Assembly (NCBI RefSeq): GCF_037996765.1
Contig: NZ_JBBNAD010000005.1
Location: forward strand, 466,001 to 530,000
Reading direction: 5' to 3'
Length of the DNA stretch: 64,000 nucleotides
From: Bdellovibrio sp. GT3
Lineage (GTDB): Bacteria > Bdellovibrionota > Bdellovibrionia > Bdellovibrionales > Bdellovibrionaceae
Under the pieces are notes generated by a model. That model had not been told where the DNA came from, searched no databases, and saw nothing but the letters and a program-made list of their open reading frames with translations. Below, piece after piece: positions 1 to 64,000 of this stretch; positions within the stretch are counted from its first letter, which is position 1, and each line of letters begins with the position of its first letter. The translations under genes and the position numbers were made by a program.

Positions 1-1
1 T

Positions 2-2323
2 ATCGCCTGTGGTGTCGGTGAATTCCTAAGCTGGAACGGAACGAAACTTGTTTGTGGAACTCCAAGCGGTGGCGGCAGCGGCAGCGGCACTGTCACGCAA
101 ATCAATGCAGGGACAGGACTTACGGGTGGACCGATCACAACAACCGGAACACTTTCTTTAAGTGCTTCTGGCGCTGCCGCAGGAACTTATGGTTCTGCGA
201 CGGCTGTTCCAGTTATCACAGTTGATACTTATGGCCGTATCACAACGGTTAGTAATACGACAATCACTGGTGCAGCGCCGACTGGTTCTGCCGGAGGAGA
301 TTTAAGCGGCAACTATCCGAATCCCACTGTCGCAAGAATCAATGGTGTGCCACTTTCAATTTCATCACCCGCTAATGATCAGTATTTAAAATACAGTGGT
401 GGCAGCTGGATTAACGCCACCGTTCAAGCCAGTGAAGTCAGCGGTTTGACGACTACTTTAAATAACTATGTGGCCTATTCAAGTCTTCCGACTTGTAACT
501 CGGCAGCTTCAACATTGTCCTTCATCTCCCCTGTCGGCGGCTTCGCTTGTACAGCGATTTCAATCACGGGGGCAAATGTCAGCGGCAATATCGCAGGAAA
601 TGCGGCGGGCTTTACTGGCTCGCTTGCTGGTGATGTCACCGGTGTGCAAGGAACAACAGTGGTTGCAAGAATTCAAGGAAGAGCCGTTGCCAGCACTGCG
701 CCGACATCCAATCAAGTTCTGCAATTCAATGGAACCCAGTGGACGCCGGTTACAATGAATTCTTTAACAGGCATCACTGACGGAAATAACACCGCTCTGG
801 GACAAAGTGCACTAACCGCAACCACTTCTAATGCCAATACGGCAATCGGAAATAATGCTTTGCAAGCGTCAACAACTGGCAGCAGCAATACTGCTGTCGG
901 GTATTACTCTTTAAAAGCAAACACCGACGGTATCTACAACACTGCTGTTGGCGCTTCTACGTTAGTAAGTAACACCACTGGTTCTTTTAATACCGCTTTG
1001 GGAAGAGGCGCACTCATAACAAATACTACAGGTAATCTCAACGTTGCCATCGGATATAATGCTCTTTTCACCAGTACAGCCACCACACCAAGTGTAGCTG
1101 TTGGAGCTTATTCTCTCGAGAAGAATACGACAGGAAGTGAAAACGCCGCGCTGGGAACCTACTCCATGCAAAAAAACACCACTGGCTGGGGAAATGTGAG
1201 TATGGGTTATTACTCCATGATCGACAATATCCAGGGGAATAAAAATGTGGCAATTGGAAGAGCAGCCCTGGCATCCAACGTTGCACTAAGTGAATCGACT
1301 GCTGTTGGTTATGCTTCAATGGGTAATTCGGATCCTACGACAACAGGCGCGATCAGCAGGAACACCGCTCTAGGAGCACTCTCTCTGTTAGGAAGCGGGA
1401 CGATCGCAAATAATACTGGCAAATCTAATACCGCCCTTGGGCACTCTGCACTGACAGGAATGTCTTCTGGATCTGGCAATATTGGTATCGGATACAATGC
1501 CGGTTCTGCGATCACCACTGGAAGCAATAACGTCGTCATCGGCTCCAATACTGGCTCCGACATCGCAACTACTTCCAACAACATTCTGATCGCCGATGGT
1601 GCCGGTAACGAAAGAATGCGAATTCTTTCCTCTGGCAACGTGGGTATCGGAACCATTTCGCCGGATAAAAATCTTACTATTCTTGGTGGAGCCAACACGG
1701 GGATTCGTGTCGAAGGAACCTCCGGAAATACACATTTAGACTTTACCGTCGGCGGGACAGTTAGAACGAGTTTTTACTGGGACATGCTGAACAATATTTC
1801 TATTTTAAATGGAAACGGAACAGCATCGGCAATCAATCCCAACGGTGGCTTTGTTGGAGTGGGCACGATGGTACCCACTGCCATTCTTCATGTTAATGGA
1901 GCCGCTCTTGCGACAGCTTGGAATACAAGCTCCGATGCGCGTTTGAAAGAAAACGTCGCAGAAATTCAAGATCCCCTGAGTAAAATATTAAATCTGCGCG
2001 GAGTAGAGTTTGATTGGCGCAGCGATGTTGATCAACCAACAAAGCACGAACAAACACACGATATCGGTGTGATCGCGCAAGAAGTGGAAAAGCAATTTCC
2101 AGAAGCTGTGACATCGGTCAAAGACGGCTACAAATCCGTCGCTTATTCAAAACTTGTTTCGCCAATTATCGGCGCGATCAAAGAACTGTACTCGAAATTC
2201 TTGGGGCATGATGAGCAGCTTGCAAAGCAAGCGCGCGAACTGGCTTCCATTAAAGAAGAGAATGCAGAAATGAAGCAGGCCCTTTGCGAACTTGGGAAGA
2301 AAGCATTCTGTCAGAAGAAATGA
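2..2323 (+). CDS. S74-chaperone adhesin/tail-fibre-like surface protein (5' truncated by window edge)
   Basis: The reading frame is open from base 2 to the stop at 2323, so the start lies outside the window; the GTG at 347 is internal. The N-terminal part is Gly/Thr/Ser-rich beta sequence. From about base 780 there are many short repeats of the NTAIGxxAL / NTAVGYYSL type, as in YadA-like trimeric adhesin heads. The C-terminus has the hallmarks of the peptidase S74 intramolecular chaperone: SDARLKENV (self-cleavage expected just before the Ser), then DIGVIAQEVEK and YSKLVSPIIGAIKEL, followed by a terminal coiled coil. In endosialidase-type fibres this domain drives trimerisation and is then cut off. 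Inference: a secreted trimeric surface fibre, possibly for prey contact. No phage genes lie beside it, so a stand-alone fibre is more likely than a prophage tail gene. Confidence 0.85.
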   Translation: MACGVGEFLSWNGTKLVCGTPSGGGSGSGTVTQINAGTGLTGGPITTTGTLSLSASGAAAGTYGSATAVPVITVDTYGRITTVSNTTITGAAPTGSAGGDLSGNYPNPTVARINGVPLSISSPANDQYLKYSGGSWINATVQASEVSGLTTTLNNYVAYSSLPTCNSAASTLSFISPVGGFACTAISITGANVSGNIAGNAAGFTGSLAGDVTGVQGTTVVARIQGRAVASTAPTSNQVLQFNGTQWTPVTMNSLTGITDGNNTALGQSALTATTSNANTAIGNNALQASTTGSSNTAVGYYSLKANTDGIYNTAVGASTLVSNTTGSFNTALGRGALITNTTGNLNVAIGYNALFTSTATTPSVAVGAYSLEKNTTGSENAALGTYSMQKNTTGWGNVSMGYYSMIDNIQGNKNVAIGRAALASNVALSESTAVGYASMGNSDPTTTGAISRNTALGALSLLGSGTIANNTGKSNTALGHSALTGMSSGSGNIGIGYNAGSAITTGSNNVVIGSNTGSDIATTSNNILIADGAGNERMRILSSGNVGIGTISPDKNLTILGGANTGIRVEGTSGNTHLDFTVGGTVRTSFYWDMLNNISILNGNGTASAINPNGGFVGVGTMVPTAILHVNGAALATAWNTSSDARLKENVAEIQDPLSKILNLRGVEFDWRSDVDQPTKHEQTHDIGVIAQEVEKQFPEAVTSVKDGYKSVAYSKLVSPIIGAIKELYSKFLGHDEQLAKQARELASIKEENAEMKQALCELGKKAFCQKK

Positions 2324-2352
2324 TATTTCCGGGAATTTTAGGCAAAAAAAAT

Positions 2353-2373
2353 CCCGCATAGTGAGCGGGTTTT
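2353..2373 (+). terminator. Intrinsic terminator of the S74 fibre gene
   Basis: A five-base-pair stem CCCGC/GCGGG with a seven-base loop is followed by TTTT, 30 bases after the fibre stop codon. Confidence 0.55.
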
Positions 2374-2380
2374 AAAAAAG

Positions 2381-2406
2381 AAAAGGCTCCCAAAGGGAGC
2401 CTTTTT
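2381..2406. terminator. Bidirectional terminator between fibre gene and tRNA-Phe
   Basis: A perfect seven-base-pair stem GGCTCCC/GGGAGCC with loop AAA has AAAA before it and TTTTT after it, so it can work for the fibre gene (plus) and the tRNA (minus). A near-identical hairpin lies at 30351-30376. Confidence 0.8.
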
Positions 2407-2419
2407 AAATCTAAATAAA

Positions 2420-2495
<76 letters not shown>

Positions 2496-2533
2496 ATTCG
2501 GAAATCTCTTTCACTAACGTTCAGAGAGACATT

Positions 2534-2562
2534 GGTTTAACTTTTGCCCCCCTGCCTGTCAA
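2534..2562 (-). promoter_or_regulatory. Putative sigma-70 promoter for tRNA-Phe
   Basis: On the minus strand a perfect -35 box TTGACA (2557-2562) is followed after 17 bases by TAAACC (2534-2539), a weak -10. It ends about 38 bases before the mature tRNA 5' end and lies just past the stop of the gamma-lyase gene, so the tRNA could be transcribed independently of it. Confidence 0.4.
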
Positions 2563-2565
2563 CAA

Positions 2566-3729
2566 TTAGACTTTGTCGAAAGCAGATTTTAGGTCAGCTA
2601 GAAGGTCATTCAGGTCCTCAACACCCACTGAAAGACGAATCAGGCTGTCATCAATGCCCAAGGCCTTGCGATTTTCAGCTGGTACGGAGGCATGCGTCAT
2701 AATGGCTGGATGCTCGATCAAGCTCTCAACCCCACCTAAACTCTCGGCCAACGCGAAGATTTCTACGTTTTCCAAGAACTTACGGGCAGCATCCATTCCA
2801 CCTTTAATGTAGAACGTAATCATACCGCCATAACCATGCATCTGTTCCTTGGCTAGTTTGTGCTGAGGATGACTTTCCAAACCTGGATAAATCACTTTTT
2901 CAACCTTGGCGTGGCTCTCAAGGAAGCGAGCAACTGCCATCGCATTCTCCTGATGCGCCTTCATACGCAAAGGTAAAGTTTTCAAGCTTCTTAAGCACAT
3001 GAATGAATCAAAAGGACCTTGAATCGGACCCATGGAGTTGGACAAGAACGCCATGCGCTCAGCAATGTCTTCACGAGAAGTCACAGCTACTCCGCCAACC
3101 ACGTCACTGTGACCACCGATATACTTCGTCGCAGAGTGAACCACGATGTCAGCACCCAGTTCTAATGGACGTTGGAAGTACGGGCTCATGAATGTGTTAT
3201 CAACAGCCACCAAAATGCCCTTCGCTTTTGCGATAGCGCAGATCTTTTTGATATCCACCAATTTCAATGTGGGATTCGTTGGAGTTTCCAACCAGACCAT
3301 TTTTGTATTTGGTTTGATTGCCTTTTCAAAGTTCTCAACGATCGTCAAATCAACGAACGAAAACTCCATGCCATCGTGGCGCAAAACCTTATCAAACAGA
3401 CGGAAAGTACCGCCGTACATATCATCCATGGCGATCACATGGTCACCACCTTTGATAAGATGCAAAATCACAGTCGTGGCTGCGCAACCAGAGGCAAACG
3501 CAAATCCATATTTGCCGCTTTCAAGGCTGGCCATACAATTTTCGTAGGCACGACGAGTGGGATTGTGAGTACGAGAATACTCCCAGCCCTTGTGAACACC
3601 TGGAGAAGATTGTACATAAGTCGAGGTCATATAAACCGGAGTCATGATAGCGCCGGTTGTTGGATCCGGTGATTGACCCGCGTGAATCGCGCGGGTTGCA
3701 AAGCCAAGTTTGGAATTCGTATTTTTCAT
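2566..3729 (-). CDS. Cystathionine gamma-lyase / gamma-synthase family PLP enzyme
   Basis: This 387-residue protein belongs to the Cys/Met-metabolism PLP family (fold type I). It keeps the N-terminal ATRAIHAGQ..PVY.TSTY block, the YSRTHNPTR motif, the D177NTF PLP-contact motif and the Schiff-base lysine K202 in SATKYIGGHSD. Family members cleave cystathionine to cysteine, 2-oxobutyrate and ammonia (gamma-lyase) or make cystathionine (gamma-synthase); sequence alone does not separate them. The cystathionine beta-synthase-like gene ends 11 bases upstream, which favours gamma-lyase in a reverse transsulfuration pair making cysteine from methionine-derived homocysteine. This would suit a predator living on prey protein. 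The ATG start matches the family length. Confidence 0.9.
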   Translation of the reverse strand: MKNTNSKLGFATRAIHAGQSPDPTTGAIMTPVYMTSTYVQSSPGVHKGWEYSRTHNPTRRAYENCMASLESGKYGFAFASGCAATTVILHLIKGGDHVIAMDDMYGGTFRLFDKVLRHDGMEFSFVDLTIVENFEKAIKPNTKMVWLETPTNPTLKLVDIKKICAIAKAKGILVAVDNTFMSPYFQRPLELGADIVVHSATKYIGGHSDVVGGVAVTSREDIAERMAFLSNSMGPIQGPFDSFMCLRSLKTLPLRMKAHQENAMAVARFLESHAKVEKVIYPGLESHPQHKLAKEQMHGYGGMITFYIKGGMDAARKFLENVEIFALAESLGGVESLIEHPAIMTHASVPAENRKALGIDDSLIRLSVGVEDLNDLLADLKSAFDKV

Positions 3730-3740
3730 GTCTTTACCTG

Positions 3741-4787
3741 TTATTTAGAAAGATTTTTAAGGGCTTCTTCAGCGCTAATCACTCTGTTGAAAACAGATTT
3801 TACATCATCTGCCTTCAAAAAGCCGTTTTCGATCATCCACTTGTCATTAAACGCTTTGCTCAAGTACTGGCGGCCGCTATCAGGGAAAATCACCACGATA
3901 TTTTGTGGTTTCTCAATTTTCTCTGCGTATTTCATAGCAGCGACCAACGCTGTTCCGCTGGATGGTCCAACCAAAAGACCTTCTTCAGCAACCAATCTGC
4001 GAGTCATTTCGAAAGCTTCTGGGTCACCGACACGAACAAATCCGTCATAGATGTCCAAGTGAACGTTGCCTGGAAGCATATCTTCGCCAATACCCTCAAC
4101 TTTATAAGAACCTGGAGGGTCCACGATCTTTTTATGATAATAAAGATCATAAAGGATCGAACCAATTGGGTCTGCGCAGATGATCTTAACATCAGACTTC
4201 TTTTCTTTTAGGAACTTGGCACAGCCTGAAAGAGTACCGCCAGTTCCAGCGCCCCCCACCAAAACATCCACTTTACCATCCGTTTGATTCCAGATTTCTG
4301 GACCTGTTGTCTGATAGTGGCGTGTTGGGTTGTCAGTGTTAAAGAACTGATTCGTCAAAAACGCTCCGGGAATACCATCGGCGATCTTTTTTGAAACAGT
4401 ATAGTGGCTTAGCTCATGCTCTGGCTCCACCATCGGAGTGATAACCACTTGGGCGCCATAAGCACGCAAAATAGCTCTTTTTTCCTCACTCATTTTCTCG
4501 GGCATCACAAATATACATTTGTATCCCTTAACAGCTGCCGCCAATGCCAAACCAACACCGGTGTTTCCAGATGTTGCTTCAACAATGGTGCCGCCCGGCT
4601 TCAAATCGCCGCGTTTTTCAGCTTCTTCGATCATCGCCACTGCAACGCGATCTTTGATGCTGCCACCAGGATTAAAGTACTCAACCTTTGCGAAATATTT
4701 ATGTTTTGAGTTCTTAGTTACGTTACGAAGTTCCACCAACGGGGTGTTCCCGATGGTTTCCAGGATCGATTTATAGATTTGTGACAT
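3741..4787 (-). CDS. Cystathionine beta-synthase-like PLP enzyme (no CBS domains)
   Basis: This 348-residue fold-type II PLP enzyme has the IGNTPLVEL start, PLP lysine K45 in NPGGSIKDR, the substrate loop TSGNTG, and the phosphate-binding GGAGTGGT loop. The EGIGEDMLPGN segment and the length beyond typical CysK resemble the catalytic core of cystathionine beta-synthase rather than plain O-acetylserine sulfhydrylase. The C-terminal regulatory CBS pair of animal enzymes is absent. Predicted reaction: serine plus homocysteine to cystathionine in the cytoplasm. It is followed after 11 bases by the gamma-lyase-like gene. A CysK/CysM-type activity is the alternative. Confidence 0.87.
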   Translation of the reverse strand: MSQIYKSILETIGNTPLVELRNVTKNSKHKYFAKVEYFNPGGSIKDRVAVAMIEEAEKRGDLKPGGTIVEATSGNTGVGLALAAAVKGYKCIFVMPEKMSEEKRAILRAYGAQVVITPMVEPEHELSHYTVSKKIADGIPGAFLTNQFFNTDNPTRHYQTTGPEIWNQTDGKVDVLVGGAGTGGTLSGCAKFLKEKKSDVKIICADPIGSILYDLYYHKKIVDPPGSYKVEGIGEDMLPGNVHLDIYDGFVRVGDPEAFEMTRRLVAEEGLLVGPSSGTALVAAMKYAEKIEKPQNIVVIFPDSGRQYLSKAFNDKWMIENGFLKADDVKSVFNRVISAEEALKNLSK

Positions 4788-4793
4788 GATTGA

Positions 4794-5009
4794 CTAGCTT
4801 TCTAAGTCTCTGCTTCTGTTGGAACGAAGTAAGACTGTGTTCATAGACTGCAAAACTGTATTCATTTGAGTCATCGGATCTCCGGAATATTCCATTCCAA
4901 GCTCTGAAGTCAGCTGTTTCACCAGATTTCTGTTTGGTTGATCTTTCATCAACTCTTCAACCAGCTTTTCAAGTGATACCGTCTTCTTTTTAGTTTCAAG
5001 CTCAGCCAT
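4794..5009 (-). CDS. Small conserved-looking protein of unknown function (71 aa)
   Basis: This 71-residue, charged, soluble protein is predicted mostly helical and has no signal peptide or cysteines. The ATG is preceded by a GGGGGAAA ribosome-binding site. It ends 6 bases before the beta-synthase gene and begins 26 bases after the T2SF gene, so it is probably translated from the same message. No family is recognised. A Met-rich stretch near its C-terminus (MTQMNTVLQSMNTVLL) looks like an amphipathic helix. Confidence 0.6.
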   Translation of the reverse strand: MAELETKKKTVSLEKLVEELMKDQPNRNLVKQLTSELGMEYSGDPMTQMNTVLQSMNTVLLRSNRSRDLES

Positions 5010-5035
5010 GGATTTCCCCCAACGGGGTCACTCTA

Positions 5036-5473
5036 TCACCCCCCTCCCAAAGAGTGAAAAAAATTTTGCAGCAGCGGACCAAAAAGCAGCAGCAGAAAGG
5101 CTGGAAACTGGAATAATAGAAGGGGGATCAGCAATAAAAAAGGAAGTCTCGCGAGCTTTGTACGAATATCATCCTCACAAGCCTCCAACATCTCCTCTTC
5201 CAGGCTGACAATGACATTATATATGGCCTCGCCACGCATTCCGCGCTCCAAAAGCTGCAAAAGCACCTGCCGATGGGGAGATAAGGACTGATTAATGAGG
5301 CCATGCGTGACCTTTCCTTGCTGCAACAGCGCCAACCAGCGACCCACAAGAGATGGAAAATCGCCCTGATGCCGTTTTAAATAGTTCATCACGCCAACTT
5401 TCGTGGGCTGACCTTTCTCAAGTGCCCGTTTCACGCATAACAAAAGAGCCAACGGGGGTGCTACACCTTCCAT
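5036..5473 (-). CDS. Short TadC/T2SF-like membrane protein
   Basis: This 145-residue protein has a hydrophilic helical body and a strongly hydrophobic Leu/Phe-rich C-terminal segment (about residues 113-138) long enough for one membrane span. Its start overlaps the end of the longer T2SF-like gene by 13 bases. In Tad (tight adherence) pilus systems two adjacent T2SF-domain proteins, TadB and TadC, form the inner-membrane platform, which fits this pair. The protein is much shorter than usual TadC (about 300 residues), so the assignment rests on position and on the Gly-Lys-x-x..L..al pattern of half a T2SF domain. No ATPase, secretin or pilin gene is adjacent. Confidence 0.6.
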   Translation of the reverse strand: MEGVAPPLALLLCVKRALEKGQPTKVGVMNYLKRHQGDFPSLVGRWLALLQQGKVTHGLINQSLSPHRQVLLQLLERGMRGEAIYNVIVSLEEEMLEACEDDIRTKLARLPFLLLIPLLLFQFPAFLLLLFGPLLQNFFHSLGGG

Positions 5474-6198
5474 TTCATCCTCCGACCCACACTAAAAATA
5501 ATAATCAGCCCCAAAACGAACATAAAAAGAGAGCCCAAAATTAAAAATCGATGGCGAGCGAAGCCAAATTGCACAAATACAAACGCCAAAAGGGCGCAAT
5601 AAAGGGCGGTGACAATTATCGCCTGCATCTTTATCTGCTGGGTCACTTGTCCGGACCTACGTCGAAAATTTTCTTCCACTTTGTACTGCCTGCGCAGCGC
5701 TTTTGCCTGATCAATCACGCGCGTCTGCGACCGGTCGATCTCAAGAAGGTCTGCCTGCAAATCCTTTATCCGTGCGGATTTCGTGGCGATGACAATTTCC
5801 GCCGTGACTACGGAATTGTAAATTTCGCGGAGCTGATTCCTTTGCCAGCCACTTTGACTTTCGATCGCCACATGAAGACTTTGTCGAAAGGATTTTCCCG
5901 CTTGGAGTCCCAAAATAAGGTTGTCCAACATGGGGATCACGGCCATGGAAAGTCGCTGAGTAAGAAAAATGCGGAAAATTTCCGGAAAAAACTTTAAACT
6001 TATTAAAAGAATGCCGAAGAAAAGCCAGAGCGACACCGCAGAGTCGGAAAGCGCGGCGATAAAAGTGATCGCAACCAAGTTCAAGATCATCAAAGACCTT
6101 GAAGTTCGTTGAGAGATTGCAAATTCCCGCGCGATGTTGGCAAGAGAACGCTGAACGAGCGCTTGTCCGAACATCGAAAGCATAAAAAAAGTGATCAA
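5461..6198 (-). CDS. TadB-like type II secretion F-domain membrane protein
   Basis: This 245-residue protein has N-terminal hydrophobic segments (about residues 35-70), a cytoplasmic T2SF core (LDNLILGLQAGKSFRQSL) and two further spans at the C-terminus, the layout of TadB. It would form part of the inner-membrane assembly platform of a Flp-type pilus. The start chosen is TTG at 6198 because AGGAGG lies 6 bases upstream; the first ATG is six codons further in. It is first in a minus-strand run of five closely packed genes. The rest of a tad locus is not in the window. Confidence 0.72.
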   Translation of the reverse strand: MITFFMLSMFGQALVQRSLANIAREFAISQRTSRSLMILNLVAITFIAALSDSAVSLWLFFGILLISLKFFPEIFRIFLTQRLSMAVIPMLDNLILGLQAGKSFRQSLHVAIESQSGWQRNQLREIYNSVVTAEIVIATKSARIKDLQADLLEIDRSQTRVIDQAKALRRQYKVEENFRRRSGQVTQQIKMQAIIVTALYCALLAFVFVQFGFARHRFLILGSLFMFVLGLIIIFSVGRRMKWKV

Positions 6199-6346
6199 GA
6201 GGTGCCTCCTTGGGTTCTTGTTGATCGCAAAAAATATGCAAGAAATTTTTTTGTTGACGGCGGTGGTCGATTTGGGAAGACTTAGGGTAAGTAAGGTTTT
6301 TTACAAGTAAGTAACAACAACAACGTTTGCATCCTAGGAGGAGCAC

Positions 6347-6466
6347 ATGGCAAAGAAAGCAGCAAAAAAAGCTACTAAAAAAGCAGCAAAGAAAACTACT
6401 AAAAAAGTAGCAAAAAAAGCTACAAAAAAAGTAGCTAAAAAAGCTACTAAAAAAGCTTCTAAGTAG
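6347..6466 (+). CDS. 39-residue Lys/Ala/Thr-rich histone H1-like protein
   Basis: A short gene starts with ATG at 6347 behind a strong AGGAGGAG site and ends with TAG at 6464-6466. The product consists almost entirely of repeats of AKKA / TKKA / VAKK, with roughly half its residues lysine, and no acidic or aromatic residues. Such composition matches the C-terminal tails of eukaryotic histone H1 and bacterial H1-like DNA-binding proteins, so nucleoid binding is the likely role (inference). It has its own terminator, so it is a single-gene unit. Its repeat style is also seen in the tail of ribosomal protein L21 encoded at 36893-37453. Confidence 0.8.
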   Translation: MAKKAAKKATKKAAKKTTKKVAKKATKKVAKKATKKASK

Positions 6467-6496
6467 TTAGACGCTGTACTAATTTAGTACACTGAA

Positions 6497-6523
6497 CCCC
6501 AGAGGCAACTCTGGGGTTTTTTT
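6497..6523 (+). terminator. Intrinsic terminator of the histone-like gene
   Basis: A perfect eight-base-pair stem CCCCAGAG/CTCTGGGG with a GCAA tetraloop is followed by seven T residues, 30 bases after the stop codon. Confidence 0.93.
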
Positions 6524-6558
6524 ATGCCTGAAATCCGCTCCAGTAGCGGGTTTCAAAC

Positions 6559-6590
6559 AAAAAAGGCCCGCATCTCTGCGAGCCTTTTTT
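6559..6590. terminator. Bidirectional terminator at the end of the MCE operon
   Basis: AAAAAAGGC and GCCTTTTTT flank an imperfect inner CGC/GCG stem. It lies 23 bases past the stop of the minus-strand gene at 6613 and has T runs in both directions. Confidence 0.75.
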
Positions 6591-6612
6591 CATTTAAATT
6601 TCTGAACTTTTT

Positions 6613-7266
6613 TTAGAAGTAGTACAAAGCTCCGATCGTTCCTGAAGGAAGCAATTGTGAGCGCTTCACTTCATACATCGCAACCACTTCCGCAAACACA
6701 GAAACGCCGGCCAAATCTCCGGACAATTGATTGTACTGAAGGCCGAAAGATCCGTTCAAAAAGTCAGTTCCAAACTGCCCGGAACGTTTCTCATCGTCGG
6801 TTAAAACACGGTCTAAAATCCCCGATTCCATCCAAGAAGTGGAATTTCCCATCGAATTATACCAACGAGAATAACCTGCAGTGTAATAAGGTGCGATATA
6901 ATCGCCCTCAAAGGCATGTTTCCATGAAAACTGGATGGAATTATATCCGGGACCTGTTCCGAATCCGGCTACAACACTGTTTTCTTCCTCAAAATTAAAC
7001 TCGCCAGTGATTCCAACCAGCCCCAATTGACCACCCACAGACATTCCCAGTCCGACTTTACGACTTTGGCGCATGCTTAGAGTTGAAGAGTAGGTCATCC
7101 CCAGGCGCTCGGCCCGCATGGAGTCGCTATAATCCTGCTCGATACTCAGTGCTTTGGATGAAACAGATGAAGAATCAGACCACAGATCTGTCGTGGAAAT
7201 CTCGGCAAAGGAAATACTTGAAGTCAGCAAGGCAAGGATTGCGACGCCGGTGAAACGTTGGAACAT
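6613..7266 (-). CDS. Exported outer-membrane-type beta protein, last gene of the MCE operon
   Basis: This 217-residue protein has a signal peptide (MFQRFTGVAILALL.., cleavage likely after SFA). The mature part has alternating polar and aromatic beta segments and ends in ALYYF; a terminal Phe is the usual C-terminal signal of outer-membrane barrels. No named family is recognised. The ATG follows an ideal AAGGAGG. The gene begins 24 bases after the MlaD-like gene, so it is probably co-transcribed with the lipid transporter. Inference: it may be the outer-membrane end of that system, or an envelope protein sharing its regulation. Confidence 0.7.
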   Translation of the reverse strand: MFQRFTGVAILALLTSSISFAEISTTDLWSDSSSVSSKALSIEQDYSDSMRAERLGMTYSSTLSMRQSRKVGLGMSVGGQLGLVGITGEFNFEEENSVVAGFGTGPGYNSIQFSWKHAFEGDYIAPYYTAGYSRWYNSMGNSTSWMESGILDRVLTDDEKRSGQFGTDFLNGSFGLQYNQLSGDLAGVSVFAEVVAMYEVKRSQLLPSGTIGALYYF

Positions 7267-7290
7267 GGAAGCCTCCTTTTAGTTTCAGAC

Positions 7291-8067
7291 CTAAAAGATT
7301 CGGGCTCTGACGCCTTCTTTTTGCAAGAACTGTTTAATAGCCGGGCCATCAAGCGGTTCCAAACGGAAAAGAAGCTTATGAACCAGGTCATAAGTGTCTT
7401 CAGCCTTTTTAGATCGAAGATTGGACGTAAGATAAGCTAAGTCATCGCTAATTTTAATAGAATTATCAAGCAGCCGTGAAATTTCAGGGTTTTTAGTGGT
7501 TTTATCCAGCAATACCAGCGTTCGATTGAAGTTTGTAACCAACAAATCCATCTGCTTGATTACGCTGGTGACAGATCCTTCGTTCTTTTCCAAAATTTCG
7601 ATCATTTTTCCCGCTAAACCGTAGCCTTGAGATAAAAGTTGATCAATTCGCGGAGGATCTTCACCACGAACATACTCACCCGACGCAAATTCCCCGGAAG
7701 TTGCCGACCCTGGAGAGATTTCCAGAAACTTTTCCCCAATGACACCCGCAAGATTGATGAAAAATTTGGAATCTTTACGGACACTCGTCCAGGCCTTCTT
7801 ATCGATGGTGATGGTTAAACGCAGTTTTACTTCTTCCCCGTCAGCCATTTTATGTTCTGGATCAAAAGCAATGGACTTCACTTTGCCCACTTTAATACCC
7901 ATAACTCGAACTGGAGATCCCTCTTCAATTCCACCTGCAAAATTGAACATCACATTTAGTTCTTTAGTATTTGAAAACGGGGTTATGAAACCCATGGCAT
8001 AAGCAAATGCTGCCACCATGATTAAACTAACCAGAGCTAACAAACCGACCTTGGTTTCCACTTTCAT
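7291..8067 (-). CDS. mlaD: MlaD-like MCE-domain substrate-binding protein
   Basis: This 258-residue protein has an uncleaved N-terminal membrane segment (about residues 7-28) followed by one MCE domain (about 38-118) with the typical GGIEEGSPVRVMGIKVGKV core and the VIGEKFLEI strand. After it comes a helical region that could form part of a channel. MCE proteins form hexameric rings on the inner membrane and carry phospholipids between membranes. The gene sits directly after the two permease genes (18-base gap). At 258 residues it is longer than E. coli MlaD (about 180), because of the C-terminal helical extension. Confidence 0.92.
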   Translation of the reverse strand: MKVETKVGLLALVSLIMVAAFAYAMGFITPFSNTKELNVMFNFAGGIEEGSPVRVMGIKVGKVKSIAFDPEHKMADGEEVKLRLTITIDKKAWTSVRKDSKFFINLAGVIGEKFLEISPGSATSGEFASGEYVRGEDPPRIDQLLSQGYGLAGKMIEILEKNEGSVTSVIKQMDLLVTNFNRTLVLLDKTTKNPEISRLLDNSIKISDDLAYLTSNLRSKKAEDTYDLVHKLLFRLEPLDGPAIKQFLQKEGVRARIF

Positions 8068-8085
8068 AAACGCTCCCGAATAGGA

Positions 8086-8778
8086 TCAATAAAGATAACT
8101 AAAAGTATAAGATAAAATAAAATCGATAACAATAATTGCGATCGAAGCCACGACCACAGTATTTGTGGTCGCTTTGCCAACACCCTCCGCGCCCTGTTGG
8201 CAACGGAAACCGAAATAGCAGGCCACCAAAGGAATCACTCCACCGAAGCAGGCACCTTTTATCACCGCAAAATACACATCTTTAAACTGCACAAATCGGT
8301 GCATCGAACTGATAAACATCCCGGGCGTATAGCCCAAATACGTCTGACTGATCAGCATAGCTGCGAACAAACAGGTCATATTTGATATTAAAGTAAGAAT
8401 AATTCCACCCACTACGCAGGCAAAGAATCTTGGAATAACCAGGTAATTAATCGGATCAATTCCCAGCATTTTCAAAGCATCGACCTGTTCGGTGATCTGC
8501 ATGGTTCCGACTTCAGAGGCATAACCAGCCCCCACACGGGAACACAATAGTAATGCGGTCACAATCGCTGCAAGTTCGCGCAAAATCAATACAGCAGCAA
8601 ATCCCGGCACCATCGCATCGTTTTGAATGACCAGTTTCATGTGAAATGATGACTCAAGAATGGTTACAATTGCCGCAAAGCAAACGCAAAACACGATAAT
8701 AAAAAGGCTGCGATTTGCGACGAAATGAAGTTGCTGAAAAAACTCTTTGTAACGGAAAGGTCCATATAAAGCGATCAT
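8086..8778 (-). CDS. MlaE-family permease (second copy)
   Basis: The 230-residue product is an MlaE/YrbE integral-membrane permease with about five hydrophobic segments. It has the family core ILRELAAIVTALLLCSRVGAGYASEVGTM and TEQVDALKMLGIDPINYLV. The start chosen is ATG at 8778, whose ATGA overlaps the stop of the preceding permease gene, indicating translational coupling. A longer frame upstream lies inside that neighbouring gene and is not real. It differs clearly from the first permease, so the transporter probably has a heterodimeric membrane core rather than the MlaE homodimer of E. coli. Confidence 0.92.
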   Translation of the reverse strand: MIALYGPFRYKEFFQQLHFVANRSLFIIVFCVCFAAIVTILESSFHMKLVIQNDAMVPGFAAVLILRELAAIVTALLLCSRVGAGYASEVGTMQITEQVDALKMLGIDPINYLVIPRFFACVVGGIILTLISNMTCLFAAMLISQTYLGYTPGMFISSMHRFVQFKDVYFAVIKGACFGGVIPLVACYFGFRCQQGAEGVGKATTNTVVVASIAIIVIDFILSYTFSYLY

Positions 8779-9557
8779 GATCTGTAACCTCTGATTGCTT
8801 GGATAAGCACTTCGCCAAGGAAACTGGTAAACCAATCCATCACCACAATGCAAATCATCGTGGTAACCGCAGTTGCAACCACCGCTCGCCCCACACCTTT
8901 TGCCCCACCTGTCGTGGTGTATCCCTTGTAAGTGCAAATTGTTGCCAGAACGACTGCAAAAACCAGACTTTTAATCAGTCCGCTTAAAATTGAAATCGGA
9001 TGAACAATTGTAGGGATGTGGCGAATGTATTCTTCTGCTGAAATTCCCGCAAAAGCCTGCGCCAGCGCCATGCCACCGAATACCGACATCATTAATCCCG
9101 CAGCCAATAGAAAAAAGCTGGATATGACGATTCCCAAAAATCTTGGAACGATGATCTCCTGAATAGGATCTGCTCCTAAACAGCGAACGGCGTCGATTTG
9201 CTCTGTGACTCTCATGGTGCCAAGCTCAGCTGATGTATATGCGCCGACTTTTCCGCTTAACATGAACGCGATTAACATCGGGCCTACTTCACGGAAAGTC
9301 GCACTGGTCGCGAGTCCACCCAAAAAGCCCAAGGCACCGAATTCGCGAATCGGCATTGCGAATTGCACGGCCATAATAGCGCCCACGAAGAACCCTGCCA
9401 TAGCAGTCGTCGGAAAGGACTCGATCGAAACTTTCCAAATCTGAACAAAGATCTCATGCACCTTCAGCTTTTTTACAAAGACTGTACTGACTATCGTCCT
9501 TAGAAAAATAAGTGTGCCGCCAATTTCATCCAGAATTCCCACCGCAAACGCCATCAT
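8775..9557 (-). CDS. mlaE: MlaE-family permease (first copy)
   Basis: This 260-residue multi-span membrane protein has the MlaE signature region ATFREVGPMLIAFMLSGKVG, AYTSAELGTMRVTEQIDAV and CLGADPIQEIIVPR. In E. coli MlaE is the inner-membrane permease of the phospholipid transporter MlaFEDB. The gene overlaps the upstream ATPase gene by 4 bases and the second permease gene by 4 bases, so it is tightly coupled to both. No STAS protein (MlaB) gene is seen in the operon. Confidence 0.93.
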   Translation of the reverse strand: MMAFAVGILDEIGGTLIFLRTIVSTVFVKKLKVHEIFVQIWKVSIESFPTTAMAGFFVGAIMAVQFAMPIREFGALGFLGGLATSATFREVGPMLIAFMLSGKVGAYTSAELGTMRVTEQIDAVRCLGADPIQEIIVPRFLGIVISSFFLLAAGLMMSVFGGMALAQAFAGISAEEYIRHIPTIVHPISILSGLIKSLVFAVVLATICTYKGYTTTGGAKGVGRAVVATAVTTMICIVVMDWFTSFLGEVLIQAIRGYRS

Positions 9558-10282
9558 GCCAGCACCTCGGCCAGAAAGTCCTTTACCAGGGGTACTTCCG
9601 ATTTTTTTAGTTCGTCCGGTGTGCCCATTTCAACGATTTGCCCCTTATCAAGCACGATGATTCGATCTGCAATTGTAAGAGCGCAATTCATGTCATGACT
9701 GACTACTATGGATGTTGTTTTAAGAGTTCTTGATAGATCCAGGATCAGTTTGTTCACTGCTGTCGTCGTAACGGGATCCAGACCTGTGGTGGGTTCGTCG
9801 AAAAGAAGGATTTTTGGATCCAAAGCCACCGTGCGCGCCAGACTGACTCGCTTTTGCATGCCGTAGGAGATCTGAGCTGGAAGCTTTTCATCGACTCCAT
9901 TCAAATGCACCAGGCGAAGGGCTTTCGTGACTTTTTCCCTGATTATTTCTTCGGAAAAATCATAATGCCGGCGCAGTCCGAAAGCCACGTTTTCAAAAAC
10001 AGTCAGTGAATCGAACAAAGCCGGATGTTGAAAAACCATGCCGCATTTTTTTCGAATCGGCAGGTATTGTTCCTCGGTAAACTTGGCCACTTCCTGACCG
10101 TCGATCCAGATTTCACCCTGATCCGGTGTTAACAGCCCCACAAGATTTTTCAATAAAACTGACTTGCCTGTTCCGGAGGTTCCCAGAATAAATACGATTT
10201 CGCCTTCGCGAATAGTCGCCGAGAGTCCGTTTAGGACTGTGCGATCTCCGAATCTTTTGACGATGTTTTTGAATTCTATCAC
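9554..10282 (-). CDS. mlaF: MCE transporter ABC ATPase 1 (complete catalytic Glu, altered signature)
   Basis: This 242-residue ABC ATPase has Walker A G34TSGTGKS, Q-loop FQHPALFD, Walker B LLFDEP with catalytic E163, D-loop TGLDP, and switch H196 in VSHDMN. The signature is ISYGMQKR, where the second position of the usual SGG is Tyr (S139-Y140-G141). It is MlaF-like, including the MQKR-type signature helix. The start is GTG at 10282. It is preceded by a second, different ATPase gene (22-base gap) and followed by a permease gene (4-base overlap). See the finding on asymmetric ATPase sites. Confidence 0.93.
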   Translation of the reverse strand: MIEFKNIVKRFGDRTVLNGLSATIREGEIVFILGTSGTGKSVLLKNLVGLLTPDQGEIWIDGQEVAKFTEEQYLPIRKKCGMVFQHPALFDSLTVFENVAFGLRRHYDFSEEIIREKVTKALRLVHLNGVDEKLPAQISYGMQKRVSLARTVALDPKILLFDEPTTGLDPVTTTAVNKLILDLSRTLKTTSIVVSHDMNCALTIADRIIVLDKGQIVEMGTPDELKKSEVPLVKDFLAEVLA

Positions 10283-10304
10283 TCTGAAATTTTAGAGTTG
10301 GATT

Positions 10305-11069
10305 CTATACGGGGTCAAGCGCCGTCAGAGGTCCCTCAAGAAGGCCGCGTACAAACTGGCGCACTCTTGGATCAGCATGATTTTCTGTTTCTTTCGGAGA
10401 TCCAGTGATAATCACTTCTTCATTTACAACCATCGCAATTCGGTCCGCCATTTGATAGGCGCGATTCATATCATTCGTCACCGCTACAATCGTCGAATTG
10501 TTTTGTTGTTGCAGAGTTTTGATCAGCGTGATGATTTTCTTTGAAGTGATTGGATCAAGTCCCGCTGTTGGATCGTCATAAAAAATTATCTGCGGGTCCA
10601 AAGCCAATGCCCGAGCGATTCCCAGACGCTTTTGCATGCCTCCACTGATTTCATCAGGATACAAATCACGTGCATGGGGGATGCCGACAGCATCCAAAAA
10701 ACTCTCAGCTTTCTTTGTTATTTCCCACTCCGAAAGACGAGTCGTCTCCCTTAACGGAAAACATATGTTTTCAATGCAAGTCAGAGAATCGAACAGGGCG
10801 TTCTTTTGAAACAGGATTCCCATTTTTTTAAGAAGCGGAAGTTTATCTTTGCTGCTTAGCGTTGACCATTGGTTTTGTTCAATGAAAACTTCGCCATTCT
10901 GAGGGGTTACGAGTCCCGACAAAGTCTTCAGTAGAGTTGTTTTACCCTGGCCACTTGGTCCAATTATGACAAATGCTTCGCCGGACTTGATATCCAAATT
11001 TACGGAGCGCAACACAACCTGTGAGTCAAAAGTCACAGATACGTTTTGCAAACGCAATACACTCCCCAT
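10305..11069 (-). CDS. MCE transporter ABC ATPase 2 (degenerate catalytic residues)
   Basis: This 254-residue ABC ATPase has Walker A G37PSGQGKT, Q-loop FQKNALFD, and a normal ISGGM signature (141-145). The Walker B block reads IIFYDDP, so the catalytic Glu is Asp (D166), and the switch histidine is replaced by Asn (N199 in VTNDMN). These are the changes seen in the degenerate half of asymmetric ABC heterodimers. The ATG follows AGGGAAA. It is the first gene of the six-gene minus-strand operon, and its upstream region (11070-11190) is shared with the divergent sucC. It may pair with ATPase 1, or have a separate role. Confidence 0.9.
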   Translation of the reverse strand: MGSVLRLQNVSVTFDSQVVLRSVNLDIKSGEAFVIIGPSGQGKTTLLKTLSGLVTPQNGEVFIEQNQWSTLSSKDKLPLLKKMGILFQKNALFDSLTCIENICFPLRETTRLSEWEITKKAESFLDAVGIPHARDLYPDEISGGMQKRLGIARALALDPQIIFYDDPTAGLDPITSKKIITLIKTLQQQNNSTIVAVTNDMNRAYQMADRIAMVVNEEVIITGSPKETENHADPRVRQFVRGLLEGPLTALDPV

Positions 11070-11190
11070 TTTCCCTACCTTCCATCAGTCCTGCGCCGAG
11101 CGGTAATCCTTGTCTCTGAGTATGATTTGATATTGAATGGGGCATCAAACGCAAGTGTTTAAATCAGTTCGTGTAATCGGAGATATCACA

Positions 11191-12354
11191 ATGAATATTC
11201 ATGAGTATCAGGCGAAAGAAGTCTTGAGAAAGTTCGGAGTAGCAACGCTTAAAGGTAAGCTAGCTCACTCTCCAGAAGAAGCAGTAGCTGCTGCAAAAGA
11301 AATCGGTGGATCAGTTTGGGTTGTAAAAGCTCAAATCCACGCTGGTGGTCGCGGTAAAGGCGGCGGTGTTAAAGTTGCCAAGTCTTTGGACGAAGTTGCT
11401 GCTTTCACTGAAAAAATGATCGGCATGACTTTGGTGACTCACCAAACAGGTCCTGAAGGTAAAGTTGTTCAAAAAGTATTCATCGAACAAGGTTGCAACA
11501 TCGCTAAGGAATACTACGTTGCCTGCTTGATCGACCGTGCGACAGGAAGAGCTGCAATGATGGCTTCTTCTGAAGGCGGTATGGATATCGAGGAAGTGGC
11601 TGAGCACAATCCAGACGCAATCAAAAAAGTGGACATCGACCCGACTGTTGGTTTGATGCCTTTCCAAGCTCGCGAATTGGCATTCCAAATCGGAATGGCT
11701 CCTGAAATCGTTAATAAAGCTGTAAAATTCTTTGCAGGTCTTTACAACGCATTCATCGCGACAGATTGCTCTATCGCTGAGATCAACCCGCTTGTTGTAA
11801 CTAAAGAGGGCGACGTTCTTTGCCTGGACGCCAAAATGAACTTCGATTCAAACTCATTGTTCAGACATCCAGACATCGTTGAAATGCGCGATCTTAACGA
11901 AGAAGAGCCTTCTGAAATTGAAGCTTCCAAGTTCGATCTGGCGTTCATCAAGCTTGATGGTAACATCGGTTGCTTGGTAAACGGTGCGGGTCTTGCGATG
12001 GCAACTTTGGACATCATCAAATTGCACGGCGCTGAACCTGCAAACTTCTTGGACGTTGGCGGCGGCGCTAACAAACAAAAAGTAACTGAAGCGTTCAAAA
12101 TCATCCTTAAAGACAAAAACGTTAAGGGCATCCTGGTTAACATCTTCGGTGGTATCATGAAATGTGACATCATCGCAGAGGGCGTAATCGCTGCTTCTAA
12201 AGAATTGGGTCTTAAAGTTCCATTGGTTGTACGTCTTGAAGGTACAAACGTAGAACTTGGTAAAAAAATGTTGAAAGAGTCTGGCTTGAACATCACTCCA
12301 GCGGACAATTTGACTGATGCAGCTAAGAAAATCGTTGCTGCGATTAAAGGATAA
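11191..12354 (+). CDS. sucC: Succinyl-CoA synthetase beta subunit
   Basis: The 387-residue protein starts [17 protein letters not shown], the standard SucC start, with CGGAGA upstream; an earlier in-frame GTG/TTG-type extension is not used in the family. It has an N-terminal ATP-grasp domain ([17 protein letters not shown]) and a C-terminal ligase domain ([27 protein letters not shown]). With SucD it interconverts succinyl-CoA and succinate with nucleotide phosphorylation in the TCA cycle. sucD starts 6 bases downstream. Confidence 0.98.
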
Positions 12355-12360
12355 GCGAAC

Positions 12361-13233
12361 ATGGCAATTCTTATTAACAAAAACACAAAAGTAATCTGCC
12401 AAGGTTTCACTGGTGCTCAAGGTACATTCCACTCTGAGCAAGCATTGGCATACGGAACTAAAATGGTTGGTGGCGTGACTCCGGGTAAAGGCGGCACGAC
12501 TCACATCGGTCTTCCAGTGTTCAACACTGTGAAAGAAGCTAAAGCGGCTACGGGTTGCAACGCTTCTGTGATCTTTGTACCTCCTCCATTCGCTGCTGAC
12601 TCTATCATGGAAGCTGTTGATGCTGATTTGGATCTTGTGATCTGTATCACTGAAGGCATCCCAGTTCTTGATATGGTTAAAGTAAAAGAATACATGAAGG
12701 GTAAACGCACTCGTTTGGTTGGTCCAAACTGCCCAGGCGTTATCACTCCAGGCGAATGCAAAATCGGTATTATGCCAGGTCACATCCACAAAGCAGGTCG
12801 TATCGGCGTTCTTTCACGTTCCGGTACATTGACTTACGAAGCTGTTGGTCAATTGACTGCACTTGGTATCGGTCAATCCACTTGCGTAGGTATCGGTGGT
12901 GACCCAGTGAATGGTACAAACTTCATCGACGTTCTAAAATTGTTCAATGAAGATCCAGACACTGACGGTGTTATCATGATCGGTGAAATCGGTGGTACAG
13001 CTGAAGAAGAAGCTGCTGAATACATCAAAGCTCACTTCAAAAAACCTGTTACTGCGTTCATCGCTGGTGCTGCTGCTCCTGCTGGTAAACGTATGGGTCA
13101 CGCTGGTGCGATCATCAGTGGTGGCAAAGGTACTGCTGAAGCGAAATTTAAAGCGCTTGAAGCTGCTGGTTGCAAAATTTCCCGCTCCCCTGCGGATATG
13201 GGAACTACTATGCAATCTATGCTTAAAAAGTAG
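12361..13233 (+). CDS. sucD: Succinyl-CoA synthetase alpha subunit
   Basis: This 290-residue protein matches the family length. It has the N-terminal CoA-binding Rossmann part ([26 protein letters not shown]) and the C-terminal catalytic domain. The phosphohistidine lies in [14 protein letters not shown]. It forms the active enzyme with SucC, encoded 6 bases upstream. A strong terminator follows, closing the two-gene operon. Confidence 0.98.
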
Positions 13234-13256
13234 TTTTAAGTCATATATTTGAAACT

Positions 13257-13290
13257 AAAAAACCCACGGTGATGAATCGTGGGTTTTTTT
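13257..13290. terminator. Bidirectional terminator after sucCD
   Basis: The stem AACCCACG/CGTGGGTT with a nine-base loop is preceded by A residues and followed by a run of T. It serves sucCD and probably also the convergent gene ending at 13295. Confidence 0.92.
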
Positions 13291-13294
13291 ATGT

Positions 13295-14089
13295 CTAAAG
13301 TCTGTAAAGAGGATCTGCTTTGTAAGGCGCAAACGGATCGAATTCCTGCTCGCGCAGCTTCTTGCGTTTGTTGTATTTCTGCCAGCGCTCTGCCACTGCA
13401 AAAAGATCGTAGTCAACTCCACCCGTAAGCAGTTGATCTGTTAAATTCGTCGGAATTGGTTTTTCTGGTGTCGATCTGCTGAATGCCAAAACAGGTTTAG
13501 CAAAGGCCGATTGTTTTCTGCGATTGGCAGAGTACGAATCCTGCACAAACCTGAAATTGGCCTGAAAAATCTGATTTTTTCCAGTGGGATTCCATTTGGT
13601 TTTATCAAAAGATTCACTAAGACCTTTAATCAAAGCTCTTAATGCATGCACTTTCAAAATCGCATCGTCAGCTGTAACTTTTAAACCGCGCTCAATGAAC
13701 CTTCCTTGAGCATCCACTTCGAACTCCACATAAACATTTCCGAAGTGATTATATTGAGCCAACAAGGAATCGAAGATCAATTGTTCATCGACTTTCTTGA
13801 AAACCTGCTCGAAGTAAGACCATTGATTGCCGTCAGAAATAAATGATTCTGCATCGGCGATGTACGTCGCATGATCACGATAATCAGTTGATGGCCCCGT
13901 GATTTCATTCTGAAATTTAACTTTGGAATCAGCGACATATCCCGCACCGAAAAGATTCAAATTTGAACCTTTGGCTTTGGTAGCGACGGACTTACCATGC
14001 CGTCCGCCTTTATCGGAGCCAGCAAATTCTAGTTTTGATTTTGGTGCATCCAAAATCTCAAACTGAATCACTTCGGTTGATTTCTTCAA
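13295..14089 (-). CDS. TonB-like C-terminal domain protein, body of a probably frameshifted gene
   Basis: The 264-residue frame from a TTG codon at 14089 has no membrane anchor or good ribosome-binding site. Its middle (about residues 105-185: VYVEFEVDAQGRFIERGLKV.. then KWNPTG..FQANFRFV) resembles the TonB C-terminal fold, which energises outer-membrane receptors. A TonB-type anchor is encoded directly upstream in the neighbouring frame (14086-14169). Adding one T to the T5 run corresponding to 14103-14107 would join the two into a protein of about 290 residues. The gene is therefore a recent pseudogene, a frameshift-expressed gene, or carries a sequencing error. The stretch after the TonB-like domain ends in a Lys/Arg-rich unknown tail. 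Confidence 0.6.
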   Translation of the reverse strand: MKKSTEVIQFEILDAPKSKLEFAGSDKGGRHGKSVATKAKGSNLNLFGAGYVADSKVKFQNEITGPSTDYRDHATYIADAESFISDGNQWSYFEQVFKKVDEQLIFDSLLAQYNHFGNVYVEFEVDAQGRFIERGLKVTADDAILKVHALRALIKGLSESFDKTKWNPTGKNQIFQANFRFVQDSYSANRRKQSAFAKPVLAFSRSTPEKPIPTNLTDQLLTGGVDYDLFAVAERWQKYNKRKKLREQEFDPFAPYKADPLYRL

Positions 14090-14169
14090 ATCTGGTGACG
14101 CGAAAAAGACAACGGTCCCACCACAACCAACGCATGCAATGCTATTGAAAGAATCAGATTTAGCTTCAT
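14086..14169 (-). other. N-terminal anchor fragment of the TonB-like gene (adjacent frame)
   Basis: An ATG at 14169 opens a 27-codon frame, MKLNLILSIALHALVVVG.., ending in TGA at 14086-14088. The SIALHALVVV segment is typical of the single membrane span at the start of TonB proteins. It is out of frame by one base with the TonB-like body at 13295-14089. The five-T run is where the frames would join. Confidence 0.6.
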
Positions 14170-14271
14170 GGGGCTAGATTATGGTCCTGATTTCCTGAAG
14201 TAAACAACTTTTACCCCAAAAGCATCGCGCAAGCCTTCAATTTCGCTCACAAAAAATCCGATTAATAATAC

Positions 14272-15552
14272 ATGCACAAACTTATCATCATCTTAGCTTT
14301 CTTCTTTAATTCTGTAGTCTTAGCGGGCACCACCGACTGTGAAAAAGCAGATGAATCCCTGCGTGCATTGAATACTGAAATTTTTGGGGAACAATCCGAG
14401 TTTGTGGACATGACACCCAAATTGAAAGCAGCAATCAAGATTGTTGATGAGTGCAAATTTGATCTTAGAAAAATTGGAGTTCCTGATTCCATTTACAAAG
14501 ACGCCATGGTGAACAATCGACGCGACGAAATTTCGCGCCAGAAGTTCATTCTATCGTTGTATGCCACATCCGGAAAAATCGATTCAAAACTTGAAACCTT
14601 TAAAAAGTATATGGCTTCAGGCAATGATCTAAATCCTGCGAAAACACAGCAATACATAAACGACGTAAAAAAGCTGTCCGAGCAATCCTTTGCCGAAGAA
14701 TCAAAAACTTGCAGTACAATTGATTTACGCGACAAAACCGGCCCTGTGCGCAATCAAGGCATGGACGGCTGGTGTTATGCATTCACCGTGGCAAATTTGG
14801 TTTCATGGAAGTCAGGCAAAGATATTTCCGCTGCAGCAGTGGCCTTTGGTTATTCGGATAACGGCTATCACGACTTATATCGCATGTTGGGTGCCAACCA
14901 AAACTTCATCACCAATCAAGGCTTCACGACGGCGGCCTTCCGCGCTTCAAAATCAAAGGGCTTCTGTCTTGAAAGTGAACTTCCCAGCGAAGGCTTTAAC
15001 GGTATTGAAACAAATGTTCCCCTTGCAGTCCTAGATAGAATGGGCAAAGAAGTCATCAATGGAAAAATCTCGAAAGACGACTTTAACAAAGTTGCGGCTA
15101 AAGCGTTTCCGAATCTTACGGCAGCGCAAATTAACGAAGTCTTGGGTCGCGCCAGCAAATCGACTTACTTCAATAAGCTTGTCAGAAAAAGCTGCGAGCA
15201 TCGTGTAAGTGCCAAAGATATGGAGATGTCATTCTTCAACAATCTTGACGCTAAGAAATTTGGAAAAGAATTGGAGCAGCATTTAGCCGAAGGACGACCG
15301 GTCGAGATTGGCTACAATGGTCACTTCTTTACACATCCCCACACGCCATCAGGGTTGGCTTATCACTCTAGCATCCTGGTCGGAAGACGCATGAATGCAA
15401 AAACAGGTCAGTGTGAATATTTACTAAAGAACTCTTATGGAAAATCTTGGAAACCGGCCGCCGTTGATGAATTTGATTCTGAAGGTGGTTATGCGTGGGT
15501 GCCAAAGTCCCGCATGATTGAAGCAACAAGGAATGCTAGTTATGTTAAGTAA
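14272..15552 (+). CDS. Secreted papain-family (C1) cysteine protease
   Basis: This 426-residue protein has a signal peptide (residues 1-18, ..NSVVLAG). A long helical N-terminal region, perhaps a propeptide, precedes a C1 peptidase domain from about residue 148. Active-site residues are visible: oxyanion Q162 and C168 in RNQGMDGWCYAF, H365 in AYHSSILVG and N387 in LLKNSYGKSW. An insertion of about 130 residues separates Cys from His. No Shine-Dalgarno is seen; TAATAATAC directly precedes the ATG. The next gene overlaps its end by 11 bases. Role in prey protein digestion is inference. Confidence 0.88.
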   Translation: MHKLIIILAFFFNSVVLAGTTDCEKADESLRALNTEIFGEQSEFVDMTPKLKAAIKIVDECKFDLRKIGVPDSIYKDAMVNNRRDEISRQKFILSLYATSGKIDSKLETFKKYMASGNDLNPAKTQQYINDVKKLSEQSFAEESKTCSTIDLRDKTGPVRNQGMDGWCYAFTVANLVSWKSGKDISAAAVAFGYSDNGYHDLYRMLGANQNFITNQGFTTAAFRASKSKGFCLESELPSEGFNGIETNVPLAVLDRMGKEVINGKISKDDFNKVAAKAFPNLTAAQINEVLGRASKSTYFNKLVRKSCEHRVSAKDMEMSFFNNLDAKKFGKELEQHLAEGRPVEIGYNGHFFTHPHTPSGLAYHSSILVGRRMNAKTGQCEYLLKNSYGKSWKPAAVDEFDSEGGYAWVPKSRMIEATRNASYVK

Positions 15553-16207
15553 AATTCTTTTTATCAGTCTTCTTCTTGTCTCTGCTGCGTATGCCTCCGA
15601 TCCCGTGGCACTGTATGGCTTTGGCAAACCCGCTCAAGAACTTGCATTGGATGGGTATCGTTCCACTTCTAAATCGGGTGGCACACAAATCTATGATAAA
15701 ACAAACGCATCTAGCAGCTATAAGATCGTTTATAAAAGGAATGAGTATGTATCACGAATTTATCGCGAGGGAACTCAGTTATACATGCAATACACAAAAC
15801 TCGATGACCAGGGAAAAGTATTAGGACAAGCACAATGCAAATTTCTGAAATCCACGAAGGTTACTTCTTGTGATGGTCAAACTGCACATATGTGTAAAGA
15901 GCTAATCAGAAAAGTTGAAGTTGGTGGTTTTGATTTCGATATCAAAAAGATGAAAGAGTGCGCTGATCTTTCTAGTAAAATTAACTATAGTCGCGCCGGT
16001 GCGGATGAACTTCTGGACGAAGGAGCAAAAGCCCTTTCAATGGCGAATGGCGCAATTCCACCCGTAGTGAAAAGCACCCCCAGCTCGCTGCAAACTTTGA
16101 TGAAGGACTACAGCGCCTGCAAAGCTATCGAGGCTGAATTGTCAGATGTTCCAGAAAATACGGCTGTGAAAACATCCACAGCCGAATCAAAAAAAGGTGC
16201 ACACTAG
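15542..16207 (+). CDS. Exported protein of unknown function, partner of the C1 protease
   Basis: The product from ATG 15542 is 221 residues. AAGGAA lies 8 bases upstream, and the signal peptide MLSKILFISLLLVSAAYA starts cleanly here rather than at the earlier in-frame start. The mature protein is Lys/Ser-rich with four or more cysteines (KYLQ..CKFLKSTKVTSCDG..HMCKEL) that may form disulfides. Overlap with the protease gene suggests translational coupling; a role as inhibitor or maturation partner is speculation. No family is recognised. Confidence 0.7.
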   Translation: MLSKILFISLLLVSAAYASDPVALYGFGKPAQELALDGYRSTSKSGGTQIYDKTNASSSYKIVYKRNEYVSRIYREGTQLYMQYTKLDDQGKVLGQAQCKFLKSTKVTSCDGQTAHMCKELIRKVEVGGFDFDIKKMKECADLSSKINYSRAGADELLDEGAKALSMANGAIPPVVKSTPSSLQTLMKDYSACKAIEAELSDVPENTAVKTSTAESKKGAH

Positions 16208-16211
16208 GTTT

Positions 16212-16640
16212 TTACTGACAAACCAAACCAGGCTCGTTGCCTTCGCTGCGGAAATCGAAATATTCGCGCTTATCAAGATCATTTACGAACAGTTGTCCTG
16301 TGTATTTACCAGTAGCTGTTCCGCCTGCAATTTCCGGATAAAGCTGCAAGTAAACTCCCCCTTGAGTTGCATCACCACGCATGCTCAGGTCGCCATATTG
16401 GGACAACGGAGAAAGTGTGATTGGTGTGGAGTATTGGTTGTGTGCGCCGATTCTTTTAACAATCAGGTTTGCACCGATCGTGTTAAAGCCCACCCAAGGA
16501 TTTTGCGCATCAACAGCGCGGCTCAATTGAACAGTCACGATTGCTTCTTCACCGATAGTTGTACAGCGCAGCTGTGTGAAGGAAGCCATGGAAACTAGCG
16601 GGAAATATGCCACGAAAATCAATGCAAGCAAGGCTTTCAT
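16212..16640 (-). CDS. Small exported protein of unknown function
   Basis: This 142-residue protein has a signal peptide (MKALLALIFVAYFPLVSMA) and an ATG preceded by AAGGAGT. The mature part is beta-rich with two cysteines, C26 near its start and one in the terminal GLVCQ, probably disulfide linked. It converges with the gene ending at 16207 (4 bases apart). No family is recognised. Confidence 0.75.
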   Translation of the reverse strand: MKALLALIFVAYFPLVSMASFTQLRCTTIGEEAIVTVQLSRAVDAQNPWVGFNTIGANLIVKRIGAHNQYSTPITLSPLSQYGDLSMRGDATQGGVYLQLYPEIAGGTATGKYTGQLFVNDLDKREYFDFRSEGNEPGLVCQ

Positions 16641-16822
16641 AAAAACTCCTTAAAGTGTGCCCCCCGTTTACTCCCGCCGCTCCCCTGAGGCAAGCCTCAA
16701 CCCTAATTAAAAGCTCATTGAAAATGCCCCTGTCAAAACTGTCGACAATTGACCCGGTAGAAATTACGAATTCCCCAAAGACTTCACCTAAATAGCCCCC
16801 TCATTTGCTAAGATGCAGACCA

Positions 16823-17650
16823 ATGAAATCACTGGGAATTATTCTATTAATATTCACTGCCGGCTGTGTTGCGAATGAACCCGGAACTGCCTCCGTAAAG
16901 AATGGTGCTGCCGTTTATTATGATGGTGATTCCCGCGAAGAGGTCACAGTCCAAGATCGCACGTGGGTCGTGGCTCAGGCGACAGCCATGATTTACGATG
17001 GCACCCGCAAGAATTTTCCATTCCTAAAAGACATGTATCCCCTGTGTGCAAATGAAAGATTTCAGGAACAACGACTTGTCGGCCACTGTAGCGGTGTTTT
17101 GATCGCTCCCAACAAAGTTCTAACCGCTGCGCACTGTATGCAGAATTCCAACTCCTGCCCCAATGCGCGATTTGTATTCGGCGCTCATCACACAGCATCG
17201 AATTTGAATATTTATTCCTGCAATCGTGTGCTTTCGCTGGATACCAAAATGGATTTTGCCATCGTGGAGCTTGATCAGGCTGTGTCTGGTGTCAGACCCG
17301 CACAAATTTCCACTGAATTTAATTTGCGTAACGGCGACCAGGTTCTGAGCTTGTCATACCCCTTGGGTTTGCCACTAAAGCAGGATGTTGGCGTGGTCAG
17401 GGACGTGCAAAATGGCTCTAACTTTTTCAAAGTTTCCGTCGACACTTTTGCCAGTAGCTCCGGCTCTCCGCTCTTTAACAAAAAGGGTGAGGTTGTGGGT
17501 GTTCTAAGTCGCGGCGCCGATGATATCCTGGAAGATGATATTTATAGAGTTCAAAGTCGCGGCGGCTGCATCAACTTTAATAGCTGCGAAAACGGCTCCT
17601 GCACCGGCGAAACATTCCTAAAGGCCGCACTGATCAGCGACAAAATCTAA
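16823..17650 (+). CDS. Trypsin-like (S1) serine protease lipoprotein
   Basis: From ATG 16823 the product has 275 residues; an upstream TTG extension would spoil the lipoprotein signal. The lipobox FTAGC places lipidated Cys at residue 15. The S1 catalytic triad is visible: H104 (LTAAHC), D144 (MDFAIVEL) and S215 (SSSGSPLF). Several cysteines probably form disulfides. It lacks obvious PDZ domains, so it is a simple trypsin-like V8/glutamyl-type domain. Location: periplasmic or outer-membrane attached. Substrate unknown. Confidence 0.88.
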   Translation: MKSLGIILLIFTAGCVANEPGTASVKNGAAVYYDGDSREEVTVQDRTWVVAQATAMIYDGTRKNFPFLKDMYPLCANERFQEQRLVGHCSGVLIAPNKVLTAAHCMQNSNSCPNARFVFGAHHTASNLNIYSCNRVLSLDTKMDFAIVELDQAVSGVRPAQISTEFNLRNGDQVLSLSYPLGLPLKQDVGVVRDVQNGSNFFKVSVDTFASSSGSPLFNKKGEVVGVLSRGADDILEDDIYRVQSRGGCINFNSCENGSCTGETFLKAALISDKI

Positions 17651-17657
17651 ACTTGCC

Positions 17658-17685
17658 TTGACCCTTGGCGCTTAGGAATTATGCT
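17658..17685 (+). promoter_or_regulatory. Putative promoter for the AGE-family epimerase gene
   Basis: TTGACC (17658-17663) is followed after 16 bases by TATGCT (17680-17685), a reasonable sigma-70 pair, 36 bases before the ATG at 17722. Confidence 0.45.
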
Positions 17686-17721
17686 TCAGATATCAACTTT
17701 TTCTGAAGAACCGAGAGCGCT

Positions 17722-18867
17722 ATGAATCCTTCGCAACGAATTGAATTTTCAAAAACCTGGCTTACCAACGACGTCTTCCCTCTTTGGAGTGGTAAAGGCA
17801 TTGATCGTAAAAATGGCGGCTTTGAGGAAAATCTGACTTTCGAAGGCGAACCGATGGAAATGCCTCGAAGAGCGATGGTGCAATCCCGCCAGATCTATTC
17901 GTTCCTGACCGGAATGCGTATGAACACGGTTTCCAAGGATGTTGGGACTTTTGCTGTCAATCAAGGCGTGCGCTACATGATTGATAAGTACCAACAACCT
18001 TCCGGCGAATTTAGCTACTCTGTGCTGGCTGATGGCACTCCCAAGAGCATGAATCCTGATCTTTACACTCAGGCTTTTGCACTTTTTGGTTTGGCGCAAG
18101 CTTACCAGCTGGATCCAAAACCAGAATATAAAACACGTGCGAAGGATCTGGTTAAGTATCTGTATCGCGAAAGAAGCGTAAAATCCGGTGGCTTCACTGA
18201 GCTGGATGAAAAAGGAACTGTTTCTTACAAATCAAATCCGCACATGCACATGTTTGAATCTGCCATCGCCTGGATGCAAATCGATAAGGATCAAGAATGG
18301 TGGAAACTGGGTGAGGAACTGGCCAACCTGGCCCTGACAAAATTCATCGACCCACAGACCGGCATTCTGGGCGAATATTTCGACGAAAATTGGAACCATC
18401 TTCGGGACAACGGGAAGTTCGTTTATGAACCTGGCCACCAATTCGAATGGTCATGGCTGTTTTCCTTATATCAGGATCTGACGGGCAAAGACTGCAAAGC
18501 CGTTCGTCACAACCTTTTCCTTTCCGCTGATAAACACGGAACTGATCCTGTAAGAAAAATCGCTTTTGACGAAATGTGGAGTGATTTCACGCCTAAATTG
18601 ACGTCTTCGCGCTTCTGGCCACAATGTGAGCGTATAAAAGCAGCAGTTCGCCTGGCCAAAGAAGTTCCGGCCACGGAACAGGCCATCTATCATAAGGCCG
18701 CCGATGATGCCATGGACACCCTGTTTAAATTCTTTGCGACCCCGAAAAAGGGTATGTGGTACGACCAGCTTTCAGCTCAGGATACTTTTTCTGGAAATTT
18801 CTCTAAATCCAGCTCTTTATACCATATTATCAATGCCTTAGAGGAGTACGTAAACTTGCGAAATTAG
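17722..18867 (+). CDS. N-acylglucosamine 2-epimerase (AGE) family sugar isomerase/epimerase
   Basis: This 381-residue, cytoplasmic protein matches the alpha6/alpha6-barrel AGE family. Visible blocks are GGFEENL near the N-terminus, QAFALFGLAQAY, NPHMHMFESAIAWM, and EPGHQFEWSWLF, which supplies catalytic histidine positions. Members epimerise N-acylglucosamine/mannosamine, convert mannose and fructose, or epimerise cellobiose; the substrate cannot be chosen from sequence. A possible promoter lies directly upstream, so it is likely a single-gene unit. Confidence 0.85.
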   Translation: MNPSQRIEFSKTWLTNDVFPLWSGKGIDRKNGGFEENLTFEGEPMEMPRRAMVQSRQIYSFLTGMRMNTVSKDVGTFAVNQGVRYMIDKYQQPSGEFSYSVLADGTPKSMNPDLYTQAFALFGLAQAYQLDPKPEYKTRAKDLVKYLYRERSVKSGGFTELDEKGTVSYKSNPHMHMFESAIAWMQIDKDQEWWKLGEELANLALTKFIDPQTGILGEYFDENWNHLRDNGKFVYEPGHQFEWSWLFSLYQDLTGKDCKAVRHNLFLSADKHGTDPVRKIAFDEMWSDFTPKLTSSRFWPQCERIKAAVRLAKEVPATEQAIYHKAADDAMDTLFKFFATPKKGMWYDQLSAQDTFSGNFSKSSSLYHIINALEEYVNLRN

Positions 18868-18885
18868 GACGGAAAGCTTGACAGC

Positions 18886-18930
18886 GAGGTCCCCCAAAGG
18901 CTAACAAGAGGCCTAAAAAAGGGAGACCTC
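18886..18930 (+). promoter_or_regulatory. Inverted repeat covering a ribosome-binding site
   Basis: GAGGTCCCCC (18886-18895) can pair with GGGAGACCTC (18921-18930) with one mismatch. The second arm contains the GGGAGA ribosome-binding site of the GTG start at 18933. A nested AGGC/GCCT stem occupies the loop. A TTGACA (18878-18883) overlaps the upstream edge; if it is the -35 box of the promoter, the first arm would not be in the transcript. Confidence 0.4.
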
Positions 18931-18932
18931 TC

Positions 18933-19238
18933 GTGAAGAAGCTTTTAGTCATTGCTTTGCTTTTTGCATCCGCAACAGCTCAAGCCGGTCGCATCAAAGA
19001 AGTTGTCATCATGGCAACGGAGGATGTCGAACAGACATTGGATTTATTGAATCCAGACTATCGCTACACGATTAAAGGACAAGGCTTCACTCAGGCTGAC
19101 GACTCCGCAGGAACTGCGATTAAAACTATCGTAAACGTTCGCAACCTGATCACTCTGCAAACCAGAGAATGGACGTGCGTATCCCAGTTCCACAAGACAC
19201 CAGAATTTTTTGAGATCACATATACCATTTGTAATTAA
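18933..19238 (+). CDS. Small exported protein of unknown function
   Basis: This 101-residue protein begins at GTG with GGGAGA six bases upstream. It has a signal peptide ([18 protein letters not shown]). The mature 82 residues are polar with two cysteines (WTCVS and the terminal YTICN), probably forming a disulfide. ndk begins 14 bases downstream, so they may share a transcript. No family is recognised. The ribosome-binding site lies in a possible hairpin. Confidence 0.7.
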
Positions 19239-19252
19239 CAAGGAGATACCTA

Positions 19253-19678
19253 ATGGCTATCGAACAAACATTCTCAATCATCAAACCAAACGCTATGAAA
19301 AAAAATGCTATCGGTGACATCGTAAGCATGTTTGAAGCAAACGGTTTGAAAATCGCTGCTGCAAAAATCGTTGTTTTGTCTGCTGATAAAGCTGGCGAAT
19401 TCTACGCTGAACACAAAGCTCGTCCATTCTTTGGCGAACTGGTTTCTTTCATGACTTCTGGTCCAGTTATGTTGATGTGCTTGCAAGGTGAAGGCGCAGT
19501 TTTGAAAAACCGCGAAATCATGGGTGCAACTGATCCAAAAAAAGCTAACGCTGGCACAATCCGTTCTAAATTCGGCGACAACGTAGGTGAAAACGCAGTT
19601 CACGGTTCTGACTCTGTAGAATCTGCTGCTCGCGAACTTGCATTGTTCTTCGAAAAACACGAAATCTGCAACGCGTAG
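19253..19678 (+). CDS. ndk: Nucleoside diphosphate kinase
   Basis: This 141-residue protein has the standard family length. It has the [15 protein letters not shown] start, the [16 protein letters not shown] block, the R-x-x-x-G-x-TDP motif ([13 protein letters not shown]), and catalytic His in ENAVHGSDS. It transfers gamma-phosphate from ATP to other NDPs via a phosphohistidine. The ATG follows an AAGGAGA site. Confidence 0.98.
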
Positions 19679-19681
19679 TCT

Positions 19682-20827
19682 GTGACTGCAAATTCTCGCA
19701 TCCAAGTTAAGATCGAGAAGATGGCCATCGGAGGCGCGGGCATTGCCCGCCACGATGGCCTTGTTATTTTTGTGCCCTTGGCAGCACCCGATGATGAGCT
19801 TTTGGTTGAAATCACCACGGCGAAAAAGAACTTCGCAGAAGCCCGCATCGTTGAAATTCTAAAGCCAGGTCCTTCCCGCAGAACACCACCCTGCCCTGTC
19901 GCCAATGTTTGTGGCGGCTGCAACTGGCAGCACCTGACTGAGCAAGAACAACAAAAACAAAAAGAAGCATTGGTGCTGGAGACAATCCGCAAATTCAATC
20001 CTGATTTGAATTTCGAATACCTTCCTTTGCAACCAAGCCCGCGCTCTTTGCGCTACCGCAATCGCATTCAGCCAAAATTTCAAAATGGCCGCTTCGGTTT
20101 TTTTGCAAGAAACTCCCACGAGATTGTCGAAATCGACGACTGCTTGATTACAGAGGATGTTCTGACAAAGAAATTTCCGGAAGTCCGCCAATGGGCCGCA
20201 GACAAAAAGTCGAAAGATCTTTTGCGCCTGGAAATGTATATCTCTGAAAATGAGGAGATCCGCTACGGGCTGATCACTGACGAGGACGATGGCATCGGCT
20301 TTTCTCAGGTCAACCGCTTTCAGAATCCACATTTGTTAGAAACCACGTTGAACTGGGCTGGAGATACCGAGTATCGGCAGGTTTTTGACCTCTATGCTGG
20401 AGCGGGTAACTTTACTTTCCCGCTGATGAACAAGTATAAATCCGCCAACGTCACGGCTGTCGAACTAAACCCAAAGCTGGTGGAGCGCGGTCGCGCCCAA
20501 AATAAAGAAAAACGCCTGCGCTATTTCATGTCTGACGTGGAAAGCTACATGCGCAGAGCGACTATCCAAAAACAGGACCTGGTGGTCCTGGACCCTCCAC
20601 GTGCGGGCGCCAGCGAGTACATTATGCGTTCTTTGGCTGCGGCAGAGCCACAAAAGATCATTTATATCAGCTGTCACCCGGTTTCTCTGGCAAGGGATCT
20701 GAAATGGTTCTTCGCATCCGCTCAACAACTCGGCAAAAAATTCCGCCTGGAGCGCATGCAAACTTTCGAGATGTTTCCACAGACAGACCATGTGGAGACT
20801 ATTGCTGAGCTCAGGGTTGACTCTTAG
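19682..20827 (+). CDS. RlmD/TrmA-family 23S rRNA or tRNA uracil-5 methyltransferase
   Basis: This 381-residue protein has an N-terminal TRAM-like beta domain (residues 5-60). A probable [4Fe-4S] ligand set C71, C77, C80 (CPVANVCGGC) and C154 follows, as in RlmD. The C-terminal SAM-dependent methyltransferase domain has DLYAGAGNFT, the VLDPPRAGA loop and the catalytic Cys in YISCHP. RlmD methylates U1939 of 23S rRNA; other family members methylate U747 or tRNA U54. The target cannot be fixed here. The start is GTG at 19682, three bases after ndk, with no clear Shine-Dalgarno, suggesting coupling to ndk. Confidence 0.88.
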   Translation: MTANSRIQVKIEKMAIGGAGIARHDGLVIFVPLAAPDDELLVEITTAKKNFAEARIVEILKPGPSRRTPPCPVANVCGGCNWQHLTEQEQQKQKEALVLETIRKFNPDLNFEYLPLQPSPRSLRYRNRIQPKFQNGRFGFFARNSHEIVEIDDCLITEDVLTKKFPEVRQWAADKKSKDLLRLEMYISENEEIRYGLITDEDDGIGFSQVNRFQNPHLLETTLNWAGDTEYRQVFDLYAGAGNFTFPLMNKYKSANVTAVELNPKLVERGRAQNKEKRLRYFMSDVESYMRRATIQKQDLVVLDPPRAGASEYIMRSLAAAEPQKIIYISCHPVSLARDLKWFFASAQQLGKKFRLERMQTFEMFPQTDHVETIAELRVDS

Positions 20828-20851
20828 CCCTCTAGTGATACCTTTTTATTC

Positions 20852-21607
20852 ATGCGTAAATGGATTATCGCTGCCTGTGCACTCACTTTGGTGGGCTGTG
20901 CAAGTTGGAATCAAGACAAAGAAAAAGCTGCGTTATATCTTCGAATGGGCAATGCCTTTATCGAAGAAACGAACTATCCCAATGCAATCGTCGCTTTGTT
21001 AAAAGCCCAAGAGCTTGATCCAAACGAACCCACAATCCAAAACAGCCTTGGGCAAGCCTACTTCCTGAGAGAACGTTACGACCTTGCAGAAAAACAGTTT
21101 CGCAAAGCAATCGCCATGAATCCCCAATATAGCGATGCACGCAACAACCTGGCTCGCACACTCATTGAAGTCGGCAAGTTTGCCGAAGCCGACAAAGAAC
21201 TAACATTGGTACTAAATGATCTTACCTACGGTGGCTTCACCAAAGCTTACACCAATCTGGGACTTTCAAAATTTCACCAAAAGCAATATTCCGCTGCCCA
21301 GGATGCTTTCCTGAAGGTTCTTAACTCCACTGCAGACGACTGCTGGGCAAATACCTACTATGGTCGAGCTTTCTTTGAGCAAAAAAAGTACTCACAGGCA
21401 GCAGAAGCCCTGGATCGCGCCATTGGCTTTTGCCAAAAAAATCTGATCGATGATCCTCATTACTACAGCGCCCTGGCTTATTTCCGCCTGGGGGATAAAT
21501 CCAAATCCATCGCTCGTTTTGAAGAAATCATTCGCTATTATCCAAATGGCCAATATCGTGAAAAATCCAAGAGCATGCTGGAGCTGATTCGAAAGGGACA
21601 ACAATGA
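20852..21607 (+). CDS. PilF/PilW-like TPR lipoprotein
   Basis: This 251-residue protein has a lipoprotein signal peptide with lipobox LVGC (lipidated C16). Five or six TPR repeats follow (AALYLRMGNAFIEETNYPNA.., NSLGQAYFLRERYDLAEK..). In type IV pilus systems PilF/PilW is the outer-membrane pilotin that helps secretin PilQ assemble, which is the likely role. The last four bases overlap the next gene (ATGA), so they are coupled. It starts a four-gene envelope operon with the RodZ-like, GT39 and PHP-like genes. Confidence 0.85.
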   Translation: MRKWIIAACALTLVGCASWNQDKEKAALYLRMGNAFIEETNYPNAIVALLKAQELDPNEPTIQNSLGQAYFLRERYDLAEKQFRKAIAMNPQYSDARNNLARTLIEVGKFAEADKELTLVLNDLTYGGFTKAYTNLGLSKFHQKQYSAAQDAFLKVLNSTADDCWANTYYGRAFFEQKKYSQAAEALDRAIGFCQKNLIDDPHYYSALAYFRLGDKSKSIARFEEIIRYYPNGQYREKSKSMLELIRKGQQ

Positions 21608-22686
21608 AAAAAACCGGTGAAATACTAAAAGCCGCTCGTGAAGAAAGAGGCCTTTCACTTAATGAAGTGGGTCTGTCCCTGAAAATCAGCAGCAAAGTTT
21701 TGAAAGCCATCGAAGATGGTGACGAAAATCAATTGCCAGCAAAAACGTTTTTGCGCGGCTTTGTAAAAAGCTACGCAACCTTCCTGCGTCTTGATGCTGA
21801 TAAAATTCTGGAAACCTTCTATCAGGAAATGGGCAGCACGCGCCCTCAGCCTTACATCCGTCCGACTTCGACCCCAGAAAAGGAAGCAGAAGTTGCAAAA
21901 ACCACTGCTTCTTCTGACGAACCTGAGGCTACCGTCACTCCGATCAGAAAATCAGCTCCAGCAACTTCTTCCAGCAATGACTATTCGCCGCTGAACAAGA
22001 AAAACAACACCAAGACGATCGTGGTTGGTGTGCTATTGGTATTTCTGGCGGGCTTGATCATCTTCACCAAGAAAATGATCGACAAGTATTCCAAAGAAGC
22101 TGAAGTACCAACCGCAGAAGTAGCGGAAATGATGGAAGGTGCAACTCCGGTTGATGGTGACGCCGCTCCAGCAGAGCCACTGACATCTGAGAGCCCGACT
22201 CCAAACGCGTCGCCGTTGGCACAAATCACAAAACCAGAAGAAAAGCCTGAACCAATCTCCAAGGCAACACCGGTTGAGACACCTAAAGCCTCACCATCTC
22301 CTTCTGTTTCACAAAGCCCCTCTCCAACGGCAACTGTAGCGGCAACTGCGACAGCCAAAGCGTCCCCGTCACCAACGCCGACAGCATCTGTCGCTGCAAC
22401 GACGTCTCCGACAGCTTCTCCATCACCAACAGCCTCTCCAACACCTGAGAAAGCAAAACCGGTGGAGCTGATCGTTGAGGCTTTGGATACTGTTGAAATC
22501 GAGTACTCCTCCCCATCCGGTAAGCCACAGAAAATCAGACTGTCTGCAGAGCAAGTACACACTTTCAAAAGCAAAAGCGGTTTGAAAATTAATTTCTCCA
22601 ACGGTGGCGCCGTGAACCTGATCCTTAACGGAAAAGAATTGGGCATTCCAGGAGATCTGGGTAAACCAATTAAATTGAGCTACTAG
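21604..22686 (+). CDS. RodZ-like HTH, single-span membrane protein
   Basis: This 360-residue protein has an N-terminal helix-turn-helix of the RodZ type (GEILKAAREERGLSLNEVG, LPAKTFLRGFVKSYATFL; residues 1-80). One transmembrane segment follows (about 138-158, IVVGVLLVFLAGLIIF), then a periplasmic Pro/Ser/Thr/Ala linker (about 180-285) and a C-terminal DUF4115-like beta domain. RodZ binds MreB and organises cell-wall elongation; whether this copy is RodZ or a related regulator cannot be decided. It overlaps the TPR lipoprotein gene by four bases. Confidence 0.85.
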   Translation: MKKTGEILKAAREERGLSLNEVGLSLKISSKVLKAIEDGDENQLPAKTFLRGFVKSYATFLRLDADKILETFYQEMGSTRPQPYIRPTSTPEKEAEVAKTTASSDEPEATVTPIRKSAPATSSSNDYSPLNKKNNTKTIVVGVLLVFLAGLIIFTKKMIDKYSKEAEVPTAEVAEMMEGATPVDGDAAPAEPLTSESPTPNASPLAQITKPEEKPEPISKATPVETPKASPSPSVSQSPSPTATVAATATAKASPSPTPTASVAATTSPTASPSPTASPTPEKAKPVELIVEALDTVEIEYSSPSGKPQKIRLSAEQVHTFKSKSGLKINFSNGGAVNLILNGKELGIPGDLGKPIKLSY

Positions 22687-22688
22687 CC

Positions 22689-24005
22689 TTGAAAGACCTG
22701 AAACGACTTTGGCTTATCAGCCTTTTCGTCAAACTTATTCTGGCGGCACTGCTTCCACTCAGTGCCGATGAAGCCTACTACTGGGTTTGGTCCCATCGCC
22801 TGCAATTAAGTTACTTCGATCATCCACCCATGGTGGCATGGCTGTTTTATCTGGGTCACTTTCTGGAACCCCTTCTTAACTCCGTTCGCTGGCCCGCAGT
22901 TCTGCTGGGTCACTGTGGGATCTGGGTTGGTGTTGAGCTTCTACGAAAACACATCGATCTCGAGAAAGTTCGCGTGTGGGTTTACCTGGTATTATTCTCC
23001 CCGCTGTTGGGCTTTGGATCTTTGATAGTCACTCCTGATCTACCGGTTATCTTTTTCTGGATTTTGTCCATCTACTGTTTCGATCTTGTTTTGCAAAAAA
23101 AGGATTTGAAAAGTTATGCGGGCCTGGGGTGCGCACTCGGTCTTGGATTCTGCGCCAAGTACCACATTGTTCTTTTTGTGCCTGCCATTTTACTTTACCT
23201 GGTGTTTGAAAAAAAATGGCGGGATGTGAACTGGAAGTACGTTCCGGTAACCTTGCTTTCGGGTCTGCTTTTCTGTCTGCCGGTCATTCTGTGGAACTAT
23301 CAAAATGACTTTCAATCCTTCCGCTTTCAATTGGATCACGGCTTTGAACGACCAGATTACAAAGCAGAATGGACAATCAGTTATGTGGCAGCACAAATTC
23401 TGATTATTTTCCCCTGGGTGTTCTGGTCTGCACTTCGCGCGAAAGTTCCAGCGACATTAAGGTATTTGATTTACTTTGCTTGGTTCCCACTGATTTTCTT
23501 CTTTGGAACATCCTTTAAAGCACTCGTGGAAGCAAACTGGCCAATTATCGCCTACCCGGCGGTCTTCATGCTTGCCGTGCTTTATCCAAGAATGCAGCAA
23601 TGGTATCGCTACTATGTTGGATTTTTCGGTCTGCTGATCACGGTCGCGGTTTCCATGCTTTTTATTCCATCTTTACGAAACATGGATCCAAAGGTCAGTG
23701 AGCCCTTTGATTATCAAAAGCTTGCGAAAGAAACTGTCGAATATCAGCCCCTTTATGGGAATTCATACCAAATGTCGTCATCTCTTTGGTATTTTAGCAA
23801 AACTCCGGTCTTCAAACTTAGCGGCATCAGTCGTTATGACTATTTCGATACTTTTCCAGAGGCAAAACCTCAGGGTAATAAGTTTTATTTGGTGAAGCGT
23901 GAAGGCAATGGTTTACCGCAGTGGCTTTCCGAACAACAATGGACTTATCAGGAAATCAAAAGGGTTGCGCCTGACTTTGTTGTTTTGGAATTCACTCGAC
24001 CATGA
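22689..24005 (+). CDS. GT39/ArnT-like lipid-dependent glycosyltransferase
   Basis: This 438-residue integral membrane protein has about ten hydrophobic segments and the PMT/ArnT-family N-terminal loop LSADEAYYWVWSHRL followed by YFDHPPMVAWL. The first acidic residues are the catalytic and metal-binding site in this family. Such enzymes transfer a sugar from a polyprenyl carrier to lipid A, a protein or a glycan outside the inner membrane. The start is TTG at 22689, two bases after the RodZ-like gene. Its end overlaps the next gene by four bases. Confidence 0.87.
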   Translation: MKDLKRLWLISLFVKLILAALLPLSADEAYYWVWSHRLQLSYFDHPPMVAWLFYLGHFLEPLLNSVRWPAVLLGHCGIWVGVELLRKHIDLEKVRVWVYLVLFSPLLGFGSLIVTPDLPVIFFWILSIYCFDLVLQKKDLKSYAGLGCALGLGFCAKYHIVLFVPAILLYLVFEKKWRDVNWKYVPVTLLSGLLFCLPVILWNYQNDFQSFRFQLDHGFERPDYKAEWTISYVAAQILIIFPWVFWSALRAKVPATLRYLIYFAWFPLIFFFGTSFKALVEANWPIIAYPAVFMLAVLYPRMQQWYRYYVGFFGLLITVAVSMLFIPSLRNMDPKVSEPFDYQKLAKETVEYQPLYGNSYQMSSSLWYFSKTPVFKLSGISRYDYFDTFPEAKPQGNKFYLVKREGNGLPQWLSEQQWTYQEIKRVAPDFVVLEFTRP

Positions 24006-25210
24006 AAACACTTGTCGCACTATCATTCTTACTGGTGACTTATTTCCTCTACGGATTTTATCTAAATCAATTCGACACTTCTATCGTGCCACGACAGATC
24101 TCAGCGGCACACTCTTCCAACTACTACGATTACAAGGGTGTCTTAAACGTACACACTGATCTTTCAGCTGGCTCTGCAACTCCAAGCTTTGTGATTACTT
24201 CTGCCAAATTGGCCAGCCTGGATTTTCTGATCTTTACTGATTTGAATCTGTTCAATATGCCAACCAGCTTTGAGTCCTATCATGGAAATCTTCTGGTGAT
24301 GTCTGCAGGCAAATACAGCTATCTGGATTCTCGCATCATGTTTTACTCAATGAATCAGGAAAGCATCGGCGACTCTTTCGGTGAGGCTCAGGTCAAAATG
24401 GCGGACCTTCTTTCGCAAAAGACGGGCGCTTCCAAAGACTCCCTTTCAATCCTTGCGCATCCCTATAAGGCTGGCTTTTCATGGAATGGAGATTTCCCAA
24501 CGGGTTTGGATGGCTTTGAGTTATGGAATCTTAAAAGTCTTTCCAATCGGGCATGGGAGTATTCAAAGCTTTCAACTATCTGGAGCTTGTTGATTTACCC
24601 CTTCAATCCACGTTTGTCTTTTCTTAGACTTTATTCAGAGCCCACAGACGAAATTACTCTTTTGGATAAACTGTCACTTCAAAGGAAGATCGTAGTCTAC
24701 GCGGGAGCTGAAGCTTCAGCACGCGCTATTCCCCTGGCGAACTACTTCATCAAGTTCCCAAGCTACAAAAGATCTTTTGAGATCATGTCCAATCATGTGC
24801 TTTTGAAGTCAGAGCTTACTGGTAGTTTCAACGGTGATCGCGCCAAAATCTTTAATGCTTTGAAACAAGGAAATTTCTATCTGGCGATGGACATCCTGGG
24901 TGATCCGAAAGGTTTTGTTGCTACGATTGAAGACGACAAGCAAACCTATCTGATGGGTTCCGAGATTAAATTAAAAAAAGGCATGCAATTAAAAGTTAGA
25001 CTGCCTGCTGTTCCTAAAGACTTCTTTGAAATTATCATTCTTAAAGATGGTCAGGATGTTGGCCGTATCAACGAGCCGGAAGCTATTTTCCCAATATCCA
25101 GTCCGGGTGTGTACCGTATTCAGGTCCGAGTTACATCCATGCTACCAATGCCGGATGCTAAAAAGTGGTTCACTTGGATTTATACTAATCCTTTTTATGT
25201 GACCCCGTAG
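24002..25210 (+). CDS. Membrane-anchored PHP-domain-like protein with degenerate metal motif
   Basis: This 402-residue protein has an N-terminal hydrophobic segment (residues 3-20), then a region resembling the polymerase-and-histidinol-phosphatase (PHP) fold: LNVHTDLSAGSATPSF, then KLASLDFLIFTDLN. In active PHP proteins these read HxH and TDH; here the second His is D53 and the TDH His is L81. A later LAHPY is kept. The changed ligands suggest lost or altered metal chemistry. A beta domain follows at the C-terminus (about 300-400). It is coupled to the GT39 gene by a four-base overlap, so a shared envelope-glycan role is plausible. Confidence 0.65.
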   Translation: MKTLVALSFLLVTYFLYGFYLNQFDTSIVPRQISAAHSSNYYDYKGVLNVHTDLSAGSATPSFVITSAKLASLDFLIFTDLNLFNMPTSFESYHGNLLVMSAGKYSYLDSRIMFYSMNQESIGDSFGEAQVKMADLLSQKTGASKDSLSILAHPYKAGFSWNGDFPTGLDGFELWNLKSLSNRAWEYSKLSTIWSLLIYPFNPRLSFLRLYSEPTDEITLLDKLSLQRKIVVYAGAEASARAIPLANYFIKFPSYKRSFEIMSNHVLLKSELTGSFNGDRAKIFNALKQGNFYLAMDILGDPKGFVATIEDDKQTYLMGSEIKLKKGMQLKVRLPAVPKDFFEIIILKDGQDVGRINEPEAIFPISSPGVYRIQVRVTSMLPMPDAKKWFTWIYTNPFYVTP

Positions 25211-25508
25211 CCGGGATCTCACAAACGAGGCCGTCGATTGGTTCCAGCTGGCAGGCCAGGCGCTCGAATTCCGCAAAATTCCGGTCTTCAGCCATCTCCA
25301 TCTCGATCTCATTTCGCTCAGGCAAACTACCCAGGCCCTCACGAACATATACCCTGCATGTGCCGCAAGTTCCGAAGCCCCCGCAGGTATGATTCAAAGG
25401 CAAGCCTTCGCGCACAGCTACATCTAATACACTCTGGTCCTTTTGACTCACCAAGACATTCCGGTTGTCCGGCAAAAAGGTTATATATTTTCCAGACTTA
25501 GACCTCAC
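25185..25508 (-). CDS. [2Fe-2S] ferredoxin (adrenodoxin-like)
   Basis: The product of about 107 residues carries the plant/adrenodoxin-type cluster motif CGGFGTCGTC (C-x5-C-x2-C) with the fourth Cys in RLACQLEP. The start chosen is GTG at 25508 because GGGGGAAG lies 6-7 bases upstream, and the domain core (KYITFLPDNRN) begins right after it. An ATG at 25556 in the same frame lacks a ribosome-binding site. It is an electron carrier; its partner is not identified. Its last 26 bases overlap the end of the plus-strand PHP-like gene. Confidence 0.85.
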   Translation of the reverse strand: MRSKSGKYITFLPDNRNVLVSQKDQSVLDVAVREGLPLNHTCGGFGTCGTCRVYVREGLGSLPERNEIEMEMAEDRNFAEFERLACQLEPIDGLVCEIPATGSHKKD

Positions 25509-25577
25509 AGCGAACTTCCCCCATATTAGGGCACTCTTTTGTTGTAAGGGCCCCATCCATTTTGTATCAATTATCCC

Positions 25578-26192
25578 ATGAGATTTGTAGCTTTTGACTT
25601 TGAAACAACTGGAACTGTGCCTGGCGTTGACCAAATTATTGAAATTGGAGCTGTTCGCTTCATTAATGGTGAACCAGAGGCTGTATTTGCAACACTTGTG
25701 GACCCTCTTCGTCCAATTCCTCCAGGCGCTTCAAAAGTGAATGGTATCTTTGATGATATGGTTAAAGGAAAACCAACAATTGATACATTGTTGGACTCTT
25801 TGGCTGATTTCTGCGGTGATGATATCATGGTTGCGCACAACGCTCCATTCGATGCTCAATTCCTTACTGCTGACGTTAAGAGACACGAATCCAAAGCACC
25901 ACGCGGACTTGTATTGGACTCCTTGCCAATCGCGCGCAAGGTATTCCCAGGCCTTCCAAACTACAAGTTGGGCACCTTGGTACAACACCTTAAGATTCCC
26001 ACTACAGACTTCCATAGAGCAGAAGAAGATGCGACTTACCTTGGTCATATGTTCACACAAATGCTTAAACGTATTTCCATTGGCGGCCAAGCTCCGCAAG
26101 TTGCAAACCTTGTAGCTTTGACGGGCAAACCTGAATTGCGTTTTCCGCAAATCATCCGCCAGCCAAAACAAATGGATTTCTTTGGCGTTTAG
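25578..26192 (+). CDS. DEDDh 3'-5' exonuclease (DNA polymerase III epsilon-like)
   Basis: This 204-residue protein keeps the DEDDh exonuclease residues: D7-F-E9-T in FDFETTG, D in NAPFDAQFL, and H-x5-D in HRAEEDATYL. It is a single-domain exonuclease without a clamp-binding fusion; a near-terminal QMDFF could be a weak beta-clamp motif. It may be the proofreading epsilon subunit or a related DNA/RNA exonuclease such as an RNase T-like enzyme. Divergent from the ferredoxin gene, 69 bases apart. Confidence 0.87.
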   Translation: MRFVAFDFETTGTVPGVDQIIEIGAVRFINGEPEAVFATLVDPLRPIPPGASKVNGIFDDMVKGKPTIDTLLDSLADFCGDDIMVAHNAPFDAQFLTADVKRHESKAPRGLVLDSLPIARKVFPGLPNYKLGTLVQHLKIPTTDFHRAEEDATYLGHMFTQMLKRISIGGQAPQVANLVALTGKPELRFPQIIRQPKQMDFFGV

Positions 26193-26215
26193 TTTTCAGA
26201 ATTAGTAATGAAATT

Positions 26216-26246
26216 AAAAAGGCCGTGGTAACACGGCCTTTTTTTT
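26216..26246. terminator. Bidirectional terminator between exonuclease and nadE
   Basis: A perfect stem GGCCGTG/CACGGCC with loop GTAA is preceded by AAAAA and followed by eight T. The T run reaches into the stop codon of nadE. Confidence 0.92.
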
Positions 26247-27858
26247 ATGCTTTGTGTGCGATTGGATAACGTCTTCCCCGGCCGAAAGCATGCGGGGAAA
26301 CCTTCAGAATCGGAGCTGCTTGCCAGCGTTTGAATTCCGTTCTCATCAATACTGGAAGCAACCATTTATCCGAAGATGTCTTCGGCTCTTTTGCCTGCTC
26401 AACCAATGAGACAACAGACTTATCCAACTCATCGTATGGTGGTAGCGAATCCTGATCTTTTTGATTCGGTCTAAGTTCCGCAGAAGGGGCACGCGTGATG
26501 ATCGTTTCCGGAATCACCTCACCTTGCTTGTTGTAGTGGCGCGCAAGTTCGTACACCTGCTTTTTAGTCAGATCACCCAGCGGAGCAATACCGCCGCACA
26601 TGTCTCCGTATAAAGTCGAATAGCCGGAAGCATATTCGCTTTTATTTCCTGTAGTCAGCAGCAAGCTGTTATTCTGATTGGAATAAGCCATAAGTGTTAA
26701 ACCGCGCAGACGTGCCTGCAGGTTTTCATTCACAACACTGAAGCCTTCTAGCGCAATTCCCTTTTCCAACTGCTCTACAATCGCCTCATACATCGGAGCA
26801 ATCTCAACAACTTTGAAATCAACCCCAAGGTTCTTGGCAAGGTCCCGCGCCAGATCCAGGCTCATTTTCGCATTATACGGGCCAGGCAAAGCCAGTGTCG
26901 TCACGTTTGCAGGTCCCATGGCATCAACTGCCAGCGCCGCTGCAACCGCAGAGTCAATACCACCACTGGAACCCAGATGTACCCGCTTCATTCCCGTTTT
27001 TGCGCAGAAATCACGAATGCCCAAAACCAAAGCGCGTCTTAGTTCTTCAGTGGAAGTTAGTTTGGCGTTTTTGTTCCAGACTTCCTTGGTATCAAGATCA
27101 AGGACATTTAAATCCTCTTCAAAAGCCTGACAAGTCATCAGCTTCTTGCCTTTTTTATCAAGCACGAAGCTTGCGCCATCAAATATGATCTCATCCTGTG
27201 CGCCGACCATATTTGCGTACATGATGGGTGCATTGAAGTATTCAGCAGTTTTTCTGGTCACGTATTCACGCTGTTTCATTTTATCAACGAAGTAAGGTGA
27301 GGCGCTTAGATTCACCACCAGATCAATTTTTTGCTTTTTTACTTTTGCCAGAGGATTGATTCTATACGGCGACTTGCCCTTGGCATCCGGCCACGCCCAG
27401 ATATCTTCACAAATCGTCAGAAAGAACTTCTTACCCTTCCAGGTAAAGTAATTCTTACTAAAATCACCTGGTTCAATAAAACGAGCCTCGTCAAACACGT
27501 CGCCCGTTGGCAACAACTGCTTGTGAAAGAATCGCGGTTTCTGACCTTTAACCGCAAACACTGCTGAGTTGAAGTAAGGGCGCCCTTTTTTATCGGGATT
27601 ACGTGTAATCATACCGAAGATAACGGCAATGCCTTTGGGAATCTTCTTTAAAAGATCCTTCATCTCGGCTTCCTGCTTTTTAACTATTTGCTCGCGCTCT
27701 AAAAGATCAAAGGGATGATATCCAAACAACGAGCACTCAGGAAACACCACCAAGTCGCATTTGCGTTGCTGCGCTTGGTGAACATAATCCAGAATTTTTT
27801 CTTTGTTGGATTTAAAATCGGCCAGAGTGGGATTGATTTGTGCCAGAGCAATTCTCAT
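26245..27858 (-). CDS. nadE: Glutamine-dependent NAD+ synthetase
   Basis: This 537-residue protein fuses an N-terminal nitrilase-type glutaminase domain (about 1-250; Glu in FPECSLFGYHP, nucleophile Cys in LTICEDIWAWP) to a C-terminal NAD synthetase domain. The latter has the ATP-binding loop LGSSGGIDSAVAA and SLLLTTGNKSEYASGY. It makes NAD from deamido-NAD with glutamine ammonia in the cytoplasm. The length suits this fused class. It starts with ATG at 27858. Confidence 0.96.
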   Translation of the reverse strand: MRIALAQINPTLADFKSNKEKILDYVHQAQQRKCDLVVFPECSLFGYHPFDLLEREQIVKKQEAEMKDLLKKIPKGIAVIFGMITRNPDKKGRPYFNSAVFAVKGQKPRFFHKQLLPTGDVFDEARFIEPGDFSKNYFTWKGKKFFLTICEDIWAWPDAKGKSPYRINPLAKVKKQKIDLVVNLSASPYFVDKMKQREYVTRKTAEYFNAPIMYANMVGAQDEIIFDGASFVLDKKGKKLMTCQAFEEDLNVLDLDTKEVWNKNAKLTSTEELRRALVLGIRDFCAKTGMKRVHLGSSGGIDSAVAAALAVDAMGPANVTTLALPGPYNAKMSLDLARDLAKNLGVDFKVVEIAPMYEAIVEQLEKGIALEGFSVVNENLQARLRGLTLMAYSNQNNSLLLTTGNKSEYASGYSTLYGDMCGGIAPLGDLTKKQVYELARHYNKQGEVIPETIITRAPSAELRPNQKDQDSLPPYDELDKSVVSLVEQAKEPKTSSDKWLLPVLMRTEFKRWQAAPILKVSPHAFGRGRRYPIAHKA

Positions 27859-27900
27859 GGCCTCAATATACGCTGACCTATTGGACTTTCAAGTCGGGTT

Positions 27901-28266
27901 TTATGTGTCGATGACTGTACGTCCCGAAAAACCGTCGTGATAACCATGAAAATGATTCACTTCAGTCTCAGGAAACTTCCAGCAGAAATAGCCTTCTCCG
28001 CTGTTAAAATCAGCCATCCAAAGGCCTTTAGGCTCTGCGCCCAGCTTCTCGATTTTTGCCTGCCAACGATCAATGATAACGTTTATTTGCTCTTCAATAG
28101 ATACCACTGAAGGGTGGGTTTTATCGGAATAGGCCTCAATGCGGTTAACATGAAGTTTGACCTCACGATTTGCCTCATCAGTTAACCGATAGACTATCGG
28201 CAACAACTGTCGCGCTTCACTAATTGTGAAGAATTTTTTGCGATTGATTTCAATCACATTTTCCAA
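27901..28266 (-). CDS. DUF2203 family protein
   Basis: This 121-residue cytoplasmic protein has features of DUF2203: N-terminal FFTISEARQLLPIV, a helical middle, and the C-terminal GLWMADFNSGEGYFCWKFPETEVNHFHGYHDGF region rich in Trp, His and Phe. The function of the family is unknown. The likely start is TTG at 28266, with GAGGGGG 7 bases upstream; a GTG three codons later is possible. Upstream of nadE's promoter region, same strand. Confidence 0.75.
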   Translation of the reverse strand: MENVIEINRKKFFTISEARQLLPIVYRLTDEANREVKLHVNRIEAYSDKTHPSVVSIEEQINVIIDRWQAKIEKLGAEPKGLWMADFNSGEGYFCWKFPETEVNHFHGYHDGFSGRTVIDT

Positions 28267-28389
28267 AAATGGCCCCCTCGAAACAAGCGAGTGCCTTGTA
28301 TGCTTGAAAGCTCTGATTGGATCAAGAAATTCCGTTCGGTGACAGACAACTTAAGATTATGCGTGGAAAATTTCTAAACGCGATGCAGA

Positions 28390-29250
28390 CTATTTTTCAC
28401 CACTCTTGGAAAATTGCAGTGCCTGACCACCGAGGAAAATCACGAGTGCAATAATGAGGGCGGCAATGAACAACCAACGTATAAAATTTCCAAAAGTAAC
28501 GGCTTCTTCCTCTTTCGGAATATCGATTTTTGGTTCAGGTTTTTTGACAGCAATTTTCTTTTTCGGCTGAGCAAATCCATCGCTTTGAACAGAGGTTGTC
28601 TTCGACCCCGCATTGGCTTTTTTCTCGAGCTTTTTTCTTTCGTCATCAGTAAGGCCTGTAATTGGTACAGAAGCTACCCGTCTGCCAACCTGAACTGAGT
28701 ATCCACCATTATTTGATTGAAAGTATCCGCCGGCACCGCCGCCTTCGAGCGCAATCTCCACAACTTTTCCGCTTTGTTGGCCGGAACCATCAATACCCGA
28801 ACTCGGTGTGCGGGATCGACTTATGTAATTACTTCCACGATTGCGTGACTGTGCGCCCGCATAGGTGCTGCCACCGCCACTGCTGCTGGAGGATGAGGAA
28901 CTTGATTTTGATTTCGCTGCATCCTTGGATGACGAATCACTGTTGCTGGAGTTTGAATTTGCCGAGGACGGATTATTTTTGAATTCACCAGACACATTCT
29001 GGAAGCTGAATTTGCATTCCATATCGCTGTCTTGCCCCAGCTTCGGCAATTCGCCGGTTTCCAGAAGGCAGGCCAGATAGTCACCTGTAAATGACTGAAC
29101 AAATGCCTGAAATGGCTTAAAAATCTGAGAGATCAACATCAAAATAAGAGACACCGTAATGACTAATATCAAAACGTACTCAATCACAGCCTGACCGCGA
29201 TTGCTTTTTAGTCCAGCTGAATATTTAGATCTCTTCACTCGCTTGGGCAT
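28390..29250 (-). CDS. TadE/pilin-like N-terminus with Ser-rich linker and C-terminal span
   Basis: This 286-residue protein begins with a basic stretch, then RGQAVIEYVLILVITVSLI (residues 18-36), the pilin-like or TadE-like segment: Gly before the cut, Glu at +5, then a hydrophobic helix. A short globular part has two Cys (LACLLE, MECKF). A Ser/Gly-rich low-complexity linker (about 95-145) follows, then a KKPEPK-rich stretch and a second transmembrane segment near the end (IRWLFIAALIIALVIFLGG). The two-anchor layout is unusual for a pilin. No ribosome-binding site is seen. It diverges from the TPR gene only 19 bases away. Confidence 0.65.
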   Translation of the reverse strand: MPKRVKRSKYSAGLKSNRGQAVIEYVLILVITVSLILMLISQIFKPFQAFVQSFTGDYLACLLETGELPKLGQDSDMECKFSFQNVSGEFKNNPSSANSNSSNSDSSSKDAAKSKSSSSSSSSSGGGSTYAGAQSRNRGSNYISRSRTPSSGIDGSGQQSGKVVEIALEGGGAGGYFQSNNGGYSVQVGRRVASVPITGLTDDERKKLEKKANAGSKTTSVQSDGFAQPKKKIAVKKPEPKIDIPKEEEAVTFGNFIRWLFIAALIIALVIFLGGQALQFSKSGEK

Positions 29251-29256
29251 TTAAGT

Positions 29257-29262
29257 CATAAT
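29257..29262 (+). promoter_or_regulatory. Possible -10 box of a leaderless transcript
   Basis: CATAAT (five of six matches to TATAAT) lies 7 bases before the ATG of the TPR gene at 29270. Transcription would start at or near that ATG. No Shine-Dalgarno precedes the ATG and no convincing -35 box is present. Confidence 0.35.
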
Positions 29263-29269
29263 ACAACAT

Positions 29270-30346
29270 ATGAAAAGCAGACTGAATTTCAAACACTTGC
29301 TCGTGGTAATCATCTTGCCTTTTGTCTCACTATCGACCATTGCCGGAACGCCGGAGGCCCCTGCAACCCAGACCTCGGGGCAGGAGAAGGTCGAACAGCT
29401 TAAAGCTGAAATTCGCAAGCAACCTCAAAACACCAAATTGGTGGTCAAGTTGGCCGAGGAGTTTTACGCCCAAAAGGACTATCAGAAGGTCACTTTGCTG
29501 CTGTGGAAGAATATCGACAAGATTGATCGCAACGCTATTTTGCTTTTAGCCCGGGCTCACGAGGCCCGCGGTGAAACTGGGGATATGATTCGCGCATTGA
29601 ACAACCTGGTCAGCAAGGACGAAAAGGACGCCGAAGCCTATTCCCTGCTGGGCAACGCCTATACAATGCAAAAGAAACCCAAAGAGGCGCTTGAAAACTA
29701 CAAGCTGGCTATCGAGGCGAATCCAAAGCTTGAGCCACCTTACCGGGCGCTTTTGAAAATGTACGAAGACCGTACTCCACCAAATTACTATGAGATGCGT
29801 ATTCTTGCGCAGGATATGATCGACAATATTGGCAAGCGCGCGGACTTTCTGGAAATCCTTTGCGACGTTAACACCAAGGACAGCACTTACGATGCAGGAG
29901 TCACCAGCTGCAAAGAAACCATTCAGGCCGACTCCAAACGCGCCAGTGCCTATGTGAATCTGGGGTTGAATATGAAGGGCATGGGGGACGACGACAAGGC
30001 AAAGACCACGCTCAAAAAGGCTGCAACGGACTTTCCAAAATCTGAATTCGCACAATACACCTATGGTCGCCTTCTGGAAGACGATAAGAGCTCCATAGAG
30101 GCGATGAAATACTACAAGGTGGGCACTGAGGCGGATCCGAAGTCGGCTCGCTCCTGGCTAGGTCTGGCGACGACATCCTTTGAGATCAAGAAATACGAAG
30201 TGGCTTTCATTGCCTATAAGAACGCCTGCAAGTACGACAAAAAAAATGCCGTGGCATTTAGAAGGGCCACGACAGTTTTAAGAAACTCCAGAAATTCAGA
30301 ATGGACGGGAAAATTCGAGAGTGCCTCTGAGAACTGCACGTTCTAA
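29270..30346 (+). CDS. Exported TPR-repeat protein
   Basis: This 358-residue protein has a signal peptide (..ILPFVSLSTIAG) and then six or more TPR-like helix pairs (AILLLARAHEARGETGDM.., AYSLLGNAYTMQKKPKEALENY.., ASAYVNLGLNMKGMGDDDKA..). Three cysteines occur in the second half and at the end. TPR arrays bind protein partners, so it is likely a periplasmic scaffold; the partner is unknown. It starts 19 bases from the divergent TadE-like gene and ends at a strong terminator. Confidence 0.8.
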   Translation: MKSRLNFKHLLVVIILPFVSLSTIAGTPEAPATQTSGQEKVEQLKAEIRKQPQNTKLVVKLAEEFYAQKDYQKVTLLLWKNIDKIDRNAILLLARAHEARGETGDMIRALNNLVSKDEKDAEAYSLLGNAYTMQKKPKEALENYKLAIEANPKLEPPYRALLKMYEDRTPPNYYEMRILAQDMIDNIGKRADFLEILCDVNTKDSTYDAGVTSCKETIQADSKRASAYVNLGLNMKGMGDDDKAKTTLKKAATDFPKSEFAQYTYGRLLEDDKSSIEAMKYYKVGTEADPKSARSWLGLATTSFEIKKYEVAFIAYKNACKYDKKNAVAFRRATTVLRNSRNSEWTGKFESASENCTF

Positions 30347-30348
30347 CG

Positions 30349-30376
30349 AAAAAAGGCTCCCTAAGGGAGCCTTTTT
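30349..30376. terminator. Bidirectional terminator between TPR gene and rimO
   Basis: The stem GGCTCCC/GGGAGCC with loop TAA is flanked by six A and five T. It differs from the hairpin at 2381-2406 by one loop base. Confidence 0.92.
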
Positions 30377-30381
30377 AATTT

Positions 30382-31755
30382 CTAGTTTTCAGTAACAATC
30401 TCACCGATCAAATCGTATTCCATAGAGTCAGTTACATGCACTTTAACCATGTCGCCGACTTTAGCTTCACCGTCGTTGATCAAAACGACGCCGTCGATGT
30501 CTGGAGCTTGACCCCAGAAGCGGCCTTGCAATAGCAAGTCTGTCTCTTCAGAGAAACCTTCAACGATGACGTCGATTGTTTTACCGACGAAATCACGGTG
30601 CTTGTTGCGGGAAATGTTTTGTTGCACTTCCATCAAAGCATCATGACGGTAGTCTTTTGTTTCATCATCAACCTGGTTATCCATGCGGCCACCAGGAGTG
30701 TTTTCCTCAGGAGAGTACTTAAAGCAACCAACGCGGTCGAACTGCTGTGCTGCCACGAACTGCAACAACTCTTCAAATTGCTCTTCAGTTTCACCTGGGA
30801 AACCCACGATGAACTGAGTGCGGATTACTGCCTCTGGTAAATGTTCACGGATGTTCATCAATGCTGTTTCAATTTCATCACGAGTCATTTTACGATTCAT
30901 GCTCTTAAGAACTGCATCATTCACGTGTTGAAGTGGCATATCGAAATAACGAACAATTTTTTTGCTGTTCTTGATAACTTGAACCATTTCCTGAGTGATG
31001 CCATCTGGATACAAGTACATCAAGCGGATCCATTGAAGGCCCTCAACTTGATCAAGAGCTTTCAACAACTCAACCGGACTTTCCTTGCGAGTTGGATCTT
31101 TACGACGAATATCAAAACCATAGTCAGTGAAGTCGTGGCTGATAATAATAAGTTCTTTAACGCCACCAGCAACCAAAAGTTTGGCTTCAGCAACGATCGC
31201 ATCGATAGAGCGGGATTGAAGGTTACCACGGATCAACGGGATCGCGCAGAAAGCACAACGCTTCATGCAACCTTCAGAAATTTTCAAATACGCACGGTGA
31301 CCCGGCTGGGAATTCACACGCGGAGTCGCTTCTTCCTGAAGATAAGTCGGAAGATTAAAGAATGTTCTTTGCTTCTCGCCTGCTTCAGAGTTTTTCAGGA
31401 TTTTTGAAATGTTTTGGAATTCACCAGAACCAACAAACAAATCCGCCTCTGGCAAACCTTCAACCAGGTCGTCCTTATAACGTTGAGTTAAGCAACCCGC
31501 GACAACAACCTTTTTGATTTTGCCTTCTTGCTTAAGATCACTCATGTCCAAAATGCGTTGGATGGATTCTTTTTTAGAATCCTCGATGAAGCCACAAGTG
31601 TTCACGATAACTGTGTCAGCTTGATCAGCCTCACCCACAACTTCGAAACCATCCTTCATCAGAGTCCCGGCCATGATCTCACTGTCGACCAGGTTCTTTG
31701 GGCAACCCAAACTGATAAAATGAACTTTTTTGTTTTGAACTACTTCTTGTTTCAT
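30382..31755 (-). CDS. rimO: Ribosomal protein S12 methylthiotransferase
   Basis: This 457-residue protein has the N-terminal UPF0004 domain with cluster cysteines (SLGCPKNLVDSE, NTCGFIEDSKKES, GCLTQRY). The radical-SAM motif is EGCMKRCAFCAIP (C-x3-C-x2-C), and a C-terminal TRAM domain follows. The LGCPKNLVDSE start marks RimO rather than MiaB. It adds methylthio to Asp of ribosomal protein S12. It overlaps the end of lolA by four bases. Confidence 0.97.
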   Translation of the reverse strand: MKQEVVQNKKVHFISLGCPKNLVDSEIMAGTLMKDGFEVVGEADQADTVIVNTCGFIEDSKKESIQRILDMSDLKQEGKIKKVVVAGCLTQRYKDDLVEGLPEADLFVGSGEFQNISKILKNSEAGEKQRTFFNLPTYLQEEATPRVNSQPGHRAYLKISEGCMKRCAFCAIPLIRGNLQSRSIDAIVAEAKLLVAGGVKELIIISHDFTDYGFDIRRKDPTRKESPVELLKALDQVEGLQWIRLMYLYPDGITQEMVQVIKNSKKIVRYFDMPLQHVNDAVLKSMNRKMTRDEIETALMNIREHLPEAVIRTQFIVGFPGETEEQFEELLQFVAAQQFDRVGCFKYSPEENTPGGRMDNQVDDETKDYRHDALMEVQQNISRNKHRDFVGKTIDVIVEGFSEETDLLLQGRFWGQAPDIDGVVLINDGEAKVGDMVKVHVTDSMEYDLIGEIVTEN

Positions 31756-32402
31756 AGGTCTGTCACCGGCACGCCTTTAGGTGGTTCGTACTTAAATAAA
31801 CTTTTTTTAACGTTGTTCTTAAACTTCACATCAGAAAACTTCATAGTCGTGATGTTCTGAACATCATCCTTGTATGAAATTTGCTCAACGATTGTTTTTT
31901 TGGTGTTCACGACAAATTTGATGTCCTTGATCACCAGGTCTTCTTTGATCGGTGCAACAGAAAGAGTGGACTTGTCGCCATCTGTTTCTTCTTTTGTCAC
32001 CTTGAAGTTGCCCTGCAAATCACCACCCAACAAAGTTGCGATGATGGTTTGAGATTTATTTTTCTTATTCACTTTGCCGCGACCAATTTGTGGATCGCCG
32101 CCAAATTCTTTTGGTGGATATTGAACACTCCAGATTGTGGTGCCATCAAATACCAAAAGACTTTTCTCAGGAGTCGTATTTTCCCAACGAAATTTACCGC
32201 TGGAAATCGCAATAGTGCCTTCGTACTTGTTCTCACGCCCCTGCAACGCCAGCTTATCAATCTTTTCCACATTCATTTCCACAAGTTTTGCAGAACGATA
32301 CTTCTGGGAAATTTTCTTTAAAGTGGTATTGGATTTTTCAGCTGCAAATGCATTCAGGGATAGTCCGAGAGATAAAATTAAAGCGCTGATTTGTTTAAGC
32401 AT
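31752..32402 (-). CDS. lolA: Outer-membrane lipoprotein carrier LolA-like protein
   Basis: From ATG 32402 the product has 216 residues; earlier in-frame codons would put 64 unrelated residues before a clear signal peptide (MLKQISALILSLGLSLNAFA). The mature protein shows the LolA pattern: YEGTIAISSGKFRWENTTPEKSLLVFDGTTIWSVQYPP, then a C-terminal beta region. LolA carries lipoproteins across the periplasm from LolCDE to the outer membrane, consistent with the many lipoproteins in this window. It overlaps rimO by four bases. Confidence 0.9.
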   Translation of the reverse strand: MLKQISALILSLGLSLNAFAAEKSNTTLKKISQKYRSAKLVEMNVEKIDKLALQGRENKYEGTIAISSGKFRWENTTPEKSLLVFDGTTIWSVQYPPKEFGGDPQIGRGKVNKKNKSQTIIATLLGGDLQGNFKVTKEETDGDKSTLSVAPIKEDLVIKDIKFVVNTKKTIVEQISYKDDVQNITTMKFSDVKFKNNVKKSLFKYEPPKGVPVTDL

Positions 32403-32424
32403 TCGGGCGTTATAGCAGATCGGG

Positions 32425-33087
32425 TCAGTCTCCGCAAGTAAGCGTCCGATGAGCCAGGGTCCAAGCCTCAAAATGAGGGGGCCTCCCAAGTGCCTCGTAC
32501 GCGGCAAGCACTGTGGAGCCCGTGGTAACGATATCATCGGCAAAGACCCATAGGGCCTCTGACCAATTCTCAGACACCAATGAAGAATTTTCATCTAGCT
32601 CCAGCTCCACCTGCACCCTTCGCTCCCGACTGGCACCCCTCTGACTGAGATTCGCCTTTTTATTCAAGCAAGGGTAAAGCTCTGCACCCAAAGCCTCACT
32701 CAGGGCCTCGGCCCATTGATAGGCGTGATCTTTCCCCCGGCTCGGATTAGAAGACGGTGCTGGAATCACGATTATTCGTCTGTCTGGCAGTCCCCGTTGA
32801 ATTCTTCGAATCAGAAACTTTCCGGCCCAATGATTCCAATCCGAATTTTGCTGTGTTCCCTTTAAACCCACCAGCTGGGCCGAAAGTAAATCACTGGTTC
32901 CCGGAGTCCATTTGAACAAAGAGTACGCTTCAAAAACTCCCCAATCCAGCGACTCCAATTGAGGCTTCAGATAAGAATTTACGGTGATCCGACAGGGCGG
33001 ACAAAGCAGTCCATCTGACTTGTTAAAAGAGCCGCAATGCAGACAAGGAGTTAGGCATCTGTTCAATAGAGTTCTCAGTGAGTTCAT
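32425..33087 (-). CDS. comF: ComF-family phosphoribosyltransferase-like protein
   Basis: The product from ATG 33087 is 220 residues; a TTG ten codons earlier is an alternative. It has the N-terminal Cys4 zinc-ribbon (CLTPCLHCG and LLCPPC) and the C-terminal phosphoribosyltransferase-like domain with the PRPP loop VFADDIVTTGST. ComF in other bacteria is linked to DNA uptake and acts with ComFA/PriA. Here it lies alone, 22 bases upstream of lolA on the same strand. Confidence 0.88.
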   Translation of the reverse strand: MNSLRTLLNRCLTPCLHCGSFNKSDGLLCPPCRITVNSYLKPQLESLDWGVFEAYSLFKWTPGTSDLLSAQLVGLKGTQQNSDWNHWAGKFLIRRIQRGLPDRRIIVIPAPSSNPSRGKDHAYQWAEALSEALGAELYPCLNKKANLSQRGASRERRVQVELELDENSSLVSENWSEALWVFADDIVTTGSTVLAAYEALGRPPHFEAWTLAHRTLTCGD

Positions 33088-33130
33088 AGTTGCTCTGCAT
33101 AGCAACTTATCGACCAATACAGCCTTTCAT

Positions 33131-33159
33131 TTGACAAGATTTGGTGTCCGACCTAAAAA
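33131..33159 (+). promoter_or_regulatory. Putative sigma-70 promoter of the protein-glutaminase-like gene
   Basis: A perfect -35 TTGACA (33131-33136) is followed after 17 bases by TAAAAA (33154-33159). The ATG is at 33180 with AGGTGGGG between, so the leader would be about 13 bases. Confidence 0.5.
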
Positions 33160-33179
33160 CTTAACAGGTGGGGAATGTC

Positions 33180-33956
33180 ATGCGGCATTTAGGAATTATC
33201 GTCTTTTTGATTAGTACAGTTGGCTCAACAGCATTTGCTGGTTTATCAGCTTCACGCCTTGCAAACGAGTCCTATCAGTCTGCCAAGATTCGCAGCCGAA
33301 TTGGTACTTTTGCTCTTGCTGATCAGGATTTTTTCTCCTCTTCAAACTCACCGGAATCTTTATCAAAACCCCTATCCCAATTGGATATTTCCAAGATTCC
33401 CGATGTTGGTTCCTACGAAGACTTGCTGGCGAACTTTAAGTTTATTCGTGATTCATATTTTATGAAGGACGGACAAACTCCCCGCCGCCTGACATGGCTT
33501 TATCCTGACGACGGTTGCTACGCACGCGCGGAACTGGCGGCAGAAAAACTGATTGAAATCAAAAAATCCACACCCAAGAAGGTTTTCGCCTTTGGATCTT
33601 TACTGGCTCAGACGAAAAACTCACCCTATGGTCACGTGGAGTGGTGGTACCATGTTGCTGTCGTTTACCGCGTACAAGGAACCGCTTACGTTCTGGATCC
33701 CGCATTGAATCCACAGCAGCCCATGACTTTAAAACAATGGGACGTCGCCATCGGTGGTCGCAACACCAACATCAACTACTCGATTTGTTCCAAGGATACG
33801 TTTGATCCGGACGATATCTGCACGAATCCAAATCCCGTGAATGAGGATTTCGCAGCAAAAGAGCAAAGCTACTTTTTTCCTGATGAATGGAATCGTCTGC
33901 TGGAATTAGGGCGCAATCCAGAGCAGGAACTCGGAAATCGGCCGCCTTGGCTTTAG
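33180..33956 (+). CDS. Secreted protein-glutaminase-like (Cys-His-Asp) enzyme
   Basis: From ATG 33180 (AGGTGGGG six bases upstream) the product has 258 residues and a signal peptide (..GSTAFAG). The catalytic layout is that of bacterial protein-glutaminases of the transglutaminase-like fold: C113 in DDGCYARAELA, H158 in WWYHVAVVY and D173 in YVLDPALNPQQP, with a Trp 14 residues after. These enzymes deamidate protein glutamine side chains. The region before C113 may be a propeptide. Assignment is by motif spacing only. A role on prey proteins or peptides is inference. Confidence 0.7.
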   Translation: MRHLGIIVFLISTVGSTAFAGLSASRLANESYQSAKIRSRIGTFALADQDFFSSSNSPESLSKPLSQLDISKIPDVGSYEDLLANFKFIRDSYFMKDGQTPRRLTWLYPDDGCYARAELAAEKLIEIKKSTPKKVFAFGSLLAQTKNSPYGHVEWWYHVAVVYRVQGTAYVLDPALNPQQPMTLKQWDVAIGGRNTNINYSICSKDTFDPDDICTNPNPVNEDFAAKEQSYFFPDEWNRLLELGRNPEQELGNRPPWL

Positions 33957-33968
33957 GGAACTGTTACC

Positions 33969-34439
33969 TCAGATATTGTGGTAAGGGATTTTCTTGATGA
34001 TGGTGAAGGCTCGGTAAATCTGCTCAAGACTCATAGCTTGAGCCATAAGGTGATTCATCACCATCGGCGACAAAGCCACTTTCAAGTCCGCACGTTTACG
34101 AACGTCTTCATTCACTCCAAAAGCACCACCGATAATAAAAATCGCGCGCTTCTTTGAGCTCCCCAGGATATTTTCAACTTTTTTAGAGAATTGTATCGAG
34201 TCGAAAACGGAACCGCGCTCATCAAAGAGCACGACGTAATCATCTGAATTGATATTTTTTAAAATAAGTTCGGATTCTTCATTTCGCTTAAAGTCTGCGT
34301 CTTCACGAGCAGACTTTTTAGCTTTAAGACTTTGAATTTCAAATGGCATGAAAAACGAAATCTTCTTTTTGTACAACTCGCTGACCTCGTCGGCCCACGC
34401 CTCTTTGGCGGTTGCGAGGTTGTACAAAATGAATTTCAT
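33969..34439 (-). CDS. rlmH: 23S rRNA pseudouridine-1915 N3-methyltransferase
   Basis: This 156-residue SPOUT methyltransferase has the RlmH blocks VVLFDERGSVFDS, FIIGGAFGV and a C-terminal HLMAQAMSLEQIYRAFTII ending in PYHN. It methylates pseudouridine 1915 in helix 69 of 23S rRNA on assembled ribosomes. It lies two bases after the nadD-rsfS fusion gene, as rlmH often follows rsfS. Confidence 0.95.
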   Translation of the reverse strand: MKFILYNLATAKEAWADEVSELYKKKISFFMPFEIQSLKAKKSAREDADFKRNEESELILKNINSDDYVVLFDERGSVFDSIQFSKKVENILGSSKKRAIFIIGGAFGVNEDVRKRADLKVALSPMVMNHLMAQAMSLEQIYRAFTIIKKIPYHNI

Positions 34440-34441
34440 TA

Positions 34442-35464
34442 CTATTGCTTCCCAACGTATGGATCTTTAAGACCCAAGTCTTTGGCATTCTTCCAAATGC
34501 TTTCCAGGCTGTATTCCTGGCGAACAAAGTCATAGAACACGTGAACGATCAAAGAGCCGTAATCCACCAGTACCCAACGGCCTTCATCAACACCTTCCAC
34601 TGAAAGTGGGTGAAGATTGAATTCCTCTTTAACTGCGATCACAACGTTTTCAGCCATAGCAGTTGCGTGACGAGTTGAGGTACCAGACGCGATCAATGCG
34701 AACTCGCTAGGAGCTGTGATTTCGCGAAGGTCAAAGCCACGAACGTTGATGCCTTTATTCGCGAATAGGACATTTGCACAGAATTCGCTGAATTTTTTAA
34801 AGTCATCAATGCGATCGCCAAGATTGCGGTAAAGCTTGTGTTCTTTGATGTACGTTTCAACAGAAAGTGGCAGGTATTTTTCAACCGGCTTGCCAGTTCT
34901 AAGCCATTTACGAACTTCGCTGGATGAAATTTCAATGTCACGCAAGGTGATGAACTGAATGTTACGGCCGGTTGTTAACTCGATGAAATTGAAATCAAAG
35001 TCAGCAACCAATGGCTTCAAATATCCTGGCATTTCATCCATGGATTCCGGCATGTCATAACCCGGACGTGTTGTAACAACCAAGTTTGTTTCAGCCAAAA
35101 TTTTTGAATAGTCTTTCCACTGGCTAAGTTCTTCGAACTTATCCGCACCAACAATTAGGTACAAATCAGAAGCCTCGTATGTTTTACGAAGATTCATGAT
35201 CGTATCAATTGTGTAGCTCATGCCACCGCGTTTTAGCTCTTGGTCGTCTACAAAATAAGTCTCACCGTACTGAGCGAATGCCAGCTTGGTAAGCTCAAGT
35301 CGTTGTTCCGCCGTTGGGCCTTCAACTGGAGTTTTAAGAGGATTTTGTGCTGCTGGGACCACATGGATTTTGTTCAAACCCATTTTTTTTGCCACTGTTT
35401 GAATGGCATTGATGTGACCCATATGAGGAGGATTAAAGCTTCCGCCAAAGATACCAATTTTCAT
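34442..35464 (-). CDS. NadD-RsfS fusion: nicotinate-nucleotide adenylyltransferase plus ribosomal silencing factor
   Basis: One continuous 340-residue frame holds two proteins that are usually separate. Residues 1-212 are NadD, with GGSFNPPHMGH at 7-17 and the SSSEVR motif at 180-185 in the C-terminal nucleotidyl-binding region. It makes deamido-NAD from nicotinate mononucleotide. Residues 213-340 are RsfS, with ASGTSTRHATAMAENV and VLVDYGSLIVHVFYDFVR, which binds L14 to block subunit joining in starvation. No stop or restart codon separates the halves. The first base overlaps the last base of obgE, and rlmH follows after two bases. NadE is also encoded in this window. Confidence 0.93.
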   Translation of the reverse strand: MKIGIFGGSFNPPHMGHINAIQTVAKKMGLNKIHVVPAAQNPLKTPVEGPTAEQRLELTKLAFAQYGETYFVDDQELKRGGMSYTIDTIMNLRKTYEASDLYLIVGADKFEELSQWKDYSKILAETNLVVTTRPGYDMPESMDEMPGYLKPLVADFDFNFIELTTGRNIQFITLRDIEISSSEVRKWLRTGKPVEKYLPLSVETYIKEHKLYRNLGDRIDDFKKFSEFCANVLFANKGINVRGFDLREITAPSEFALIASGTSTRHATAMAENVVIAVKEEFNLHPLSVEGVDEGRWVLVDYGSLIVHVFYDFVRQEYSLESIWKNAKDLGLKDPYVGKQ

Positions 35465-36492
35465 TATTCTTCATCCTTCAAAATCTGGCGACCCAACTCT
35501 GTCACAAGTTCATTGATGTTTTTGCCGGTGACCGCAGAAATGGCCAAAGGCGCAGAGCCTGTCGCTTTTTTGAATTTCAATTTTAGTTTTTCAAGTTGAT
35601 CAATACTAAGAGTGTCAATTTTGTTGAGCACAACAAACTGAGGACGTGTTTGCAGAGGAAAGAATCCCTCTTTGTCCTGATTACTCTCGTCGTACATTTT
35701 TAGTTCATAATTAAGATCTTCAAAATCCTGGAATGGATCACGACCTGACATACCGGATGCATCCACCAAATGGATGAATACGCGAGTACGTTCAACGTGT
35801 TTCAGGAATTGAATGCCCAGACCAACACCTTCGTGCGCGCCTTTTACCAAACCCGGAATGTCAGCTACGACGAATGAACTGTAGTCACCCGCTTTAACCA
35901 CACCCAAATTTGGCGTCAAAGTTGTAAAAGGATAATCCGCGATTTTAGGCTTCGCTGCTGAAATACGGGAAATCAAAGTTGATTTTCCAGCATTCGGGAA
36001 ACCGATAATACCAACGTCCGCGATCAACTTTAACTCAAGCTTAACTTCAAGCTCTTCGTTATCTTCGCCTGGTTGTGCATGTGTAGGAGCCTGATTGATA
36101 GAGGTTTTGAAAAACTCATTGCCCTTACCCCCACGACCACCACGCAATAACACGTGTTCGTCGATACCAGTCATGTCGACAACGATCTCACCCTCAAGAT
36201 TTCTAAGGATTGTTCCTTCAGGAACGATCAAAACAAGATTTTCACCATCAGCACCATGCTTTTGACGGCCAAAACCCATCTCGCCATTTTGAGCTGCGTA
36301 TCGTTTGTTCTGTCTGATTTCAAAAAGGGAATTAATGTGACGGGAAGTTTTAATAACAACATCACCACCGCGGCCGCCGTCTCCACCATCAGGACCACCA
36401 CGAGGGGCTCCCGATTCTCTACGGAAACTAACGCAACCCGGGCCGCCACGGCCTGAGGCTAATGTGATTTTAACTTCATCAATGAATTTCAT
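35464..36492 (-). CDS. obgE: GTPase ObgE/CgtA
   Basis: The product from ATG 36492 starts MKFIDEVKITLASGRGGPGC, the standard Obg start, and has 342 residues; a longer upstream frame adds non-family sequence. The N-terminal Gly-rich Obg fold (1-158) precedes the G domain with P-loop GFPNAGKSTL, VADIPGLVKGAHEG and NKID. It lacks the variable C-terminal extension of E. coli ObgE. It acts in late 50S assembly and stringent response. A terminator separates it from rpmA upstream; it is coupled to nadD-rsfS. Confidence 0.97.
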   Translation of the reverse strand: MKFIDEVKITLASGRGGPGCVSFRRESGAPRGGPDGGDGGRGGDVVIKTSRHINSLFEIRQNKRYAAQNGEMGFGRQKHGADGENLVLIVPEGTILRNLEGEIVVDMTGIDEHVLLRGGRGGKGNEFFKTSINQAPTHAQPGEDNEELEVKLELKLIADVGIIGFPNAGKSTLISRISAAKPKIADYPFTTLTPNLGVVKAGDYSSFVVADIPGLVKGAHEGVGLGIQFLKHVERTRVFIHLVDASGMSGRDPFQDFEDLNYELKMYDESNQDKEGFFPLQTRPQFVVLNKIDTLSIDQLEKLKLKFKKATGSAPLAISAVTGKNINELVTELGRQILKDEE

Positions 36493-36527
36493 ATGAGCAC
36501 CAATACTTTGAGGAGAGATATAACAAC

Positions 36528-36555
36528 AAAAAAGGAGCCAATGAAGGCTCCTTTT
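36528..36555 (-). terminator. Intrinsic terminator after rplU-rpmA
   Basis: On the minus strand AAAAGGAGCC and GGCTCCTTTT form a nine- to ten-base-pair stem with loop TTCATT, followed by T residues (A run 36528-36533 on the plus strand). It lies between rpmA and obgE, so readthrough or a separate promoter must serve obgE. Confidence 0.8.
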
Positions 36556-36606
36556 ATGCATTTGTAAAATCTCTTGGTGCTTATCAAGAGCAGGATCTAG
36601 TGGAAA

Positions 36607-36867
36607 CTAGACAGCTTTAGGATAAACACTAACTTTGAAGCGATCTTTTGCAAAACGCTCAAATTTAACAAGACCTTCGATTACAGAATAGATCGTGTGG
36701 TCACGACCAATTTTTACGTTGTTACCAACGTGGAATTTTGTACCACGTTGACGAACGATGATTGTTCCAGAAAGAACTTTTTCACCGCCGAAACGTTTAA
36801 CGCCTAAGCGTTTACTCTGTGAATCACGACCATTCTTTGTACTACCACCGGCCTTCTTACTTGCCAT
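36607..36867 (-). CDS. rpmA: 50S ribosomal protein L27
   Basis: This 86-residue protein starts [29 protein letters not shown], the uncleaved L27 N-terminus that reaches the peptidyl-transferase centre. It has [15 protein letters not shown] and the usual length. It follows rplU by 25 bases, the conserved rplU-rpmA-obgE order. Confidence 0.98.
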
Positions 36868-36892
36868 GACTAACCTCGCTTAAAATCTATGA

Positions 36893-37453
36893 TTACGCTT
36901 TTTTAGAAGTCTTTTTAGCTACTTTTTTCTTAGCGGTTGCTTTTTTAGCAGTCTTTTTAACAGCTTTTTTCGCAACTTTCTTTTTCGCTACAGCTTTTTT
37001 AGCAGCTTTTTTAACGACTTCTTCGCCTTTGTTTTTGTTAGATACACGTTCTTTGCGAGCAGCAACGCGAGCTTCAGCAGCTTCTGCGCGTTTCGCAGCA
37101 ACGTCTACTACATTTGGCGTAGCATCTGTTTTAGTTGTTTTACCATCAATTGTGATCGATTTCACAAATAGTTCAGTAAAGTCTTGCTTGTGAGTTGCAA
37201 ACTTTCTGTAACCTTGACGACGTTTCTTTTTGAAAACGATTTCTTTTCTAGTTTTAGCTTGCTTAGTAACTACAACAGTTACTTTCGCACCCTTAACAAG
37301 AGGTTGACCAACATGAGTGGACTCACCACCAACCATCAAGATTTCGTTGATATCAAACTCTGCACCTAGTTTTTGTTCAACTTTATCAACTTGAACAACG
37401 TCACCAGCTTGAACTTTATATTGCTTACCGCCCGTACGAATAATCGCGTACAT
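36893..37453 (-). CDS. rplU: 50S ribosomal protein L21 with long H1-like lysine-rich tail
   Basis: This 186-residue protein has a normal L21 domain in residues 1-103 (MYAIIRTGGKQYKVQAGD.., FKKKRRQGYRKFATHKQDF, FVKSITIDG). About 80 further residues follow: an Ala/Arg/Glu helical part, then KKAAKKAVAKKK-like repeats to the C-terminus. Usual bacterial L21 is about 103 residues. The tail resembles the 39-residue protein at 6347-6466. The ATG follows GGAGG. A perfect TTGACA on this strand at 37511-37516 could be the -35 box; no convincing -10 box follows. Confidence 0.95.
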   Translation of the reverse strand: MYAIIRTGGKQYKVQAGDVVQVDKVEQKLGAEFDINEILMVGGESTHVGQPLVKGAKVTVVVTKQAKTRKEIVFKKKRRQGYRKFATHKQDFTELFVKSITIDGKTTKTDATPNVVDVAAKRAEAAEARVAARKERVSNKNKGEEVVKKAAKKAVAKKKVAKKAVKKTAKKATAKKKVAKKTSKKA

Positions 37454-37658
37454 TAGAACCTCCAGCTACCCGAATTAAGCCACTGGTAAATGCCACCTTG
37501 CACTAGTCTTTGTCAACCTATTGCATGCTATTTTTTTCAGCTTTTCGGGAAGAAGAAGAGATTAGCGGTGGCGGTGACTCTTGGCAATAAAAAAGACAGC
37601 TTTTTTAAGAATCCAGTCGTTCATTAAATATTTAATATATTCAATGTCTTATGTGACT

Positions 37659-39209
37659 TTAGGGTTTTAAAAGTTCGACTTTTAGCGCATCGCTCAATCG
37701 GAGTTGAGAATTGTTCACCACAGCTTCTATTAGTTTTCTGTGTGTTTGGTAGCTGGCTTGAGCTGCTGCGCTGCCGGAGTTTTGGGACGAAATGACTCTT
37801 AATTGCTGCTTTTCTCGGTTCAAAGCCTCGTAAATTGCTTCTGCGCGAGAATTTCCCGTTTCTTTAGAATAGCTCTTAATAAAGTATTCGGCCGCTTTGT
37901 CATATCTTTCGGCGTTTGCATTTATTTTCGCTCCCATCCAATAATCACGATCCGATTTTGTATATTTTGCATCCTTCACAACCGCTTCAAAGGAATCGGC
38001 TGCAGATCGGAAGCTCTGTTTTGCTTCGCTGGCCCTGCCCGCACTTAGCAGCTTCTCACCTTGGAGGCGCATTGAGTTTGTATAGTTGCGTGCTGAGGTG
38101 CTGTTCGCAGCAACACCTGCCAACCCTTGTCGCATGAGGGTCGCACGTTCTGATTCACTGAAGCCTGCGCTCTTTAATATGTCGGCTTTGTTCTTAAGGT
38201 CCGTTGCCGAATAGCTCCCGTAACCTCTACCGGTATTGGCAGCCACTTCATGGGCATCTATCAATGCCTTGCTTTCTGCCTCACTCAAAGCCCGGCCCAA
38301 GGATTTTTCAGCCGCCACCACTCTTTCAGCGTTCGTGAGCCTTGCTGCCTTATCCAACGAAACCCCGGCTATCTTTGCAATATTGCTCATTCGCGCTGCT
38401 TTCATTGCTACGGCCACAGCGCCACTGGCAAGCGTGCCCACCTCAGCAATAGCTTCGCACACCATCGCGGCCGCAGCCTGAGGGTTGTAACACTCCAATC
38501 GCACGCCTAAATCTTTAAGTTTGGCTTTCGCAGCCTCAGTTAAGCTCAACTGTGTTCCTGGCAAACGTCTTTTACCCCAATCCAGGAATTCTTTTTCTTC
38601 AGGAGTGAAGCTTGCTTTCTGCAAAAGCACTTTTCGATTCAGCTCCAGGCTGGCTTGATCCGCTTTTTGAGTTTGCAATAGCCTGATGCTGGCTTTGATT
38701 GCTCCACAACTTGATTTTGCCAGAGTTGCGGCAGAAGGCTTCGGTACCTGAAGCAGCTTTGGTGCGGATTTATTGAGTTGATCGAATAACGTGGCACGAC
38801 CGTTTGGATCGGCATCACAGGCTTGGTTCGCAGCTCTTGCAATCTCCACTTCCTCAGCAAATTCACCAAGGGCTTCAACGCTATCTACGACAGTATTTCC
38901 CAACCCTTTAACGAAATTCCAACCACCGATTGCGCATCCCGATGTGTAACTCCAGGACTCCTCGAGGTTACGCGCAAGTCCTTCCGTGCTTTTACATTTC
39001 AAAACTTTACCTTCAGGATCTTCCCCCTCTTCGCGCATTTGCTCGTATAGATCGACGCACTCTTTGGATTGCGCCGTCTGCACACAAGCATTCAAAGACA
39101 GTTTTTCAAAAACTGAAAGTGGATCATTGGAGGAAGTGTTGCACGCAACCTCAGCCCGTGACACGAGTGAAAGCAAAGAAATCAATAAGATATGCAACAG
39201 GAACTTCAT
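37659..39209 (-). CDS. Large exported alpha-helical protein of unknown function
   Basis: This 516-residue protein has a signal peptide (MKFLLHILLISLLSLVSRA) and about eight Cys in its first half, suggesting disulfides. The middle contains a hydrophobic Ala-rich segment (AVAVAMKAARMSNIAKIAG), then LTNAERVVAAEKSLGRALSEAESKALIDAHEV and GRGYGSYSATDLKNKADILKSAGFSESERATLMRQGLAG in pieces. That block looks like a defined domain: the [ER]-x-AE-x-x-LGR-x-L-x-x-x-E pattern occurs ahead of toxin-like domains in other bacteria (weak recollection, not checked). The C-terminus has TPR-like helices. No catalytic motif is identified. Confidence 0.7.
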   Translation of the reverse strand: MKFLLHILLISLLSLVSRAEVACNTSSNDPLSVFEKLSLNACVQTAQSKECVDLYEQMREEGEDPEGKVLKCKSTEGLARNLEESWSYTSGCAIGGWNFVKGLGNTVVDSVEALGEFAEEVEIARAANQACDADPNGRATLFDQLNKSAPKLLQVPKPSAATLAKSSCGAIKASIRLLQTQKADQASLELNRKVLLQKASFTPEEKEFLDWGKRRLPGTQLSLTEAAKAKLKDLGVRLECYNPQAAAAMVCEAIAEVGTLASGAVAVAMKAARMSNIAKIAGVSLDKAARLTNAERVVAAEKSLGRALSEAESKALIDAHEVAANTGRGYGSYSATDLKNKADILKSAGFSESERATLMRQGLAGVAANSTSARNYTNSMRLQGEKLLSAGRASEAKQSFRSAADSFEAVVKDAKYTKSDRDYWMGAKINANAERYDKAAEYFIKSYSKETGNSRAEAIYEALNREKQQLRVISSQNSGSAAAQASYQTHRKLIEAVVNNSQLRLSDALKVELLKP

Positions 39210-39255
39210 AATACTCTCGTCGGAATTTCGAGAGCAAAGTGAATTGAAAACTTAT

Positions 39256-39283
39256 AAAACACTGACCCCAAAAGAGGTCAGTG
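39256..39283 (-). terminator. Intrinsic terminator after RNase G
   Basis: A perfect eight-base-pair stem CACTGACC/GGTCAGTG with an eight-base loop lies 11 bases past the RNase G stop; on the minus strand it is followed by TTTTAT. Confidence 0.75.
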
Positions 39284-39293
39284 CGTTTCAAAA

Positions 39294-40811
39294 TTAGACA
39301 AAGAATATTTCGTATTGTTCCAAATGGTAATTTGGCTCAATTTTAAAGGCGACAGAGCGGCCGAGTTTTTTCTCGATGTTTTCCAAACTCTCCCCTTCAA
39401 CCTCGTAAATCCAATCAACCACTTGGCTGTGACAGTGAATGACGACATTGGTCTTCTTATTAGTCAGCATATCAGCGTCGCGCTCAAGCTCACGGAAGAT
39501 CTCATTCGCCACAGTGGATTTACGTTTAATGTAGCCTTTGCCATCACAGTAAGAGCACGGCTCACACAAAGTTTTAATCAAACTTGGGCGAATGCGTTTA
39601 CGTGTCATCTCTACCAGACCCAACTGGGACATGGAGACGACATTTGTACGCGAACGATCGCGCCCCAACTCTTCGGCCAAGGCTTCCATGACTTTTTCGC
39701 GGTGGGACTCTTTTTCCATATCGATAAAGTCGATGATAATAATTCCGCCACAGTTACGAATTCTAAGCTGATGCGCGGTCTCGCGAACTGCTTCAAGATT
39801 CGTTTTCAAAATCGTCTCTTCAAGATCTTTCTTGCCGACGAATTTGCCGGTGTTGACATCGATCACAACCAAAGCTTCGGCCTCGTCAATCACGATATAA
39901 CCACCGGACTTCAACCAGATCTTACGCTCCATTGAGCGGGAGATCTCGATGTCGATGTCGTACAAGTCGAATAAAGGCTTCTTCTCTTCATACAGGACGA
40001 TGTTCTGCTTATATTTCGGCATGAATTGAGAAACGAATTTAACAACCTTGCGATGGATTTCAACATTATCAACCCAAACGCTGGTTACATCCTCACTCAT
40101 CAAATCGCGCAGAGCACGAAGTTCCACATCAAGTTCAGTGTGCAATGCACCCGGTGTTTTTTTCTTTTCGTAGTTTTTGAATATTTCTTTGCTAAGACGA
40201 TCCAAATACTCGATGTCGGCCTTCAACATCTCTTCGGATGCACCATCACCAGCGGTACGAACGATCACACCACCTGATGGATTGATTTTTTGCACCAATT
40301 GGCGAAGTCTTTCGCGCTCAGTCTCGTCTTCAATTCGACGGGAAATACCCAGGTGACGCACCGTCGGCAAAAACACCACGAAACGACCTGGCAATGACAA
40401 GTGAGTTGTAATCCGCGCACCTTTTGTGCCCAATGGATCTTTGGCAACCTGAACGAGAATACTTTGACCTTCTTTTAGAAGATCCTGAATCGGAGTTTTC
40501 ACTGCGTGATGAGGCTTGTCGTCGTCCCCATCCATTTCAAGTGGTTCTTCACGGTCCACATTTGAAAGGAAGTTGTCGTCAACGTCCTCGCGAATATCGC
40601 CGACATAAAGAAACGCTGCTTTTTCCAGACCAATATCCACAAAGGCTGCTTGCATTCCCGGCAACACACGAATGACTGTGCCGCGGTGGATAGACCCGAC
40701 TAATGTCGGTGAGGTTTTACGTTCAATTTTTAAATCTGACAGCACTCCGCCGTCCACGTAGGCTACGCGTGTTTCTTGAGGTCTGACATTGATGAGAATT
40801 TCTGCTGACAC
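39294..40811 (-). CDS. rng: Ribonuclease G/E family endoribonuclease
   Basis: This 505-residue protein starts SAEILINVRPQETRVAYVDGGVL, with the S1 RNA-binding insert (GSIHRGTVIRVLPGMQAAFVDIG) and the catalytic domain. Its DNase-I-like subdomain has ALVVIDVNTGKFVGK and IIIIDFIDM metal-binding aspartates. The zinc-link CEPCSYCDGKG joins protomers. It has the length of RNase G and lacks the long RNase E scaffold tail. The start is GTG at 40811 with GGAGGA upstream. It matures rRNA and degrades mRNA. Confidence 0.95.
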   Translation of the reverse strand: MSAEILINVRPQETRVAYVDGGVLSDLKIERKTSPTLVGSIHRGTVIRVLPGMQAAFVDIGLEKAAFLYVGDIREDVDDNFLSNVDREEPLEMDGDDDKPHHAVKTPIQDLLKEGQSILVQVAKDPLGTKGARITTHLSLPGRFVVFLPTVRHLGISRRIEDETERERLRQLVQKINPSGGVIVRTAGDGASEEMLKADIEYLDRLSKEIFKNYEKKKTPGALHTELDVELRALRDLMSEDVTSVWVDNVEIHRKVVKFVSQFMPKYKQNIVLYEEKKPLFDLYDIDIEISRSMERKIWLKSGGYIVIDEAEALVVIDVNTGKFVGKKDLEETILKTNLEAVRETAHQLRIRNCGGIIIIDFIDMEKESHREKVMEALAEELGRDRSRTNVVSMSQLGLVEMTRKRIRPSLIKTLCEPCSYCDGKGYIKRKSTVANEIFRELERDADMLTNKKTNVVIHCHSQVVDWIYEVEGESLENIEKKLGRSVAFKIEPNYHLEQYEIFFV

Positions 40812-40945
40812 GGCGTCCTCCAGACAGGTCTTGGATTCGATCTCTCTTCAATAGTCCAGAAACAATCGTGAGAGCAATTAATATTTAAACATTAAAGCAC
40901 AACTTGCCGAAAAGATCACTGAATTAGACCATTTAGGAGAATAGA

Positions 40946-42034
40946 ATGGCTACGATTGATGAACTGTTTAAACTCATGGTTGAACAAGGTGCCTCGGACT
41001 TGCACGTGACAAGCGGAGCAGCGCCTTATTTGCGCCTGCATGGGAACATGGTTCCACTGAACTATCGCGAGCTTTCAAATCAGGATGTTCAGGGACTTAT
41101 CTTCGAAATTCTTTCTGAAAAGCAAAAAAAGGCCTTCGTTGAAAAATGGGAGCTGGATTTCGCCTACACATTACCCGGGATTGGACGCTTCCGTTGCAAC
41201 GTATTCATGCAGCGTAAAGGTTTGGGCGCGGTTATGCGTATCATCCCAGAGAAAATCAAAACCGCACAGGAACTTGGAGTTCCACCAGCGGTTCTTGATA
41301 TGATTGATTGCGATCGCGGTTTGATTCTGGTTACGGGTCCGACGGGTTCTGGTAAATCCACGACTCTGGCGGCGATGATCCATCAAATTAACCTGACTCG
41401 TGAAGCACATATCATCACCGTTGAAGATCCGATCGAGTTCGTACACCCAAATATCAAATCACTGGTGAATCAGCGTGAGGTTGGAAGTCATACAAAAACT
41501 TTTGCCAACGCACTTAAAGCCGCACTCCGTGAGGACCCGGATATCTTGCTGGTGGGTGAGTTGCGTGACCTTGAAACGATTGGTCTTGCATTAACCGCGG
41601 CAGAAACAGGTCACATTGTTTTTGGTACTCTGCACACCAACAGTGCGGCAAAAACAATTGACCGTATCATCGACGTTTTCCCTGCGGGCCAACAAGCGCA
41701 AATCAGAACAATGTTAGCCGAATCCCTGCGTGGCGTTGTGGCTCAAACACTGTTCTCACGTGCGGATGGCCAAGGCCGTGTTGCAGCTTACGAAATCATG
41801 CGTAATACCAAGGCGATTTCCAATCTTATCCGTGAAGGTAAGATCCATCAGGTTGCCTCTGCAATGCAAACAGGCTCAAGTCAGGGTATGATTTTGTTTG
41901 AAAAGTACATCGAGGACCTGGTTCGCAAAGGAAAAGTTTCTGCAGCAGATGCCAAAACGTTCTTGGGCACAACAGGCAGCACTGACACAGCTATCAACGC
42001 TATGGGCGGCGCCACAAAAACCAAAGTCGGCTAA
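40946..42034 (+). CDS. pilT: Type IV pilus retraction ATPase PilT
   Basis: This 362-residue protein has the PilT N-terminal domain (MATIDELFKLMVEQGASDLHVTSGAAPYLRL), Walker A GPTGSGKSTTLAAM, Asp box TVEDPIEFVH, Walker B DILLVGELRDLETI, His box TAAETGHIVFGTLHT, and the C-terminal AIRE-type region. It powers pilus retraction. Motility or prey attachment by type IV pili is established in Bdellovibrio. The gene stands alone, with an upstream gap of 134 bases and a terminator after it. Confidence 0.97.
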   Translation: MATIDELFKLMVEQGASDLHVTSGAAPYLRLHGNMVPLNYRELSNQDVQGLIFEILSEKQKKAFVEKWELDFAYTLPGIGRFRCNVFMQRKGLGAVMRIIPEKIKTAQELGVPPAVLDMIDCDRGLILVTGPTGSGKSTTLAAMIHQINLTREAHIITVEDPIEFVHPNIKSLVNQREVGSHTKTFANALKAALREDPDILLVGELRDLETIGLALTAAETGHIVFGTLHTNSAAKTIDRIIDVFPAGQQAQIRTMLAESLRGVVAQTLFSRADGQGRVAAYEIMRNTKAISNLIREGKIHQVASAMQTGSSQGMILFEKYIEDLVRKGKVSAADAKTFLGTTGSTDTAINAMGGATKTKVG

Positions 42035-42063
42035 CAAAAACAATAAACTTTCAGTTACAGTTC

Positions 42064-42102
42064 AAGTGCCTTTGGTAAAACCAAGGGCACTTCTCTTTTT
42101 AT
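42064..42102 (+). terminator. Intrinsic terminator after pilT
   Basis: A twelve-base-pair stem AAGTGCCTTTGG/CCAAGGGCACTT (one T-G pair) with loop TAAAA is followed by TTCTCTTTTTA. Confidence 0.88.
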
Positions 42103-42167
42103 AAGTCGGCATTGCCCTATTACAGAAGGTAAGGTACCTTTTCTTTTTGAACCCTAAGAGGTGCCTT

Positions 42168-42830
42168 GTGCAATTGAATAAATACATTGATCACACGCTT
42201 TTAAAACCTGAAGCGCAATCCGCGCAAATTGAAAAACTCTGCCAGGAAGCCCGTGAACATGGCTTCTTCAGTGTTTGCATAAACACTTCCTATGTAAAAC
42301 AGTGCGCAGAGCTACTGAGCGGCTCCGATGTAAAAGTATGCTGTGTTGTTGGATTCCCATTGGGCGCCATGGACACCATCAGCAAAGCTTTTGAAACCAG
42401 CACTGCCATTAAAAATGGCGCGCAGGAGATCGACATGGTCGTACAAATCGGCGCACTGAAAGATCGCCGTCTTGACTATGTTCGCGACGACATTAAAGCC
42501 GTGGTGCAGGCAGCAGCAGGCAAAAAAGTAAAAGTTATTATTGAAACATCGTTGATCAGCGACGAAGAAAAAGTCCTGGCATGTAAAGCAGCCCTTGAAG
42601 CCGGAGCTCACTTCGTAAAAACCAGCACTGGCTTTGCCGGTGGCGGCGCTACAGTTGACGATGTGAAACTAATGAAATCCATCGTGGGCGACAAAATGGA
42701 AGTCAAAGCTTCCGGTGGTGTTAAAAATGCAGAGCAAGCAATGGCCATGATTCAAGCTGGCGCTACCCGCTTGGGTACCAGTTCCGGCGTTGCTTTGGTT
42801 CAGGGTCAACAGTCTCAAGGAGGCTACTAA
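42168..42830 (+). CDS. deoC: Deoxyribose-phosphate aldolase
   Basis: The product from GTG 42168 (AAGAGG seven bases upstream) has 220 residues, starting [13 protein letters not shown], the usual DeoC start. An earlier TTG would add seven residues. It keeps the Schiff-base Lys in HFVKTSTGF and the second Lys in MEVKASGGV. It cleaves deoxyribose-5-phosphate to acetaldehyde and glyceraldehyde-3-phosphate. First of three nucleoside catabolism genes, with a one-base TAATG overlap to the next. Confidence 0.97.
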
Positions 42831-44149
42831 TGTCTTTCCTTCCAGCAGAAATTATTAAAAAGAAACGTAACGGCGGTGAACTGACTGCCGATGAAATTGA
42901 AGAGTTCATTCTGGGTTATGCCCGTGGCTCAATTCCTGACTACCAAATGTCAGCGTTGTTGATGGCCATCTTTTTTAAAGGGATGAGCAAAGAAGAGACT
43001 TTGGGTCTGACAAAGGCGATGCTTCACTCCGGTGAGGTTGTAGATTTTTCCTCTGTTAAGGGATTCAAAGTCGACAAGCACTCCACGGGTGGAGTTGGCG
43101 ACAAAACCAGTTTGATTCTAGGTCCTATCGTAGCTGCCGCTGGCGCGCCAGTGCCGATGATTTCCGGTCGCGGCCTGGGTCACACCGGTGGAACTTTGGA
43201 TAAGCTTGAAGCCATTCCTGGCTTCAACACTCAAAAGCCATTGGATGAGTTTATTGAGCTGGTTCGCAAAAACAATATTTGCTTCATTGGTCAGACTAAA
43301 GAAATCTGCCCGGCAGATAAAAAGATCTACGCACTTCGTGATGTCACCGCGACTGTAGAAAGTTTGCCGCTTATTTGCGCCTCGATCATGTCCAAAAAAC
43401 TGGCTGAAGGCATCGATGGTTTGGTTTTGGACGTTAAGTATGGCTCCGGAGCTTTCATGAAAACTCCTGCGCTGGCTGAAGAGTTGGCGGTAAATCTGAT
43501 GAATATCGCAAAAGGTTACGGCAAAAAAGTGACTTCACTTCTGACCAACATGGATCAGCCGCTGGGCCGCTATGCCGGAAACTCTCTTGAAGTGGATGAG
43601 TGTGTTGCCATCATGAAGAATGAAAAATTCATGGGGCCACATGGGTATGATTTGTACGAAGATACGCGCGAACTAAGTCTGCGCCTTTCTGCGCACATGC
43701 TTTTGCTTGCTGGAATTGGCAAGACGGAAGAGGAATCATATCAAATTGCACTTGAAACACTCACGTCGGGCAAGGCACTTAAGAAATTTGAAGAACTTTG
43801 CAAAATCCATGGTGGTGATCTTCGCAATGTTCCAAAACCAAAATTTAGTTTAAAAATCACTGCTGAAAAATCAGGATTCATTCAAGGATTCCACACCGAG
43901 AGTATTGGTGTTGCCGGAATTTTGATCAAAGCTGGTCGCGCGCAAACGACTGATATCATTGCACCCACGGCGGGAATCGAATTCCACGCCAAAGTCGGTG
44001 ATGAAGTGAAATCCGGAGACACTTTGTTCACGCTTCATGGGGACGACATGGATCTGCTTAACTCCGCGGTTCCTATGCTGAAATCGGCGATTAATATTTC
44101 CTTGCAAAAGGTGTCAAAGCCTAGTTTGATACTGAAAGTTTTGAGCTAA
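42830..44149 (+). CDS. Thymidine/pyrimidine-nucleoside phosphorylase
   Basis: This 439-residue protein has the family helical N-terminal region (LPAEIIKKKRNGGELTADEIEEFI), the phosphate-site signature DKHSTGGVGDKTSLIL and SGRGLGHTGGTLDKLE, and a C-terminal PYNP domain (GIEFHAKVGDEVKSGDTLF). It cleaves thymidine and perhaps uridine with phosphate to base and deoxyribose-1-phosphate. It is of the length of both DeoA and Pdp; sequence alone does not choose. It starts inside the stop codon of deoC, then a purine phosphorylase follows after 25 bases. Confidence 0.95.
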   Translation: MSFLPAEIIKKKRNGGELTADEIEEFILGYARGSIPDYQMSALLMAIFFKGMSKEETLGLTKAMLHSGEVVDFSSVKGFKVDKHSTGGVGDKTSLILGPIVAAAGAPVPMISGRGLGHTGGTLDKLEAIPGFNTQKPLDEFIELVRKNNICFIGQTKEICPADKKIYALRDVTATVESLPLICASIMSKKLAEGIDGLVLDVKYGSGAFMKTPALAEELAVNLMNIAKGYGKKVTSLLTNMDQPLGRYAGNSLEVDECVAIMKNEKFMGPHGYDLYEDTRELSLRLSAHMLLLAGIGKTEEESYQIALETLTSGKALKKFEELCKIHGGDLRNVPKPKFSLKITAEKSGFIQGFHTESIGVAGILIKAGRAQTTDIIAPTAGIEFHAKVGDEVKSGDTLFTLHGDDMDLLNSAVPMLKSAINISLQKVSKPSLILKVLS

Positions 44150-44174
44150 CCCTCGAGGACAAAGGGAGAACAAC

Positions 44175-44990
44175 TTGGTACTCAATAAACTTCAAGAATC
44201 GATCAGCTTCATCCGTTCAAAAACTTCGGCGAAACCGAAGGTCGGTGTCGTTTTAGGTTCTGGTTTAGGTGCCTTTGTTCAGGATGTGGAAATTGAAACA
44301 ACAATTCCCTACAAAGACATCCCGCACTTCTCCCCTCCAACAGTTGAAGGCCATTCCGGAAATTTGATTTTCGGTAAAGTAAACGGCCAATCCATCGTGA
44401 TTTTGCAAGGTCGCAATCACTATTACGAAGGACACAGCATGGAAAGTGTTGTGTTCCCGACTAGAACACTTGCGATGCTGGGAATTGAAGCTTTGATTTT
44501 GACCAACTCCGCGGGCGGTTTTGGCGAAAGCATGCAGGCTGGCGACTTCATGATCATCGAGGATCACATCAACTTGATGGGCACAAATCCTTTGATGGGA
44601 CCCAACATCAAGGAACTTGGACCTCGCTTCCCGGATATGACTGAAGCTTACGACAAGCGCCTGATCACAATCATGGAACAAGTTCTTCAAAAACAAGGCA
44701 CTCGTTATCACAAGGGTGTTTACTGTGGCGTAAGTGGTCCCACTTATGAAACCCCAGCTGAAGTTAGATATTTGAAATTGATCGGCGGAAAAGCTGTCGG
44801 CATGAGCACCGTGCCAGAAACTATTGCAGCAAACCATCTGGGTCTGCGCGTGGCGGCTCTTAGCTGCATCACGAATTTGGCTGCTGGAATTTCATCTCAA
44901 AAACTTTCACATGGTGAAGTAACAGAGACTGCGAACCGCGTGGAATCCCAATTCACTTCTTTCCTTAAAGAATTTATCACCAACATCTAG
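44175..44990 (+). CDS. Purine nucleoside phosphorylase (trimeric PNP family)
   Basis: This 271-residue protein has the high-molecular-mass trimeric PNP signatures VVLGSGLGAFV, VEGHSGNLIFG, LQGRNHYYEGH, ILTNSAGGF and the substrate loop SGPTYETPAEVRYLK with VGMSTVPE. It cleaves inosine and guanosine nucleosides to base and (deoxy)ribose-1-phosphate. The start is TTG at 44175 behind AAAGGGAGAA. It completes a deoC/pyrimidine/purine salvage operon, which fits use of nucleosides from digested prey DNA and RNA (inference). Confidence 0.95.
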   Translation: MVLNKLQESISFIRSKTSAKPKVGVVLGSGLGAFVQDVEIETTIPYKDIPHFSPPTVEGHSGNLIFGKVNGQSIVILQGRNHYYEGHSMESVVFPTRTLAMLGIEALILTNSAGGFGESMQAGDFMIIEDHINLMGTNPLMGPNIKELGPRFPDMTEAYDKRLITIMEQVLQKQGTRYHKGVYCGVSGPTYETPAEVRYLKLIGGKAVGMSTVPETIAANHLGLRVAALSCITNLAAGISSQKLSHGEVTETANRVESQFTSFLKEFITNI

Positions 44991-44995
44991 ACTGT

Positions 44996-45017
44996 GGTCT
45001 GTTTATATAAACAGACC
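44996..45017. promoter_or_regulatory. Perfect 22-base palindrome after the nucleoside operon
   Basis: GGTCTGTTTAT is followed directly by its exact reverse complement ATAAACAGACC, starting 5 bases after the purine phosphorylase stop. As RNA it makes a nine-base-pair hairpin, but no T run follows, so it is an untypical terminator. It may be a dyad binding site upstream of the lipoprotein gene at 45131. Confidence 0.6.
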
Positions 45018-45130
45018 TATGTGTTGAAGCGAACTTCTGTTAATCCAGTTTTCGCTCTTGGATAAACAATTTTCAGTCAATTTGGAAAAAGCTTATCATG
45101 TTTATTCGTGCGCCTGCCGAATTGATATAC

Positions 45131-45931
45131 ATGAAAAAGTTTATTCTATTTTCTATTGTAGCCGGCTTCACTACTTTAACTTTGATCTCTTGCGGCTCTC
45201 CGCCCGCGAAGGAGCAAAGTCAGGCTTCGACAACTCCAAATGACGGCACATTTTCCGATGAAACCGCTCTCTATTTTAAAGTGAGCTCAAAATGGATGGC
45301 CTCAGACAAGATTACAACTCATGGAAGTTGCAGTATCTCAAGTCTTACTCCATCCACCGGCGTTCCTTTTGAGTGCGAAATCAAAATCCCTGAGGGCCAA
45401 ATGTACCACAGTGACATCGACTTCACTGTCGGTACAAAATTGAATCAACTTTGCCCAATGATTGCCTTTAGACCTTATGTATATCGCATTTCAAATCGCG
45501 ACGACGACTACGTACCGAACCTTTCGGAAACTGGAGATTTTGCAACTTGCGCCACCACACCCAACGCAATTGAATGCTTCGGGGGCGCAATGACTCAAGT
45601 TCTAGGCGCAAGTTATCCCGAATTTACTTTTAAATTTTTCATGTCCGCTCTTGGTGAAAGTAGTGCCTTCACGGTCCCCGCTGAGAACGGTCTTCGTTAC
45701 TATAGCAGTACACCCAAAAAGAAAAATTACATGGTTTCCAACAACATGCTCACTGCCGCGCGTGGAACAAACATCGCCGGAACATACGTCGCAGGCTCAA
45801 TGTTGGACTATCAAGCGATTTGCTATGATTTGTGGTATCACCCTGTATATACAATTAATTTGAGGCTTTCTGACGAAGATTCTGATGGCAGCGACGGCGG
45901 CATTCTAGATGAAATTCAAGATTGGCAATAG
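45131..45931 (+). CDS. Lipoprotein of unknown function
   Basis: From ATG 45131 the product has 266 residues with a lipoprotein signal peptide and lipobox LISC (C21). The mature part begins GSPPAKEQSQA, an unstructured tether, and then a beta-rich domain with several Cys (SCSISSL, FECEIKI, LCPMIAF, ATCATTP, ECFGG, ICYDLW). No family is recognised. An in-frame ATG at 45098 is not preferred because it would add non-signal residues. No Shine-Dalgarno; a GATATAC precedes the ATG. A terminator follows. Confidence 0.75.
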   Translation: MKKFILFSIVAGFTTLTLISCGSPPAKEQSQASTTPNDGTFSDETALYFKVSSKWMASDKITTHGSCSISSLTPSTGVPFECEIKIPEGQMYHSDIDFTVGTKLNQLCPMIAFRPYVYRISNRDDDYVPNLSETGDFATCATTPNAIECFGGAMTQVLGASYPEFTFKFFMSALGESSAFTVPAENGLRYYSSTPKKKNYMVSNNMLTAARGTNIAGTYVAGSMLDYQAICYDLWYHPVYTINLRLSDEDSDGSDGGILDEIQDWQ

Positions 45932-45943
45932 TCCTTCCCCTCG

Positions 45944-45973
45944 AAGACCAAGGTCCAGCACCTTGGTCTTTTT
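45944..45973 (+). terminator. Intrinsic terminator after the lipoprotein gene
   Basis: A perfect 11-base-pair stem AAGACCAAGGT/ACCTTGGTCTT with loop CCAGC is followed by TTT. Confidence 0.92.
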
Positions 45974-46032
45974 GTTTATGGGCCTTAGGTTAAACTAGCC
46001 TCAAAATAAGACGTATTTTTCCGATCAATTAA

Positions 46033-46085
46033 CCTGTGCGAGGTAGCATGAAGTCCTATAGATGGGACCTTTGGGCCCGCACAGG
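46033..46085 (+). promoter_or_regulatory. Inverted repeat in the leader of the subtilisin gene
   Basis: CCTGTGCG (46033-46040) and CGCACAGG (46078-46085) are perfect complements. The second arm overlaps the start of the AGGGAG ribosome-binding site of the ATG at 46094. An inner GTCC/GGAC pair could extend the fold. Confidence 0.4.
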
Positions 46086-46093
46086 GAGTGAAC

Positions 46094-47323
46094 ATGGATG
46101 TTCAAAAAATACTCTCGGCGGTTGCTTGCGTCTTAGTATTTACAGCTTGTAGCAAAAAATCGTCGGATTCAGTTTTCTCAGACAGTACAGCAATGGATTC
46201 TGCTGCGTGTATGGGACAAGCCATTCAATCAAAATTCATCGTTCAGTGGGAAGACGGCCGATTCACTGTCGAATCAGGCAAAGACGCTGAATCATTTAAA
46301 AAAGAATTTATCGAACCAAAACTAAATGACATTCGCCAAGTGGAGTTTGACCGTCGCATTCAGGTTGAATCGACAAAGGTATCCACCTCAGCGACAGTCA
46401 GCGATTCCTGGGGTCTGAGTATGATCAAGGCGAACTCCGCTTATACTCAGGGAATTTACGGAGAAGGTGTTAAGGTTGCAGTTGTGGATGCCTATGTGGA
46501 TGTCAGTCATCCCCAACTTGCAAACCGAATTGCCATCAATACTGGCGAGATCCCAAATAATGGGATTGATGATGACGGCAACGGTGTCGTGGATGACTAC
46601 TACGGAGCGAGTTTCGTTTCTGTTCCCTCCTCTACAACAATTCCAAGTCCTCATGGGTCCCATGTAGCTGGAATCATTGCAGCAGATTCAAACTATGGTC
46701 CGGTAAAAGGCGTCGCCCCCCGTGCGAAAATCATCCCGGCGCAGTTTATCGCAAACGACGGTGGCGGCTCCTTGGGTGATGCCATTCTAGCTCTTCAATA
46801 CGCAGCTAAGCGTGGTGCAAAAATCATCAATGCCAGCTGGGGTGGAGCGCCTTGCGTGGCTTCTCTTAGAAATGCATTCAAAGTTTTGGAAAGTCAGGGA
46901 ATCTTGGTCATCGTTGCTTCAGGCAATGACGCCCGCGATATCGATGTGTATCCGGAGTTCCCGGCTTCATTCAATTTATCGAATCAGATCACAGTGGCAG
47001 CTTCTGACTTTACCGATTTCATGACGTCCTGGTCGAATAGTGGCTTTAAGTTCGTACACGTAGCTGCACCCGGAGAACAAATTTTAAGTACAGTTCCAGG
47101 GGCCTCTTCGATGTATATGGATGGCACAAGTATGGCTGCTCCATTTGTGTCGGGCACAGCGGCTCTGCTATGGAGCGCAAAACCCACAGCGACAGCGCAA
47201 CAAATCAAAGCAGCTATAGAACAGTCAGTTGACGTTACTTCTGGGCACGAGTTTAAAGTAAAAACTCGAGGCCGAATCAATATTCAAAAGGCACTTCAAG
47301 TACTTGGACAGTTAGTGCCATAA
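46094..47323 (+). CDS. Subtilisin-like (S8) serine protease lipoprotein
   Basis: From ATG 46094 the product has 409 residues; lipobox VFTAC puts lipidated Cys at residue 19. After a prodomain-like stretch (about 45-100) comes a complete S8 domain: D132 in VAVVDAYVDVSHPQ, H187 in SPHGSHVAGIIA, the oxyanion Asn region VASGNDARD and S346 in DGTSMAAPFVSGTAAL. It is a membrane-anchored extracytoplasmic protease. AGGGAG lies five bases upstream of the ATG. A role in prey or envelope protein turnover is inference. Confidence 0.92.
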   Translation: MDVQKILSAVACVLVFTACSKKSSDSVFSDSTAMDSAACMGQAIQSKFIVQWEDGRFTVESGKDAESFKKEFIEPKLNDIRQVEFDRRIQVESTKVSTSATVSDSWGLSMIKANSAYTQGIYGEGVKVAVVDAYVDVSHPQLANRIAINTGEIPNNGIDDDGNGVVDDYYGASFVSVPSSTTIPSPHGSHVAGIIAADSNYGPVKGVAPRAKIIPAQFIANDGGGSLGDAILALQYAAKRGAKIINASWGGAPCVASLRNAFKVLESQGILVIVASGNDARDIDVYPEFPASFNLSNQITVAASDFTDFMTSWSNSGFKFVHVAAPGEQILSTVPGASSMYMDGTSMAAPFVSGTAALLWSAKPTATAQQIKAAIEQSVDVTSGHEFKVKTRGRINIQKALQVLGQLVP

Positions 47324-47345
47324 ATTCAACAAGATACCTCGTGAA

Positions 47346-47380
47346 CGCAGGGCAGAAAAACATGCTCTGCGTCTGTCGTT
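47346..47380 (+). terminator. Possible terminator after the subtilisin gene
   Basis: CGCAGGGCA (47346-47354) pairs with TGCTCTGCG (47363-47371) with one G-T pair. It is followed by a moderately T-rich TCTGTCGTTTT, so termination may be weak. Confidence 0.4.
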
Positions 47381-47452
47381 TTAAGATGATTACTCAGATG
47401 CTCGTTGGTAGAAATATTCCTTCCGTTTTTTCAAACGTTAAAGAAGGAATTT

Positions 47453-49018
47453 ATGAGCGAAGTATCTACAGGTATTCAAGCTAAGCTTGCTGACCTTGAA
47501 AAAAGAAATGAAGCCGCGATGGCGGGTGGCGGAGCTGCTCGTGTTGCGAAACACAAACAAGGCGGCAGACTTTCTGCGCGCGAGCGTTTGGATGTTCTTT
47601 TGGATCCAGGCAGCTTCGTTGAGATGGATCGTTTCGTTACTCATCGTTGCACAAACTTCGGCATGGACAAGAACGTTGTTCCTGGCGACGGTGTGATTAC
47701 TGGTTACGGTCGCATCAACGGCAAATTGGTTTATGTCTCTTCTCAAGATTTCACTGTTATCGGTGGATCTATGTCCCGCACTCAAGCAAACAAAATCTGC
47801 AAAGTGATGGACCTTTCAATCAAGAACGGCGCACCTTTCATTTCTATCAATGACTCGGGTGGAGCACGTATTCAAGAAGGTATCGAATCACTTGGTGGTT
47901 ATGCTGATATCTTTACTCGCAACACGATGGCTTCTGGTTTGGTTCCACAAATCACAGCAATCATGGGGCCCTGCGCGGGTGGCGCGGTTTACTCCCCGTC
48001 TATCACTGACTTTGTCTTCATGGTTAAAAACACTTCGTACATGTTCGTAACAGGTCCTGATGTTATCAAGACTGTGACTCATGAAGAAGTAACTAAAGAA
48101 GAACTAGGTGGCGCAACGACTCACTCTGCGAAATCAGGTGTGGCGCACTTTGCGGCTGAAGACGATAAGCACTGCTTGTTGCTAATCCGCGAATTGATGA
48201 ACTTCCTTCCATCAAACAACTTGGATGATGCCCCGGCGTTGCCAAACACAGATCGTCCGGACCGTTTGACTGAAGCGATCATGAACTTGATCCCAGACAA
48301 CCCTAAGAAACCTTACGACATGCTTTCAATCATCACAGAGTGCGTGGACGAGGGTTACTTCCTAGAGATCCATAAACACTTTGCTGCAAACATCATCGTG
48401 GGCTTTGCTCGTTTCAACGGTCGCCCAGTTGGTATCGTGGCAAATCAACCAAACAATTTGGCTGGTTGCTTGAATATCGAGGCTTCTCGTAAAGCGGCTC
48501 GCTTTATCCGTTTCTGTGATGCTTTCAACATCCCTGTTGTTTCCTTCGTTGACGTTCCAGGCTTCTTGCCAGGTAAAGATCAAGAATGGAATGGTATCAT
48601 CACTCACGGTGCTAAATTGTTGTATGCATACGCTGAAGCGACAGTGCCTAAAATCACTGTGATCACTCGTAAAGCTTACGGTGGTGCTTACATCGTAATG
48701 GGTTCTAAACTTTTAAGATCTGACGTGAACTTGGCTTACCCTTCTGCAGAAATCGCAGTGATGGGTGCTGAAGGTGCAGTAAGCATCATCAGCCGCGAAG
48801 AGATCAACAAAGCAAAAGATCCAGCAGCAGAAAAAGCTCGTTTGACAGCTCAGTACGAAGAGAAGTTCTCGAACCCGTACGTGTCTGCTGAACTTGGCTA
48901 CACTGATGAAGTTATCGATCCAGCTCTTACTCGTAAGCGCATCATCGACTCTTTGGAAATGCTAAAAAATAAACGCGATATCACTCCGGCTAAAAAGCAC
49001 GGAAATATCCCTCTGTAG
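47453..49018 (+). CDS. Acyl-CoA (propionyl-CoA) carboxylase carboxyltransferase, beta subunit
   Basis: From ATG 47453 (AAGGAA upstream) the product has 521 residues with both crotonase-like halves: [34 protein letters not shown] and [16 protein letters not shown] in the N-half, then [20 protein letters not shown] and [20 protein letters not shown] in the C-half. It moves carboxyl from biotin to acyl-CoA, probably propionyl-CoA. Biotin carboxylase and carrier genes follow immediately, giving a complete enzyme operon. Confidence 0.95.
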
Positions 49019-49026
49019 GAGCGAAC

Positions 49027-50529
49027 ATGGCATTGTTTAAAAAAATCCTGATCGCAAATCGTGGGGAAATCGCAATTCGTATCACTCGCGCTTGCCGCGA
49101 GCTTGGTATCGCGTCAGTTGCCGTTTTCTCTGATGCCGATCGTGATAGCTTGCACGTTTTCTTGGCGGACGAGGCTTACCACATTGGGCCTTCTCCATCG
49201 AAAGAAAGCTATTTGAATTATAGAAAAATTTTGGAAGTGGCTAAGAAGGCTGGCGCAGATGCAGTCCACCCTGGCTACGGTTTCTTGTCTGAAAACACGA
49301 CGTTTGCAAAAGCTTGTGAAGAGGCGGGAATCACTTTCATCGGACCAACAGTCGCCAACATCGAATCCATGGGAGACAAAATCTCTGCAAAAGCTTTGAT
49401 GAAGAAGTCTGGTGTTCCAACTGTTCCGGGCTCTGATGGCGGTGTTGAAACTGTTGAAGAGGCTACGAAGATCGCTGAAAAAATCGGTCTTCCGGTTATC
49501 ATCAAAGCCACTGCCGGTGGTGGTGGTAAAGGGATGCGTATCGTTCGTAAGATGGATGAAGTGGAAAGTGCGTTCCGTGCTTGCCGCTCTGAAGGTCAGA
49601 ACTATTTCGCAAACCCAACTGTTTACATGGAAAAGTTCATCAACGATCCGAAACACATCGAGATCCAAGTATTCGGTGATAAACACGGTAACCACGTTCA
49701 TTTGTTTGAGCGCGAGTGCTCTGTTCAGCGCCGTAATCAAAAGATCATCGAGGAATCCCCATCCCCTTCTGTTCCTCACGAAGTGCGTTTGCGCATGGGT
49801 GAGGCTTCTGTTCGCGCAGCGAAACAGATTAACTACGTAGGCGCTGGTACGATCGAATACATCTTTGATAATACGACTAAAGAGTTCTATTTCATGGAAA
49901 TGAACACACGTCTTCAAGTTGAACATCCAATCACAGAAATCGTGACTGGTGTGGACTTGGTTCGTGAGCAGATCAGCGTAGCTGCTGGCAAGCCTTTGAG
50001 CTTTAAGCAAGAAGACATCAAGCAAAAAGGCCACGCTATTGAAGCCCGCGTGTGTGCAGAAGATCCTGAAACGTACAAACCAAGCCCTGGTGTGATTCGC
50101 GCTTGCCGCCATCCACAAGGTCCGTTCATGCGTGTGGATTCTTATGCTTATCCTGGCTACAACGTGCCTATTTACTACGATCCGATGATTTCCAAGGTGA
50201 TCACTTGGGGTGACACTCGTAATGAAGCCATCGATCGTATGCAACGTGCTTTGTCCGAGTTCGTACTAACGGGTATTAAAACAAATATCGTTCTTCACAA
50301 AACGATCTTGGATCACCCGACGTTCCGTGATGGCACTTACACGACACAATTTATCGAGAAAAACTTCGAAGTTATCGAACCGGTTATGTTCAAGCAAGTT
50401 GACGACCCCGTGTTCTTGATCGCAGCGGCTATTGAGGCCTACAACGATCGTAAATCGAAGGATATCCGCCAGCTTAACGTTCGCTCCACTTGGAGAAGCG
50501 TTGGCCGTAAACTTCAGTTAAGGACGTAA
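49027..50529 (+). CDS. accC: Biotin carboxylase subunit of acyl-CoA carboxylase
   Basis: This 500-residue ATP-grasp enzyme has KILIANRGEIAIRITRACRELG, DAVHPGYGFLSEN, ATP loop KATAGGGGKGMRIV, and NTRLQVEHPITE with catalytic Arg. It is about 50 residues longer than E. coli AccC at the C-terminus, as in alpha subunits of propionyl-CoA-type enzymes. It lies 8 bases after the carboxyltransferase gene and one base before the carrier gene, so it is part of a dedicated complex rather than the AccABCD set. Confidence 0.95.
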   Translation: MALFKKILIANRGEIAIRITRACRELGIASVAVFSDADRDSLHVFLADEAYHIGPSPSKESYLNYRKILEVAKKAGADAVHPGYGFLSENTTFAKACEEAGITFIGPTVANIESMGDKISAKALMKKSGVPTVPGSDGGVETVEEATKIAEKIGLPVIIKATAGGGGKGMRIVRKMDEVESAFRACRSEGQNYFANPTVYMEKFINDPKHIEIQVFGDKHGNHVHLFERECSVQRRNQKIIEESPSPSVPHEVRLRMGEASVRAAKQINYVGAGTIEYIFDNTTKEFYFMEMNTRLQVEHPITEIVTGVDLVREQISVAAGKPLSFKQEDIKQKGHAIEARVCAEDPETYKPSPGVIRACRHPQGPFMRVDSYAYPGYNVPIYYDPMISKVITWGDTRNEAIDRMQRALSEFVLTGIKTNIVLHKTILDHPTFRDGTYTTQFIEKNFEVIEPVMFKQVDDPVFLIAAAIEAYNDRKSKDIRQLNVRSTWRSVGRKLQLRT

Positions 50530-50530
50530 C

Positions 50531-51058
50531 ATGTATTTCGAAGCAGAACTTAGAGGAATCAAATACAAGGTGGATGTGACGGAAGGCCGTCACACTTGGA
50601 AAGTTTCTTTGCAACAAGATGGCAAAGAGTGGGTTCACCACGAAATCTCCAAGAACGACTATAAGCACGCTGAAGAGTACATCAGCTTCCTTTTCCAAGG
50701 GAAATCGTACCTGATCGACGTTGTGGGTTCAGACACGGAATACACGGTGTTTACACGTAACTCCTTCCGTTCGATTAAGATCTTCAATGATGAAATGCTA
50801 TTGCATGAATCTTTGAAAAAAGGCGGCGGTTTCGGTGGCGATATGGAGCTTAAAGCTGGTATGCCAGGAAAAATCATCGAGATCTTTGCAAAAGAAGGCG
50901 ACGTCGTGAAAGCGAACAAGCCACTTTTGATCATGGAAGCGATGAAAATGGAAAACGAAATGCGCGCTGCTCGTGATGTAAAAATCAAAGAGATCAAAGT
51001 TAAACAGGGTGATTCAGTTGAATCTGGCGCTGTTTTGATCAAGTTCGAAGAGCCTTAA
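50531..51058 (+). CDS. Biotin carboxyl carrier protein of acyl-CoA carboxylase
   Basis: This 175-residue protein ends with a biotinyl domain (about 104-175). The biotin attachment site is EAMKMENEM with K139. The first 100 residues form an unrecognised beta domain resembling the BT-type linker of propionyl-CoA carboxylases that holds the subunits together. It starts one base after the biotin carboxylase gene. A terminator ends the operon at about 51110. Confidence 0.9.
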   Translation: MYFEAELRGIKYKVDVTEGRHTWKVSLQQDGKEWVHHEISKNDYKHAEEYISFLFQGKSYLIDVVGSDTEYTVFTRNSFRSIKIFNDEMLLHESLKKGGGFGGDMELKAGMPGKIIEIFAKEGDVVKANKPLLIMEAMKMENEMRAARDVKIKEIKVKQGDSVESGAVLIKFEEP

Positions 51059-51080
51059 TCGGTACTTCGCAAAGAATAAA

Positions 51081-51110
51081 AAGGGGAAGCTTTCGAGCCT
51101 CCCCTTTTTT
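51081..51110. terminator. Terminator between carboxylase operon and tatC
   Basis: A ten-base-pair stem AAGGGGAAGC/GCCTCCCCTT with one mismatch and loop TTTCGA is followed by TTTT and preceded by AAA, so it can work both ways between convergent operons. Confidence 0.82.
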
Positions 51111-51130
51111 ATGTCCAAATTTGAAAACTT

Positions 51131-51895
51131 CTATTCGCGTTGGTTTTGGCGGTATTCAGCCGTACGCTTTCTCTCGAAGATACTAACCATCAAAACGCCT
51201 GCTTCATATAGCAGAACCATTGGGATCAGCATCATCACCATGCTCATCAAGTCCGGCGGAGTGATAATTGCTGCCGCAACGGCAAGCCCCATGATCGCAT
51301 AACGACGCTTTTCTTTAAGAAACTTGGAACTTACAATCCCCATCATTCCCAGAATTGAAATCACCAAGGGCAACTCAAACGACACACCAAACATCAAACA
51401 CATTTGCGTAAAGAAGCTTAGATACTGATCGATTGAAATCATCGCTTTATCTGTGCTGCCACCGTAGTTCATCAGAAAGTGGAAGGCCATCGGCAAAACG
51501 ATAAAGTATGAAAACGCCATTCCCGCCACGAAAAGACCTGAACCCGCAACGATAAAACCGACGGAGTACTTCTTTTCGTTCTGATAAAGTCCCGGAGCTA
51601 CAAACTTCCACACCTGGTACAACCAGAATGGGCAGGAGATCATGATACCCAACACAAAGGAGATTTTGATGTGAGCCATGAATTTATCCAGAGGACCTGT
51701 GTAGATCAAACCACCATCAGGAAGGTAGGGCGCAATCGGACCACGGATGAAATCAAAAACAGGTTCGCTGAAATAGTAGCAAACACCTGTTGCGATCAAC
51801 AGAATCCATACACAGCGAACCAAGCGAAAGCGCAGTTCTGCCAAATGTTCGTAAAGGGATTGGGCCTTTTCGTTCAGCTCTTCAGTTCTTGCCAT
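51131..51895 (-). CDS. tatC: Sec-independent protein translocase TatC
   Basis: This 254-residue protein has six transmembrane segments and the TatC N-terminal signature (LYEHLAELRFRLVRC) with SCPFWLYQVWKFVAPGLYQNEKKY and MGIVSSKFLKEKRRY. TatC binds twin-arginine signal peptides of folded proteins. It overlaps the stop of tatB by one base (TAATG). Confidence 0.96.
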   Translation of the reverse strand: MARTEELNEKAQSLYEHLAELRFRLVRCVWILLIATGVCYYFSEPVFDFIRGPIAPYLPDGGLIYTGPLDKFMAHIKISFVLGIMISCPFWLYQVWKFVAPGLYQNEKKYSVGFIVAGSGLFVAGMAFSYFIVLPMAFHFLMNYGGSTDKAMISIDQYLSFFTQMCLMFGVSFELPLVISILGMMGIVSSKFLKEKRRYAIMGLAVAAAIITPPDLMSMVMMLIPMVLLYEAGVLMVSIFERKRTAEYRQNQRE

Positions 51896-52281
51896 TAGCC
51901 CTTGCTTCCTTGATCGTCGTCAGACTTTTTAGAAAGATCCTTCAGTTCCATTTGTTGCGGTTCTTTGGCATCAGCGACTCCACCATGGGGCACATGATCT
52001 GGAGAAGACCAATCGCCCTCTTCAGCAACTTCAGACTTCACTTCAACCGAAGGTTCGGCAGGTGGATTCTGTGGTGGAGCTTTTTTGGGAGCGTCAAACA
52101 AATCAATCGGATCAAACTTGGCTTGTGCCTTCAGTTCATCCGTCAAATCACCTGTTGTACGTTTAAGTTCATTAAGAAAGCGGCCCAGTGTGCGCGCCAA
52201 CTGCGGAAGTTCTTTGGGACCGATCACGATCAGCGCCAAAGCACCAAGGAATATAAGTTCTGACATGCCTAAGCCAAACAT
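51895..52281 (-). CDS. tatB: Sec-independent translocase subunit TatB (TatA/B family)
   Basis: This 128-residue protein has the short N-terminal membrane helix with GMSELIFLGALALIVIGPKELPQLARTLGRF, the TatA/B signature with GPKELP. An amphipathic helix and a long acidic/Pro-rich tail follow (about 60-128). The tail length and tatC coupling favour TatB over TatA. The gene starts 18 bases after an unknown gene at 52300-52905 in the same direction. Confidence 0.9.
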   Translation of the reverse strand: MFGLGMSELIFLGALALIVIGPKELPQLARTLGRFLNELKRTTGDLTDELKAQAKFDPIDLFDAPKKAPPQNPPAEPSVEVKSEVAEEGDWSSPDHVPHGGVADAKEPQQMELKDLSKKSDDDQGSKG

Positions 52282-52299
52282 GGTCGCAGATTAGTGGAA

Positions 52300-52905
52300 T
52301 CACCCTTGTTTGCCAAGCTTTACTTGGTCTTGTGGAAGGGTCAAAACACCCATTTCCACCAGCTTTTCCTTGGCCAGTGCCGATCCCGTGCGCTGATACC
52401 GGTCATAGAGGCGAAGGATGCTCTCGTCCGACTTAACAAAGGAGTGCTGACTGATATAGGTCAATACATCAACGAACTCAATAAAGCGGGCTGAGAACGT
52501 TTTATAAACACGCGCCAATCCATCCTCACGGGTGCAGTGTGCTAGATGTGTGTAGGCAGCTCCACCGATGTTTGCGTAGTAATCCACATCGACAATTTTT
52601 CGCTGTAACGAGTCCCCAAAAAAGCCGCTGATATACAGAGCTCTGTCTCCAAGCTTACGAAACTTTTCGGGCTTCAATGCTTGTTCTGCGTTATGGGCAT
52701 GGAGATACATTTCTGCAAGAGTGCTTTCCGCCTCAAACAATGCGCGTGCATCCAGATATTGTTGAAGTAAATTTACGAGGTAGGTTTCGACAAGAGGAAA
52801 CGTCTGAACTTTACGATCGTAGAGTCCTTTGGAAACGAGCTCTTGAAAGTAGCCTTCTGGACTAACCAAAAGGTCCACCGTTTGCGAGTCGGGTTTATCT
52901 TTCAT
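52300..52905 (-). CDS. Conserved-looking protein of unknown function upstream of tatBC
   Basis: This 201-residue soluble protein has no signal peptide and is predicted nearly all-helical, with many Leu, Tyr and Ala in TPR-like spacing (LLQQYLDARALFEAESTLAEMYLHAHNAEQALK). Its Tyr-rich core (DRALYISGFFGDSL, VDYYANIGGAAYTHLA) is notable. It precedes tatB by 18 bases and is probably co-transcribed, but no Tat role can be claimed. No family recognised. Confidence 0.72.
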   Translation of the reverse strand: MKDKPDSQTVDLLVSPEGYFQELVSKGLYDRKVQTFPLVETYLVNLLQQYLDARALFEAESTLAEMYLHAHNAEQALKPEKFRKLGDRALYISGFFGDSLQRKIVDVDYYANIGGAAYTHLAHCTREDGLARVYKTFSARFIEFVDVLTYISQHSFVKSDESILRLYDRYQRTGSALAKEKLVEMGVLTLPQDQVKLGKQG

Positions 52906-53046
52906 CCTTCACTCACCGCTTTGCCTTACTATAAGTCTAACAATTATTTGTGAGGAATCGGTTAATTGTTTGCGGGAATCAGGACGTTGGTTGGATTTTA
53001 AGTGAGATTCTCAAACTGAGACACCAGAGCCCATTCCGCGCTTCCT

Positions 53047-53110
53047 GTATAACTTTTATACACTCCCCACCCCCTCATTTGTTCCCCATGGGTAAATACC
53101 CTGGCACCAG
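53047..53110. promoter_or_regulatory. Cluster of small palindromes upstream of the lytic transglycosylase gene
   Basis: Within 64 bases are GTATAA/TTATAC (53047-53061, CTT spacer), CCCATGGG (53085-53092), GGGTAAATACCC (53090-53101) and CTGGCACCAG (53101-53110). All lie 39-102 bases before the ATG at 53149. Such dyads suggest a binding site, but each is short. No clear promoter is seen. Confidence 0.35.
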
Positions 53111-53148
53111 GCTTGCTCTTTAAGGCTGTGAAGAAAGAGCGGGTGTAT

Positions 53149-54699
53149 ATGATTAAGATTAATATGACTTCCAAATTAAAGATGAAGAAGTGCAAAAGCT
53201 CCGGCCGTTGTGTCGCTACTTTCGCAGTTCTTACTGGTTTGGCTGCCTATTACTACACAGCTCCAGCTGTGGATACCAACACTGTAGTTGGTGATATCAC
53301 TGCGAAAATAGAGCAAGTTAAAGACTCCGTTCTTTCCCCAAAACCTACTCTGGACATGAACGCACAAATTGAAGCTATTGTTGCAGAAAGCGAACTTGAA
53401 GAATCCCAGCAAGCTGTGAATAACGCTGTGGAAAGCGACGAACCAGAACATATTCCTGAATCAGCTGTGGTGGAAAACCGCGAAAACATTCTGAATGACT
53501 ATCAAGATCTAATCGCTGAGGACTTCCACATCCCGGAAAACATGCGTAATCGCGTGGGTTTTTGGTTTGATATCTATACTCAACACAACTCCCACAAACG
53601 CCTTATCCATCACACTGATTATCCGTGGATTGTATTTGAAGTCGTGGATGTGACTTCCATTATTGAATCAGACACTCCAAAGTTTCGCTGGATGAGAAAT
53701 CAAAAGGCAGATGTGCTTGTAAAACAGCAGGTTGAAAAAACCAAAACTGCTCTTAAATCTCTTTCAAAAAGAAAGACCTTCGACAACCTGACTGAAGATG
53801 AAACGCGTGTGATGAATGCGTTGTCGCATTTGGACGGTGAAGTTCAAAAGAAAGCCAAGTTTGCTTTGGACAACGTGCGTGTGCAAATGGGACAAAGAAA
53901 CTTCTTCCAAGAAGGCTTGGAAGTAAGTCCTAAGTACCTTCCAGGTATGGAAGAAATCTTTGAGAACTACAATCTTCCAGTAGAGCTGACTCGCCTTCCA
54001 TTCGTGGAAAGCAGCTTCAATAAACACGCAAAATCCAAAGTGGGTGCATCAGGAATCTGGCAATTTATGGGTAACACCGGCAAGAAGTTCATGGTGGTCA
54101 CTGACCATATCGACGAAAGGACTTCTCCGTTCAAGGCTTCCGTTGCGGCAGCCCAACTGCTTAAAGAAAATCATATGATCCTAAAACGCTCTTGGCCTTT
54201 GGCAATCACCGCGTGGAACCACGGTCCTCCGGGCATGCGCAAAGCCATGGCTAAAACGAAAACTCAGGATTTGGGCGAGATCGTAGACAAGTATCGCAGC
54301 AGAACATTTGATTTTGCCTCTTCAAACTTCTATTCAGAATTCCTGGGCGCTTTGTTTGCGGAAAGATACCATAAAGAGATTTATGAAGACGTAAACTACG
54401 CCAAACAATTGAACCTGCACACTGTGAAGCTTTCCAGAAGCATTAACGCGAAAGATCTTATGAAGCGCAGCAAGCTTTCAGAGGATGACTTCATGCTTTT
54501 CAATCCGGATTTGAAAAAAGCGGTGCGAGTAAACGCACAAGTTCCATCTGGCTTCATGATTATGCTGGATGATGATTCCCGCGATCATTTGAAGAACATC
54601 GTAGCCAGCGCCACTCTGGGCAAGAAAAAGAAAGTTTCCAAACCGACGACCGCTCAAAATGAAGTTACTTTGAGCGAGCCGGTTGCTAACGAACTTTAA
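53149..54699 (+). CDS. MltD-like membrane-anchored lytic transglycosylase
   Basis: The 516-residue product starts at ATG 53149, twelve codons inside a longer TTG frame. An N-terminal basic stretch and a membrane segment (about 25-40, VATFAVLTGLAAYYY) anchor it. After an acidic linker comes a GEWL/SLT domain (about 270-390) with catalytic Glu in LPFVESSFN, KVGASGIWQFM and ITAWNHGPPGM. A C-terminal LysM-like region (LMKRSKLSEDDFMLFNPDL) could bind peptidoglycan. It cleaves glycan strands; a role in prey invasion or own wall growth is inference. Its stop overlaps the convergent M16 gene by four bases. Confidence 0.88.
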   Translation: MIKINMTSKLKMKKCKSSGRCVATFAVLTGLAAYYYTAPAVDTNTVVGDITAKIEQVKDSVLSPKPTLDMNAQIEAIVAESELEESQQAVNNAVESDEPEHIPESAVVENRENILNDYQDLIAEDFHIPENMRNRVGFWFDIYTQHNSHKRLIHHTDYPWIVFEVVDVTSIIESDTPKFRWMRNQKADVLVKQQVEKTKTALKSLSKRKTFDNLTEDETRVMNALSHLDGEVQKKAKFALDNVRVQMGQRNFFQEGLEVSPKYLPGMEEIFENYNLPVELTRLPFVESSFNKHAKSKVGASGIWQFMGNTGKKFMVVTDHIDERTSPFKASVAAAQLLKENHMILKRSWPLAITAWNHGPPGMRKAMAKTKTQDLGEIVDKYRSRTFDFASSNFYSEFLGALFAERYHKEIYEDVNYAKQLNLHTVKLSRSINAKDLMKRSKLSEDDFMLFNPDLKKAVRVNAQVPSGFMIMLDDDSRDHLKNIVASATLGKKKKVSKPTTAQNEVTLSEPVANEL

Positions 54700-57296
54700 A
54701 TATCATTGGGCCCGACCAGAGAGATAATCTCTGGTTGGGAGAATATTTTCTGCGCCAATTTCTGAATATCTTCCGGGGTGATCGCAAAATACTTGTCTGC
54801 CACATCCAGACTTTCACGATAGTCCAATCCATAAATATCATCGAAGAGAATTGCGTTACAGATCGTGCCTTTACGTTGCAACTCAATATCATGGCGACCA
54901 ATCAGATATCTTTGTGCGCGGGTCAGCTCTTCCTCGCCCACTTTCACTTCGGCCAGCTTTTGAAACTCAGCTTTTAGCATCTGAATGGATTTCTGAGCTT
55001 TCTCAGGGGAACAACCGATGTAACCACCGAAGTAACCGCCCTCGATACCTTCCATATGCATAGGAGAAACCGAGTACGCCAAAGAGTTCTTGTCACGAAG
55101 TTCAAGGAATAAGCGACCACCCTGACCACTTAGAATCGATTGAATAATTTCAAGCGTGTATCTCTCAGGACTCTTCAGAGTCAAACCCTGATAGCCCACG
55201 ATGATATGACTTTGCTCTTTTTTAAGCTCATGGAAAATATGTTTTGATTCAGTGATCTTCGTTACCGGGAAATGATTTTCTATCTTCTTTCCTGGAGAAA
55301 GTTCCGCAGTCACTTGTTCTAAAGTTTTAACCCATTTTTTCGTATTCACATCGCCCACCACACAGAATGTCAGATTCTTTGCGTGTGCAACGTTGTTATA
55401 GTACTTGATCAATGATTCCTGATTGATGGCTGAAATCGACTGATCATTCCCCAAGAGGTCCCGCGAATACGGATGGTTCTTAAAGATTTCCTTCATGAAG
55501 TTCATCACGCAAATCTGTGATGGGTTATCATTTCTTGATTTAACCTGATTCTTTTGCACAATTTTTTCGCGCTCCAGAATTTCCGCCGGGAACTGTGGAT
55601 TCAACAGGGAGTCGGTGTATATTTCCAGCATTTTGTCTTCAAATGGCGACAGGTAGTCCATCGACATACCCACGGAGTTTCTGCCACCGAAGGCTCCAAT
55701 TCCTGCCGCCAGTTCATCAACTCGGTGATTGATTTCGTCCTCAGTAAAGTTCTTGGAACCGGATAACCAGTTTCTGGAGAACAACTCTGTCAGACCATTG
55801 GTTGTCCCATCTTCAGTACGGGCACCACCAAGGAAAGCCGCCTTCATAGATACATACGGAGTGTCTTTTTGTTCACGAATCAAAAGCGTTGCACCGGATT
55901 TCAAAGTGATTCTTTGAGTCTCAGGAATGTGCTTCACCGCTTCAGTGTTGATAGCGAATCTTTTTGGCACGAAACGTGGGGTTTTCTCGCTACTTGCCTT
56001 AACAGTAGACAAGGCGGCTTGAAGGTTCTTTGCAAAACGCTTCATGGATTTGTCCGCGACTTTTTTATCCATGTTTGTCATTAGCGACAAACTGAATGCA
56101 TTGGCCTTAAAGTATTTTTTGGCAACCTTTTGAATGTCGACCGGCTTCAGAGAGTAGACCTGTCTCATATACTTGCGGTAGTGATTGTGATCCCCGTAGT
56201 AGAATTCATCTCCTCCGGCTTTTCTCGCAATGTTATCCACAGTCTCCATCGAATAAACTTCGTGGCTGGCAAAATTCGTTATCGCTTTTTGCATTTCCAT
56301 CGTCGATGGAGGTTCTTCAATCAGCTTTGTAAGAACCGGAATCATTGTGTCCAATGCCTTATCCAGGTTCTCCGGTTCCAGATTGAAAGAAACGGCAAAC
56401 AAACCATCATCGGGCATCGAATAGCTGAATGCTCCGACGGAGTTTGTCAAAGGCTCCCGGATACGCAAAGTCTGCATAAGTCGGGATGAATCACCCTGAC
56501 CCAGAATTGCCGCCAAAACCTCAAGAGCTGCGATATCCTTGTGATTCACGTCAGGAATGCGCCAGCTTAGATAGCCAGTTGTTGTTTCGAATTTTGCCTG
56601 TTCAACTTTAATGCGAATATCTTTTTGGGCAGGCTCTTTGGTGTGTTTGGTCTTGCGCAGCTTAAACGGCGCGAAGCCACCAAACATTTGCTCAACCTTC
56701 TTTTTCATTTCTTTGGATTCGAAATCCCCGGCTATTACCAGGAACATATTCGAAGGAACATAGCGACTTTGATAGTACTCGCGGATCTTTTTAGCGCTAA
56801 CGCTTTTTACAACTTTGTCGTAACCAATAACTGGAATGCCGTATTCATGTTTGCGGAAGATATTTGAGAAAAGCAATTGGCTGGATCGGCGTCCTGGGCT
56901 GTCTTGCCCGCGTTTGATTTCTTCTAAGACGACTTCGCGCTCATTGTCGATTTCCTTAGGATCAAAAGTGGGAAAACCCATCATTTCACTGATGACGTCC
57001 ATCGCCACGTCTGTGAATTGCTTGGAAATCGTCACATAGAAAACAGTTTGATCGAAGGAAGTATAAGCATTCAGCTCCCCACCGGAACCCTCGACGGTCG
57101 CGGCAATTTCGCCCACTTTGTACTTGCGGGTGCCCTTAAAGACCAGATGCTCAATAAAGTGAGAAATCCCCTCTTCACCCTTTTTTTCGTCTGCAGAGCC
57201 TGTTTTCACCCACATTTGAACTGAGACCACAGGGGATTTGTGACTCTCTAACAAAAGGACTTTCATACCGTTTTTTAGTTGAAATTTCTTAGACAT
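54696..57296 (-). CDS. Tandem M16 (pitrilysin-family) zinc peptidase
   Basis: This 866-residue protein contains two M16 halves. The N-terminal half has the zinc motif H46-F-I-E49-H50 (HxxEH) in GISHFIEHLVFKG and the conserved ELNAYTSFDQTVFYVT. A second half (about 455-866) shows a related fold without a zinc motif, as usual for the C-terminal lobe. It has no signal peptide, so it is probably cytoplasmic or non-classically placed. Only 16 bases separate its start from the divergent hemW gene. It degrades short peptides, perhaps prey peptide products (inference). Confidence 0.93.
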   Translation of the reverse strand: MSKKFQLKNGMKVLLLESHKSPVVSVQMWVKTGSADEKKGEEGISHFIEHLVFKGTRKYKVGEIAATVEGSGGELNAYTSFDQTVFYVTISKQFTDVAMDVISEMMGFPTFDPKEIDNEREVVLEEIKRGQDSPGRRSSQLLFSNIFRKHEYGIPVIGYDKVVKSVSAKKIREYYQSRYVPSNMFLVIAGDFESKEMKKKVEQMFGGFAPFKLRKTKHTKEPAQKDIRIKVEQAKFETTTGYLSWRIPDVNHKDIAALEVLAAILGQGDSSRLMQTLRIREPLTNSVGAFSYSMPDDGLFAVSFNLEPENLDKALDTMIPVLTKLIEEPPSTMEMQKAITNFASHEVYSMETVDNIARKAGGDEFYYGDHNHYRKYMRQVYSLKPVDIQKVAKKYFKANAFSLSLMTNMDKKVADKSMKRFAKNLQAALSTVKASSEKTPRFVPKRFAINTEAVKHIPETQRITLKSGATLLIREQKDTPYVSMKAAFLGGARTEDGTTNGLTELFSRNWLSGSKNFTEDEINHRVDELAAGIGAFGGRNSVGMSMDYLSPFEDKMLEIYTDSLLNPQFPAEILEREKIVQKNQVKSRNDNPSQICVMNFMKEIFKNHPYSRDLLGNDQSISAINQESLIKYYNNVAHAKNLTFCVVGDVNTKKWVKTLEQVTAELSPGKKIENHFPVTKITESKHIFHELKKEQSHIIVGYQGLTLKSPERYTLEIIQSILSGQGGRLFLELRDKNSLAYSVSPMHMEGIEGGYFGGYIGCSPEKAQKSIQMLKAEFQKLAEVKVGEEELTRAQRYLIGRHDIELQRKGTICNAILFDDIYGLDYRESLDVADKYFAITPEDIQKLAQKIFSQPEIISLVGPNDI

Positions 57297-57312
57297 ACTC
57301 TACATAACTCCC

Positions 57313-58485
57313 ATGGCTTTTGGCGTTTACGTTCACATCCCTTACTGTATCCAGCGCTGCACTTATTGTGACTTCGCGACTTACGAGCAAAGTAAGATTT
57401 TGCCGCCGGATCAGTACGTCCAATTGCTGTTTGAGGAGATTCGCCAAAAGCATCGCTATTATCAGCCTCAAAAGTTAGACACACTTTACTTTGGTGGCGG
57501 TACACCAAGTTTGATCCCTGCTCATCTTATTGTAGCTGTTATCAAAGAGCTGGGTAGATATGGCTATACAACTGGACCCGATACTGAGATCACTATCGAG
57601 ATCAATCCAGCGACAGTCGACAAAGATAAATTGAAAATGTACATCGACCATGGAGTGAATCGCTTCAGTGTTGGTGCTCAAACTTTCGATGACCGTTTGT
57701 TAAAAATGGTGCATCGCGAACATTCGGCAAAACAAACTCTCGAAACCCTGGACCTTTTGCGGGCTCACAACCTTAACTTCAGCTTCGACATTCTTTTCGC
57801 TCTGCCATCTCAGACGCTGGATGGTTTGAAAAATGATGTTCGCATCGCAGTTGAGCAAGGCGCCAAACATATCAGTCCATATTGCCTGACAGTTCCTGAT
57901 GGCCACCCGCTCTCAAAAGGCCGCGCCATTGAAGAAGAGCAGGTTGATATGTTTGATTTCATTGCCAGTGAATTGACGGGTCGTGGGTTTCAACAATATG
58001 AGATCTCTAATTTCGCACTTCCAGGTTATGAGTCCCGTCACAACATGTTGTACTGGATTGATCAGCCCTATTGGAGTCTTGGACTAAGTTCTCATTCGTA
58101 TTCCAAAGAATCAAAATGGGGTACCCGCTACTGGAATCTCAATTCCATTGGTGAATACAAAAAACAGATTCTGGATTTTGAAGGCAAAGAATTTACTTCG
58201 CCGGCTGCACATCTCCCGAAAGCCCAGGTGGAAGAACTTGAAATGCACCAGGCTCTTACGGACTTTTGTCATACCTCAATGCGTTTAATGCGCGGTCTCA
58301 ATGAGCGTGAGTTGCAGGAGAAGTTCCCTGTTGCGGTTTATCATCAGGTTTCCAGCATCATGAACAAGCTCATTGGAAATGGCTGGGTTCAACAGGAGAA
58401 TAACCACTGGTCCCTAACACGAGACGGCTTAGTAATTAGCAACAAAGTATTTCAAGAACTTACCTTCCTCCAAGAGGATGTCTAG
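57313..58485 (+). CDS. hemW: HemW-like radical SAM heme chaperone
   Basis: This 390-residue protein has the N-terminal HIPYC-x3-C-x2-C-DF motif (VHIPYCIQRCTYCDF), which is the HemW hallmark, and the C-terminal HemN_C domain (FCHTSMRLMRGLNERELQE). HemW binds heme and can deliver it to respiratory enzymes; it does not perform the HemN reaction. It diverges from the M16 gene with a 16-base gap and no ribosome-binding site. grpE follows 77 bases later. Confidence 0.92.
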   Translation: MAFGVYVHIPYCIQRCTYCDFATYEQSKILPPDQYVQLLFEEIRQKHRYYQPQKLDTLYFGGGTPSLIPAHLIVAVIKELGRYGYTTGPDTEITIEINPATVDKDKLKMYIDHGVNRFSVGAQTFDDRLLKMVHREHSAKQTLETLDLLRAHNLNFSFDILFALPSQTLDGLKNDVRIAVEQGAKHISPYCLTVPDGHPLSKGRAIEEEQVDMFDFIASELTGRGFQQYEISNFALPGYESRHNMLYWIDQPYWSLGLSSHSYSKESKWGTRYWNLNSIGEYKKQILDFEGKEFTSPAAHLPKAQVEELEMHQALTDFCHTSMRLMRGLNERELQEKFPVAVYHQVSSIMNKLIGNGWVQQENNHWSLTRDGLVISNKVFQELTFLQEDV

Positions 58486-58562
58486 GTCAGAAAAATCTGA
58501 TCCTGCTTTAATTGACAATATTCAATGAATACACAATCTTAAGTATTGCGAAAGGAACTTTC

Positions 58563-59081
58563 ATGTCAGAGGAAAACAACTCTCAAAATTCAAATCCTGA
58601 AACATCAGAAAACTTCGACGTATCTTCTGAAATCCAAAAGCTGCAAGAGCAGGCTGAAAAATATAAAAACGACTTCATGTACCTGCGCGCAGAGTTTGAA
58701 AACTATAAAAGAAACGCGATCAAAGAGCGTTCTGAGTTGATGAAATATGGTGGCGAAAGATTTATCCGCGATCTTTTGGACGTGGTGGACAATTTCGACC
58801 GTGCATTGCAAGTGAACGTAACCGCTGAAAACCTGAACACCTTTAAACAGGGCATTGAAATGACAGCGACGGAACTGCGCAATCTTTTGACTAAGCACTC
58901 TGTAACTGAAATCGCGTCTGATGGTATTCCATTTGATCCGAACATTCATGAAGCCCTTAGCTCAGAGGCCACTGATAAAGTTGCCCCTGGACATGTGGCG
59001 CGCGTTTTCAAAAAGCCTTACAAATTGCACGACAAGGTGATTCGCACCGGCCAAGTGGTGGTTGCGAGAAAGCCAGAATAA
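58563..59081 (+). CDS. grpE: GrpE nucleotide exchange factor
   Basis: From ATG 58563 (GAAAGGA upstream) the product has 172 residues; an upstream in-frame extension is not family sequence. It has the long N-terminal helix, YLRAEFENYKRNAIKER, RDLLDVVDNFDRAL and the beta-sheet head ending GFV-like KKPYKLHDKVIRTGQVVVA. It exchanges ADP on DnaK. A TTGACA is present at 58512-58517, with no good -10. dnaJ follows 10 bases on; dnaK is not in the window. Confidence 0.96.
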   Translation: MSEENNSQNSNPETSENFDVSSEIQKLQEQAEKYKNDFMYLRAEFENYKRNAIKERSELMKYGGERFIRDLLDVVDNFDRALQVNVTAENLNTFKQGIEMTATELRNLLTKHSVTEIASDGIPFDPNIHEALSSEATDKVAPGHVARVFKKPYKLHDKVIRTGQVVVARKPE

Positions 59082-59091
59082 GAGGAATTGA

Positions 59092-60102
59092 TTGTCTAAG
59101 AAGGACTACTACTCCCTTTTGAATGTTTCGCGTACAGCGACTGCGGATGAGATTAAGAAATCTTTCCGCAAGCTGGCGATGCAGTTTCACCCGGATAAGA
59201 ATCCCGGAGATAAAAAGGCCGAGGAGAAATTCAAGGAACTGAGTGAAGCTTACGAGGTCCTCAGCGACACCAAAAAGCGTGAGATGTATGATCAGTTTGG
59301 TCATGCCGGTGCTGGATTTGGTGGCGGCGGAGCTGGTGGTCCCTTTGGTGGGGCTGGCGGTTTCGGTGGATTTGGCAATGCTGGCAGCTATGGTGGTGCT
59401 GGTGGTGGCCAGGGTGGAGATCCCTTCCAGGATATCTTTGGTGATGTCTTCGGCGATATTTTTGGTGGTCGTGCCGGCGCCGGTGCTGGTGCGGGTGCAC
59501 GCACTCGTCGCCCGCAAAAAGGAACGGATCTTCGTTATACATTGAATGTTTCTTATGAAGAAGCTGCGGTAGGTACTGAAAAAGTAATCAGCTTCATGCG
59601 CCAACGTGGCAGCAAAGAAGAATCCGCAAAGCTTTCTGTTAATGTCCCAGCCGGAGTTAAGGAAGGACAACGTCTTAAACTTGCTGGCGAGGGAGATGGC
59701 GGTGGCGGCACTCCTGGTGATCTTTATGTGATCATTGCCCTGCAGGACCATCCTTTATTTAAACGTGCTGAAAACGATGTGACCCTGGATCTTCCAATCA
59801 CTTATACGGATGCGATTTTAGGAACCAATATTGAAGTTCCCACTCTGACTGGCAAGGCGATGATTCGTATTCCGCCGGGCACTCACTCTGGACAAACGTT
59901 CCGTTTAAAGGGCAAAGGTTTCCCTAAAATCGGTGGTTTTGGGTCTGGTGATATGATGGTCAGAATTTTGGTGGATACTCCCAATAACCTGTCCAGCCGT
60001 CAAAAAGAATTGATCGAAGAACTTGCTAAGGCCGGAGAAGCAACACCTATGGTGAAGGCTTTCCACGACAAAGTATCTCACTTGATGAGGAATAGAAAAT
60101 GA
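59092..60102 (+). CDS. dnaJ: DnaJ-type cochaperone, zinc-finger-less (type II)
   Basis: This 336-residue protein has the J domain with H33-P-D35 ([11 protein letters not shown]), a long Gly/Phe-rich linker (about 70-140), and two C-terminal substrate domains ([42 protein letters not shown]). The four CxxCxGxG zinc repeats are absent, so it is type II like CbpA. The start is TTG at 59092 behind AGAGGAA. The genes grpE and dnaJ are adjacent, and the next gene overlaps its end by four bases. Confidence 0.93.
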
Positions 60103-61769
60103 CAGCGAAGCTCGCTCTGATTGTCTCCGTATGTGTAATCGCATCTTGTACGACTGCCACAACAAAAAGAACGGAGACCAAGCAAGCTCCCGTCGCTGGC
60201 AAAACGAATGGTAAAAAAGGCAAAGGAATGTCAGGCATGTCGGCTAAGCCGCCGCCTGCAGCTCCAGTCACCCCAGAGGCTGCTGCACCTGCCGCTTCCT
60301 CTGATCCATTAATTGCCCTTAAAGACCTGGTGGTTCTTTCAGTTCAAGCACCAACCAAGCAAGAACAAGACGTGTATCGTCTTCGCGCCATCGAAGACGT
60401 TGAGAATCGTCTAAATGAAAAGCAACTTGAAGAGGTCGCTGACAACTCGGACTATGGTTACCTTCGCGGTCATGCGATGTCCAGACTGGCTGATAAAGCC
60501 CTTGAAGAGCGCGACATTTCCAAAGCTAAAAAATACTACGCCGGTGTTATAGACTATCTTCCAGAAAGCGATCTGGCGGCCCGTGCACAAGATATTATTT
60601 CACAGCTTGATGCTGCTAAAAACGTTCAATCAAAGACTATCGGTGTGGTCTTGCCACTAAGTGGTCGAAACGCCCCTGTGGGTCAACGCGCCCTTCGTGG
60701 TCTTGAAATGGGCTTGGGACTTCACGTTCCAGGTTCCGGCTTTAAACTTGCGGTAATGGACAGCGAAGGAAATCCAGATTCAGCCCGTCGCGGGGTTGAG
60801 CGCCTGGTTAAGGAAGACAACGTCATTGCAGTCGTCGGCAGCTTGTTAAGCAAAACCGCGCCCGCAGTCGCTGCCAAATCAGATGAATTAGGAGTTCCTA
60901 GCATCGCGCTTTCCCAGCGCTCTGGCTTGACGGAAATCGGGCCCAGCGTTTTCAGAAATTCACTGACAAGTGAAATGCAGGTTCGTCAGCTGGTTCGTAC
61001 AGCAATGGACGATATGGGCATGAAGAAATTCGCAGTGCTTTATCCAAATGATCAGTATGGTGTGGAATTCACAAATATCTTTTGGGATGAAGTATTGGCA
61101 CGCGGTGGGAAAATCACTGCGATTCAAACATACTCCAACAAAGAAACTGACTTCAGACTGGTTATTCAACGCTTGGTCGGCACATACTACGGCGAAGGCC
61201 GTCAGGACGAGTTCAATTTGCGCATGAGAGAGCTTAAGCATTCTGATAAGAAACGCTCAGCTCGCGGCGATAACACAGAAAACGTACTCCCACCGATTAC
61301 GGATTTTGATGCGATCTTCATCCCCGATAGCGCTAAAGCGATGGGTCAAATTGCTGCAATGCTCGCATTCAGTGACGTTCGCGGCGTCAAGCTGATGGGT
61401 ACAAATCTTTGGAACACAGCCGGCATTGCAAAACGCGCTGGTAACTTCGCCAATAGTTTAATGTTTGTGGACTCCATCGCCCCTACGACTCAGGACCAAT
61501 CCCGCTTTGCTTCTGAGTACAAGAATCTTTATGGCGAGGCACCTTCACTTATTGAAATTCAGGCTTACGATGCCGGCTTGATCCTGCGCCAGCTGGTGGC
61601 TTCAGGAGCCGATTCTCGCGAAGAATTGACGGCTAAGCTTATCGGCCTAAGTAAGTTTCCAGGGTCGCTGGGAAGCCTTTCTATGAGCTCTGAGCGCGAG
61701 ATTGACCGACCTGTTATCTCTCTGACAGTAGACAAGGGTGAAATCATTCCATTACGTATTCGCCAATAG
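60099..61769 (+). CDS. LpoA/periplasmic-binding-protein-like lipoprotein
   Basis: This 556-residue lipoprotein has lipobox VIASC and a Lys/Pro/Ala-rich tether. A helical TPR-like region follows (about 70-170), then a type 1 periplasmic-binding fold ([24 protein letters not shown].., [27 protein letters not shown]). This is the layout of LpoA, the outer-membrane activator of penicillin-binding protein 1A, in which the N-terminal part is helical. It overlaps dnaJ by four bases (ATGA). An amino-acid-binding role cannot be excluded. Confidence 0.82.
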
Positions 61770-61877
61770 GTTCCATAAGTTTATTTAATGACCTTTTTTT
61801 AACCGGCCCCCTACCCCGTTCCGTCTAAGGAACACAAAGCGGCAAGCAAGTCGCTAATCCTAAAGAAGGGGGCTGTT

Positions 61878-62249
61878 ATGACGAACCAAATCAAAGAAAA
61901 CATTGTTACCGAGTGCCGTAAGAAACTTATTCTGACGAAACAAGACATTCTGAATCGTATCAGAACAGCCCAATCCAATTTCGTTCGCTCGGAAAAGTCT
62001 GGCGACGAGGGGGATGTTTCAGTTGCTCATATCGAGGAGCACACTTTTTTAGTTTCACAGGAGCGCATGAGAAATCAACTGCTCGAAGTCGAGATGGCCC
62101 TGGCACGAATTGAGCAAGGTACATTCGGACTTTGCGAAGAAACCGAAGAGCCGATTGAGGCAGAGCGTTTATTGGCAATTCCTTGGACTCGACTCAGCAT
62201 TGAAGGTGCTGAGATGCGTGAAGCCTTTGGTAGAAAGTTTGCGCGTTAA
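61878..62249 (+). CDS. DksA/TraR-family protein without full zinc finger
   Basis: This 123-residue protein has a long coiled coil with the acidic tip SGDEGDVSVAH (residues 41-51), as in DksA-type proteins whose tip reaches into RNA polymerase. The zinc-finger positions are C86, T89, S107 and G110, so only one of four ligands remains. It has another Cys at 13. The ATG follows GAAGGGGG. A terminator follows its stop. It may act through the coiled coil alone. Confidence 0.82.
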   Translation: MTNQIKENIVTECRKKLILTKQDILNRIRTAQSNFVRSEKSGDEGDVSVAHIEEHTFLVSQERMRNQLLEVEMALARIEQGTFGLCEETEEPIEAERLLAIPWTRLSIEGAEMREAFGRKFAR

Positions 62250-62254
62250 AAAAT

Positions 62255-62290
62255 CTGTTTCACTTTCTGTTTCTGTTTCACTTTCTGATC
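62255..62290 (+). repeat. Two copies of an 18-base CTGTTTCACTTTCTG repeat
   Basis: Copies at 62255-62272 and 62273-62290 share the first 15 bases and differ in the last three. They are just after the stop of the zinc-less DksA gene, before its terminator. Confidence 0.7.
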
Positions 62291-62319
62291 GCGCACTTCT
62301 CCTCTGAAAGCCATGCAGC

Positions 62320-62357
62320 AAAGCAGTGCTTACTATTTCGTCACGCACTGCTTTTTT
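62320..62357 (+). terminator. Intrinsic terminator after the first DksA-like gene
   Basis: A perfect ten-base-pair stem AAAGCAGTGC/GCACTGCTTT with a fifteen-base loop is followed by further T. Confidence 0.85.
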
Positions 62358-62449
62358 GGTGACACACAACTCATCCCTCGTAATAACAGGCTCAATTTTG
62401 GGCACGTCTCAATACAACTGAGACGGCGATCATCATATCGGGGGGTGAG

Positions 62450-62812
62450 ATGAACGCAACCGAACTAAGTACGGAAGAACTTGAAAGCTTGAAGGACTCT
62501 TTGCTTTTGCAAAAGGGTTCGATCCTTAACAAGTCACACGAATTCATTGCAGAGCAATCCAGCATCAGTGGCGCTGGTGATGAAGCCGAAGTGGCTTCTC
62601 AGGATGTTGCTAACAATATCTCCATTCATTTGCATGAAAGAGATCGCACGGCACTTTATGCGATCGAGCGTGCATTGGGTAAAATTGCAGAGGGGACTTA
62701 CGGCCAGTGCGAATCCTGCAGCGAAATAATCGGTGCACGTAGACTTCAGGCCAGACCTTTCACAGCCCTATGTATTGAATGCATGGAAGAACAGGAAGCA
62801 CTTCGCCACTGA
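62450..62812 (+). CDS. DksA/TraR-family transcription factor with intact zinc finger
   Basis: This 120-residue protein has the DksA-type coiled coil with acidic tip GAGDEAEVASQ and an intact C4 zinc finger: C87, C90, C108, C111 (QCESCSEIIGARRLQ.., CIECMEE). DksA proteins bind RNA polymerase and control stress-response promoters with ppGpp. The ATG follows GGGGGGTGAG. It has lost the signal of the first paralog's ligands only by comparison, so it is the more typical member. lon begins 105 bases downstream. Confidence 0.9.
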   Translation: MNATELSTEELESLKDSLLLQKGSILNKSHEFIAEQSSISGAGDEAEVASQDVANNISIHLHERDRTALYAIERALGKIAEGTYGQCESCSEIIGARRLQARPFTALCIECMEEQEALRH

Positions 62813-62832
62813 CACGGATGTCAGTCCAATTT
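62808..62832 (+). terminator. Possible terminator overlapping the DksA stop codon
   Basis: The stem ACTGACA/TGTCAGT with tetraloop CGGA covers the TGA at 62810-62812, followed by CCAATTTTT. Confidence 0.5.
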
Positions 62833-62917
62833 TTCATATTTTCATTCAAGCAATTCTCAGCTCGCTCCGAAAAGTCTCATACATGAAACATTTCCCGCAT
62901 CAACGCGGAGGAGCGGT

Positions 62918-64000
62918 ATGAGTTTTGACGATAAAGTTCTAGAAATCCCACAGACACTTCCAATGCTACCTGTGAGAGACATCGTTGTTTTCCCCTACAT
63001 GATCATTCCATTGTTTGTAGGTCGCGATTCCTCGATCCGTTCAGTTGAAGAGGCTTTGGCAAAAAATCGCCTAATCTTCCTTGCTTCACAAAAAGATATC
63101 TCTGAAGAAAATCCAACGCCGGATTCTATCTACACAGTAGGTACAATCGCGATGATCATGAGAATGCGCAAGCTTTCTGACGGTCGCGTAAAAATCCTTA
63201 TTCAAGGTGTGGCTAAAGGCCGCGTGAAAAACTACTCCAAGACTTCTCCATCGTTTGAAGTGGCAGTAGAAAAAATCGAAGAAATTCCAAATCAAAAATC
63301 CGTTGTCGAAAACGAATCTTTGATCAGAACAGCGAAAGAGCACATTGAACGTATTATTGCTCTAGGTCGCCCACTTTCACCAGACATCTTGTTGGTGTTG
63401 GATGATGTCACTGATCCAGGTCGCATCGCTGACTTGATCGCTTCCAATCTTGGCATCAAAGTTCAAGACGCTCAACAAGTTCTTGAGACTCATGATTCTA
63501 CTGAAAGACTGAAAATCGTAACTGAGATTTTGGCTGCTGAACTTGAGGTTATGCAAACTCAAGCTAAGAATCGTCCAAATCAAAAAGACGATGCGAACAA
63601 AAATCAACGTGAATACTTCTTGCGCGAGCAAATGAAGGCTATAAAGAACGAACTTGGCGAACAAGATTCTAAATCTGAAGAGATGGACGAGCTTCGTGAT
63701 AAACTGACGAATGCTGGTATGCCTCCTCATGTTGAGCAAGAAGCAATGAAGCAGTTGGGTCGCTTGGAGCGTATGCATCCAGACGCATCTGAAGCAACAA
63801 TGGTTCGTACATACCTTGACTGGATGGCGGATCTTCCTTGGAGCAAAAAATCTGAAGATCATATCGATCTTAAGCGCTCTAAAGAAATTCTAGATGAAGA
63901 TCACTACGAGCTTGAAAAAGCCAAAGACCGCGTGATGGAATTCCTAGCGGTTCGTAAATTGAAACCAAATCTTAAAGGACCTATCTTGTGCTTTGGTGGT
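62918..64000 (+). CDS. lon: ATP-dependent protease Lon, N-terminal part (cut by window edge)
   Basis: The frame begins ATG at 62918 with GGAGGAG upstream (62908-62913) and is still open at 64000, so only about 361 residues are seen. They show the Lon N-terminal substrate-binding domain (LPMLPVRDIVVFPYMIIPL), the FLREQMKAIKNELGE linker, and ADLPWSK ahead of the AAA+ domain. The window ends with ILCFGG, right before the Walker A loop. It degrades misfolded and regulatory proteins. Confidence 0.97.
   Translation, partial: MSFDDKVLEIPQTLPMLPVRDIVVFPYMIIPLFVGRDSSIRSVEEALAKNRLIFLASQKDISEENPTPDSIYTVGTIAMIMRMRKLSDGRVKILIQGVAKGRVKNYSKTSPSFEVAVEKIEEIPNQKSVVENESLIRTAKEHIERIIALGRPLSPDILLVLDDVTDPGRIADLIASNLGIKVQDAQQVLETHDSTERLKIVTEILAAELEVMQTQAKNRPNQKDDANKNQREYFLREQMKAIKNELGEQDSKSEEMDELRDKLTNAGMPPHVEQEAMKQLGRLERMHPDASEATMVRTYLDWMADLPWSKKSEDHIDLKRSKEILDEDHYELEKAKDRVMEFLAVRKLKPNLKGPILCFGG

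Follow-up and report, generated by a model that had tools for sequence, protein, structure and literature searches.

A five-gene MCE operon in the window (the whole 64,000-nt stretch of Bdellovibrio sp. GT3 DNA analysed here) encodes two MlaF-like ATPases, A1 and A2, whose catalytic motifs are altered in a complementary manner. This residue pattern lies far beyond chance and recurs across the Bdellovibrionota, a phylum known for predatory bacteria. Judging from the sequences, A1 and A2 very probably pair as an obligate heterodimer in which one ATP site is catalytic and the other degenerate, mounted on a core of two different permeases, MlaE1 and MlaE2. The original prediction had proposed just such an asymmetric ATPase pair, with one normal and one doubly altered site, and is supported by 101 of 101 operon pairs spread over the phylum and by the restriction of the pattern to the two-ATPase architecture.

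The genes are arranged in the order A2-A1-MlaE1-MlaE2-MlaD, all on the minus strand, and the same operon was found again throughout the Bdellovibrionota. A2 (10305..11069, 254 aa) comes first, followed by A1 (9554..10282, 242 aa, GTG start), MlaE1 (8775..9557), MlaE2 (8086..8778) and an MlaD-like protein with one MCE domain (7291..8067; PF02470, 1.5e-19). Both permeases matched PF02405, MlaE1 with 202 bits (1.5e-59) and MlaE2 with 211 bits (2e-62). The predicted presence of two different MlaE permeases at 8086-9557 thus stood, as did its end points; what changed was the start of MlaE2, which is probably the ATG at 8778 and not the TTG at 8937. This ATG overlaps the MlaE1 stop (ATGA), and the MlaE1 start overlaps the A1 stop, so that both the A1/MlaE1 and the MlaE1/MlaE2 junctions show four-base overlaps as in translationally coupled genes. 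The idea that the first interfacial helix is missing from MlaE2 was dropped, because its relatives carry an N-terminal extension. No MlaB-like gene was seen among the operon genes scanned. Directly after MlaD, positions 6613-7266 encode a 217-aa protein with a signal-peptide-like start and no Pfam or NCBIfam match, and just downstream of the operon, at 6400-6480 on the minus strand, repeated Ala-Lys-Lys-Thr/Val codons resemble a histone H1-type tail.

The six catalytic motifs, all on the minus strand, were exactly as originally claimed. A2 has a normal signature (ISGGM, residues 141-145, 10635..10649). Its Walker B motif IFYDDP (D165, D166; 10569..10586) carries D166 in place of the catalytic Glu, and its switch loop VTND (starting at V197; 10470..10481) carries N199 in place of His. 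A1 has a normal Walker B motif, LLFDEP (D162; 9791..9808), with the catalytic Glu E163, and a normal switch loop, VSHD (starting at V194; 9692..9703), with His196; its signature ISYGM (residues 138-142, 9857..9871) is altered, with Y140 replacing Gly. Of the two ATPases, A2 but not A1 retains the beginning of an MlaF-type C-terminal tail (xGPL). A composite ATP site is built from the Walker A/B motifs and His of one ATPase and the signature of the other (PMC7756269), and the A1 signature and A2 Glu/His changes therefore hit the same site. In human degenerate sites, an altered signature is universal and Glu to Asp ranks second in frequency, often together with H-loop changes (PMC7756269). The A1/A2 pair follows this known recipe, which suggests a heterodimer that hydrolyzes ATP at one site and holds it at the other.

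A phylum-wide survey detected A2 relatives in 126 of 369 genomes at E 1e-60, a count that includes lone A2 copies, and the named scan contributed 80 further loci. In G010, a genome of the same genus as the window, the A1 match has the coordinates seen in the chromosome of Bdellovibrio bacteriovorus strain kdesi, which places that strain in this genus. Gene order and motifs were read locus by locus and counted after duplicate removal; many of the relatives' loci stem from metagenome assemblies. The A1 signature was altered in all 112 non-redundant proteins (SYG 101, SFG 9, SHG 1, GFS 1), every one of which had both Glu and His. Operon A2 proteins showed the reverse: the signature was SGG in 113/113, never altered, and at least one of Glu and His was missing in 113/113, compared with 0/112 for A1. 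The A2 switch His was replaced in 111 of the 113 proteins (Asn 104, Ser 6, Thr 1), and the catalytic Glu was exchanged for Asp in 90. The two A2 proteins that keep His (L115/L157 and L183) both have Asp for Glu, and the 23 that keep Glu belong to a deep, Bacteriovoracaceae/Oligoflexia-like clade. The most degenerate A1/A2 pair seen (L189:3306-4744) combines LGFSL in A1 with LSGGM, LLLDEP and VTSD in A2.

When a head-to-tail heterodimer is assumed, then across the 101 non-redundant operon pairs composite site 1 (A1 Walker B Glu, A1 switch His, A2 SGG) was intact without exception, and in composite site 2 (A1 signature, A2 Glu, A2 His) all three elements were altered in 76 pairs and two in 25. 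Conservation across 101 operons rules out chance or sequencing error. The Walker A Lys was kept in A1 and A2 of every pair, in motifs ending GKS or GKT. These intact Walker A motifs, the Glu retained in the deep A2 clade and the slow hydrolysis that Asp in place of Glu can permit (PMC7756269) would also fit a heterodimer in which hydrolysis is usefully fast at both sites and the substitutions are tolerated drift in a functionally near-symmetric motor. We regard this as unlikely, since the altered catalytic elements, up to three per pair, always fall in the same composite site and never in the other (101/101), and parsimony gives a minimum of five E/D changes within A2 (and nine switch-His changes) against zero Glu losses in any A1. 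The loss of site 2 may still be partial, because the deep A2 clade (23/113) keeps the catalytic Glu.

A2 could alternatively be a regulatory pseudo-ATPase and not the second half of the motor, with an A1:A1 dimer driving the transporter, as the loss of Glu or His from A2 in every operon might suggest. The signatures make this very improbable: that of A2, its share of the A1 catalytic site, is invariant (113/113), and A1's own is altered in 112/112 proteins.

The same substitutions in relatives with a single ATPase would have argued against a complementary pair, and the conventional single-ATPase MCE systems, taken from the same genomes and from Acidobacteria, were canonical in 15 of 15 cases. 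We therefore rejected degeneracy as a general trait of MCE ATPases in this phylum. The genome from which the window was taken encodes five MlaE permeases, two in the operon and three in single-permease loci; two of the latter (L059 and L061) have a canonical ATPase (SGGM, DE, SHD or THD). The third, L060 (G000:C4, outside the window; 3904-5438), has the order MlaE-ATPase-MlaD, and its ATPase carries VPGRL in place of a normal signature, the Walker B motif LLDDPS without the Glu, a D-loop GLGQ without Asp and a switch ISSY without His. L060 relatives are present in 49 of 66 family genomes. All 40 examined had DD in Walker B and none had the switch His, nearly all having Ser; several had Arg in place of the Walker A Lys. 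L060 thus has the look of a conserved MCE system built around a pseudo-ATPase. Signature changes never coincided with Walker B or His changes in any one of 258 non-redundant ATPases; the known exception is L060, whose ATPase is too divergent for reliable alignment and was judged by eye. Its degeneracy extends to almost every motif, the signature included, and is therefore not complementary, and we rejected L060 as a counterexample.

A second type of single ATPase is a stand-alone A2 paralogue (L039, L048, L050 and 15 other loci), which has a DDP Walker B motif and retains His in 12 of 18 cases. The few kb read around it contained no permease, and the three loci covered in full encode a divergent neighbour, a 170-190 aa protein of unassigned family. 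Lone A2 copies with Asp occur in G001, G257 and G092, genomes where no A1 was found, so Asp alone does not require A1. Given the missing permease and its placement inside the A2 clade, the lone A2 is probably a derived copy and not a single-ATPase MCE system; we set it aside on this basis as evidence against the pattern, of which it stays a limit. These solitary A2-like proteins would be compatible with two separate homodimers, A1:A1 and A2:A2, serving different complexes or states. Each such homodimer would, however, carry two defective sites, and A1 and A2 occur in fixed order, A2 upstream of A1 on the same strand, in 101/101 pairs and are missing together. Moreover, His is found in 12/18 lone A2 but in 2/113 operon A2 proteins, as if Asn were tolerated only beside A1, a contrast that counts once and not twelve times since the lone forms are one clade. 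Separate homodimers are thus highly unlikely.

The joint occurrence of two ATPases and two permeases provided further support for a heterodimer. Searches for A1, operon-type A2 and MlaE2 came up empty in 14 genomes of genus g17 and in G041, G001 and G257; G001 is only 81% complete, and part of the g17 set is incomplete as well. All of these genomes retain one to three other MlaE permeases. Among the genomes surveyed, the complementary pattern is limited to the two-ATPase, two-permease architecture. One species has a natural fusion of A1 with MlaE1 (L152:3971-5710 and L080:3709-5448, one contig in two collections): a single open frame of 580 codons, uninterrupted by a stop, in which ~75 residues serve as linker. 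This fusion ties A1 to MlaE1 and supports the heterodimer indirectly. We also looked for a natural A1-A2 fusion and found none.

Trait columns were masked before a tree was built from 129 ATPases. It resolved A1 as a single clade and A2 as another (SH-aLRT 99 for both); Acinetobacter MlaF, the Acidobacteria sequences and the canonical single-permease systems branched outside the two. The permeases likewise formed separate clades for MlaE1 (100) and MlaE2 (99). L060 appeared as one very long row among the A1 rows, and its position is not reliable. The lone A2 copies group together (99) within the A2 clade, a placement that depends on inner branches with support in the 80s. Since A1 forms one clade, a single origin of its altered signature is most likely. 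The exchange of Glu for Asp in A2 probably followed the A1 signature and A2 His changes and happened more than once, because Glu sits in early-branching A2 lineages. On balance, we favor a scenario in which an MCE lipid transporter with one catalytic site originated a single time, at the base of the Bdellovibrionota or earlier, and degenerated stepwise, the A1 signature and A2 His changing first and the A2 Glu giving way to Asp later and repeatedly.

In the proposed mechanism, A2, A1, MlaE1, MlaE2 and MlaD would together make up a single ABC transporter of the MCE type in the inner membrane, its heteromeric core being A1:A2 on MlaE1:MlaE2 beneath an MlaD ring. A1 and A2 would dimerize head to tail. 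Site 1, formed by the Walker A/B motifs and His of A1 with the SGG signature of A2, would be canonical and hydrolyze ATP. Site 2, formed by the A2 Walker A/B motifs (Asp or Glu at the catalytic position, Asn usually replacing the His) and the S-Tyr-G of A1, should bind ATP because the Walker A Lys is kept, with slow or no hydrolysis, and may act as a hinge that holds both ATPases together during cycling of site 1. We infer the physical heterodimer, the relative activities of its sites, the MlaD stoichiometry and the permease partner of A2 from sequence; the substrate, by analogy with the family, is presumably lipid.

If this reading is right, an asymmetric-motor design arose independently in the MCE lipid-transport family, as part of a Bdellovibrionota envelope system absent from E. 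coli. The Glu-keeping A2, the Asp-bearing A2 and the lone A2 with His would then constitute a natural series for probing the role of a degenerate site in a lipid transporter. Our search of the open-access literature found no account of an asymmetric MCE ATPase pair, and nothing on Bdellovibrio together with MlaE and MCE; one published behind a subscription might have escaped it.

The best solved-structure matches were MlaF for the ATPases (7d06/6z5u/7ch8, with 7d06_B and 6z5u_K as the closest chains for A1 and for A2) and MlaE for the permeases (7ch8/6xbd). Both ATPases scored below the cut-off of the MlaF equivalog NF008809 (441 bits; A1 206, A2 192) and are thus relatives of MlaF, not MlaF itself. 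With MlaFEDB of E. coli, Acinetobacter and Pseudomonas, a type VIII ABC transporter, the operon shares MlaE-family permeases, an MlaF-like ATPase and an MlaD MCE protein. MlaF is a homodimer with an LSGGM signature, the catalytic Glu170 and a handshake tail, and associates with MlaB (PMC7367683). Whereas MlaFEDB has one gene each for a homodimeric ATPase and permease, the present operon has a pair of genes for each, all four representing old clades of their own; no MlaB gene was seen among its genes scanned, and A1 lacks the MlaF-like tail start.

Mycobacterial Mce1 couples a homodimer of the ATPase MceG to a heterodimeric permease and six different MCE proteins (PMC9882608). It therefore resembles the present system in its heterodimeric MlaE-type permease (YrbE1A/YrbE1B) and differs in its single, homodimeric ATPase and its six MCE proteins. 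All solved MCE transporters found here (with MlaF of three genera or MceG) run on identical ATPase pairs. ABC transporters with degenerate sites (the scheme of TM287/288, CFTR and TAP) comprise exporters and a channel; they use other permeases and lack an MCE protein, and their likeness to the A1/A2 pair, which lies in sequence only, carries no information on the direction of transport. With these transporters, the A1/A2 pair shares the same split of substitutions between its two ATPases and the retention of one canonical site (PMC7756269).
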